This document shows positions 1 through 37,182 of a stretch of DNA of 37,182 bases, in pieces. Origin of the DNA: Actinomycetota bacterium (GTDB lineage Bacteria; Actinomycetota; Actinomycetes; Actinomycetales; Kineosporiaceae). Position numbers and translations under genes: made by a program. Below the pieces are notes generated by a model. That model saw only the letters and a list, made by a program, of their open reading frames with translations, was not told where the DNA came from and ran no database searches. The stretch is from the NCBI GenBank assembly GCA_030837345.1, contig JAUPKQ010000147.1, positions 1 through 37,182 on the forward strand, given 5' to 3'. Positions within the stretch are counted from its first letter, which is position 1, and every line of letters starts with the position of its first letter.

Positions 1-777
1 CGCACCCGCGTGCTGCTTCCCGTCCTCTACGGAGGTCGGGCCGTCGACCTGACTGCCCTGGCGGACGTCCTGACCGAACGCGGCATCGCCGTCGTCGAGG
101 ACGCAGCCCACGCCTTCGGCTCCTTCCAGGGCGATCAGCCGGTGGGCGCCACTGGCGTCCTCACCTGCTTCTCCTTCGGTCCGATCAAGAACCTGACGTG
201 CATCGAGGGCGGCGCCCTCGTGCCGCGCACCCCCGAAGACGCGCAGGCGGCGCGCAGACTGCGGACACTGGGAATCGGACAGACGCAGGCCGACCGCATC
301 CGCACCACCACGTACACCGTCCACAGCACGGGCTTCCGGGCGACCCTGTCAGCCGTCCACGCCGCCGTCGGCCTGGCCCAGCTCGCCCGCTTCCCGCAGA
401 CCGCACGCGCCCGCCAGGACCTGTGGCGCGCCTACGCCGCCGCCCTGGCCGACGTCCCCGGGGCCACTCTCGTGGACGTCGACATCGAGCGCACCGTGCC
501 CTTCAACTGCGTCGTCAGGGTCGCAGACCGCGACCGGGTCTTCGTCACGCTGCGGGACCTGGGCATCGGCGTGGGCGTGCACTACCCGCCTAACCACCTC
601 CAACCGGCGTTCCGCCCATGGCACCGGCCCCTGCCAGCCACCGAGACCAGCGCCGCACAGCTCCTGTCCCTGCCCTTCCACCTGGGCCTGAGCGACGACG
701 ACGTCCACCACGTCACCACCACCCTCGACAAGATCCTGTACGCCTGCTCGCTCTCACGCCGCGGCGGCACCCGGTGA
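1..777 (+). CDS. DegT/DnrJ/EryC1/StrS-family aminotransferase, 5'-truncated by window edge
   Basis: The reading frame is open at base 1, so the true start lies upstream; 258 residues are visible. The family is PLP-dependent and usually transaminates nucleotide-linked keto sugars, giving amino sugars for cell-surface glycans or secondary metabolites. The visible part carries the family core: EDAAHAFGS (cofactor-binding Asp), then CFSFGPIKNLT with the Schiff-base lysine at residue 63 of the fragment, the GGAL turn, and a C-terminal HYPPNHLQPAF segment typical of the substrate side. The stop overlaps the next gene by four bases (GTGA), so the two are probably translationally coupled. The family is certain; the sugar substrate is not. 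Confidence 0.9.
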   Translation, partial: RTRVLLPVLYGGRAVDLTALADVLTERGIAVVEDAAHAFGSFQGDQPVGATGVLTCFSFGPIKNLTCIEGGALVPRTPEDAQAARRLRTLGIGQTQADRIRTTTYTVHSTGFRATLSAVHAAVGLAQLARFPQTARARQDLWRAYAAALADVPGATLVDVDIERTVPFNCVVRVADRDRVFVTLRDLGIGVGVHYPPNHLQPAFRPWHRPLPATETSAAQLLSLPFHLGLSDDDVHHVTTTLDKILYACSLSRRGGTR

Positions 778-1205
778 ACGGCCCGACACCTCGAAGGGTC
801 CTCGTGGTCTGCCTGGGCAACCACTGCCGCTCCCCGTACGCCGCCGCCGTCCTGACCCGCCTGGGCGGCCAGGCCGTGGAGGTCCGTTCCGCGGGTGTGC
901 GCGACAAACACATCGGACGCCCCGCACACCCGCACATGGTCACCGTCGCCGCAGCCCGCGGACACGACCTGACGAGGCACCGCGGCCAGCAGGTCACCGA
1001 AGAACTGATCGCCTGGGCCGACCTCGTCCTCGCCATGGACCACGCGAACCTCGACGCGATGCGCACCGTGGCGACCCCGGACACCCGAGCGCGCCTGGCT
1101 CTGTTCGCGGACGACGACTTTCCCGATCCCTGGGGTGGAACCCTCGACGACTTCATCGTCACCGCCGACACCATCGACCACGCCGCCGCCCGCTACCTTC
1201 GCTGA
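774..1205 (+). CDS. Low-molecular-weight protein-tyrosine-phosphatase-like protein
   Basis: A 143-aa cytosolic protein starting at a GTG that overlaps the aminotransferase stop. The LMW-PTP/arsenate-reductase P-loop is at residues 13-20 (C-L-G-N-H-C-R-S, i.e. CX5R-S with Cys13 and Arg19), and a late DPWGG supplies the general-acid Asp-Pro of this fold. The arsenate-reductase Cys pair (as in the true ArsC at 29225) is absent, so a phosphotyrosine or related phosphate-monoester substrate is more likely. LMW-PTPs are often paired with polysaccharide genes, which fits the coupling to a sugar aminotransferase. The exact partner is unknown. Confidence 0.88.
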   Translation: MNGPTPRRVLVVCLGNHCRSPYAAAVLTRLGGQAVEVRSAGVRDKHIGRPAHPHMVTVAAARGHDLTRHRGQQVTEELIAWADLVLAMDHANLDAMRTVATPDTRARLALFADDDFPDPWGGTLDDFIVTADTIDHAAARYLR

Positions 1206-1218
1206 CCGGACGAGCAGG

Positions 1219-1255
1219 GAGCCCACGCCTCCAACCAGGTAGGGGGTGTGGGCTC
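1219..1255. terminator. Bidirectional hairpin between convergent genes
   Basis: GAGCCCACGCC (1219-1229) pairs with GGTGTGGGCTC (1245-1255) with one G-T wobble. The stem extends inward about three more pairs to a short loop. It lies exactly between the stops of two convergent genes (1205 and 1265). No long T-run follows on either side, as is common for actinobacterial terminators. Confidence 0.7.
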
Positions 1256-1264
1256 TCGGCACCC

Positions 1265-2464
1265 TTAGCCCTCTCGTGCAGCAGCCTCCACCAGGACGTC
1301 CACCAGACGCTCCGCCGCGTCCGGACGCCCCAGCGCGCGCGCCGCGACACCCATCTCCTCACAGACGCCCCGCCCGTCGAGAACCCGCCCCAACGCCTGC
1401 ATCAACTGCTGCGCCCCCACCTGCCCGATCAACGCGACGGCAGCGCCCGCCCGCTCCAACTGCCGGGCGTTGTACTCCTGCTCATTGCCCGCCGACGACG
1501 CCAACGGGACCAGCACCGACGCCTTGCCCAACGCCGTCAACTCCGCGATCGTGCCCGCCCCGCTGCGGGCGAGGACCACGTCCGCCAAGGCCAGCAGGTC
1601 CGGCAGTTCCGGCCCGACGAACCCGGTCAGCAGATACCGCCCCGCGAGGTGCTCCGGCAACCCCGCAGTGCGTTCGCGCAGGGCGTCCACATGGGACGGC
1701 CCGCACTGGTGCACCACGTTCGCCCGCTCCAGAAGCCACGGCAGCACCTCGGCGACCAACACGTTGATCTGCGCCGCCCCCTGCGCCCCACCGGTGACAT
1801 ACACCGTCGGTAGGTGCGGGTCGAAACCGCTCAAGCCCAACACCTGCACCGCACGCTGCGCCACCCCAGCCAAGACCTGCGGACGCACCGGATTGCCCGT
1901 GACCACCGTGCGACGCCGCACACCCTGCGGCAGCAAGGCCAACGTCGACTCCGACGACACCGCGACCCGGCTCGCCGACCGCACCAAGACCCGGTTCGCC
2001 AACCCGAGACGCACCGTCTGCTCGTGCACGACCAGCGGACAACGACACAAGCCCGCCGCGATGCCCACCGGCACCGCCACGTACCCACCAGTCGACAAGA
2101 TCACATCGGGGGCGAACTCCGCCACCACGGACCGGGCCTCCGCCACCCCCAACGGAACCCGCGCCATGTCCCTGGCGTTCTCCGCATTCACCATCCCCAA
2201 CAAGTTGCGCGACCGGCGGACCTTCCCCGTCGCCACCGCCCGGAACGCGATCTGCTCGGCCTGCGCGACCCGGGCCTCCAGCCCACCGGCCGTCCCGACC
2301 CACAACACCTGCACCACACGCCCCTCCGCCACCAGACGCGCCTGAAGAGCCCGCAACGTCGTCAACGCCGGATACGTGTGCCCACCCGTCCCACCACCAG
2401 TCACCAGCAACCGGAACGGCTCCACAGCCATCACAGACGCGCGTCCGTCACCATCCATGAGCAC
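1265..2464 (-). CDS. MurG-like UDP-GlcNAc glycosyltransferase (GT28)
   Basis: A 399-aa GT-B protein that resembles MurG along its whole length. MurG adds GlcNAc to lipid I at the inner membrane face. Visible landmarks are the N-terminal GGGTGGHTYPAL loop (about residue 22), VHEQTVRLGLANR (MurG HEQN..G..NR), GGAQGA (MurG GGSQGA), RSGAGTIAEL and a SAGNEQEYNARQL segment. In that last segment canonical MurG has HQxxNA, so His is replaced by Asn. The start could be GTG 2464 or ATG 2458; neither has a clear Shine-Dalgarno. It sits apart from any murein cluster and faces an aminotransferase/phosphatase pair, so it is probably an accessory MurG paralogue for a modified glycan or a metabolite, not the housekeeping enzyme. 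That role is inference. Confidence 0.85.
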   Translation of the reverse strand: MLMDGDGRASVMAVEPFRLLVTGGGTGGHTYPALTTLRALQARLVAEGRVVQVLWVGTAGGLEARVAQAEQIAFRAVATGKVRRSRNLLGMVNAENARDMARVPLGVAEARSVVAEFAPDVILSTGGYVAVPVGIAAGLCRCPLVVHEQTVRLGLANRVLVRSASRVAVSSESTLALLPQGVRRRTVVTGNPVRPQVLAGVAQRAVQVLGLSGFDPHLPTVYVTGGAQGAAQINVLVAEVLPWLLERANVVHQCGPSHVDALRERTAGLPEHLAGRYLLTGFVGPELPDLLALADVVLARSGAGTIAELTALGKASVLVPLASSAGNEQEYNARQLERAGAAVALIGQVGAQQLMQALGRVLDGRGVCEEMGVAARALGRPDAAERLVDVLVEAAAREG

Positions 2465-2822
2465 GACGCTATCGCCGGTCTGAAGAGATCAAGAACATCC
2501 ACCAACAACCCGAATCAAGGTTGACAACCCGCGAACCGGATTGCTCGCCCGATCCGCGCCTCACCAACGCGACCGGGGCTGGCCGACGTGCCGCTCGCCG
2601 TCTCCCTGACGGTCACCGACATCCTCGCCGTCCTCGCCCTGGCCGGAGTCCTGGACTTCCTCCGGGGCGCGACGCCCCGTCGCGTCGGTCCTCGCGGCGG
2701 AGTAGCCCTCGCGACCACCGTTGACACCGTCCTGCAGGATGAACGCAGCCCTTGCACGACCTGGATGACGAGCTGTCCCACCTGCTGACCGGCTCCGGCC
2801 TCGACCCAAGGACCTGACCGCG
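2465..2822. other. Gene-poor interval, possibly holding a decayed ORF end
   Basis: No convincing complete gene. A short frame ending at 2817 reads D-L-D-D-E-L-S-H-L-L-T-G-S-G-L-D-P-R-T, which looks protein-like but is preceded by in-frame stops near 2722 and 2740. It may be the tail of a degraded gene. TTGACA at 2521 resembles a -35 box but has no good -10 at the right spacing. Confidence 0.4.
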
Positions 2823-3866
2823 ATGACCCCGCTCACCGGACCATCGAACCTCCCCGCCGTGCCGGAGCAGATCCGCGCCTTCGCCCGGCAGATCGACGTT
2901 GGCCAGGTGCGGCTGTACTCGATCGCCATGACCACCCGGTTCCGCGGCATCACCGTCCGGGAAGGGGTGCTCCTGGAAGGCCCTGCCGGGTGGGGGGAGT
3001 TCTGTCCGTTCGACGACTACGACGACGAGGTCTCCGCCGGGTGGCTGCTGACTGCCCTGGAGGCCGCCGTCCTCGGCTGGCCCGCGCCGGTCCGCGACCA
3101 GATCCCGATCAACGCCACGGTCCCGGTCGTCGGCCCGGAACGCGCGCATGCCATCGTGACGGCGTCCGGCTGTGCGACGGCGAAGGTCAAGGTCGCCGAC
3201 CACCCCGGCTCGCTCGCCGAGGACCTGGCCCGGCTGGAGGCGGTCCGGGACGCTCTCGGCCCGACCGGCGCGATCCGCGTCGACGCCAACGGCGTCTGGG
3301 ACGTCGACACCGCCGTCGCGCGGCTGACCGCGATGGACGCCGCCGCCGGGGGACTCCAGTACGCCGAGCAGCCCTGCCGCACCATCGAGGAGCTCGCCGC
3401 CGTCAGGCGCCGGGTCAGCGTCCCGATCGCAGCCGACGAGTCGATCCGCCGGGCCGAGGACCCGCTGCGGGTCGCCGTCGCCGGTGCCGCCGACATCGCC
3501 ATCATCAAGTGCACCCCCCTCGGCGGCGTCCGCCGTTCGCTGGCCGTCGCCGAAGCGGCAGGCCTGCCCTGCGTGATCTCCTCCGCGCTGGAGACCAGCG
3601 TCGGTCTCGCCGCGCAGCTCGCTCTCGCCGGAGCCCTGCCGGAGCTGGATCACGCCTGCGGTCTGGGGACGTTGTCGTTGCTGCGGGGGGACACCGTGGC
3701 GGGCTCGGCGTCGCTCGTCCCGCGGTCCGGGTGGTTGCCCGTGCCGGCCAGCCCCCCGGCGCCGGACCCCGAACTCCTGGAGCGCCACGCCATGGGTGAC
3801 CCGAAGCGGCGGGCCTGGTGGATCGACCGCCTTCGGCGCACCCTGAACATCCTCATCGGCTCCTGA
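2823..3866 (+). CDS. menC: o-Succinylbenzoate synthase
   Basis: A 347-aa enolase-superfamily enzyme that dehydrates SHCHC to o-succinylbenzoate in menaquinone synthesis. The full catalytic set is present: KVK (Lys121, Lys123), metal ligands Asp154 (VDANG), Glu182 (EQP) and Asp205 (ADES), and Lys229 in IIKCTPLGG. The N-terminal YSIAMTTRFRGITVREG and GWGEFCPF are typical of actinobacterial MenC. The protein is some 20-30 residues longer than usual at the N terminus, so translation may begin after ATG 2823, though no better start with a ribosome site is obvious. No other men gene is adjacent. Confidence 0.93.
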   Translation: MTPLTGPSNLPAVPEQIRAFARQIDVGQVRLYSIAMTTRFRGITVREGVLLEGPAGWGEFCPFDDYDDEVSAGWLLTALEAAVLGWPAPVRDQIPINATVPVVGPERAHAIVTASGCATAKVKVADHPGSLAEDLARLEAVRDALGPTGAIRVDANGVWDVDTAVARLTAMDAAAGGLQYAEQPCRTIEELAAVRRRVSVPIAADESIRRAEDPLRVAVAGAADIAIIKCTPLGGVRRSLAVAEAAGLPCVISSALETSVGLAAQLALAGALPELDHACGLGTLSLLRGDTVAGSASLVPRSGWLPVPASPPAPDPELLERHAMGDPKRRAWWIDRLRRTLNILIGS

Positions 3867-4259
3867 TCTCGGACCGCCCATCCAAAGGGGTGGTTCGGCG
3901 CCTCTCTCGGGTGAACAGTCCTTGAGACCCGGCTCCCGGCGGCGGGTGATGGCAGTGACCTCACGGACCCGGGCGGTACGGCTGACAGGTAAGGACCGTC
4001 GTCCCTCCGGACCACCGTCACGCGAAGGTGCAAATGTTTCGCTGGATTGGTGGTCCGGTCGATGTCGGAGGCCAAGGAACGACAATGTGTCTTTCCACGC
4101 AACGGATTGTGACTGAGGGTAAGGGAATGGTCTGATCCTGTGACTCGTGGCCCGGGACGAGGTGATCATCGATGGACCGCACCCCTTGATCACTCACCAG
4201 GGGCGCCTCACCGACGCCGAAGTCGGGTAACCGACCCGCCATCCCGGCGGGGAGGATCG

Positions 4260-4303
4260 TTGTGTGCAGTTGCTGTCGTTATCACGACGGTGATTGCACA
4301 CAA
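4260..4303. other. Long hairpin, 20-bp stem with 4-nt loop
   Basis: TTGTGTGCA at 4260-4268 and TGCACACAA at 4295-4303 are perfect reverse complements. The inner 11 positions also pair without a gap if G-T wobbles are allowed, closing on a TATC loop at 4280-4283. As RNA the + strand would form a continuous 20-bp stem. It lies about 400 bp after menC and 205 bp before the first CotH gene. It could be a terminator, an operator or a structured leader; the sequence does not decide. Confidence 0.55.
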
Positions 4304-4442
4304 TAATTCCCCGTGGTCCGCGAAACGGGTCTGCGACCCGGTTCTCCATTCTCGATCACCCAGCGCTGCGACCCGATACCCGGAAAGGCCCAATGCGTGA
4401 TCGCTGAGCGCTGTCCGTCGAACGCCTTCGGCGGCATGGAGT

Positions 4443-4476
4443 GCTGGTGGAAAGTCCTGGGCGGACGTACCTTCCC
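4443..4476 (+). promoter_or_regulatory. Conserved upstream element, copy 1 (CotH gene 1)
   Basis: GCTGGTGGAAA, eight variable bases, then CGGACGTACCTTCCC. The same two blocks with identical spacing occur upstream of the second CotH gene (6868-6901). It ends 32 bp before the GTG start. Retention of both blocks and their spacing while the middle diverged suggests a promoter or protein/RNA site. The GGAAA block could be an ECF-type -35, but no standard -10 fits. Confidence 0.55.
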
Positions 4477-4508
4477 AGGGCGGCCAGGGCTCCGGAAAGG
4501 GGATCACC

Positions 4509-6581
4509 GTGCGCACGTCCACGAGGAAGAGATTCTGCCTGTTGGCGGCCGTCTCCATGGTCATGGCGGGTTGGCCGTTGCTGGAGGTGACGTCGGCCTC
4601 GGCAGAGCCAGCGGGTGTCCACCGCGCCGGGACGACGGTTCCGGCTGCGCCGACGATCGCGCCGACGGCTCCGGTGGTGGCGAGGGCGACGGCGACGCCC
4701 GCGCCGGAGGACAGCCTGACCGGCGACATCACGTTCTCCGTGCCGAGCGGCACGTTCTCCGGGCAATTGTCGGTGCAACTGGGAACGACCGTCGAGAACG
4801 CCGAGATCAGATACACGACCGACGGGTCGGTTCCCGTCGCGACGTCCTCGCTCTCTTCGGGCAGCGGCGTCGCGGTCACGAAGACGACCCAGGTACGGGC
4901 GCAGGCCTTTGTCGGCGGAACGGCGACGGGGGCGATGGGGACCGCGATCTACGTCGCCCGGGGGATCAACGCGACGCACGACCTGCCCCTGGTGGTGATG
5001 GATGCCTACGGGGGCGGGAAACCGGCCCGTGAGTACAAGGACGTCTCGGTGATGGTGATGGACGCGAGCGGCGGCACGAGTTCGCTCGCCCAGACGCCGA
5101 CGCTCACCACACGCGGCGGTTTCCATCTGCGCGGCCAGTCCTCGGCGAACTTTGACAAGGCGCCGTACCGGGTGGAGTTCTGGAACAACAAGAACAAGGA
5201 CGCCGACCTCCCCGTGCTCGGGATGCCGGCCGATTCCGACTGGATCCTCCGGGGGCCGTTCCCGGACAAGAGCCTGATCCGCGAGGCCTTCGCCTACACG
5301 CTGGGGCGTGACATCGGGATCGCCGCGCCGCGATTCGCGTTCGTCGAGCTCTACCTGAATCTCGACAACTCCCCGATGGCGGCGAACGACTACCAGGGCG
5401 TCTACATGTTCATCGAGAACATCAAACGGTCCCCGGACCGGGTGAACATAGCCAAGCTGAAGAAAACGCAGCTGAAGGAACCTGAGATCTCCGGTGGCTA
5501 CGTCCTCCAGTTCAACCTGATGTCGGCCGAACCTCCGACGCTCACCTGTACCGGCGGAACCGCGCAGGCCCCCTGCTGGAAAGACCTGGAGGTTAAGGAA
5601 CCCGAAGAACTGCAACCGGCTCAGCAGACGTGGATCACCAATTATGTCCAGAAGTTCCACGACGCGCTTCACGGCCCGAATCCCTCGAATACTCAGACGG
5701 GGTATCCCGCGTATATCGACGTCGATTCGTTCGTCAATATGATCATCGTGAACGAGGTGGCTCGTGAGGGTGACTCGTACCTGAGGAGCACGCACTTCTA
5801 CAAGGACCGCGGCGGCAAGATACTCGCCGGCCCGCTGTGGGACTACGACCTCGGTTTCAACTCCCTCCCGGGATTCTCCGTCGTCGACGGCTGGCAGTAC
5901 AAGCCGCAGAGCGGGATGTTCGGCACGACCAGCGACTGGTTCGAGAAACTGATGGCGGACCCGGTGTTCCTCGCGAAGGTCAAGGACCGCTGGGCGGTCC
6001 TGCGCCAGGGGGCTCTGTCCGACACCCAGATGCAGGCCCGCGTCCAGGCGATCAGCGGGCCGCTCACCAATGCGGCGACCCGCAACTTCCAGCGCTGGCC
6101 GAACCTCAACACCGCGACGGTCGGTGGATTCCCGACCCAGACGAGCCAGACCTGGCAGCAGCAGGTTCAGATCCTCCAGGACTTCCTCGTCAAACGGACC
6201 GCCTGGCTGAACTCCGGTAACGGCTGGGGCGGCGGGACCCCGACACCCACCGGCCCGACCCCGACCGTCACCCCCACCGGGCAGGGGTGTACGGCGGCCT
6301 ACGCGATGACGAACCAGTGGGACGGAGGGTTCCAGGCCGAGATCAAGGTGACGGCCGGGGTCGCGGCGATCAAGGGGTGGAAGGTCACCTGGACGTTCAC
6401 CAACGGCCAGACGGTCAGCCAGTCCTGGAACACGAAGATCACAACGAGCGGGAACTCGGTCACCGCCGCCAACGTGGAACACAACGGCGCCCTCAGCCCC
6501 GGAGGCTCCACAACCTTCGGGCTGCTCGGATCATGGAACAACGGGACGGGCATCTCCGACCTGGCTTGTACGGCGTCCTGA
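4509..6581 (+). CDS. Secreted CotH-family kinase with chitobiase-C-like domain and CBM2
   Basis: 690 aa. GTG start preceded by AAAGGGGA. The N terminus (R/K-rich, then FCLLAAVSMVMAGWPLLEV) is a signal peptide, so the protein is exported. Residues about 70-155 resemble the chitobiase/hexosaminidase C-terminal fold (IRYTTDGSVP, TQVRAQAFV). Residues about 160-560 form the CotH domain, with FHLRGQSSANFDKAPYRVEF, DKSLIREAFAY, YQGVYMFIENIKR and the metal-binding Asp445-Tyr-Asp447-Leu-Gly. A Pro/Thr linker leads to a CBM2 (about 593-690) with aromatic NQWDGGF, GWKVTWTF and QSWN and one Cys near each end. CotH proteins in this superfamily are atypical kinases; CBM2 binds cellulose or chitin. An extracellular kinase held on polysaccharide is the plain reading, but its substrate is unknown. 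Confidence 0.88.
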   Translation: MRTSTRKRFCLLAAVSMVMAGWPLLEVTSASAEPAGVHRAGTTVPAAPTIAPTAPVVARATATPAPEDSLTGDITFSVPSGTFSGQLSVQLGTTVENAEIRYTTDGSVPVATSSLSSGSGVAVTKTTQVRAQAFVGGTATGAMGTAIYVARGINATHDLPLVVMDAYGGGKPAREYKDVSVMVMDASGGTSSLAQTPTLTTRGGFHLRGQSSANFDKAPYRVEFWNNKNKDADLPVLGMPADSDWILRGPFPDKSLIREAFAYTLGRDIGIAAPRFAFVELYLNLDNSPMAANDYQGVYMFIENIKRSPDRVNIAKLKKTQLKEPEISGGYVLQFNLMSAEPPTLTCTGGTAQAPCWKDLEVKEPEELQPAQQTWITNYVQKFHDALHGPNPSNTQTGYPAYIDVDSFVNMIIVNEVAREGDSYLRSTHFYKDRGGKILAGPLWDYDLGFNSLPGFSVVDGWQYKPQSGMFGTTSDWFEKLMADPVFLAKVKDRWAVLRQGALSDTQMQARVQAISGPLTNAATRNFQRWPNLNTATVGGFPTQTSQTWQQQVQILQDFLVKRTAWLNSGNGWGGGTPTPTGPTPTVTPTGQGCTAAYAMTNQWDGGFQAEIKVTAGVAAIKGWKVTWTFTNGQTVSQSWNTKITTSGNSVTAANVEHNGALSPGGSTTFGLLGSWNNGTGISDLACTAS

Positions 6582-6651
6582 GCCGTCACGGGACAGGGCA
6601 CCTGGAGCGGCGACCGGCGACCGGCCGGAGGCTGATTTTCGCGCATTAATC

Positions 6652-6683
6652 GGAACACCCCGGAAATCTTTTCGGGGTGTTCC
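6652..6683 (+). terminator. Terminator hairpin after CotH gene 1
   Basis: GGAACACCCCG (6652-6662) and CGGGGTGTTCC (6673-6683) form a perfect 11-bp stem, with further A-T pairing into the loop. It starts 71 bp after the CotH stop. There is no U-tract beyond it. Confidence 0.75.
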
Positions 6684-7011
6684 GGCGCTCCGTCCGTGGA
6701 CGCGGCGTGTCCGGTCCTGGTTCCCGAACGTCCGGGGCCGACCCATGCCGTCGGCGAAAATGAACGAATTTCGTGAAGGACGGCGATGCGAATGGACCTG
6801 AATCCCTGGATGGGAGGTGGTTAATCACTGATAGGTGATCGGTCGTCCGCATCCTGTCGCGCAGCTTGCTGGTGGAAACTTTCGGCCGGACGTACCTTCC
6901 CTGCGTGGCCCGTGGTGGGAGATGCAGCGCCCCGGTGTCTCCGTCGGAACGAGCCCTTTCGGGGGTACGGCCCTGCCGACGGGTTGACCGGGGCCCAGAA
7001 GGGGAGACACC
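6684..7011. other. Leader region of second CotH gene
   Basis: About 330 bp without a supportable ORF, between the CotH-1 terminator and the CotH-2 start. It contains the conserved element at 6868-6901, followed by a GC-rich 110-bp leader that ends in AAGGGGAGACACC before the GTG. The leader is longer than that of CotH gene 1 (32 bp). I see no known riboswitch core. Confidence 0.5.
6868..6901 (+). promoter_or_regulatory. Conserved upstream element, copy 2 (CotH gene 2)
   Basis: GCTGGTGGAAA, eight bases (CTTTCGGC), then CGGACGTACCTTCCC: identical blocks and spacing to 4443-4476. The element ends 110 bp before the GTG start at 7012. Weak similarity continues about 15 bp downstream (CCC..G.G..GGCC). 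Confidence 0.55.
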
Positions 7012-9126
7012 GTGCGAAGGTCAAGGGTGAAAACGGTCGGCTTGATGGCTGCCGTGTCCATGGTCATGGCGGGCTGGCCGGTCCTGGAGATCGCGCAGGC
7101 GACTGTCGGGCCGGCTGCACCCGCAGCCGCGAACCAGGCGTCGATCGCCAGGACGCTCGACCAGATGGGAGGGTCCGGATCGGCGGGCATCAGCCGGGCC
7201 GAGGCCGACGCGGCCACGGCGGCGGCCGAGGACGATCTGACGGGTGACATCACGTTCTCGCCACCGAGCGCCACGTTCCAGTCGTCCATGTCGGTCCAAC
7301 TCAGTACCACCGTCGAGGGCGCCCAGATCCGGTACACGACGAACGGAGCCGCTCCGACGGCTTCGTCGACGCTCTACTCGGGCACCGCCGTCGCCATCAG
7401 CAAGACGACCCAGTTGCGGGCCCAGGCCTTCGTCGGCGGGACGGCCACCGGAGCGATGGGCACGGGGATCTACATCGCCCGTGCGATCAACGCCACGCAC
7501 GACCTGCCGCTCGTCGTGCTCGACGACTACGGGGCGGGCAAGCCCGAGCGCGACTACCGGGACGTCGGCGTGATGGTGATGGACAAGAACGCCGGCACGT
7601 CCTCGCTCGCGCAGACGCCCACGCTGACGACCCGCGCCGGGTTCCACCGCCGCGGGCAGTCGTCGTACAACTTCGAGAAGGCCCCGTACCGGCTGGAGTT
7701 CCGCAACAACGCGGAGAAGGACGCCGACTTCCCCGTGCTCGGAATGCCGGCGGACTCCGACTGGGTCCTGCGGGGACCGTTCCCGGACAAGAGCCTGATC
7801 CGTGACGCCTTCGCCTACGGTCTCGGGCGGGACATGGGCCTCAAGGTTCCGAGGTTCTCGTTCGTCGAGCTGTACCTGAACGTCGACAACTCTCCGCTGG
7901 CCGCGAACGACTACCAGGGTGTCTACCTGCTCCTGGAAACGATCAAGCGGTCGCCGGACCGGGTGAACATCGCCAAGCTGAAGAAGACGGAACTCGCCGA
8001 GCCGGAGATCTCCGGCGGCTACATCATGCAGTTCAACGTGATGGCGGCCGAGCCCCCGACGCTGACCTGTACCGGTAACCCCTGCTGGAAAGACCTGGAG
8101 GTCAGCGAGCCCAACGAGCTGCAACCCGCCCAGCAGACGTGGATCACGAACTACATCCAGAAATTCCACAACTCGCTGCGCAGCGCGAATCCCTCGAACG
8201 CCCAGACGGGGTATCCGGCCTACATCGACGTCGATTCGTTCGTCAACCGGATCATCCACAACGAGGTCGCCCGCGAAGGTGACTCGTACATGCGGAGCAC
8301 GCACTTCTACAAGGACCGGGGCGGCAAACTCGTCGCCGGACCGCTGTGGGACTACGACCTCGGGTACGACGCGGCGCCGATGACCGGCTTCCCCGGAATG
8401 CCCGCGACGAGCACCATCGAGGGATGGCAGTACGGCGGTATGGGCGGCATGGGTGGTATGGGCGCCAGCGACTGGTTCTCCAAGCTGATGGCGGACCAGG
8501 CGTTCCTGACCAAGGTGAAGAACCGCTGGGCGACCCTGCGGCAGGGCGTGCTCTCCGAGGCGCAGGTCAAGGCGAGGATCCAGGCCTTGAGCACGCCGCT
8601 CACCGCCGCCGCCGCACGGAACTTCCAGCGGTGGCCGAACCTCAACACCGCGACGGTCGGCGGGTTCTCGACCCAGACCAGCCAGACCTGGGCGCAGCAG
8701 GTCCAGATCATGCAGGACTTCGTCGTCAAGAGGACCGCCTGGCTGAACTCCGGCAACGGCTGGGGCGGCGGGACCGTCGATCCGACCGGACCGACCGGAC
8801 CGACCGGACCGACCGGACCGACCGGGCAGGGTTGCACCGCGGCGTACGCCATGGTCAACCAGTGGGACGGTGGCTACCAGGGAGAGATCAGGGTGTCCGC
8901 CGGAGCGGCGGCGATCAAGGGGTGGAAGGTCACCTGGACGTTCGCCAGCGGTCAGACGATCAACCAGTCGTGGAACGCGACCCTCACCACGAGCGGTAGC
9001 ACGGTCACCGCGACGAACATGAACTACAACGGGTCGCTGAACCCGGGGGCCAGCACGAACTTCGGCTTCCAGGGGACGTGGAACGCCGGGACCGGGGTCA
9101 CGGGGGTGACCTGCACGGCGTCCTGA
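7012..9126 (+). CDS. Secreted CotH-family kinase with chitobiase-C-like domain and CBM2, paralogue 2
   Basis: 704 aa, GTG start behind AAGGGGAG. A close paralogue of the 4509 gene with the same order: signal peptide (VGLMAAVSMVMAGWPVLEI), chitobiase-C-like domain (IRYTTNGAAPTAS), CotH domain with GFHRRGQSSYNFEKAPYRLEF, DKSLIRDAFAYG and the DYDLG motif at Asp447/Asp449, then CBM2 (GCTAAYAMVNQWDGGYQ to GVTCTAS). Differences: an inserted Gly-Gly-Met repeat after the DYDLG region (8432-8461) and a (Pro-Thr-Gly)5 linker before CBM2 where copy 1 has PTPTGPTPTVTPTG. Each gene has its own upstream element and is followed by its own hairpins, so they are probably separately transcribed. Likely a local duplication. 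Confidence 0.88.
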   Translation: MRRSRVKTVGLMAAVSMVMAGWPVLEIAQATVGPAAPAAANQASIARTLDQMGGSGSAGISRAEADAATAAAEDDLTGDITFSPPSATFQSSMSVQLSTTVEGAQIRYTTNGAAPTASSTLYSGTAVAISKTTQLRAQAFVGGTATGAMGTGIYIARAINATHDLPLVVLDDYGAGKPERDYRDVGVMVMDKNAGTSSLAQTPTLTTRAGFHRRGQSSYNFEKAPYRLEFRNNAEKDADFPVLGMPADSDWVLRGPFPDKSLIRDAFAYGLGRDMGLKVPRFSFVELYLNVDNSPLAANDYQGVYLLLETIKRSPDRVNIAKLKKTELAEPEISGGYIMQFNVMAAEPPTLTCTGNPCWKDLEVSEPNELQPAQQTWITNYIQKFHNSLRSANPSNAQTGYPAYIDVDSFVNRIIHNEVAREGDSYMRSTHFYKDRGGKLVAGPLWDYDLGYDAAPMTGFPGMPATSTIEGWQYGGMGGMGGMGASDWFSKLMADQAFLTKVKNRWATLRQGVLSEAQVKARIQALSTPLTAAAARNFQRWPNLNTATVGGFSTQTSQTWAQQVQIMQDFVVKRTAWLNSGNGWGGGTVDPTGPTGPTGPTGPTGQGCTAAYAMVNQWDGGYQGEIRVSAGAAAIKGWKVTWTFASGQTINQSWNATLTTSGSTVTATNMNYNGSLNPGASTNFGFQGTWNAGTGVTGVTCTAS
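8782..8826 (+). repeat. Five tandem 9-bp repeats (CCGACCGGA)
   Basis: Copies start at 8782, 8791, 8800, 8809 and 8818; the last ends in G instead of A. They encode (Pro-Thr-Gly)5, the linker between the CotH and CBM2 domains. Near-identity at DNA level suggests recent slippage; the length may vary between strains. Confidence 0.9.
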
Positions 9127-9160
9127 CCGTCTGAGGACACCGTTTCGAACGATCCCTGCC

Positions 9161-9194
9161 GGCGGGGCGGGCGGCATCGGCTGCCCGCCCCGTC
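9161..9194 (+). terminator. Terminator hairpin 1 after CotH gene 2
   Basis: GGGGCGGGC (9164-9172) pairs with GCCCGCCCC (9183-9191). The stem extends outward about three pairs and inward to a four-base loop. It lies 35 bp after the CotH-2 stop. Confidence 0.7.
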
Positions 9195-9211
9195 GGCGTG
9201 CCGCGGGGAAG

Positions 9212-9251
9212 CCATCGGCGGGATGCCCGAGACTGGGCATCCCGCCGATGG
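9212..9251. terminator. Terminator hairpin 2, perfect 17-bp stem
   Basis: CCATCGGCGGGATGCCC (9212-9228) and its exact reverse complement (9235-9251) around a six-base loop. It is the second of two tandem hairpins after CotH gene 2. It sits about 105 bp before the isoprenoid-synthase start, so it probably insulates the two transcripts. Confidence 0.75.
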
Positions 9252-9356
9252 TCGCTCTGCGTGACAATCCTGTGCCTCACGTCACGAAGGCCGTCGGCAC
9301 GTAACGGGGGACTGTCGCGTTCACCAAGTGATGCGGAGCTCTGTTGTGAGGGGGGC

Positions 9357-11708
9357 GTGGTCACACCTGTGACGACTTGGCAGGATCTCGACCGTCCGTA
9401 CGAGTGTTCCGGTGTGAGGGTCCGCCCGGACGACGCCTCGGCCGTGGCGTCGCGGACCGTCGCGCACTTCTTCGAATGGCGTGACCGCAACCCCGACGCC
9501 GTCGTCCGGCACGTCGAGCGGTACACCGCCCACCTGGAGGCGATCGCCGCCGCACGCCGTCCCCGCTCGATCGTCGGCCTCCGGGCTCTCGGGCGAGGCC
9601 GCCGGGACGACGAGCGGCGGGTCGCCCGCGAGGTCGCCTACTTCGTCGCCTACGACCTCGGCGAGATCCCGGCCCCCGAGGTCGTCGCCGGGATCGCCGC
9701 GCGGTTCCGTTCCGAGCTGCCGCGCCACGGCCGGCTCCTCGCCGGCGTGCGTCCCGGCCTCGCGGCGGGTGAGGTTCTCGCGTCACTGATGAGGGAGTTC
9801 CCGGTCCTCGCCGAGGTGCCGCGCCTGGCGTGGCTGGGCGAGCGGTTCGAACGACTGCACCGGATCCTCCCCGAGGCCGTCGTCCGGGACGGCGGGATGG
9901 GCAAGGCGATCCGGGCGACGGCCGGGGTGCTCACGATCGGGGCGTGCGACACCCTGGACGACGACCCGCCCACGAGGGCCGCCCATCTGACCCGCATCGT
10001 GCCGGGCGCCTACGCGCTCGGCGCCGCGTACGTCATCGTCGACGACACCCTGCACGACGGCGGGTCCGTCCCGCCCCCGGAGCGCGCGTGGTGCCACGAC
10101 CTCATCACGGCCGGGCTCGCGACCGGCACGCTGCCGGACGCGGCGGACATCCCCGACCACCCTCTGGCCGAGGAGCTGTACGAGCTCTACGGCGCGGTTC
10201 TGGAGAGCCATCCCTTCGACGAGTACCGGCATCTCTACCGTGCGGCCGCGGAGATGCACCTGGCGCAGTCCCGCGACGCGGGCCTGACCCTCGCGGACTC
10301 CGCCGGGACGAGTCTTTCGGCGATGTACCCGGACATCATGGTGAAGGCCGGGCTCAGCAGGGTCGTCGCGGGTGTTCTCGCTCGTCGCGCCCCGGACGAG
10401 CGCGCCCTGTCCCGCTGCCTCGCCACGATCTTCCTCGGTCAGCTGAAGGACGATCTGCGCGACCGGGAGGAGGACCGCCGGAACGGCCGTCTCACCCCCT
10501 TCACGTTCCCCGCCCACCAGACGGACACCGATCCGCTCTACGACCTCTTCGCCTATGACGCCTACGCCGTCGAGGAGATCTTCGGGGGAGACGAGGCGAC
10601 CGCCGACGCCCTCACCTATTTCGGCGCCATCAAGCTGGCCGACCATCTCTCCCGCGATCCTCGCCACGCCGTCGACCTTCTCCACCGGTACGGGCCGGCG
10701 GACGAGATCGCCCGCTTCCTCCGGATCGCGTCGGGGATGTCGAGTCAGGTGATGGAAAGTGCCCAGCCGATGGACACGCGACTCAAGGACCGCTCCGGCG
10801 ATGCCCTCCGGCGCCGGAAGCAGACGGACGTCGACGCCCGCACCTTCGTGTCCGACCGCCTGCCGTACCTCAACGAGGTCACCGAGCGGTACTTCCCCGA
10901 GGGCGACGGGACCGGGCTCGACCGCATCGTCGCGTACGCGATGCGGGCCCCCGGGAAACGTCTGAGACCGGCCCTCGGGCTGATGCTCGCCGAGGCACTC
11001 GGGGTGGACACCGCCGGGATCGAGCCCTTCGTGGCCGCCTGCGAACTGTTCCACACCGCCAGCCTGCTGTTCGACGATCTTCCCGCCCAGGACGGTGCCG
11101 CGTTTCGCCGCGGTAGGCCGACGGCGCATACGGTCTTCGACGAGGGCAGCGTCCAACTCGCCGGAATATCAATGATTTCGTCCGGATTCGGATTGCTCGC
11201 TCGACTCGTCGAGAAGTATCCCGCGGAGAGAGTGACGGAGGTGATCGGCTATGTCGGCGCGGTTCTCGGACCGGAACGCCTGTGCAAGGGCCAAGACATT
11301 GATCTTCGAATGGGCCGTGGTGCGGAGCCGGTGACGGGCGAGGACATCCTGAAGATGTACGAGCTCAAGACCTCGACGTCGATCGAGGCGGCGCTCGTCC
11401 CGCTGATGATGCTGGAGGGACGCACCCCGGCTGAGATCGACCTGATCCGTCGCTATGCCCGGAACGCGGGCATCGTGTTCCAGATCCGGGACGACGTGCT
11501 CGACATCACCTCCTCCCGGGAGGTCCTCGGCAAGGACGTCGGCAACGATGTCGGGAAGATCAATGTGGTGCGTGCGTTCGGGGCGGAGGAGGCCGAGAGG
11601 CTTGCCCAGCATCATCTGGACGAGGCGATCGCCTGTTGCGCGGCCCTCCCGTTCGACACTCACTTGCTGGAAGGAATGGTCTCGCACTTCGCAAAACGGA
11701 AGAAATAG
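9357..11708 (+). CDS. Two-domain class I isoprenoid synthase (fused prenyl-diphosphate synthase)
   Basis: 783 aa from GTG 9357 (GAGGGGGG just upstream; GTG 9369 is an alternative; the in-frame extension to 9198 crosses the terminators and is not protein-like). The C-terminal half is a complete trans-prenyl diphosphate synthase: GKRLRP near 533, FARM Asp573-Asp574-LPAQ-Asp579 followed by RRGRPTAH, KTSTS, and SARM Asp712-Asp713-VL-Asp716 followed by GKDVGND, giving the FPP/GGPP-type chemistry. The N-terminal half (about 1-480) is divergent but has its own Asp motifs: Asp229-Asp230-TLH-Asp234 and Asp365-Asp366-LR-Asp369 with REEDRRNGRLTPF after it. The spacings, 136 and 139 residues, match each other. 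No terpene-cyclase NSE triad is visible in the N half. It may act on the product of the C half, but this is inference. No other isoprenoid gene adjoins. Confidence 0.85.
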   Translation: MVTPVTTWQDLDRPYECSGVRVRPDDASAVASRTVAHFFEWRDRNPDAVVRHVERYTAHLEAIAAARRPRSIVGLRALGRGRRDDERRVAREVAYFVAYDLGEIPAPEVVAGIAARFRSELPRHGRLLAGVRPGLAAGEVLASLMREFPVLAEVPRLAWLGERFERLHRILPEAVVRDGGMGKAIRATAGVLTIGACDTLDDDPPTRAAHLTRIVPGAYALGAAYVIVDDTLHDGGSVPPPERAWCHDLITAGLATGTLPDAADIPDHPLAEELYELYGAVLESHPFDEYRHLYRAAAEMHLAQSRDAGLTLADSAGTSLSAMYPDIMVKAGLSRVVAGVLARRAPDERALSRCLATIFLGQLKDDLRDREEDRRNGRLTPFTFPAHQTDTDPLYDLFAYDAYAVEEIFGGDEATADALTYFGAIKLADHLSRDPRHAVDLLHRYGPADEIARFLRIASGMSSQVMESAQPMDTRLKDRSGDALRRRKQTDVDARTFVSDRLPYLNEVTERYFPEGDGTGLDRIVAYAMRAPGKRLRPALGLMLAEALGVDTAGIEPFVAACELFHTASLLFDDLPAQDGAAFRRGRPTAHTVFDEGSVQLAGISMISSGFGLLARLVEKYPAERVTEVIGYVGAVLGPERLCKGQDIDLRMGRGAEPVTGEDILKMYELKTSTSIEAALVPLMMLEGRTPAEIDLIRRYARNAGIVFQIRDDVLDITSSREVLGKDVGNDVGKINVVRAFGAEEAERLAQHHLDEAIACCAALPFDTHLLEGMVSHFAKRKK

Positions 11709-11879
11709 AACCGTCGGTACGGCAGGGTGCTGAGGCGTTCTCGGAGTCTTCCCAGCCGCGTCCCCGGGGTTTCCCCGAAGGGCGCCGCTACTCTTCGAGA
11801 CATCGTCACGTACTGGCCCCCCGTGATCCGGGCTCAGTCGCGTGTGGAGAAACCCACCCCCTGAGCCGAGAGGATGCCG
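11709..11879. other. Short intergenic region
   Basis: 171 bp between the isoprenoid synthase and the membrane protein gene. A small CGGGG-TTT-CCCCG hairpin near 11764-11777 is the only structure seen. GAGAGG at 11868-11873 is the ribosome site of the next gene. Confidence 0.4.
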
Positions 11880-12713
11880 ATGAGCGTCACGATCGCCGTC
11901 GGCGCCTGTGTCACGTCGTCCGTCGCCTACGCGTTGGGGGCGGTTCTTCAGGAACCCTTCGCCCGCTATCCCCTCCGGGCCCTCCTGGCGAGCAGGCTGT
12001 GGTGGTTCGCGATCGGCCTCAACGGGCTGGGTGGTCTGCTGCACGTCGTCGCGTTGCGGTTCGGGCCCCTGTCACTGGTCCAGCCGTTCGGGGTGCTCAC
12101 CCTCGTGATGGCGGCGGCGATGGCCGCCGCCGTCACGAGACGGCGGCCCGCTCCGGCCGAGGGACGCAGCATGCTCCTCACGGTCAGCGGCCTCGCCGGA
12201 ATCCTCGTGCTGACCGCCACGGACACGCCGATCATCACCTTGTCCACCGGCGAGCTCGTCGTCCTCCTGGTCGCCACCACGGTGGCTCTCGTCGTCCTGA
12301 TCGCCGGCAACGTCCTGGTCAGACCGTCGGGCCTGTGGACGGCGGCGGCCGCCGGGATCGCGTTCGGCGTCTGCTCGGCGCTCACCCAGACGATCACCGT
12401 GCGTGCCGCGACCGACGGTCTGGGGTCCTTGCTGCACGCGGCGGACATCACCGCGGCCCTCGCCGTCCTCGTTCTGATCCCCGTCGGGCTGCTGCTCACC
12501 CAGCGCTCCTACCAGGACGGCATCGGCGGGCCGCTGGCGGTGAGCACGATCGTCAACCCGATCACCGCCTCCGCGATCGGCCAGGTCCTGCTCGACGAAC
12601 GGATCGCGGCGGGAAGCATCGGCATCGCCCTCGTCCTCGCCTGCGGCGCGTGCGCGGCGTTCGGGGTCAACGGGCTGACCCACCTCCGCGCCGGCGCGCC
12701 CTCCCGGGCGTAG
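11880..12713 (+). CDS. DMT-superfamily (EamA-like) integral membrane protein
   Basis: 277 aa, about nine hydrophobic segments across the whole length. The pattern is that of multidrug/metabolite transporters of the DMT class: an early YALGAVLQ helix, ALRFGPLSLVQPFGVLTLVMA (the EamA-type 'xGPLxxVQP' stretch) and a late PLAVSTIVNPITASAIGQVLLDERI followed by a GS helix. ATG 11880 is preferred because GAGAGG lies six bases before it; ATG 11874 overlaps that site. The substrate is unknown. It could export a product of the upstream synthase, but a 171-bp gap argues against tight coupling. Confidence 0.8.
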   Translation: MSVTIAVGACVTSSVAYALGAVLQEPFARYPLRALLASRLWWFAIGLNGLGGLLHVVALRFGPLSLVQPFGVLTLVMAAAMAAAVTRRRPAPAEGRSMLLTVSGLAGILVLTATDTPIITLSTGELVVLLVATTVALVVLIAGNVLVRPSGLWTAAAAGIAFGVCSALTQTITVRAATDGLGSLLHAADITAALAVLVLIPVGLLLTQRSYQDGIGGPLAVSTIVNPITASAIGQVLLDERIAAGSIGIALVLACGACAAFGVNGLTHLRAGAPSRA

Positions 12714-12722
12714 GAACGTGTC

Positions 12723-14030
12723 TCAGCGGCTCAGGGGACGTTCGGCGCCTCTGTCCCGGGGACCGGAGGAGGCGACGAGGTCCTTGAGCCGTAGGTCGAC
12801 CCAGACCTCGTCGGCCACCTCGTCCACCTCGATCACGGGAGCGTCCGTCACCTCGTCGCGGTTCGCGAGCGAGGTGGCCGCCCACTGGTTGATCGTGTGG
12901 ACGGAGTCGGTGAGGGAGAGCCCGAGGGATGTCGAGAACCGCCGGATCTCGGGAAGCCTGTGGTACTCGCCGTTCCCGAGGTGACGGGCGAAGACCGTCA
13001 GCCGCGGCGAGAGGTTGCCTCCGGACGTCGAGGGCGGAACGTCGCCGGCGGTGCGGGGGAGCGGAGGACGGTTGCGCGAGGAAGGCTCCGGAGCCGGGGC
13101 GCCGCCGCGCAGCTGCCGGACGAGGTGGTCGACGGTGGGCGTGAGAGCCGGGAACTCCGCCGTCACCTCCGCCGTCACCCGGAGGAAGTCGTCCTCCAGC
13201 TCCTGCTTCTTGTTCGGTGCCACCGCCTGGAGCTGCCGGAACAGGGCCCGCTCGTCGACTGGCTCGTTCCTCCTCCACCGGGCCCGCGCCAGGACGTGCT
13301 CGCGCATCTCCTCGTGACGGACCGTCGTCAGCGTCGGCAGATGACGGATGAGGGTGTCCTGGACGACGTCGTCCGTCGTCCGGCCAGGGCAGAGGAGGGC
13401 GAGGAGGTCGACGAGGTGGTATCCCCGGCGGGAGAGGCTGTCGACGTGGACCGGCCGTTCGCAACGGTAGGCGAGGACCTGCGTCGTGAAGGCCGAGTCC
13501 CCGTCGGGCTGCACCGCGATCAGGTGAGGGAGGTACCGGTGGAGGATGGTCACCGTCATCGGCGGGCGCAGGACCACCCGGCGTTCACCGTGGACCTCGA
13601 CCTCCCGGACGAGCCGTTCGAGGTCGCCGCCGGCCAGGTTCGCCAACACGTACGGTTCCCCAGGCGCAGGGGGTTCCCCCTGCTCGGGGAGGTTCCCCTG
13701 CTCGGGGAGGTTCCCCTGCTCGGGGAGGTTCCCGGGCTCGGGGGGCCGGGGCTCCCCGCCGCGCGGGCGGACGATCACCGCTCCGGACGTCTCCGGCAGC
13801 CGGAGTGCCGCTTCCGCCTCCGAGATCTGGAGGTCGAGGCCGGTCCGGAGCTTCTTCGCCGTGGCCTCCGCCGCGACGACCCGTTCCTCCAGATCACTGA
13901 GGTGGTGCGACCACTCCCGCAGGACGGCGAGGTACAGGGCGAGCTGCTCGCCGTCCATCGAGGCCAGTAGTTCCCTCCGCTCCGCGGCGAAGGAGGGCCC
14001 GCCGGTCCGGGCGGCCTGATCCGGTTGCAT
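12723..14030 (-). CDS. Protein of unknown function with coiled coil and Pro-rich repeat
   Basis: 435 aa, no family recognised. Residues about 15-75 are a charged helix with coiled-coil character (SDLEERVVAAEATAKKLRTGLDLQISEAEAAL). Then comes a Pro/Gly/Glu linker with three copies of G-N-L-P-E-Q. The middle (about 130-300) looks folded (VLANLAGGDLERLVREVEV, MTVTILHRYLPHLIAVQPDG). A second Pro-rich break near 315-345 precedes a C-terminal block ending in an acidic VIEVDEVADEVWVDLRLKDL. There is no signal peptide or membrane span. It diverges from the GGDEF-EAL gene across 183 bp, so the two might share control. Cytosolic location is inferred. Confidence 0.7.
   Translation of the reverse strand: MQPDQAARTGGPSFAAERRELLASMDGEQLALYLAVLREWSHHLSDLEERVVAAEATAKKLRTGLDLQISEAEAALRLPETSGAVIVRPRGGEPRPPEPGNLPEQGNLPEQGNLPEQGEPPAPGEPYVLANLAGGDLERLVREVEVHGERRVVLRPPMTVTILHRYLPHLIAVQPDGDSAFTTQVLAYRCERPVHVDSLSRRGYHLVDLLALLCPGRTTDDVVQDTLIRHLPTLTTVRHEEMREHVLARARWRRNEPVDERALFRQLQAVAPNKKQELEDDFLRVTAEVTAEFPALTPTVDHLVRQLRGGAPAPEPSSRNRPPLPRTAGDVPPSTSGGNLSPRLTVFARHLGNGEYHRLPEIRRFSTSLGLSLTDSVHTINQWAATSLANRDEVTDAPVIEVDEVADEVWVDLRLKDLVASSGPRDRGAERPLSR
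13681..13734 (-). repeat. Three tandem 18-bp repeats
   Basis: Unit TGCTCGGGGAGGTTCCCC at 13681, 13699 and 13717 (the last with one change), with a related imperfect copy just before. Inside the 435-aa gene it encodes repeated GNLPEQ. Each unit also contains GGGGAGGTTCCCC, itself nearly palindromic. Confidence 0.9.
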
Positions 14031-14213
14031 GAAGCCTCGATCCGTTCGTCCGGCGCTCCTCGCGCCCCACCGTGTTCGGCGGCTGTATCGACCGGAGCGA
14101 TCGGGCTCTTGAGGGGCTCGTCCCGCTCAAGCCGGGCCCGTCGAGGTCGATGACTCCGAACGACGGAAACTCCGAACGATGGAGACGAGGGACTCGGGAC
14201 GAGGTGAGAAGGG

Positions 14214-16430
14214 ATGCCTGTGGCCGAGCTCGCCGGTCTGGCGGGCGGCCGGGCGACGATCGACGACGCGCAGCTGCTCGCGCTCGTCCCGCGGCTCCTG
14301 CTGGCCATACTGCTCCTGGTGACTCTCGCGGCCTTCGCCCGGGGGCCGCTCGGCCCGCGGAACCGCGTGAAGGTCGTCCTCGACGTCACGACGGTGTTCG
14401 GCGGCGCTCTCGCCCTCGCGTGGTCCTTCGTCGTCGGGCCGCTGTGGTTCCGTGAGCCAGCGCCTTCGGCCGCTTCGTACCTCGTCACCGTCCTGCGCGT
14501 TCTCGCCGACGTCGCGCTCCTGCTCGCCGCCGCCACGCTCCTGTTCCGTGGCGCGGTGGTGACGGTCCGCCGTCCCCCGGCGCTCCTGATGCTGTCCGTC
14601 GCGGCGTACCTCGTCAGCGACCTGGTCATCGTGCGCGGGCACCTCGGGGAACCCCCGGGCGACTACCCGTGGTGGCTGGGTGCTCTGGACCTCGCCCCCT
14701 ACCTCCTCCTCCTCGCCGCCGCGGTCGTCGAACGCCGGCGGAGACGGCGACGCCCCGACCACCCGGCGACGCTCGTCCGCCCGCACGGAATCCTCCCCCT
14801 CGTCGTCGTCCAGGCCGTGGCGGCGGCGGGGTACGCCCTGCTCGTGACGGCGGTGATCCGGCAGGACGCCGCTTTCTGGCCCGGGATGGTCACCGGCGTC
14901 GTGATCATGACGATCGCGGTGTCCGCGAGACAAGTGATCACTGTGCGGGAGAACGACCGTCTCGCCGTGACCGACGCCCTGACCGGGCTGGCGAACCGGT
15001 TCCAGCTCCGTGCCGAGATGCTGCGGTGCCTGCCGCGCCACGGGCGGCCGGGCGCTCTCGTCGCCCTGCTCCTGCTCGACCTCGACGGATTCAAGCAGGT
15101 CAACGACGCCCACGGCCACGATGCCGGCGACGCCCTCCTTCGGGCCGTCGCCGCTGTCCTGCGCGGCAGGGTCCGGCCGGGGGACACGGTCGCCCGGCTC
15201 GGAGGCGACGAGTTCGCGATCTTTCTCAACGGGATCTCGGACGAACTGGACGCCGTCGCCGTCGCCCGGCGCGTTCTCACGGAGCTCCATCGGCCGTTCG
15301 TGGTCGGGGGGAGGGATCTGCTGGCGGGGGGAAGCATCGGCATCTCCCTCGCGGAACTGCCGGACGAACGCCCCGCGGCCGTCGTCGTGACGGAGCTGAT
15401 GAACCGGGCCGACGTGGCGATGTACGCCGCGAAGCGTTCCGGGAGCAACCGCTGGAGGGTCTACTCACCGGGCGCGGTCGGCCACGCGGACGCCGAGCTC
15501 GGCCGGGACCTCGTCATCGCTCTCGCCGGGCACCAGTTCCAGCTGGTGTACCAGCCCTTGATCGACCTGAGCGACGGCGACCTCGCCGGGATCGAGGCCC
15601 TGCTGCGGTGGGAGCACCCGACGCGGGGACTGCTGACACCCGATGCCTTCCTCCCCCTGGTGCAGGAGTCCGATGTGATCCACCGGCTCGGCATCTGGGT
15701 GCTGCGGGAGGCGTGCACCCAGGTCCGGACCTGGCAGGAGACGCTCCCGGACGGACGGCACCTCACCCTGCACATCAACATCGCACCGATCCAGCTGCGG
15801 TTGGCGACGTTCCCGATGGACCTCCTCGACGTCCTCACGGCCTCCGGCCTCGAGGCCGGCCAACTCGTGCTCGACGTCACGGAACAACTCGTCGACGGCG
15901 AGAGCCGCGCCTGCGCCGTCCTCGCGACGCTGCGCTCGCACGGGGTGCGCGTCGCCCTGGACGGCGTCGGGACGGCACCCGTGTCGCTCGGGAGGATGGC
16001 CCGGTTCCCGGTCGACGTCGTCAAGCTCGACCGGTCCTTCGTCTCCGGCCTGCCGGGCGATCCGGAGGCGACGACGGTGGCCTCGATGGTCCTGCGGCTC
16101 GGGGAGACGATGAACCTGCAGGCGATCGCCGTGGGCGTCGAGACGCCGCAACAGGCCACCGAGGTGACGGAGCTCGGATACCACCTGGCACAGGGGGCGT
16201 ACTTCTGCAGTCCGCTGGGCCCGGAACTGATGCGCGCCTGGATCTCACGCTGGGGCTACCCGAGCGTGGACACCGAACCGCGCCGGTCGTTCGTCTCCCG
16301 GGCCGGAACGCTCCCCCGACCCCGTCCGGTTCCGGGGGCGGTTCCGGGGGCGGTTCCCGGGGCGGTTCCCGGGGCGGTTCCCGGCGAGGCCGGGGAGCCC
16401 GCGCGGTTCCGTGGCCTAAGGGCCGATTAA
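14214..16430 (+). CDS. Membrane GGDEF-EAL protein (c-di-GMP cyclase with degenerate EAL domain)
   Basis: 738 aa. Residues 1-240 hold about seven membrane helices with a basic loop (RRRRRRRPDH). The diguanylate cyclase domain follows, with intact GGDEF (330-334), an inhibitory I-site R-P-G-D (321-324) and DGFKQVNDAHGHDAGD. The EAL domain has EALLRW (Glu461), Glu557 in VTEQ, KLDRSF, GVET and QGAYF, but the metal-binding DDFG motif reads D-G-V-G (583-586). Loss of that second Asp usually weakens or removes phosphodiesterase activity, so net c-di-GMP synthesis, with EAL as sensor, is likely. The C-terminal tail is VPGA repeats. Start ATG 14214 or GTG 14220; both have purine-rich sites. A membrane signal input is probable. 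Confidence 0.92.
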   Translation: MPVAELAGLAGGRATIDDAQLLALVPRLLLAILLLVTLAAFARGPLGPRNRVKVVLDVTTVFGGALALAWSFVVGPLWFREPAPSAASYLVTVLRVLADVALLLAAATLLFRGAVVTVRRPPALLMLSVAAYLVSDLVIVRGHLGEPPGDYPWWLGALDLAPYLLLLAAAVVERRRRRRRPDHPATLVRPHGILPLVVVQAVAAAGYALLVTAVIRQDAAFWPGMVTGVVIMTIAVSARQVITVRENDRLAVTDALTGLANRFQLRAEMLRCLPRHGRPGALVALLLLDLDGFKQVNDAHGHDAGDALLRAVAAVLRGRVRPGDTVARLGGDEFAIFLNGISDELDAVAVARRVLTELHRPFVVGGRDLLAGGSIGISLAELPDERPAAVVVTELMNRADVAMYAAKRSGSNRWRVYSPGAVGHADAELGRDLVIALAGHQFQLVYQPLIDLSDGDLAGIEALLRWEHPTRGLLTPDAFLPLVQESDVIHRLGIWVLREACTQVRTWQETLPDGRHLTLHINIAPIQLRLATFPMDLLDVLTASGLEAGQLVLDVTEQLVDGESRACAVLATLRSHGVRVALDGVGTAPVSLGRMARFPVDVVKLDRSFVSGLPGDPEATTVASMVLRLGETMNLQAIAVGVETPQQATEVTELGYHLAQGAYFCSPLGPELMRAWISRWGYPSVDTEPRRSFVSRAGTLPRPRPVPGAVPGAVPGAVPGAVPGEAGEPARFRGLRAD
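16328..16387 (+). repeat. Five tandem 12-bp repeats
   Basis: Units GGTTCCGGGGGC (copies 1-2) and GGTTCCCGGGGC (copies 3-4), starting at 16328, 16340, 16352 and 16364, plus a partial fifth. They encode V-P-G-A repeats in the disordered tail of the GGDEF-EAL protein. Confidence 0.9.
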
Positions 16431-16513
16431 CTGTTTCTGAGGGATCGCGGCGGATCGTTCCGTACCCCCTAAGGTAATAACGATCATCCGGGGACGAAGG
16501 GAACAGGCAGTCG

Positions 16514-18094
16514 ATGCGTCGGGTCCGCGCCCTCATGGTCACCGCCGTGCTCGGGGTGCTGGGCGGAATCGGCGTGGGGCCTGCCGCGACCATGGTGGGG
16601 TCGTCGGTCGCGACGTCGTCCCCGTCGACGGAGAACCAGGCCGCGAAGATCTTCACCGCCACCGCGGACACCTCGATCGACGAGGACCGGCCGACGGCGA
16701 ACCACGGCGGTGAAAAACGTCTGGGGGTGCTCGGATCGCCGAAACGACGGGTGTTATTGACCTTCACGGTGAAAGGCCTTCCCGAGGCGACCAATGCGAT
16801 CTTGAGGCTACGCACCTCCGGGGAGAACAGCGGCAGCGCGGACGGTGGCACGGTGCGGTCCGTCACGGCGACGGGCTGGAAGGAGAATGCCATCACCTGG
16901 GCGACGGCGCCCCCGGCGGACGGCCCTGTCGTCGGCTCCTTCGGTCCGGTGCTGGACGACGCCTGGCACGCGATGAACGTCTCCTCCGTCGTCACCGGGA
17001 ACGGGACGTACAGCTTCAGCATCACCTCCGAGGGCGACGACGCCGCGGAGTACGCCTCCCGGGAGGCCGGTGACCGCGCACCCCAGCTGGTGGTCCTCGC
17101 CAACAGCCGTCTGCTGGCGATCGCCGCGACGGGCGCCGCGACGGCCCCGGGATCGCCCTCCGCGTCGTCGCCGGTCGCGTCGTCGTCCGCCACCTTGTCA
17201 CCGTCGCCCTCGTCACCGTCGAAGCGGCCCTCCTCGTCGACGACGCCCCCGCCGTCGGCCGGCGCGTCCGCGAAGCCACGGACCAGACTTCCCGCGACAG
17301 CCGTCCTCGTCGGTGCGGGGGATGTCGGAACCTGCCGCAGAGAAGGGGACAGCGCGACGACGAAACTGCTGGAGAAGATCCCCGGGACGATTTTCACGGC
17401 GGGCGACACCAGCCAGGACGACGGAGAGCCCCAGCAGTACGAGGAATGCGTCGATCCCACCTGGGGAACTTTCAAGAACCGTCTCCGGCCCGCGCCGGGT
17501 AATCATGATTACTTCACCGAGGACGCCGCGGGATACTTTGGCTACTTCGGGAAGAGCGCGGGGGTGAAGGGGAAGGGCTACTACTCCTACGATCTCGGTA
17601 ACTGGCACGTGGTGGCGCTGAACTCCAACTGCGACAAGATCGGCGGTTGCGGCGAGGGATCCGCGCAGGAACGCTGGCTACGGGCGGATCTCGCCGCCAA
17701 CGACAAGCCGTGCACGGCGGCGTACTGGCACCACTCACTGTTCACGTCGTCCGATCACGAGCCCGAGAAAGCGGTCAAACCGTTGTTCGCGGCCCTGTAC
17801 GACAACGGCGCCGAGATCGTGATGAACGGGCACAACCACGTGTACGAAAGGTTCGCGCCACAGGATCCGGACGGCAGCCGGGACAACGCGAAGGGTATCC
17901 GGCAGTTCACCGTGGGCACGGGCGGTGGCGGTGAGCACTACGCCTTCGGCACCATCCAGGACAACAGCGAGGTGCGGAACAACGACACCTACGGCGTCCT
18001 CAAACTCACCCTGAAGCCCGACGGCTACAGCTGGGCCTTCGTCCCGGTCGAGGGCGGGGACTTCACCGACAGCGGCAAGGGATCATGTCACTGA
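16514..18094 (+). CDS. Secreted DNRLRE-domain metallophosphoesterase
   Basis: 526 aa with an N-terminal signal peptide. Residues about 45-200 match the DNRLRE beta-sandwich (TATADTSIDEDRPTANHGG, LLTFTVKGLP, ITWATAP, SFSITSEGDDAAEYASRE), a wall or carbohydrate-associated module. A Ser/Pro/Thr linker (about 205-255) leads to a calcineurin-like phosphoesterase domain with metal ligands GD (Asp270), GDTSQDDG (Asp298), GNHD (330-332), WHHS (His406/407) and GHNH (His440, His442). An acid-phosphatase-like role outside the cell is likely; the substrate is unknown. It contains one TTA leucine codon (16754-16756), rare in such DNA and bldA-dependent in Streptomyces. The ribosome site is weak. It converges with the next gene with 18 bp between stops. 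Confidence 0.9.
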   Translation: MRRVRALMVTAVLGVLGGIGVGPAATMVGSSVATSSPSTENQAAKIFTATADTSIDEDRPTANHGGEKRLGVLGSPKRRVLLTFTVKGLPEATNAILRLRTSGENSGSADGGTVRSVTATGWKENAITWATAPPADGPVVGSFGPVLDDAWHAMNVSSVVTGNGTYSFSITSEGDDAAEYASREAGDRAPQLVVLANSRLLAIAATGAATAPGSPSASSPVASSSATLSPSPSSPSKRPSSSTTPPPSAGASAKPRTRLPATAVLVGAGDVGTCRREGDSATTKLLEKIPGTIFTAGDTSQDDGEPQQYEECVDPTWGTFKNRLRPAPGNHDYFTEDAAGYFGYFGKSAGVKGKGYYSYDLGNWHVVALNSNCDKIGGCGEGSAQERWLRADLAANDKPCTAAYWHHSLFTSSDHEPEKAVKPLFAALYDNGAEIVMNGHNHVYERFAPQDPDGSRDNAKGIRQFTVGTGGGGEHYAFGTIQDNSEVRNNDTYGVLKLTLKPDGYSWAFVPVEGGDFTDSGKGSCH

Positions 18095-18112
18095 GCCTCT
18101 CCTCGGGGCCGG

Positions 18113-18970
18113 TCACCGCAGGAACGGCCGGATGAGGCGGAGGTAGCGTTCGATCGCCGTCCGCAGGACCTCCTCCGGGTCCGCCGCCCAGAGGCTGGCG
18201 TTGAAGATCTCGACCTCGACGTCCCCCGTGTACCCTGTCGCGGCGACAAACGAGGTGACGGGGGCGAAGTCGATCACGCCGTCGCCCATCATCCCCCGGG
18301 AGAGGAGCGGGTCCGGGGCGATCGGCAGGGTGAAATCGCAGACCTGGTAGGCACCGAGCCGCCCCTCACGACCCGCGCGCGCGACGGCGCCGGGCAGATC
18401 CGGGTCCCAGAAGACGTGGAAGGTGTCCACGACGACGCCGACCGTCTCGGCCGGGTGGACGAGGGCGACATCGAGGGCCTGGGTGAGCGTCGACAGGACC
18501 GCCCGGTCGGCGACGTACATCGGGTGGAGGGGTTCGAGCAGGAGGCGCACGCCGTGGTCCCGGGCGTGCGGAACGAGGTCGGCGACGCGGTCGGCGACCC
18601 TGCGGCGCGCCCCGGCGAGGTCGCGGTCATGGCCCTGCCCTCCGCAGGGCAACCCGCCGACCACCATGACGAGCTCCCTCGTCCCGAGGGCGGCGGCCTC
18701 CTCGATCGCCGCACGGTTGCCGGCGAGGCAGCGCCGCCGCCCGTCGTCGTCCGCCGCGGTGAGGAAACCGCCCCGGCACAGGCTGGACACCCGAAGACCC
18801 GCGTCCCGCACGAGCCGGGCCGAGCGCGCCAGCCCCGTCGTCGCCACCTGTTCCCGCCACAGCCCGACGGCCGGGAGGCCCGCGCGGGCCGCTCCGTCGA
18901 CCGCCTCGGCGAGGGTCCAGCGTTTGGTCGTCGCGGTGTTGAGGGACAGGCGGGCGAGCGCGTCGGTCAC
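18113..18970 (-). CDS. Sugar phosphate isomerase/epimerase-like TIM barrel
   Basis: 285 aa of the AP_endonuc_2/xylose-isomerase-like fold. Metal-site type signatures include LLLEPLHPM (Glu), VVDTFHVFWDPDL (Asp/His), YQVCDF and a late VEVEIFN (Glu). Enzymes of this group isomerise, epimerise or dehydrate sugars and inositols. The GTG start at 18970 overlaps the upstream oxidoreductase stop (GTGA), so the longer frame to 19246 is rejected. It forms a two-gene operon with the Gfo/Idh/MocA dehydrogenase, a pairing common in inositol and keto-sugar pathways. Confidence 0.85.
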   Translation of the reverse strand: MTDALARLSLNTATTKRWTLAEAVDGAARAGLPAVGLWREQVATTGLARSARLVRDAGLRVSSLCRGGFLTAADDDGRRRCLAGNRAAIEEAAALGTRELVMVVGGLPCGGQGHDRDLAGARRRVADRVADLVPHARDHGVRLLLEPLHPMYVADRAVLSTLTQALDVALVHPAETVGVVVDTFHVFWDPDLPGAVARAGREGRLGAYQVCDFTLPIAPDPLLSRGMMGDGVIDFAPVTSFVAATGYTGDVEVEIFNASLWAADPEEVLRTAIERYLRLIRPFLR

Positions 18971-20130
18971 AGGGCGATCCCGGGCACCTCGACCCGTCGT
19001 CCTTCCTCCGCCGAGCGCAGGCCGAGACGGGCGAGCTGGACGCCGCGCGCGGCCGAGAGGAAGTCGTGACGGTGGGGTCGCCCCGCCACGACGTCGAGCA
19101 GGAACTCCTCCCACTGCCACCGGAAGGCGCCGGTGAGGTCGGCGTTCGCGGGGACCTCGAGCCACTGGTCGCGGAAGGACTCCGTCACCGGGGTGTCGGG
19201 GTCCCACACCGGGCGCGGCGTGTGGGAGAGCGACTGCGCGACGCACCGTCGCAGCCCGGCGACCGCCGATCCGCGCGTGCCGTCCACCTGGAGCTCGATC
19301 AGTTCGTCACGGTGCACCCGCGCGGCCCAGGACGAGTTGATCTGGGCGATCGCCCCGCCGCCGAGCTCGAAGATCCCGTACACGGCGTCGTCCGCGGTCA
19401 CCTCATAGCGGTGGCCGAGTTCGTCGCGCCGGACCGGGACGTGGACGGCCGTGCGCGCCGTCACCGCCTCGACGGGCCCGATGAGGTGCTCGAGCACGTA
19501 GTTCCAGTGGCAGAACATGTCGAGGGTGATGCCGCCGCCGTCCTCATGACGGTAGTTCCAGCTCGGGCGCTGCCCCGGCTGCGTCTCGCCGTCGAACACC
19601 CAGTACCCGAACTCGCCCCGCAGGGAGAGGATCCGGCCGAAGAACCCCTCGTCGGCGAGCCGGCGGAGTTTCACCAGGCCCGGCAGGTAGAGCTTGTCGT
19701 GGACCGCTCCGACCGTCACGCCCGCCTGCCGCGCCGCCCGCGCCAGGTCGACGGCGTCGGTGAGGGTCTCGGCGGTGGGTTTCTCGGTGTAGACGTGTTT
19801 CCCCGCGGCGAGGGCCGCGCGGATCGCGGCCACTCTCCGCGAGGTCACCTGGGCGTCGAAGTACACGTCGACGGACGGGTCGGAGAGGACGGTGTCGAGG
19901 TCCGTCGTCCAGTCTCGGACCCCGTGCCGTTCGGCGATCTCCCGCAGGCGGCCGGCGTCACGGCCGACGAGCACCGGCTCCACCTGGACCCGCGTGCCCT
20001 CCGCCGTCGTCACCCCGCCCTGGTCGCGCAGGGGGAGGATGGCCTTGAGGAGATGCTGGCGGTAGCCCATCCTCCCGGTGACGCCGTTCATGGCGATCCG
20101 GAGGATCCGTGCGGGGCGTGAGGCGGGCAT
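18967..20130 (-). CDS. Gfo/Idh/MocA-family NAD(P)-dependent oxidoreductase
   Basis: 387 aa. The nucleotide fold begins with LRIAMNGVTGRMGYRQHL, a variant of GxGxxG seen in actinobacterial members. EKPTAETL carries the family EKP lysine, and the C-terminal domain has GGGITLDMFCHWNY. These enzymes oxidise sugar or inositol hydroxyls. ATG 20130 is chosen because AGGAG lies five bases upstream; the in-frame ATG 20157 has none. It is first in a two-gene operon and divergent from the LacI regulator across 120 bp that contain a candidate operator. Confidence 0.88.
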   Translation of the reverse strand: MPASRPARILRIAMNGVTGRMGYRQHLLKAILPLRDQGGVTTAEGTRVQVEPVLVGRDAGRLREIAERHGVRDWTTDLDTVLSDPSVDVYFDAQVTSRRVAAIRAALAAGKHVYTEKPTAETLTDAVDLARAARQAGVTVGAVHDKLYLPGLVKLRRLADEGFFGRILSLRGEFGYWVFDGETQPGQRPSWNYRHEDGGGITLDMFCHWNYVLEHLIGPVEAVTARTAVHVPVRRDELGHRYEVTADDAVYGIFELGGGAIAQINSSWAARVHRDELIELQVDGTRGSAVAGLRRCVAQSLSHTPRPVWDPDTPVTESFRDQWLEVPANADLTGAFRWQWEEFLLDVVAGRPHRHDFLSAARGVQLARLGLRSAEEGRRVEVPGIAL

Positions 20131-20163
20131 GGGATCTCCTGGGAGCGTCGAGGACACCCTGAC

Positions 20164-20177
20164 GGAAAGCGCATTCC
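20164..20177. promoter_or_regulatory. Candidate LacI-family operator
   Basis: GGAAAGCGCATTCC is a palindrome with one mismatched pair and a central CG, the form of LacI/GalR operators. It sits in the 120-bp divergent gap between the oxidoreductase and the LacI gene, so it could control both. Confidence 0.5.
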
Positions 20178-20250
20178 CAAACCTAGATGCCCGGGGGACC
20201 CGTGGTCAACGACGCCGGGCGGGAGGCACCCGCCGGACCGCTACGCTGAC

Positions 20251-21315
20251 GTGGTGGCGGGCGTCACCCTCTCGGACGTCGCGAGACACGCCGGTGTCTC
20301 GCAGGCGACGGCGTCCCGTGTCCTCAACGGATCGGCGCGGGTCCCGGGGGAGGACGTCGCGAACCGGGTGCGCGCCGCGGCCGCCGAACTCGGTTACTTC
20401 CCCAACGCCCAGGCCCAGGCCCTCGCCCGCCGCACGAGCGGACTGCTGGGACTCGTCGTCCACGACATCGCCGACCCCTACTTCTCCACGATCGCCCTCG
20501 GTGTCCAGCGTGCGGCCCGCGCCCGGGGGATGCAGACCCTCCTTGCCAGCACGGAACGCGATCCCGAGGCCGAGCGTGAGGCGGTCGAGGCATTCATCGC
20601 CCACCGCACCGACGGCCTGATCCTCGTCGGCTCACGTTCGCACGAGTTCGAATCCGACGCCGCGCTCACCGGTGCCCTGCGTCCGTACCTCGACCGGGGC
20701 GGGCGCGTCGTCGTCGTCGGCCAGCCCCTGGGCACGGGAGGATGCGTCGCCCCCCGCAACGCCGAGGGGAGCGCCGCGCTCGCCGGGGCCCTGATCTCCG
20801 CCGGGCACCGGCGCTTCGCCGTCCTGTCCGGGCCCGCCCACCTGCGGACCGCCGTCGACCGGTGCGCCGGGTTCACCAGGGCCCTCTCGGGCCACGGGTT
20901 CCGCCCGGAGGCCGTGGTGGCGGGGGAGTTCACCCGGGACGGCGGGTATCTCGCGGCCGGGGACCTCCTCCCGCTGATCGGCGTGCCGGAGGCCCCGGCC
21001 CCGCTGTGCGTGTTCGCCGTCAACGACGTGATGGCGATCGGCGCCATCGCCCGGTGGCGGGCGATGGGGCTGGAGGTCCCCCGGGATCTGTCCGTCGCGG
21101 GCTTCGACGACATCCCCACCCTCGGCGACCACTCACCCTCCCTGACGACGGTCCGCCTTCCCCTCGCTGACCTCGGCGATCACGCGGTGCGCCTCCTCTT
21201 CGCCGGTGCCGACGGTGGCACTGTTCCCGCTGCCGCCCGCCTCGACGTCGACACGACCGTGGTGATCCGCGAGAGCACGGACCTCGGACGCTGGAGGGGT
21301 TCGGGGCGGCGATGA
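20251..21315 (+). CDS. LacI/GalR-family transcriptional regulator
   Basis: 354 aa. The N-terminal HTH is classic (VTLSDVARHAGVSQATASRVLNG, then the hinge YFPNAQAQALARR). The rest is a periplasmic-binding-protein-like sensor (GLVVHDIADPYFSTIALGVQ, DGLILVGSR, FAVNDVMAIGAI, SVAGFDDIPTL). It starts at GTG 20251; GTG 20254 is equally possible. It overlaps the next gene by four bases. Position suggests that it represses the divergent oxidoreductase operon and its own operon; the effector is probably a sugar from this pathway. Confidence 0.93.
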   Translation: MVAGVTLSDVARHAGVSQATASRVLNGSARVPGEDVANRVRAAAAELGYFPNAQAQALARRTSGLLGLVVHDIADPYFSTIALGVQRAARARGMQTLLASTERDPEAEREAVEAFIAHRTDGLILVGSRSHEFESDAALTGALRPYLDRGGRVVVVGQPLGTGGCVAPRNAEGSAALAGALISAGHRRFAVLSGPAHLRTAVDRCAGFTRALSGHGFRPEAVVAGEFTRDGGYLAAGDLLPLIGVPEAPAPLCVFAVNDVMAIGAIARWRAMGLEVPRDLSVAGFDDIPTLGDHSPSLTTVRLPLADLGDHAVRLLFAGADGGTVPAAARLDVDTTVVIRESTDLGRWRGSGRR

Positions 21316-22187
21316 GGTTCGCCGCGTCAACGCTCGGGGCCCCCGGGGCCCCTCTTGCCACGGTCGCCGCGTGGGTCGCCGACGCCGGGGGAGGAGCGCT
21401 CGAACTGCGCGTCGCCGACGGCGAACCCGTTCACCTCGGCCTCGACGACGCTGGGTGCCGCGACGTGCTCCGGGCCCTCGACGACGCCGGGATCGCGGTG
21501 CTGTCGCTCGCCACCTACGTGACTGTCGCCTCCGCCGGACCGGACACCGCCGTCGTCGCCTCCCTCCGGGACCACCTCGACCTCGCCGCTCGGCTGAAGG
21601 CCCGTTTCCTGCGCGTGTTCCCAGGGGCGGCGCGGTTGCCCGGGCCCACGAGCGCACCACCCCGGACGCAGGAGCCGTACGACATCCTCGACGCGCGGGC
21701 GGTGCGACGCCTCGCCGCCGTGGCCCCCCACGCCGCCGAGAAGGGGGTGCGGCTCGTCCTGGAGACCCACGACTCCCATCCCCGCGGCGAGGACGTCGCC
21801 CGGGTCCTCACCCTTCTCGACGACACCCTCCCCGGCACCGGAACCGGTGCCGTCTGGGACGCGCTCCACCCCTGGCGCGTCGGCGAGCCGCCCGCCCGCA
21901 CGGCGCCCCTGCTCCGGGCCTTCCTGGACGGCGGCCGGGGCTACGTCCAGGTGAAGGACGTCGTCTCACGCGACGACCTCACCCCCTGCCTCCCGGGCGA
22001 GGGTGCCCTGCCTCTCGGCGAGGTGATGCGCTCGCTGGCGGGGTGGTACTCCGGCCCCATCTCCCTGGAGTGGGAACGCGCCTGGTACCCGCGGATCCCC
22101 GACCTTCCCGCCGCCCTCCGGGCTCTCGCCCGCTCGATCACAGACACCCTGCCGGCCGGCCGCCGCCTTCAGAGCCGCGCTCCGTGA
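21312..22187 (+). CDS. Sugar phosphate isomerase/epimerase-like TIM barrel, second copy
   Basis: 291 aa, ATG overlapping the LacI stop (ATGA). The fold is indicated by LELRVADGEPVHLGL, LRVFPGA, VRLVLETHDSHPRG (Glu and His of the metal site), AVWDALHPW, VQVKDVV and ISLEWERAWYP. It is distinct in sequence from the 18113 gene, so it probably acts on another intermediate. Being co-transcribed with the regulator places it firmly in the same pathway. Its stop lies inside the left arm of a 28-bp inverted repeat. Confidence 0.83.
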   Translation: MRFAASTLGAPGAPLATVAAWVADAGGGALELRVADGEPVHLGLDDAGCRDVLRALDDAGIAVLSLATYVTVASAGPDTAVVASLRDHLDLAARLKARFLRVFPGAARLPGPTSAPPRTQEPYDILDARAVRRLAAVAPHAAEKGVRLVLETHDSHPRGEDVARVLTLLDDTLPGTGTGAVWDALHPWRVGEPPARTAPLLRAFLDGGRGYVQVKDVVSRDDLTPCLPGEGALPLGEVMRSLAGWYSGPISLEWERAWYPRIPDLPAALRALARSITDTLPAGRRLQSRAP

Positions 22188-22282
22188 TCACCCGGAACAA
22201 AGTGATTGATCAACAATGGACTTATGCCGGGTTTTCTGGTGATTTCGTTCCGGGTGATCAATCACTTTGTTCCGGGTGATCA
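22185..22282. repeat. Perfect 28-bp inverted repeat with an extra 14-bp copy
   Basis: Left arm 22185-22212 and right arm 22255-22282 are exact reverse complements over 28 bases. Each begins and ends in TGATCA and contains the CCGGAACAAAG/CTTTGTTCCGG core. GTTCCGGGTGATCA occurs again at 22247-22260, so two alternative stems with the left arm are possible. It lies between convergent genes; the left arm includes the TGA stop of the isomerase. It may be a bidirectional terminator, a protein-binding site or the remnant of a small mobile repeat. Confidence 0.85.
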
Positions 22283-22390
22283 GACCCTCCTATGACCGGC
22301 CGTCAGGGGTGCGTTCTTCGGTTGAGATGAGGCGTCTCCGAGGAGGAACTGGAGGCGTGCTCGTCCTGGGCAGGTCTCGAACGGGTGGTT

Positions 22391-23215
22391 CTACTTCATG
22401 CCGCTGGTCGCGATTCCTTGCACGAAGTAGCGCTGGCCGAACAAGAAGATCACGACGACGGGCAGCACCGACAAGACGGATCCGGTCATCATCAGGGCGT
22501 ACTGGGCGTCGTACGCCCCGACGAACGAGCGGAGCCCGATCTGGACGGTCCACAGGTCGTTGTCCGTCAGGTAGATGAACGGCCCCATGTAGTCGTTCCA
22601 GGTATTGACGAACGTGACGAGGGCGAGGCTCGCCATCGCCGGTCTGGACAGCGGCAGCACGATGCGGGCCCAGATTCCGTACTCCGTCAGGCCGTCGAGC
22701 CGGGCGGCGTCGAGGAGCTCGTCGGGGATCGTCAGGTAGTACTGACGCATCAGGAACACGCCGAACGCCCCGAACGCCTGGAGGAGGATCAGGGAGAGAT
22801 GGGTGTCCACGAGCCCGGCCTTCTCCATGAGGATGTACTGCGGGACCATGTAGGCCTGCCACGGGACGGCGATGGTCGCGAGGTAGGAGTAGAACAGCAG
22901 GTCGCGCCCCGGGAACGACACCTTCGCGAACCCGTAGGCGGCGAAACTGCCGGTGAGTACCTGCAGGACGGTGATGACGACGCTGAGCAGCAGGGAGTTC
23001 TTCAGATAGGTCAGCATCGGGATCGTCGTCCAGATATCGACGTAGTTCTCCCAGTGGAACTGCTTCGGGATCCACTGGACGGGCACGGTGAAGACCTCGT
23101 CGTCCAGCTTCACCGACGAGACGAGCATCCAGGCGAAGGGTACGAGGACGGCGGCGGAGAGCAGGGCGAGGGCCGCCCACGTGGCCGACGCCCGGACGGT
23201 GCGGGGCGCGGTCAC
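22391..23215 (-). CDS. Sugar ABC transporter permease (CUT1, MalG-like)
   Basis: 274 aa, six membrane helices. The cytoplasmic coupling loop DAARLDGLTEYGIWARIVLP matches the EAA motif, and FVNTWNDYMGPFIYL is typical of MalG-type subunits. It starts at GTG 23215, overlapping the upstream permease stop by four bases. It is last in an operon of 2-hydroxyacid dehydrogenase, binding protein, permease and permease. No ATPase gene is present; a shared MsiK-like ATPase elsewhere is expected. Confidence 0.92.
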   Translation of the reverse strand: MTAPRTVRASATWAALALLSAAVLVPFAWMLVSSVKLDDEVFTVPVQWIPKQFHWENYVDIWTTIPMLTYLKNSLLLSVVITVLQVLTGSFAAYGFAKVSFPGRDLLFYSYLATIAVPWQAYMVPQYILMEKAGLVDTHLSLILLQAFGAFGVFLMRQYYLTIPDELLDAARLDGLTEYGIWARIVLPLSRPAMASLALVTFVNTWNDYMGPFIYLTDNDLWTVQIGLRSFVGAYDAQYALMMTGSVLSVLPVVVIFLFGQRYFVQGIATSGMK

Positions 23216-24093
23216 CGTTCGTCCCTCCTGGAGAACCCGAATTGGACCATGGTGAGAACGAGCACCACGGCGAACAGCACCACCGCGATCGCGGAGGAAT
23301 ACCCGAACCGGCCCTCCGTGATGCCTTCCCGGAAGATGAGCTGGGAGAGTACGAGGGTCGATCGCCCGGGGCCGCCTTCCGTCATCACCTGGACGAGGTC
23401 GAACACCTTGAAGCTCGACACCGTCAGCATGATGAGAATGAAGAACGTCATCGTGCGCAGCGAGGGAACCGTGATGTGCCGGAACCTCTGCCAGGCTCCG
23501 GCACCGTCGACCTCGGCCGCCTCGTAGAGCTCGGGCGGAATGGTCTGGAGGCCCGCGAGGTAGAGCACCATGTAGTACCCCATGTCCCGCCACACGCTGG
23601 CAATGATGATCGCCGGCATCGCCCAGGTCGTCGACGACGTCCATCCGGGTGGGTCGCCGGCCCCGAGCGCCCGAAGGAGCTGGTTGACCGGTCCGAGGTC
23701 GGGGTCGAAAAGGAGGTTCCAGACGATGGCGACGGCGACCAGGGACGTGATGTAGGGGAAGAACAGGGCGGTCCTGAAGTACTGGACCCCCCTGATCCTC
23801 CGGTTGAGCAGGACGGCGAGGCCGAGGGAGGCGACGAGAGTCAGGGGGACGTGTCCGGCGGCGTAGAAGACGGTGTTCCCCAGCGCCGTCCAGAAGGTCG
23901 GGTTGGCGGCCAGACGTTCGAAGTTCGCCAGCCCGACCCATTCGGGGGTGCTGTAGGAATCCCAGTCGAGGAAGGCCAGCCCGAAGGTCGCCATCACCGG
24001 CACCAGGGTGAGCGCGGCGAATCCGAGGAAGCCCGGGAGGATGAAGGTCCACCCGGCGAGCGTCGTCCGCCGTGGACCCGGGAAACGCCTCAC
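23212..24093 (-). CDS. Sugar ABC transporter permease (CUT1, MalF-like)
   Basis: 293 aa with six membrane helices and the EAA loop (YEAAEVDGAGAWQRFRHITVP). YFRTALFFPYITSLVAVAIVW and VMTEGGPGRSTLVLSQLIF are typical of MalF-like CUT1 subunits. The GTG start at 24093 is two bases after the binding-protein stop. The much longer frame reaching 25656 is only the same phase read through the binding-protein gene. Confidence 0.92.
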   Translation of the reverse strand: MRRFPGPRRTTLAGWTFILPGFLGFAALTLVPVMATFGLAFLDWDSYSTPEWVGLANFERLAANPTFWTALGNTVFYAAGHVPLTLVASLGLAVLLNRRIRGVQYFRTALFFPYITSLVAVAIVWNLLFDPDLGPVNQLLRALGAGDPPGWTSSTTWAMPAIIIASVWRDMGYYMVLYLAGLQTIPPELYEAAEVDGAGAWQRFRHITVPSLRTMTFFILIMLTVSSFKVFDLVQVMTEGGPGRSTLVLSQLIFREGITEGRFGYSSAIAVVLFAVVLVLTMVQFGFSRRDER

Positions 24094-24095
24094 CG

Positions 24096-25373
24096 TCAAC
24101 GGCCGACTTCGGACCGGACCCGTGAGCTCATCTCGGCGAGCCCGGCGTCGAGGTCCTTCTCCCCGGTCATGATGAGCTGGTGGGTCTCGGTGAGGATCTG
24201 GTCGACGTCCGACGACGTGTCGCTGATCGGCATCTCCAGTTTCACGTCGTCCGGGGTGAGGGCCTTCTTGGCGATCGGGTCGTTCGGTATGCCGTCGAGG
24301 CCGAAGTAGATGTCCCGGACGGCGGGGTCGTTCAGGGCAGGGACGACGCCGACCTTCGCGATCGCCTTCGCACCCTCCGGTCCGGAGGCCCAGGTGACGA
24401 ACCTCTTCGCGGCGGCGGCGTTCTTGGCCTTCTTGTTCACCGCGAAGGCGGTCGGTGACCCGAAGGTGGTGACCTTCGAGCTGCCGGCGATCTGCGGCAT
24501 GGGCGCCATGCCCCAGTCGACGGTGCTCTTGCCGGAGGCCTTGTCGGCGAGCAGCGTGGAGGCGTACCAGGTCCCCATGGGGAGGGTCGCGGCTTTGCCG
24601 GAGGAGAAGACGGACTTGTAGGTGATCTTCTGGGTGAAAGCCGTCGCGAACGGAAGGGCCGCGCCCGACCTCTGCAGGCCGAGGGCGAGCGCGTACTGGT
24701 CCTTGAAGAAGCCGTAGTTCCCACCGAGCTGGTCGCCGCCGGTCTGCGCGGCCGAGACGGCCTGGACGACGGAACGCCAGGTCTGCAGGAATGTCCCGTG
24801 CACCTTGCTGGCCCCGGTGCCGCTCGTCAGTTTCCCGGCGAGCTCGGCGTACTGCGGCCAGGTGAGGTTCGTCAGGGTTTTCTCGTCGACCCCGGCCTTC
24901 TTCAGAAGGGTCTTGTTGTAGTAGAGCACCCAGAAGTCCTGGCGGTAGGGAAGGGCGAAGTACTTGCCGTCCAGATCGTAGGTGGAAAGGGCGGGAACAG
25001 CTGTCTTGTCGACGGCCTTCGCCTCGCCGGTCAATGGCATCAGCTGGTTCCGTGTGGCGTACCGGGAGTAGTCGATGACGTTTTTCATCGTCAGCACGTC
25101 GGTCGTGTCGCCGCCGGCGAGCATCGCCGTCAGTTTGCGGGCGTAGTCCTCCGCGAGAATGTCGACGGGCTTGACCGTGATGCTCGGTTCCGCGGCCTTG
25201 AAGCCGTCGATGAGTGCTTTGAACTCGGGGGTCGTCGCGTAGTTCCACACCGAGACCTTGATCGTGACCGGGCCTTTCGGGTCGCCTCCGGCCCCCGGGG
25301 ACCCGCCGCCGCAGGCGGCCAGGAGAACGCTTCCGGTCGCGACGGCGATCGTCGTGATGAGGTGACGCTTCAT
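24096..25373 (-). CDS. Sugar ABC transporter substrate-binding lipoprotein
   Basis: 425 aa. A lipoprotein signal peptide ends at the lipobox LLAAC (Cys21) followed by GGGS. The mature part is a cluster-B type binding protein (VTIKVSVWNYATTPEFKALIDGFKAAEPSITV, YALPYRQDFWVLYYNKTLLKKAG, GSPTAFAVNKKAKNAAAAKRFVTWA). ATG 25373 has GGAGG six bases upstream. It captures the substrate outside the membrane for the two permeases that follow. The ligand is probably a mono- or oligosaccharide or derivative, but it is not readable from sequence. Confidence 0.93.
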   Translation of the reverse strand: MKRHLITTIAVATGSVLLAACGGGSPGAGGDPKGPVTIKVSVWNYATTPEFKALIDGFKAAEPSITVKPVDILAEDYARKLTAMLAGGDTTDVLTMKNVIDYSRYATRNQLMPLTGEAKAVDKTAVPALSTYDLDGKYFALPYRQDFWVLYYNKTLLKKAGVDEKTLTNLTWPQYAELAGKLTSGTGASKVHGTFLQTWRSVVQAVSAAQTGGDQLGGNYGFFKDQYALALGLQRSGAALPFATAFTQKITYKSVFSSGKAATLPMGTWYASTLLADKASGKSTVDWGMAPMPQIAGSSKVTTFGSPTAFAVNKKAKNAAAAKRFVTWASGPEGAKAIAKVGVVPALNDPAVRDIYFGLDGIPNDPIAKKALTPDDVKLEMPISDTSSDVDQILTETHQLIMTGEKDLDAGLAEMSSRVRSEVGR

Positions 25374-25421
25374 TGCGGCCTCCAGCGAGGGTGGTCGGGT
25401 CGGGCGGTGGGAGTGGCCGGG

Positions 25422-26432
25422 TCAGGCGCTGAGGTGGAACGACTGCGGGGTTACCTCGTCGAGCAGGGGACGGCCCGTCACCCAGCGCTCGATCTCGTCG
25501 AGAGCGCGGTCGGTGAGCCGGTGGATCTCGGTGCCGAGGGATCCGGCGAGATGCGGGGTGATCATCACGTGGGGCTGTCCCCGAAGAGAGGAGCCCTCGG
25601 GGAGGGGCTCGGGGTCGGTGACGTCGAGGATCGCGAAGAGCCGGCCGGAGGCGCACTCCCGGGCGAGGGCGTCGGAGTCGACGAGGCTGCCCCTCGCCGT
25701 GTTGACGACCGTCGCGTGGTCGGGGAGCAGGGCGAGCTCGGAGGCGCCGATCAGGTGGCGGGTCGACGGCAACCCGGGGGCGTGCAGGGAGAGGACGTCG
25801 ACGCGCGGCAGAAGGTGGGGCAGATCCACGAGGACGCCGCCGGCGGCCTCGACCTCCGCCGCGTCGGCGTAGGGGTCGGCGACGAGAACGGTGCCTTCGA
25901 GGCAGCGCAGGAGGTGAAGGACGCGGCGCCCGATGCGGGAGAACCCGACGATCCCGATCGTGCGGCGGTAGTTCGACAGGTCCCCGAGGTTGCTCGCGAG
26001 GCTCCAGCCGCGGTACGCCGTCCGGGGGTCGGCCGAAAGGAAGGGCGCCTTCTTGCCCGCGAAGATGATGGCGGCGAGCGTGTACTCGGCGACCGGGACG
26101 GCGTTGGCGTTCGCGCCGCTCGTCACGCGGATGCCGCGGTCCCAGACGTGGTCGCCGACGAGTGTCCTGACGCTGCCCGCGCAGTGGACGACGGCGCGCA
26201 GGGCGGGCGCGGCGTCGATCCGTTCCCGGGTGAGGGGCGACGACCCCCAGGAGGTGAGGAGGAGCTCGACCTCGGCCAGCCGGGCACGGGCCGGGGCGGT
26301 GTCGAGGTCGTCAGTCCACAGCGGATCGGTGAGGGCCACCAGACCGGCGAGCCGGTCAAGGCGCGGACGGTCGAGGTGAGCGTCGAAACTCGCCCGGTCC
26401 ATCACGACCATCGCGGGGGGTTCGCCGGCCAT
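25422..26432 (-). CDS. D-isomer-specific 2-hydroxyacid dehydrogenase
   Basis: 336 aa. NAD-binding GFSRIG (about 165-170), the LHAPGLPSTRHLI strand, NTARGSLVD (catalytic Arg), DVTDPEPLPEGS (Glu) and TPHLAGS (catalytic His) identify the formate/glycerate-dehydrogenase family, which reduces 2-keto acids or oxidises D-2-hydroxyacids. ATG 26432 has GAGGTG upstream. It heads the transport operon, 48 bp before the binding-protein gene, suggesting that sugar-acid chemistry belongs to this pathway. Three 15-bp repeats lie in its leader. Confidence 0.9.
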   Translation of the reverse strand: MAGEPPAMVVMDRASFDAHLDRPRLDRLAGLVALTDPLWTDDLDTAPARARLAEVELLLTSWGSSPLTRERIDAAPALRAVVHCAGSVRTLVGDHVWDRGIRVTSGANANAVPVAEYTLAAIIFAGKKAPFLSADPRTAYRGWSLASNLGDLSNYRRTIGIVGFSRIGRRVLHLLRCLEGTVLVADPYADAAEVEAAGGVLVDLPHLLPRVDVLSLHAPGLPSTRHLIGASELALLPDHATVVNTARGSLVDSDALARECASGRLFAILDVTDPEPLPEGSSLRGQPHVMITPHLAGSLGTEIHRLTDRALDEIERWVTGRPLLDEVTPQSFHLSA

Positions 26433-26443
26433 GGGTCACCTCT

Positions 26444-26487
26444 GTCCGGACGACCCCTGTCCGGACGACCCCTGTCCGGACGACCCC
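26444..26487. repeat. Three tandem 15-bp repeats in the leader of the dehydrogenase operon
   Basis: Unit GTCCGGACGACCCCT starting at 26444, 26459 and 26474. Each contains the perfect palindrome GTCCGGAC, so palindromes recur every 15 bp. On the minus strand the last copy runs into the ribosome site AGAGGTG just before ATG 26432. Confidence 0.9.
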
Positions 26488-26545
26488 GTGGACCGTGCCA
26501 GGGTGTCGTACCGTTCCAGGAGTCGAACTGATCGCGTCTGTACAA

Positions 26546-26559
26546 GGGAATCCGCTTCC
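26546..26559. promoter_or_regulatory. Possible regulator site in divergent promoter region
   Basis: GGGAATCCGCTTCC in the 198-bp gap between the dehydrogenase operon and the DeoR/LacI-type gene. It resembles the candidate operator at 20164 (GGAA and TTCC arms). A TCGATCA direct repeat at about 26578-26594 is a second candidate. Confidence 0.3.
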
Positions 26560-26630
26560 GCACAAAAGTTCCAGACTTCGATCAAGGTCGATCACGAACG
26601 ATCGCATTCATCCGCACCGAGGGGGCGGCG

Positions 26631-27740
26631 GTGGGCGAGCGACGGCTGTTCCGGATCCAGCGCCAGGAACTGCTGATGGACGAGGTCCGTCAGCGAGGCG
26701 CCGTCAGGGTCCGGGATCTCGCCGTCCGGTTCGCGGTCAGCGAGCTGACGATCCGGCGGGACATCGCGGAACTCGCGGCCAAGAATCTCCTGACGAAGGT
26801 TCATGGGGGAGCGACGCAGCCCTCCGACCTGGCACGTCCCGCTCCGGTGAGGTCGCGCCGTCCGGCATCACCACGTTTCACCATCGGGATGGTCGTTCCC
26901 TCGCTCGACTACTACTGGCCGACCGTCGTGTCTGCGGCGCGGATGGCGGCGGCGGCGCTCGGCGTGCACCTCCAGCTGCGCGGATCGAGTTACGACTCGG
27001 GGGAGGACCGTCGGCAGATCACCCGGTTGATCGAGGCGCGGCAGGTGCAGGGCCTCCTCCTCGCTCCCACCCTGGACGGCGAGGACGTCGAGGGGATGGC
27101 CGCGTGGGTGGGGAGCCTCCCAGTGCCCGTGGTGCTTGTCGAACGGGAGATTCCCCGGTGGACGTCCACCTCCCGGCAGATCGAGTGGGTGCGCAGCGAT
27201 CACGCGCTCGGCCTGGAGATGGCGGTGCGCCACCTCCACCAGATCGGCCACCGCCGGATCGGGTTGGTGCTGTCGAAGGGGAGCCCGACGTCCGCGTACC
27301 TCGCGACCGGCTGGGCCCGTGCCTGTGCCGACCTCGGCCTGCCCGGCGACCTGGTCCTGCGGGAGTCGGTCGCGCTCGACGTCCCCGGTCACCGGGAGAT
27401 CATCGCCGGTCTCCTCGCGCGGTGCCGTGCCTCGGGGACGACGGCGCTCGTCGTCCACAGCGATCCCGACACGATGTCGATCGCCCAGTTCTGCGCCGAA
27501 CACGGGGTGAGGATCCCCCAGGACCTGGCGCTCGTGGCCTACGACGATGAGGTGGCGAACCTCGCTGAGCCGGCGCTCACCGCCGTCCGGCCACCGAAGG
27601 CCCAGGTCGGCCGGGCCGCCGTGGAGATGATGGTCGCGAGGCTCGCCGGCGGCGGACGGCGCCCCTCCCAGCGGCTGCTCGTCCTCCCCGAGCTGATGAT
27701 CAGGAACTCGTCGGCGCCCCCGGCGAGGTCCTCGGGGTGA
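26631..27740 (+). CDS. DeoR-type HTH / LacI-type sensor hybrid regulator
   Basis: 369 aa. Residues about 5-60 are a DeoR winged helix (RIQRQELLMDEVRQRGAVRVRDLAVRF, SELTIRRDIAELAAKNLLTKVHGGA). Residues about 80-360 are a periplasmic-binding-protein-like sensor as in LacI (TIGMVVPSLDYYWPTVVSAARMAA, HLHQIGHRRIGLVL, LALVAYDDEVANLAEP). It starts at GTG 26631. It diverges from the transport operon and is the natural candidate for its control. The effector is likely the transported sugar or a phosphate derivative. Confidence 0.9.
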   Translation: MGERRLFRIQRQELLMDEVRQRGAVRVRDLAVRFAVSELTIRRDIAELAAKNLLTKVHGGATQPSDLARPAPVRSRRPASPRFTIGMVVPSLDYYWPTVVSAARMAAAALGVHLQLRGSSYDSGEDRRQITRLIEARQVQGLLLAPTLDGEDVEGMAAWVGSLPVPVVLVEREIPRWTSTSRQIEWVRSDHALGLEMAVRHLHQIGHRRIGLVLSKGSPTSAYLATGWARACADLGLPGDLVLRESVALDVPGHREIIAGLLARCRASGTTALVVHSDPDTMSIAQFCAEHGVRIPQDLALVAYDDEVANLAEPALTAVRPPKAQVGRAAVEMMVARLAGGGRRPSQRLLVLPELMIRNSSAPPARSSG

Positions 27741-27808
27741 TCCGGCACGGGACTGTTCACCTGAACGTTTCGGTGGCGGTGTCGAGGTGGCACCGGAGGT
27801 GTGGTTTC

Positions 27809-27840
27809 ATCAGGGCATGCTGATATCAGGACAGGCTGAT
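27809..27840. promoter_or_regulatory. Two abutting ArsR-type operators over the arsR start
   Basis: ATCAG-N6-CTGAT at 27809-27824 is followed with no gap by a second ATCAG-N6-CTGAT at 27825-27840. Both have perfect 5-bp arms and six-base spacers, the form of ArsR/SmtB sites. The ATG of arsR lies in the first spacer. A weak -10 (TTTCAT, 27805-27810) suggests a leaderless start, so binding would block the promoter directly. Confidence 0.75.
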
Positions 27841-28125
27841 GTGATCCGGTTGCTGGATGATCCGCTCCGCGCCCGGATCATCGAGCAGCTCGCCGATGGA
27901 CCCGCCTGCACGTGCCACCTGGTCGACGACCTCGGTGCCAAGCAGCCTGCCGTCTCCCACCACCTGCGGATCCTGCGTGAGGCCGGCATCGTCGTCGCGG
28001 AACCGCGAGGCCGGTTCACCTTCTACCGGCTGCTGCCTGAGGCGATCGACGAGGCCGCGGAACGCCTGACCGCCTTGGCCGACCGGGCCCGGTCCACCGC
28101 CGGCAGCCGGAGGGAGTGCTCGTGA
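27817..28125 (+). CDS. arsR: ArsR/SmtB-family metalloregulator
   Basis: 102 aa winged helix. Cys31-Thr-Cys33-His in ACTCHLVDDL is the As(III) thiol site at the start of helix alpha-3 (compare ELCVCDL), and KQPAVSHHLRILREAGIV is the recognition helix. It starts at ATG 27817 without a Shine-Dalgarno and is probably leaderless; GTG 27787 is less likely. It overlaps acr3 by four bases. The expected role is to repress the operon until arsenite binds the cysteines. Confidence 0.92.
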   Translation: MLISGQADVIRLLDDPLRARIIEQLADGPACTCHLVDDLGAKQPAVSHHLRILREAGIVVAEPRGRFTFYRLLPEAIDEAAERLTALADRARSTAGSRRECS

Positions 28126-29228
28126 CCGCCGTCCCGCCCGCCCCGATCGCAGGGTCGGGCGTCGTCGCCCGGCTGTCCCGGCTGGATCGGCTGCTGCCGG
28201 TGTGGATCGTCACCGCGATGGTCGCGGGGCTGCTGCTCGGCCGCCTGGTCCCCGGTCTCGATCGTGCCCTTGACGCGGTCGAGGTCGGTGGTGTCAGCCT
28301 GCCCATCGCTCTCGGGCTGCTGGTGATGATGTACCCGGTGCTCGCGAAGGTCCGCTACGACAAGCTGGACACCGTCACCGGCGACCGGCGGTTACTGGTC
28401 CCGTCGCTTCTGCTGAACTGGGTGCTCGGCCCGGCGCTGATGTTCGCCCTGGCCTGGATCTTCCTGCCGGACCAGCCCGCCTACCGCACCGGGCTGGTCA
28501 TCGTGGGGCTGGCCCGCTGCATCGCCATGGTCATCATCTGGAACGACCTCGCCGGTGGCGACCGGGAGGCAGCCGCGGTGCTTGTCGCGCTGAACTCGGT
28601 GTTCCAGGTCCTCGCCTTCGGGGTGCTCGGCTGGTTTTACCTGAGCGTGCTGCCGGGCTGGCTGGGTCTCGACCAGGACGGTCTGCGCGTCTCCGCGTGG
28701 GACATCGCCCGCAACGTCCTGATCTTCCTCGGCATCCCCCTCGCCGCCGGGTACCTCACCCGACGCTTCGGGGAACGGGCCAAGGGCCGCGCCTGGTACG
28801 AGGCCCGGTTCCTGCCGCGCATCGGTCCAGTCGCGCTGTACGGGCTCCTGTTCACCATCGTGATCCTTTTCGCCCTGCAGGGCGAAGCGATCACCAACCA
28901 GCCCTGGGCCGTCGCCCGGATCGCCCTGCCCCTGCTTGTCTACTTCGCCGTGATGTGGGCCGGGTCCTTCGCCCTGGGCCGGGGCCTCGGCCTGAGCTAC
29001 GAACGCACCACCACCCTCGCGTTCACCGCCGCCGGCAACAACTTCGAGCTGGCGATCGCCGTGGCGATCGGCACCTTCGGGGTCACCTCGGGCCAGGCGC
29101 TGGCCGGGGTGGTCGGCCCTCTCATCGAGGTCCCCGTCTTGGTCGGCCTGGTCTACGTCAGCCTCGCCGCCCGCAGCCGCCTGTTCGCCCAACCCGCCAC
29201 CGACGACCCGGAAGGCCCCCAGCCATGA
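28122..29228 (+). CDS. acr3: ACR3-type arsenite efflux permease
   Basis: 368 aa with about ten membrane helices. The invariant Cys133 (GLARCIAMVIIWNDLA) and Glu309 (AAGNNFELAIA) correspond to the residues required for As(OH)3 efflux in ACR3. GTG 28122 overlaps the arsR stop and has GGAGGGAG six bases upstream. It has one TTA codon at 28392-28394. It pumps out arsenite, including that produced by the downstream reductase. Confidence 0.95.
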   Translation: MTAVPPAPIAGSGVVARLSRLDRLLPVWIVTAMVAGLLLGRLVPGLDRALDAVEVGGVSLPIALGLLVMMYPVLAKVRYDKLDTVTGDRRLLVPSLLLNWVLGPALMFALAWIFLPDQPAYRTGLVIVGLARCIAMVIIWNDLAGGDREAAAVLVALNSVFQVLAFGVLGWFYLSVLPGWLGLDQDGLRVSAWDIARNVLIFLGIPLAAGYLTRRFGERAKGRAWYEARFLPRIGPVALYGLLFTIVILFALQGEAITNQPWAVARIALPLLVYFAVMWAGSFALGRGLGLSYERTTTLAFTAAGNNFELAIAVAIGTFGVTSGQALAGVVGPLIEVPVLVGLVYVSLAARSRLFAQPATDDPEGPQP

Positions 29229-29629
29229 CCGTTCCCACAGTTCTCTTCGTCTGCGTCCACAACGCCGGGCGTTCCCAGATGGCCGCCGGCTGGCTGCGGC
29301 ATCTGGCCGGCGACGCCGTGGAGGTCCTCTCCGCGGGTTCTGATCCCGCCGACCGGATCAACCCCGTCGCCGTCGCGGCGATGGCAGAGATCGGCATCGA
29401 CATCACCGGCGCGGTTCCGGTGAAACTGACGACGGACGGCGCCCGGGCCGCCGACGTGGTCGTCACCATGGGCTGCGGCGACGCCTGCCCCATCTTCCCC
29501 GGCACCCGTCGCGAGAACTGGGTACTCGACGATCCCGCCGGCAAAGACCTCGAAGCGGTGCGCCCCATTCGCGACGCGATCCGCGACCGGGTGACAGTCC
29601 TCCTCGGCGAGGTGCTCGGGACGGCGTGA
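29225..29629 (+). CDS. arsC: Arsenate reductase (LMW-PTP fold)
   Basis: 134 aa. The P-loop Cys10-VHNAG-Arg16-Ser is followed by a second cysteine pair in MGCGDACP (Cys84, Cys88) and a DDPAGK loop. It reduces arsenate to arsenite for export by Acr3. Whether it uses thioredoxin or mycothiol/mycoredoxin, as some actinobacterial enzymes with the CGDxCP motif do, cannot be settled. ATG 29225 overlaps acr3 (ATGA), the third gene in this tight operon. Confidence 0.93.
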   Translation: MTVPTVLFVCVHNAGRSQMAAGWLRHLAGDAVEVLSAGSDPADRINPVAVAAMAEIGIDITGAVPVKLTTDGARAADVVVTMGCGDACPIFPGTRRENWVLDDPAGKDLEAVRPIRDAIRDRVTVLLGEVLGTA

Positions 29630-29640
29630 TCCCACGGCGT

Positions 29641-31671
29641 TCAGGGAAGGCGGATCCGCGACGTCACCCCGTCCGGCCAGGTCACGAGGACCTCGTGCCC
29701 GTGGCGGCGGGGGACGGCCTCCAGGTGGGGAAGAGCCCGCAGAACGACCCGGGGAGAGGCCTGGTCGACGAGCGCGCCACGGAGCGTCACGACCGCAAGG
29801 TGGACCTCACCGGGGACGGGAGGCGCTGCCGTCCGGAGCACGGGGACCGCGACCTGCGCGCCGAGAGGCGAGGTCCCCTCCTCGCGACGGACCGTCGCCT
29901 CGCCGAATCCGCGCAGGGTGCTGACGGAGGAGACGAGACCGTCCGCGAAGACGGCGCAGTCGCCGTCAGCGGTCGCCGCGCCCGGCGGCGTGGCCGAGGC
30001 GAGGGGCCAGCCGCTGAGCTCCAGGCGGTACCCGGACGACGGCCCGGCGTCGGGCGAAACGTTGCCGAGCGAAACGTTGCCGAGCGAAACGTTGTCGGGC
30101 GGTGCGTCGTCGAGCCGGACGGCCCGGATCTCGACACCCCCTCGGATCGCGCTGCCGACGGTCAGCCGGGGGCCCCAGGTGACGGATCCGGCCCGGCCCG
30201 ATCCGTGGTCGGGGCCCGTGTCCTCGTCGACGTCCACCCAGTGGGCCCGCCACCGGGAGACCGCTACCCCCGTCCTCCCTTCCACGTGACACGCGATCCG
30301 CTCGAACCCGTTGCGGTGGCTGCCTCCCCGGAGCGGGTGCCACAGGACGACGCTGTTGTCGGACGGGTGGGAGATCGTCGCGCCGATCAGCGGGGGCAGG
30401 GTGACGGTCGAGTAGCCGAGCCGGGCGTACAGGGGGGAGTCGGCGCGGGGGTCGTGCGGCACGGAATGGTCGGTCCCGTGGTTGATGACCCGGACGACGC
30501 CGTCCGAGCGGGTGCCGTTGACGAGCCAGCCGGGAGCGTCGATCACCCGGACGACGTCCGCCCTCTCGACCGGCAGGGACTCCTCGACGGCGGTCCACAC
30601 GGGGTGGCCGGCGGGTAGGAGGAGCCCGAGCATCCCCTTGACCGCCCAGTACGGAGACCCCGGGCCGGAGTAGGACTGCGCCATCGCCGGCCAGGTGCCG
30701 TGCCACCCGAGGGTGAGCAGCCCCTTTTCGTCCGGGACGCTCGCGGACGTGAAGTGAAGAAGCATCCCCGAGCACACGCGGCGGATCGCTCCTGGTGAGA
30801 GCCGCGTCGCACCGGTCAGGGCACCGACCCAGAACGGTGCGGCCGTCGCGAAGCGGTAGATGAGGCTGCGTCCCTGCAGGAGCGGAGAGCCATCGGCGCC
30901 GACGAGGTGGACGGCGTCGTCGAGGTAGTCCGCGAGGCGGGTCCGCCACGCGGTCCGCAACCCGTCCGGGCACAGGTCTCCGGCCGCCTCCGCCCACAGC
31001 AGCGGGTAGAGGTGGAAGGCCCAGCCGGCGTAGTGGTCGTAGGCCCGTTCGGGACCGTCGGAGTACCAGCCGCCCCCACGGTGGAGCGACTCGTGGACGG
31101 CGAGTCCCCGCTCGACGTCGTCGGCCGACCACGGGCCGCCGACGGAGCGGAGGAAGGTCTCGACGACGATCTGGAACCAGACCCAGTTGATCGGGGGGAC
31201 GTCGCGGCCGACGAGTCCGGCGAGCCAGCGGACGAGGTGGGCGCGGGTGCCGTCGTCGAGCAGGTCCCAGATCCAGGGACGGGTGAGGTGGAGCGCCAGG
31301 GCGATCGACGCGGCCTCGACCTTCGCCTGGTCAAGCTCGTCGGGCCGGGGCCATCGCGTGGGGGAGTCCGGGTCGGTGCCAGCCCTCAGGCCGTCGGCGT
31401 ACCAGTTCGCGAGGTCGTGGGGGTCGTGGCCGTTCTCGCCTCGGAGCCGGATCGCCGCGAGGAGGAAGGAGCGGGCGAAGGCCTCCAGCTCGTCGCTGCG
31501 GGTCCCGTAGCGGCTGGCTGGTCCGGGGAGGCGGAGGCGGGCCCGGTCGGGTGACGTCCAGGGGCGAAGCGCGAGCAGCAGGTGGTCGGCGAGGGTGGCC
31601 CAGTCCTCGCGGTGCAGGCCGGTGAGAGGGGAGAGCGGGTCGTCCAACAGGTGTGGAACGCGCATTCTCAC
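29641..31671 (-). CDS. DUF2264-domain protein
   Basis: 676 aa, recognised as DUF2264 from its N-terminal alpha/alpha-barrel-like half (YGTRSDELEAFARSFLLAAIRL, NWVWFQIVVETFL, GGGWYSDGPERAYDHYAGWAFHLYPLLW, LLQGRSLIYRF). The C-terminal half is beta-rich, with a tandem N-V-S-L-G repeat. The family's biochemistry is poorly known; members often lie in carbohydrate-use loci, and the fold suggests a glycosidase- or lyase-like enzyme. There is no signal peptide, so it should be cytosolic. The start is GTG 31671 or ATG 31665; a TATCCT box just upstream suggests a very short leader. It diverges from the GH65 gene. Confidence 0.85.
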   Translation of the reverse strand: MRMRVPHLLDDPLSPLTGLHREDWATLADHLLLALRPWTSPDRARLRLPGPASRYGTRSDELEAFARSFLLAAIRLRGENGHDPHDLANWYADGLRAGTDPDSPTRWPRPDELDQAKVEAASIALALHLTRPWIWDLLDDGTRAHLVRWLAGLVGRDVPPINWVWFQIVVETFLRSVGGPWSADDVERGLAVHESLHRGGGWYSDGPERAYDHYAGWAFHLYPLLWAEAAGDLCPDGLRTAWRTRLADYLDDAVHLVGADGSPLLQGRSLIYRFATAAPFWVGALTGATRLSPGAIRRVCSGMLLHFTSASVPDEKGLLTLGWHGTWPAMAQSYSGPGSPYWAVKGMLGLLLPAGHPVWTAVEESLPVERADVVRVIDAPGWLVNGTRSDGVVRVINHGTDHSVPHDPRADSPLYARLGYSTVTLPPLIGATISHPSDNSVVLWHPLRGGSHRNGFERIACHVEGRTGVAVSRWRAHWVDVDEDTGPDHGSGRAGSVTWGPRLTVGSAIRGGVEIRAVRLDDAPPDNVSLGNVSLGNVSPDAGPSSGYRLELSGWPLASATPPGAATADGDCAVFADGLVSSVSTLRGFGEATVRREEGTSPLGAQVAVPVLRTAAPPVPGEVHLAVVTLRGALVDQASPRVVLRALPHLEAVPRRHGHEVLVTWPDGVTSRIRLP
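30056..30100 (-). repeat. Three tandem 15-bp repeats in DUF2264 gene
   Basis: Unit GAAACGTTGCCGAGC at 30056 and 30071, with a slightly changed third copy at 30086. Each contains the palindrome AACGTT. It encodes repeated N-V-S-L-G. Confidence 0.88.
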
Positions 31672-31677
31672 AGGATA

Positions 31678-31774
31678 GCGAAACCGATTTCCCGATGTTG
31701 ATCTCCGGCTGTCCGGTGTTGATCCGGAGGTGATTGCGAAAGATCCTCCTCGGTTTCGCGTGGAATTCGCGAAA
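31678..31774. promoter_or_regulatory. GCGAAA-box cluster in divergent promoter region
   Basis: GCGAAA or its complement TTTCGC occurs at 31678, 31736, 31754 and 31769. The last two form TTTCGCG-N7-CGCGAAA. GAAACCGATTTCCC at 31680-31693 resembles a LacI-type site. The 323-bp gap (31672-31994) between DUF2264 and GH65 has no ORF I can support. Confidence 0.4.
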
Positions 31775-31994
31775 TACCGGCCTGTTCATACCAGGATATG
31801 AATCGATCGAGTGTTGAACTGGTCACGAGGGGCGGTTCGCCGGTGACGCCCGTGTGCCTGCTTCTGACAGAGTGTCCCCCAGGCCGAACGGGCCGCAGGA
31901 TGCCGGAAGCCGGGGTCAGGTCGCCCCGGCGCAGGTGAACGGGCCTGCCGGTCACGGTCCCGTCTTCGTCGCCGAGTCGGAAGAGAGGTTCCCC

Positions 31995-34394
31995 GTGACT
32001 GGCTGGACGCTTGCGTACGATGCCTTCGTGCCCGAGGAGGAAGGGCTGCGCGAAGCGCTGACCTCGACAGGGAACGGATATGTCTGTGCCCGTGGCACGG
32101 CGGAGTGGCAGGACGTCGGGGAGGTGCACTATCCCGGCACTTACACGCACGGTGGCCTCAACCGGGAGACGACGATCGTCGGTGGCAGGGCGGTGCTCAA
32201 CGAGGATCTCGTCAACCTTCCGAACTGGTTGGTGCTCAAGCTCTGCATCGAGGACGACGAACCGTTCCGTCTGGACAACGTCGAAATCTTGAACTATCGG
32301 CACGAGTACGACATTCGATTGGCGACCGTCTCCCGGACTCTTCGATTTCGTGATCGCTCGGGCAGGGTGACCACCCTCGCGAGCCGGAGATTCGTGAGCA
32401 TGGCGCAGCGGCATCTCTCCGGGATCGAGTGGGTGATCACGCCGGAGAACTGGTCGGGGCGGGTCCAGGTGATCACCGCTCTCGACAGCCGGGTGACGAA
32501 TTCCGGGGTGTCGCGGTACCAGCAGCTGGAGGGGCGGCATCTTGACCCGCTGCTGCCGCGGACGTTCGGTCCCGACGTCATCGGGTTGAAGGCCAGGACC
32601 CGCCATTCGCAGATCCACGTCGGTCAGGCCGCCCGGACCTGCGTGTACGACGCGGCGGGGGTGCCGCTGGACGTCGAGCGGAAGCTCTTCCAGATGGAGG
32701 ACTACATCCATCAGACCGTGTCCTTCCGCGTGAGCGAGCGGACACCGGTGCGGGTCGAGAAGATGGCGACCCTCTTCAACTCCCGCGACCACGCGATCAG
32801 CGAGCCACTGTGGACCGCGGCGAAGACGGCGAGCCGTGCGTCGACGTTCGCCGAGGCCTACGAGAGTCACGCACGGTCCTGGGGCGAGCTGTGGGAGCGC
32901 TGTGACGTCGACGTCCCTGGTGACGAGCGGGTGCAGCTCCTGCTCCACCTGCACATCAGCCATATCCTCCAGGTCTGCTCGCGCCACACGACGGACCTCG
33001 ACGCGGGTGTGCCCGCCCGGGGGCTCAACGGAGAGGCCTACCGCGGGCACATCTTCTGGGACGAGCTGTTCATCTACCCGTTCTTCAACTATCGGCTTCC
33101 CGAGGTGACGCGGTCCTTGCTGATGTACCGCTGCCGCCGTCTCGACGAGGCGAGGGCGTCGGCGGCGGACCACGGGTATCAGGGCGCGATGTTCCCCTGG
33201 CAGAGCGGCAGCGACGGCAGCGAGGAGACCCAGGTCGTCCACCTGAATCCCCTCTCGGGCCGGTGGGATCCCGATCTGAGCCACAACCAGCGGCACGTCA
33301 ACGCCTCGATCTTCTACAGCATCTGGCACTACTACCAGGCGACGGACGACATGGAGTTCCTGTCCCGTTACGGCGCCGAGGTCATGCTGGAGATCACTCG
33401 TTTCTGGGCGAGCGCCGCGTGGTTCAACCCCGAGCGGGAACGGTACGAGATCCACGGGGTGATGGGGCCGGACGAGTTCCACGAGAAGTACCCCGGAGCC
33501 TCCGAGGCGGGATTGCGCAACAACGCCTACACGAACGTGATGGTGGCGTGGCTGGCGGAGGTCGCCGTCAAGATGCTCGAACTTCTCCCGGTCCGGCGTC
33601 GCCGCCGGGTCCAGGACGCGATCGGCCTGACCGACGGCGAGATCCAGACCTGGGACGACCTGAGCCGCCGGATGTACGTGCCTTTCCACGGCGACGGCAT
33701 CATCAGCCAGTTCGAGGGGTATGAGGACCTCGACGAGTTCGACCAGGAGCTCTACCGCCAGAAGTACGGCGACATCAAGCGGCTCGACCGGATCCTCCGG
33801 GCCGAGGGTGACACCCCCGACCGGTTCAAACTCGCCAAGCAGGCCGACACGCTGATGCTGTTCTTCCTCTTCGGCGACTCCGAGCTGAAGAAGATTTTCG
33901 ATCGGCTCGGGTACGGCTACGCCGAGGACACGGCGCGGAAGAACATCGCCTACTACGCGGCGAGGACGACCCACGGCTCGACGCTCAGCTACATCGTGCA
34001 CAGCCACACGCTGGCCGCGGTCGACGAGACGGCGTCCTGGGAGATGTTCCTCACCGCCCTGGAGAGCGACGTCGGTGACGTCCAGGGCGGGACGACGGCG
34101 GAGGGTATCCACCTGGGGGTGATGGCCGGCACGCTCGACGTCCTCCAACGCGGGTACCTGGGGATCGACAGCTCGGGGGACCTCCTGCGGTTCTCCCCCC
34201 GCCAGGTGGCCCGGCTGGACGGCGTGTCCCTGCTCATGCGGTTCCGGGACAGCGTGCTGCGGGTCTCGATCCGTGGCGACCGGCTCGTCGTCTCCCGGGT
34301 CGACGACAGCTCGCATCCGATCTGGGTGAGTGTCGACGAGAGCATCCAGCACACCCGGGCCGGGCAGTCCCACGAGTTCGTCCTGCACCGTTGA
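31995..34394 (+). CDS. Glycoside hydrolase family 65 phosphorylase
   Basis: 799 aa from GTG 31995, which has AGAGAGG six bases upstream and gives the usual family length; the longer frame from 31854 adds low-complexity residues. GH65 enzymes phosphorolyse alpha-glucosides such as maltose, trehalose or kojibiose to beta-glucose 1-phosphate. Landmarks are STGNGYVCARG at the N terminus, HIFWDELF (Asp356), the general acid Glu494 in GVMGPDEFHEKYPG, KQAD (Lys615-Gln616) and THGSTLS (from His660), the phosphate-binding region. No signal peptide, so it works on imported sugar. No beta-phosphoglucomutase is adjacent, so its product must be handled by a gene elsewhere. Confidence 0.92.
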   Translation: MTGWTLAYDAFVPEEEGLREALTSTGNGYVCARGTAEWQDVGEVHYPGTYTHGGLNRETTIVGGRAVLNEDLVNLPNWLVLKLCIEDDEPFRLDNVEILNYRHEYDIRLATVSRTLRFRDRSGRVTTLASRRFVSMAQRHLSGIEWVITPENWSGRVQVITALDSRVTNSGVSRYQQLEGRHLDPLLPRTFGPDVIGLKARTRHSQIHVGQAARTCVYDAAGVPLDVERKLFQMEDYIHQTVSFRVSERTPVRVEKMATLFNSRDHAISEPLWTAAKTASRASTFAEAYESHARSWGELWERCDVDVPGDERVQLLLHLHISHILQVCSRHTTDLDAGVPARGLNGEAYRGHIFWDELFIYPFFNYRLPEVTRSLLMYRCRRLDEARASAADHGYQGAMFPWQSGSDGSEETQVVHLNPLSGRWDPDLSHNQRHVNASIFYSIWHYYQATDDMEFLSRYGAEVMLEITRFWASAAWFNPERERYEIHGVMGPDEFHEKYPGASEAGLRNNAYTNVMVAWLAEVAVKMLELLPVRRRRRVQDAIGLTDGEIQTWDDLSRRMYVPFHGDGIISQFEGYEDLDEFDQELYRQKYGDIKRLDRILRAEGDTPDRFKLAKQADTLMLFFLFGDSELKKIFDRLGYGYAEDTARKNIAYYAARTTHGSTLSYIVHSHTLAAVDETASWEMFLTALESDVGDVQGGTTAEGIHLGVMAGTLDVLQRGYLGIDSSGDLLRFSPRQVARLDGVSLLMRFRDSVLRVSIRGDRLVVSRVDDSSHPIWVSVDESIQHTRAGQSHEFVLHR

Positions 34395-34403
34395 CGGGAG
34401 GCA

Positions 34404-35264
34404 TCAGGGTTTCTCGTCACCGGCCGGGAGGATCGCCGGCATGACGGGCCACCGGATCGGTGCCGACGCGCGTTCGCGCGGGTACCCGATCGAGACCTCC
34501 TGGAAACGCACCCCGTCGTACCAGGTGGTCCGGGGGATGTGGAGGTGCCCGTAGACGACGGTGTCCACGGCGAAGCGCCGGTGCCAGTCCGCCGTCCGCG
34601 TCGTGCCGCACCACTGGGCGAACTCGGGGTACCGCAGGACGTCGGTGGGGCGGCGGACCAGCGGGAAGTGGTTGACGAGAACCATCGGGACGTCCTCCGG
34701 ACAGGCGGCGAGCCGCCGTTCGGTGAACGCGACACGCTCGGCGCACCATGCGTCGACGCTCGCGTGTGGCTCCGGGTTCAGCAGGAACTCGTCGTTGCAG
34801 ACCACCCCGGTCCGGTGGGCGTAGGCGAGTGACTCCTCCTTCGTCCGGGTGCCGGGCGCGTGGAAGGTGTAGTCGTAGAGGACGAACAGCGGGGCGACGG
34901 TCACCGGACCGCCCGGTCCCTCCCAGCGTTCGTAGGGGTCTTCCGGGGTCCGGACGCCGAGGCGGCGGCACAGCGCCACGAGGTGCTCGTAGCGTGCGAC
35001 GCCCCGCAGACGGCACGGATCGTCCGACGGTGTCCACAGTTCGTGGTTGCCGGGGACCCAGAAGACCCGCGCGAAACGTTCGGCGAGCACGGTGAGGGCC
35101 CATTCGATGTCGGCGACGAGTTCTCCGACGTCGCCCGCCACGATCAGCCAGTCCCGCTCCGAGGTGGGGTGCAAGGCATCGGTGACGAGCGCCCGGTTCT
35201 CCGGATACGTCACGTGCAGATCGCTGACGGCGTAGAGCGTCCCGGTGCCGGTCTGTCGGGTCAA
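34404..35264 (-). CDS. Cytosolic metallophosphoesterase
   Basis: 286 aa, calcineurin-like fold: SDLHV (Asp, His), VAGDVGE (Asp), PGNHELW (GNHE), VNHFPL (His) and YGHLHIP (GHxH). TTG 35264 is chosen because AAGGAG lies nine bases upstream and the family pattern begins right after it (YAVSDLH). ATGs at 35309 and 35330 lack ribosome sites. There is no signal peptide. It converges with GH65 with nine bases between stops. The substrate is unknown. Confidence 0.88.
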   Translation of the reverse strand: MTRQTGTGTLYAVSDLHVTYPENRALVTDALHPTSERDWLIVAGDVGELVADIEWALTVLAERFARVFWVPGNHELWTPSDDPCRLRGVARYEHLVALCRRLGVRTPEDPYERWEGPGGPVTVAPLFVLYDYTFHAPGTRTKEESLAYAHRTGVVCNDEFLLNPEPHASVDAWCAERVAFTERRLAACPEDVPMVLVNHFPLVRRPTDVLRYPEFAQWCGTTRTADWHRRFAVDTVVYGHLHIPRTTWYDGVRFQEVSIGYPRERASAPIRWPVMPAILPAGDEKP

Positions 35265-35504
35265 GGGCGCTCGCTCCTTCGGGCCGTCCGGTGCGGCGCC
35301 CGGAATCATTCGGTTCGTGAGGGGAAACATTACCGTCGACCGGCTGGCGACGGGCCGGGGCCCCCGCCGGCGGCCCCCAGGGTATTCCTTCTGCTTCCGT
35401 ACATTTCTGGGGTGAATCCGGGGAAAGCTTGTGGCCGGTGACGTGTCGACAGAGACGCGCCAATTATGTAAAGTTTCACCGGCACGGAGAATATTGGGGC
35501 CACA

Positions 35505-36143
35505 ATGCCTGGGAGCCAATCATCGGGTGATCCGGCCGTACTCGGGCCGGCTCCTCACCCCAATCTTGTCAGAGGGCGGTTCCTCAACCGTCTCGCCGCC
35601 TTGCAGAACACCAACCGGGCACAGGTGTGCGTCGTGCGGGTCGTCTTCAGGACGAAGGACGGACGCCACACCGCCACCCTCACCCTCCGCCGGGACGCCG
35701 CCGGGACCGGATCACGGGACGGTGAGGTCTCCGAGGAGGTGACCTTGCCGCTGGAGGACCGGACCGACGACCTTCCCAGGCCGGACGGCGAAACCTCCTG
35801 GACGACGCCGGTCGACAGGTACTCCCGGCTCCTCGCCGGACGACCTGACCCGGTGCAGGTGTACACCGGGCTGCTGCACGAGGCCGGAAGCCAGGTCGCC
35901 GTCCTGTTCGACGTGTACCCGGGGGTGCGGCTCACCCTGGAGGAGATCGCCCTCACCGGCCCGTCCGAGGCGAGCATCCGGACCCTCGACCCCGACGGCA
36001 CGCGGTACCTGACCCGGGTCGGGCTCGGCGTCGTCCACGACCTGGTGGGTATCGACTACCGCATCGCCGAGTGGGTGTGCGCCCGCCGGTCGTCGCCGCC
36101 GGTCCCTGCTGGTCCCCGGGAGATCCTGATGGACTGGCGCTGA
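35505..36143 (+). CDS. Hypothetical protein, 212 aa
   Basis: No family recognised. There is no signal peptide or membrane span. The first 25 residues are low complexity; the middle looks folded (AQVCVVRVVFRTKDGRHTATLTLRRD, SRLLAGRPDPVQVYTGLLHEAGSQVAVLFDVYPGVRLTLEEIAL) and it ends WVCARRSSPPVPAGPREILMDWR. ATG 35505 has GGGG five bases before it. An AT-rich stretch (35461-35495, with GAATAT) may be its promoter. Codon use is normal for the window, so it is probably real. Confidence 0.65.
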   Translation: MPGSQSSGDPAVLGPAPHPNLVRGRFLNRLAALQNTNRAQVCVVRVVFRTKDGRHTATLTLRRDAAGTGSRDGEVSEEVTLPLEDRTDDLPRPDGETSWTTPVDRYSRLLAGRPDPVQVYTGLLHEAGSQVAVLFDVYPGVRLTLEEIALTGPSEASIRTLDPDGTRYLTRVGLGVVHDLVGIDYRIAEWVCARRSSPPVPAGPREILMDWR

Positions 36144-36187
36144 GGCGACGGTTATGCCGTCGGCCGGTGTCGGTTGCCCAACAGCCG

Positions 36188-36452
36188 ATATCCCGACCGG
36201 CTTCGGCTCCCATCGGACACGTCATCGCCGGTCTGGCCTCCGTGCCCTACACCCACGAGATCTCAGTCCGGCTCCACACCGACCTCGCCCAGGCACGGCG
36301 ACGGATCCCGCCAACCGTCGGCACTTTCGTCGAGGTCGACGACGGAGCTCGGCTGGCCCTTCACCATCGAACGACCCGACGAACGACGGAACCAGGTACA
36401 CCTCCTCACCACCCGCCTCCTCGCCCGCCTCGACGAGGAAGCCCGGAGCTGA
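36188..36452 (+). pseudogene. Broken WYL-domain transcriptional regulator (C-terminal remnant)
   Basis: In one frame, to about 36355: GHVIAGLASVPYTHEISVRL, then RRRIPPTVGTFVEVDDGARL, which matches the end of actinobacterial WYL/YafY-type regulators. The last piece, WPFTIERPDERRNQVHL...LLARLDEE, continues in another frame to 36452. The segment normally between them is missing, so there is both an internal deletion and a frameshift. The HTH half is absent. The gap from the previous gene (36144-36187) holds nothing clear. Confidence 0.75.
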
Positions 36453-36525
36453 ACGGTGGTGTCGGTGTTGCAGGGGCGTTGAGTGTGAGAGAGGACGTCT
36501 CGAAGCGTAGGCCGCGCGTACAGCG

Positions 36526-36803
36526 ATGAGTCCTGCTACCCGTGACTTCTACTTCATCGGCGCGGTCGTGGTGGACGACGTCAGCGGCCCGGCCGTGCAC
36601 GCCGCAGTCGGCGCCGTCGCGGACGGCTGCGCCTCGTGCCGTCCGAGCCTTCCCGGCTCACCCAGGCCGCCGACCTGGCGACCTTCCTTCACCGCCGACG
36701 CTCGGCCACCGTCGAGACCAACCCCAAGCAGGAGAAGGCGATCTCGAGGATCTGGGCTCACGTGGAGGGATGGATCGCCTACCAGCTCACGACCTGCCCG
36801 TAG
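36526..36803 (+). pseudogene. Unidentified decayed coding remnant
   Basis: Two protein-like pieces lie in different frames: from ATG 36526, SPATRDFYFIGAVVVDDVSG; and, ending at the stop at 36801, a frame with ADLATFLHRRRSATVETNP then EKAISRIWAHVEGWIAYQL. They may once have been one gene. I considered a transposase but see no DDE motif or terminal repeats. Beyond 36803 only the hairpin and the CRISPR repeats are seen. Confidence 0.35.
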
Positions 36804-36810
36804 ACGCACG

Positions 36811-36836
36811 AAGGCCCCGCACACTCGCGGGGCTTC
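36811..36836. terminator. Hairpin in decayed region
   Basis: AGGCCCCGC (36812-36820) pairs with GCGGGGCTT across a six-base loop (ACACTC), with one G-T wobble. It could end a transcript from either side, including leftward CRISPR RNA. Confidence 0.5.
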
Positions 36837-36968
36837 AGGCACTGCGGCTGGTTCCCGAAGGAACGGCTGCCCCACCAGTATCGGCACGTCGCCGAGCATC
36901 TGCGACACACCGCAGGGTGGCGGTAACGAATGGAGCCGCAAACCGTGTGAAGCGGGACTGACCAGCCA

Positions 36969-37182
36969 GCCGTTACGAAGCCCGGTCTTGGAGCCCGGGA
37001 AGACCCTCGAAGCATCCGGGGATCGTCGCCGCTGTGAGGGCACCGCTACGGAGCCTGGTCTTGGAGACCGGGAAGACCCGCTACGACCTGGACTCGATCA
37101 CCAGGCACGTGAAGGAGCCGCTACGGAGCCCGGTCTTGGAGACCGGGAAGACGAAGACCCGACCCGACGTTGCGGATCGCGA
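36969..37182 (-). CRISPR. Edge of a CRISPR array: three 36-nt repeats, two complete spacers
   Basis: Repeats at 36969-37004, 37042-37077 and 37117-37152, each 36 nt. On the + strand the consensus begins GCCGCTACGGAG, has CCCGGTCT-TGG-AGACCGGG (8-bp stem, 3-nt loop) and ends AAGAC. Spacers are 37 nt (37005-37041) and 39 nt (37078-37116); a third begins at 37153 and is cut by the window edge. The repeat at 36969 has three substitutions, one breaking the stem, and nothing repeat-like precedes it, so this is probably the leader-distal end. Leader and transcription would then come from the right, on the minus strand, where the repeat starts GTCTTCCCGG. No cas gene is in the window, so the subtype is unassigned. 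Confidence 0.9.

What the first reader, a model, noticed from the sequence alone, without database searches (positions are those of the whole stretch)
36969..37182. CRISPR array with an unusual 36-nt repeat starts at the right edge
Three repeats with regular 37 and 39-nt spacers and a perfect 8-bp internal stem. The terminal repeat is degenerate, marking the leader-distal end. The repeat does not end in the common ATTGAAAC form, and the cas genes, if any, lie outside the window, so this may belong to a less common or orphan system.
Basis: partly seen in the sequence, partly recalled or inferred. Interest (0 to 1): 0.75.

Follow-up and report, generated by a model that had tools for sequence, protein, structure and literature searches.

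The report
Tail of a type I-G CRISPR array
The window ends in three repeats of a bacterial CRISPR immune memory whose type I-G cas genes sit on another piece of the same draft genome, so this is an ordinary example of a known, less common CRISPR subtype.

Summary
Three 36-nt repeats (36969-37004, 37042-37077, 37117-37152) carry unrelated 37- and 39-nt spacers and a spacer cut at 30 nt by the contig end. The system is not orphan. Contig C192 of the same genome starts with five more copies of the repeat. Beside them lie cas2, a cas4-cas1 fusion, a 330-aa Cas8g-like/"Cas3-extension" gene, cas3g and the 3' end of csb2, which mark type I-G (formerly I-U). A search finds no other cas1 in the assembly. 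csb1 and the 5' part of csb2 were not found, probably an assembly gap. The crRNA-sense strand is the window's minus strand. Read that way, the C192 form of the repeat is 35/36 identical to an Actinoplanes type I-G repeat. It has a stem ending 4 nt before the predicted Csb2 cut and an 8-nt handle (GTAGCGGC; many relatives ATTGAAGC or ATTGCGGC), as reported for Thioalkalivibrio. So the odd repeat end mostly reflects reading the other strand. No convincing spacer target was found in the collections searched. Open: whether window and C192 repeats form one array, or two arrays flanking the cas operon. Ordinary: a new member of a known kind.

The parts
36969..37004 (-). CRISPR repeat 1, leader-distal and degenerate
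   Evidence: three mismatches to the third copy, stem weakened
37005..37041 (-). spacer, 37 nt
   Evidence: its 21-nt end next to repeat 2 has no exact match in viral contigs; in the own genome one other place, at 3 mismatches; 28 nt of it match a Paracoccus plasmid at 92.9%, E 0.3, chance level
37042..37077 (-). CRISPR repeat 2, two mismatches to copy 3
37078..37116 (-). spacer, 39 nt
   Evidence: 21-nt end without exact match in viral contigs
37117..37152 (-). CRISPR repeat 3, with perfect 8-bp stem; predicted 8-nt 5' handle of the crRNA = 37117-37124 read on the minus strand
37153..37182 (-). spacer, cut off at 30 nt by the contig end
   Evidence: 21 nt of it without exact match in viral contigs

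Best explanation
It is the leader-distal end of a type I-G CRISPR array in a draft actinobacterial genome. The array would be transcribed on the window's minus strand from a leader to the right of the window. Csb2 would cut each repeat 4 nt after its hairpin, leaving an 8-nt 5' handle. The crRNA would assemble with Csb1/Cas7g and the 330-aa Cas8g-like protein, and Cas3g would destroy matching DNA. The fused Cas4-Cas1 and Cas2 would add new spacers at the leader end. Shown here: repeats, spacers, the cas genes on C192, repeat kinship with I-G arrays. Inferred: transcription, cutting, interference, acquisition, the presence of csb1, and the physical link of the two contigs.
For: The own-genome search with a 31-nt repeat core finds 8 places at up to 3 mismatches: 3 in the window, 5 at C192. 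Next to them on C192: Cas2 (44 bits, cut-off 24.5), Cas4g/Cas1g NF049935 (751 bits, cut-off 560), NF049934 type I-G protein (299 bits, cut-off 65), Cas3g TIGR02621 (747 bits, cut-off 400), and the C-terminal part of Csb2 TIGR02165 (79 bits, cut-off 45); PADLOC's best names are Cas2g, Cas1g, Cas8g, Cas3g, Cas56g. One cas1 match in the assembly, on C192. Of 80 loci fetched with the Cas4-Cas1 protein (80 kept of 171), 61 show an array; the nearest repeat is 35/36 identical to the C192 form (L023, Actinoplanes regularis). Of 24 repeats compared, 23 have a 7-8 bp stem ending at nt 24, which leaves 4 nt plus an 8-nt handle, the geometry reported for Thioalkalivibrio Csb2 (PMC9638904, passages).
Against: csb1 and the 5' part of csb2 were not found in the assembly. 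The window repeats have G at sense position 1 in 3 of 3 copies and the C192 repeats have C in 5 of 5, so they could be two arrays. No convincing spacer target was found. Two of the three window repeats fold no better than shuffles.
Confidence: 0.93

Rival explanations
1. The window repeats are a second array of the same I-G system, lying upstream of csb1 and inverted relative to the cas operon, not the far end of the C192 array.
For: L025 (Mangrovihabitans) has an inverted second array upstream of its cas3 and cas4-cas1, and L023 a second array upstream of csb1. The window and C192 copies differ consistently at sense position 1, whereas in the relatives looked at that letter is nearly constant within a locus.
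Against: Both contigs break inside repeat-spacer DNA and face each other in the right orientation; variant repeats are usual at the old end of an array (general knowledge). Not decisive either way.
Confidence: 0.35
2. Orphan array without cas genes.
For: No cas gene was recognised among the 15 window ORFs scanned with Pfam (5, 10; 128 ORFs of 100 aa or more exist), and genome searches for Cas1 and the Cas3 C-terminal helicase part put no match on the window's contig.
Against: Same repeat beside type I-G cas genes on C192.
Confidence: 0.03
3. An ordinary tandem repeat.
For: None beyond repetition itself.
Against: Unique spacers of 35-39 nt and adjacency to cas2 on C192.
Confidence: 0.01

Closest known systems
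Type I-G (formerly I-U) CRISPR-Cas of actinobacteria, e.g. Actinoplanes regularis (L023)
   Same: C192 repeat 35/36 identical to the upstream L023 array (31/36 to its downstream one); Cas4-Cas1 73% identical in the best segment; gene order csb1-csb2-cas3-NF049934-cas4/1-cas2-array in L023, matched by C192 from the end of csb2 on.
   Different: Repeats at the far end have drifted; csb1 and most of csb2 were not found in the held assembly.
Type I-G of Bifidobacterium lactis (PMC12915315, passages read) and I-U_csb3 of Salinispora (PMC4223832, passages read)
   Same: B. lactis: 36-bp repeats, cas4-cas1 fusion, cas2, cas3, csb1, csb2 and a third effector gene, csb3. Salinispora: I-U repeats average 37 nt, and a csb3 variant is named beside a csx17 variant.
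   Different: That the 330-aa protein here is Csb3 was not tested; NCBIfam calls it 'Cas3-extension family' and PADLOC Cas8g. The gene order of the Salinispora variant was not seen (figure not held).
Type I-G of Thioalkalivibrio sulfidiphilus (PMC9638904, passages read)
   Same: 36-nt repeat, 8-nt handle, cut by Csb2 4 nt after the hairpin (predicted here, measured there).
   Different: Its large subunit is Csx17/Cas8g, and five genes lie between Csb2 and Cas4-1 per its figure legend.

Membership tests
CRISPR array | Near-identical short repeats with unique spacers of even length | tested here: met
   Eight 36-nt repeats on two contigs, six whole spacers of 35-39 nt, no two alike
Type I CRISPR-Cas | cas3 helicase-nuclease | tested here: met
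   Cas3g on C192, helicase part plus C-terminal HD domain
Type I-G CRISPR-Cas | Cas4-Cas1 fusion of the I-G family | tested here: met
   NF049935, 751 bits against a cut-off of 560
Type I-G CRISPR-Cas | Csb2 (Cas5-Cas6 fusion) | tested here: inconclusive
   Only the C-terminal 134 aa are held, open at the contig end; 79 bits against a cut-off of 45
Type I-G CRISPR-Cas | Csb1/Cas7g | tested here: inconclusive
   Not found in the own assembly with TIGR02570, PF09617 or the Csb1 of L023; no control genome rang, but TIGR02570 does recognise Csb1 of three relatives. In those relatives csb1 lies upstream of csb2, which here is past the end of C192, so an assembly gap is likely
Type I-G CRISPR-Cas | Large subunit Cas8g | tested here: inconclusive
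   330-aa protein: PADLOC Cas8g E 3e-24 over profile positions 1-265 of 287, but NCBIfam files it as NF049934 'Cas3-extension family' (299 bits, cut-off 65); its role is not shown
Type I-G CRISPR-Cas | Repeat with hairpin and ATTGAAGC-like 8-nt handle | tested here: met
Type I-G CRISPR-Cas | Active interference | not testable with these tools
   needs an experiment

The most novel reading that the evidence does not exclude
The genome carries a two-array, inverted arrangement of a compact actinobacterial I-G system in which the short NF049934 protein, instead of a Csx17-type Cas8g, serves as the large subunit and the two arrays use slightly different repeats.
Probability: 0.2. Interest if true: 0.25.

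Novelty: new member of a known kind. Interest (0 to 1): 0.12.

Why it matters
Little beyond one more actinobacterial type I-G example. It shows that an apparently orphan, odd-looking array at a contig edge becomes ordinary once the repeat is searched in the rest of the assembly and read on its sense strand.

Tried and rejected
Spacer targets: window 36900-37182 and C192:1-330 were compared with phages (no match) and plasmids (two weak matches each). Of the four plasmid matches, one lies in the flank and repeat 1 (E 0.9), one inside the 37-nt window spacer (28 nt, 92.9%, urtB of a Paracoccus plasmid, E 0.3), one across a C192 repeat and spacer (35 nt, 88.6%, Streptomyces plasmid, E 0.02) and one mostly inside a C192 spacer (30 nt, 93.3%, aldehyde dehydrogenase gene of a Cupriavidus plasmid, E 0.3). 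I take them as chance; that was not tested further. Exact 20-22-nt pieces of all seven spacers gave 0 matches in viral contigs; near-matches were not searched there. One spacer end was searched in the own genome: the only other place differs at 3 of 21 bases; the other six were not. So origin and PAM stay unknown.

Repeat core in 12 other genomes of the family, up to 2 mismatches: 0 of 12 (13 genomes with the own one). NF049934 in the order: 8 of 297 genomes at E 0.001 or better, 4 of 297 over the cut-off, the own one included.

csb1: searched three ways in the own genome, not found. A search for the Cas3 C-terminal helicase part gave 6 places in the own genome, 3 over the cut-off (C192, C50, C83); the model also rings in 14 of 14 control genomes, so I take all but C192 for other helicases, without a test.

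Stem count: for the 6-13/17-24 stem the covariation score is 0.380, reached by 0 of 500 shuffles, but two other measures are reached by 49 and 26 of 500, and sliding the 3' partner by one column scores higher than the structure given (74.0% against 69.3% of cells paired; covariation 0.571 against 0.380). One search shows why: 12 of 24 rows close a 4-nt loop, 11 a 3-nt loop (the two own rows among them), with the 3' foot of the stem at nt 24 in both; L030 fits neither. The 22 relatives' repeats, from 21 loci, were picked by hand from the list; others, L028 among them, were left out. Of the 80 loci, 19 showed no array in the script, L021 among them; some of those are short contigs. L056 and L071 carry arrays with a repeat of another kind, and are counted among the 61.

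Papers: PMC9638904, PMC12915315, PMC4223832 and PMC10333696 were seen as passages found by term, not in full. The other papers were seen in the listing only.

Three ORFs between 36071 and 36961 and three frames between 36122 and 36800 matched nothing in Pfam. A thought that they hold remnants of a WYL regulator and of a DUF3800 protein is from memory and unsupported. No tRNA and no Rfam family were found in the window. Plasmids hold Cas4-Cas1 relatives below 60% identity in 173 records; not followed.

Full report
Observation. The right end of the window holds three 36-nt repeats at 36969-37004, 37042-37077 and 37117-37152, separated by 37- and 39-nt spacers, with a third spacer cut at 30 nt. 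Position 37182 is the end of contig C236. Spacers are unrelated to one another (highest pairwise ungapped identity 43% among the seven spacers of both contigs). The only 18-mers of the window that recur at 50-90 nt lie inside these repeats, and 0 of 100 random first-order windows had such a pair. Only the third copy has the perfect 8-bp stem; copy 1 differs from it at 3 positions and copy 2 at 2, and both fold no better than their shuffles.

The rest of the system. A search of the own genome (269 contigs, 97% complete, 0.77% contaminated) with a 31-nt repeat core, up to 3 mismatches, gave 8 places: the three in the window and five at the start of contig C192 (L013, 6992 bp). On C192 the repeats are at 2-327 with four spacers of 35-38 nt. 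The genes on the minus strand, in order away from the array, are cas2 (496-780), cas4-cas1 (824-2512), a 330-aa gene (2509-3501), cas3 (3498-6593) and the end of csb2 (6586-6990, cut by the contig end). NCBIfam names them Cas2, Cas4g/Cas1g, type I-G Cas3-extension family, Cas3g of type I-G and Csb2, all above their cut-offs; PADLOC's best names are Cas2g, Cas1g, Cas8g, Cas3g and Cas56g. A search of the assembly for Cas1 gives this one place. This is a type I-G system, so the array is not an orphan. csb1 and the 5' part of csb2 were not found. In the three relatives whose Csb1 and Csb2 were scanned (L021, L023, L028) these genes lie directly upstream of cas3 (Cas3g confirmed in L021 and L023), which here is past the end of C192, so a gap in the assembly is the simplest reason.

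Strand and repeat. The cas genes of C192 are transcribed towards the array. In L022-L028, oriented by cas4-cas1, the array downstream of cas4-cas1, where there is one, has its sense repeat on the same strand. The sense strand of the window repeats is therefore the minus strand: GTCTTCCCGGTCTCCAAGACCGGGCTCCGTAGCGGC for copy 3, with C instead of G at position 1 in all five C192 copies. Of 80 loci that encode a relative of the Cas4-Cas1 protein (the best 80 of 171), 61 show an array. Against the C192 form, the nearest repeat, in Actinoplanes regularis (L023), is identical at 35 of 36 positions, and one in a Pseudonocardia MAG (L022) at 32 of 36; Kineosporia babensis (L028) has 25 of 36. Of 24 repeats aligned (two own, 22 picked by hand), 23 have 7-8 pairs in a stem whose 3' foot is nt 24, 11 with a 3-nt and 12 with a 4-nt loop; L030 is the exception. 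A pair count on one register alone is beaten by the version slid one column, because of these two loop sizes. The last eight bases, the predicted handle, are among others ATTGAAGC, ATTGCGGC, ATAGCGGC and, here, GTAGCGGC. Thioalkalivibrio Csb2 cuts 4 nt after the hairpin and leaves an 8-nt handle (PMC9638904, passages), which gives just this partition of the 36 nt.

Which end. The left-most window copy is the most degenerate, so the leader-distal end is probably at 36969 and the leader to the right. C192 has the matching orientation: five identical copies next to cas2, open at its left end. The simplest picture is one array broken by the assembler between the two contigs. Against it, the first sense base is G in 3 of 3 window copies and C in 5 of 5 C192 copies, and two relatives carry a second array upstream of the operon, inverted in L025 and in the same direction in L023. 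I put two arrays at about one in three.

Targets. Nothing convincing was found for the spacers in phages, plasmids or viral contigs; four plasmid matches of 28-35 nt have E-values of 0.02 to 0.9. One spacer end was checked against the own genome and its only other place has 3 mismatches in 21. The PAM could not be derived.

Mechanism. Inferred from the family: Csb2 makes the crRNAs, Csb1/Cas7g with the Cas8g-like protein forms the surveillance complex, Cas3g degrades the target, and Cas4-Cas1 with Cas2 adds spacers. None of this was tested here.

Verdict. A real CRISPR array, most likely the old end of a type I-G array of a known actinobacterial kind; of low novelty.

Noticed in passing
window 36144-36961: Stretch between a 212-aa ORF and the array with short overlapping frames and no Pfam match among those scanned; it looks like decayed coding DNA.
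   Followed up: partly
L025:1363-2710 and 12150-14011; L023:2201-2893 and 12137-14775: Relatives with two I-G arrays on either side of one cas operon; in L025 the upstream one is inverted. L050 and L096 show several arrays on the same side.
   Followed up: partly
alignment A1, rows: Type I-G repeats fall into two stem registers, 3-nt and 4-nt loop, with the 3' foot of the stem fixed at nt 24.
   Followed up: partly
L013:2509-3501: 330-aa type I-G protein named 'Cas3-extension' by NCBIfam but Cas8g by PADLOC; 54% identical to its counterpart in Kineosporia babensis. Its role as a compact large subunit is open.
   Followed up: no
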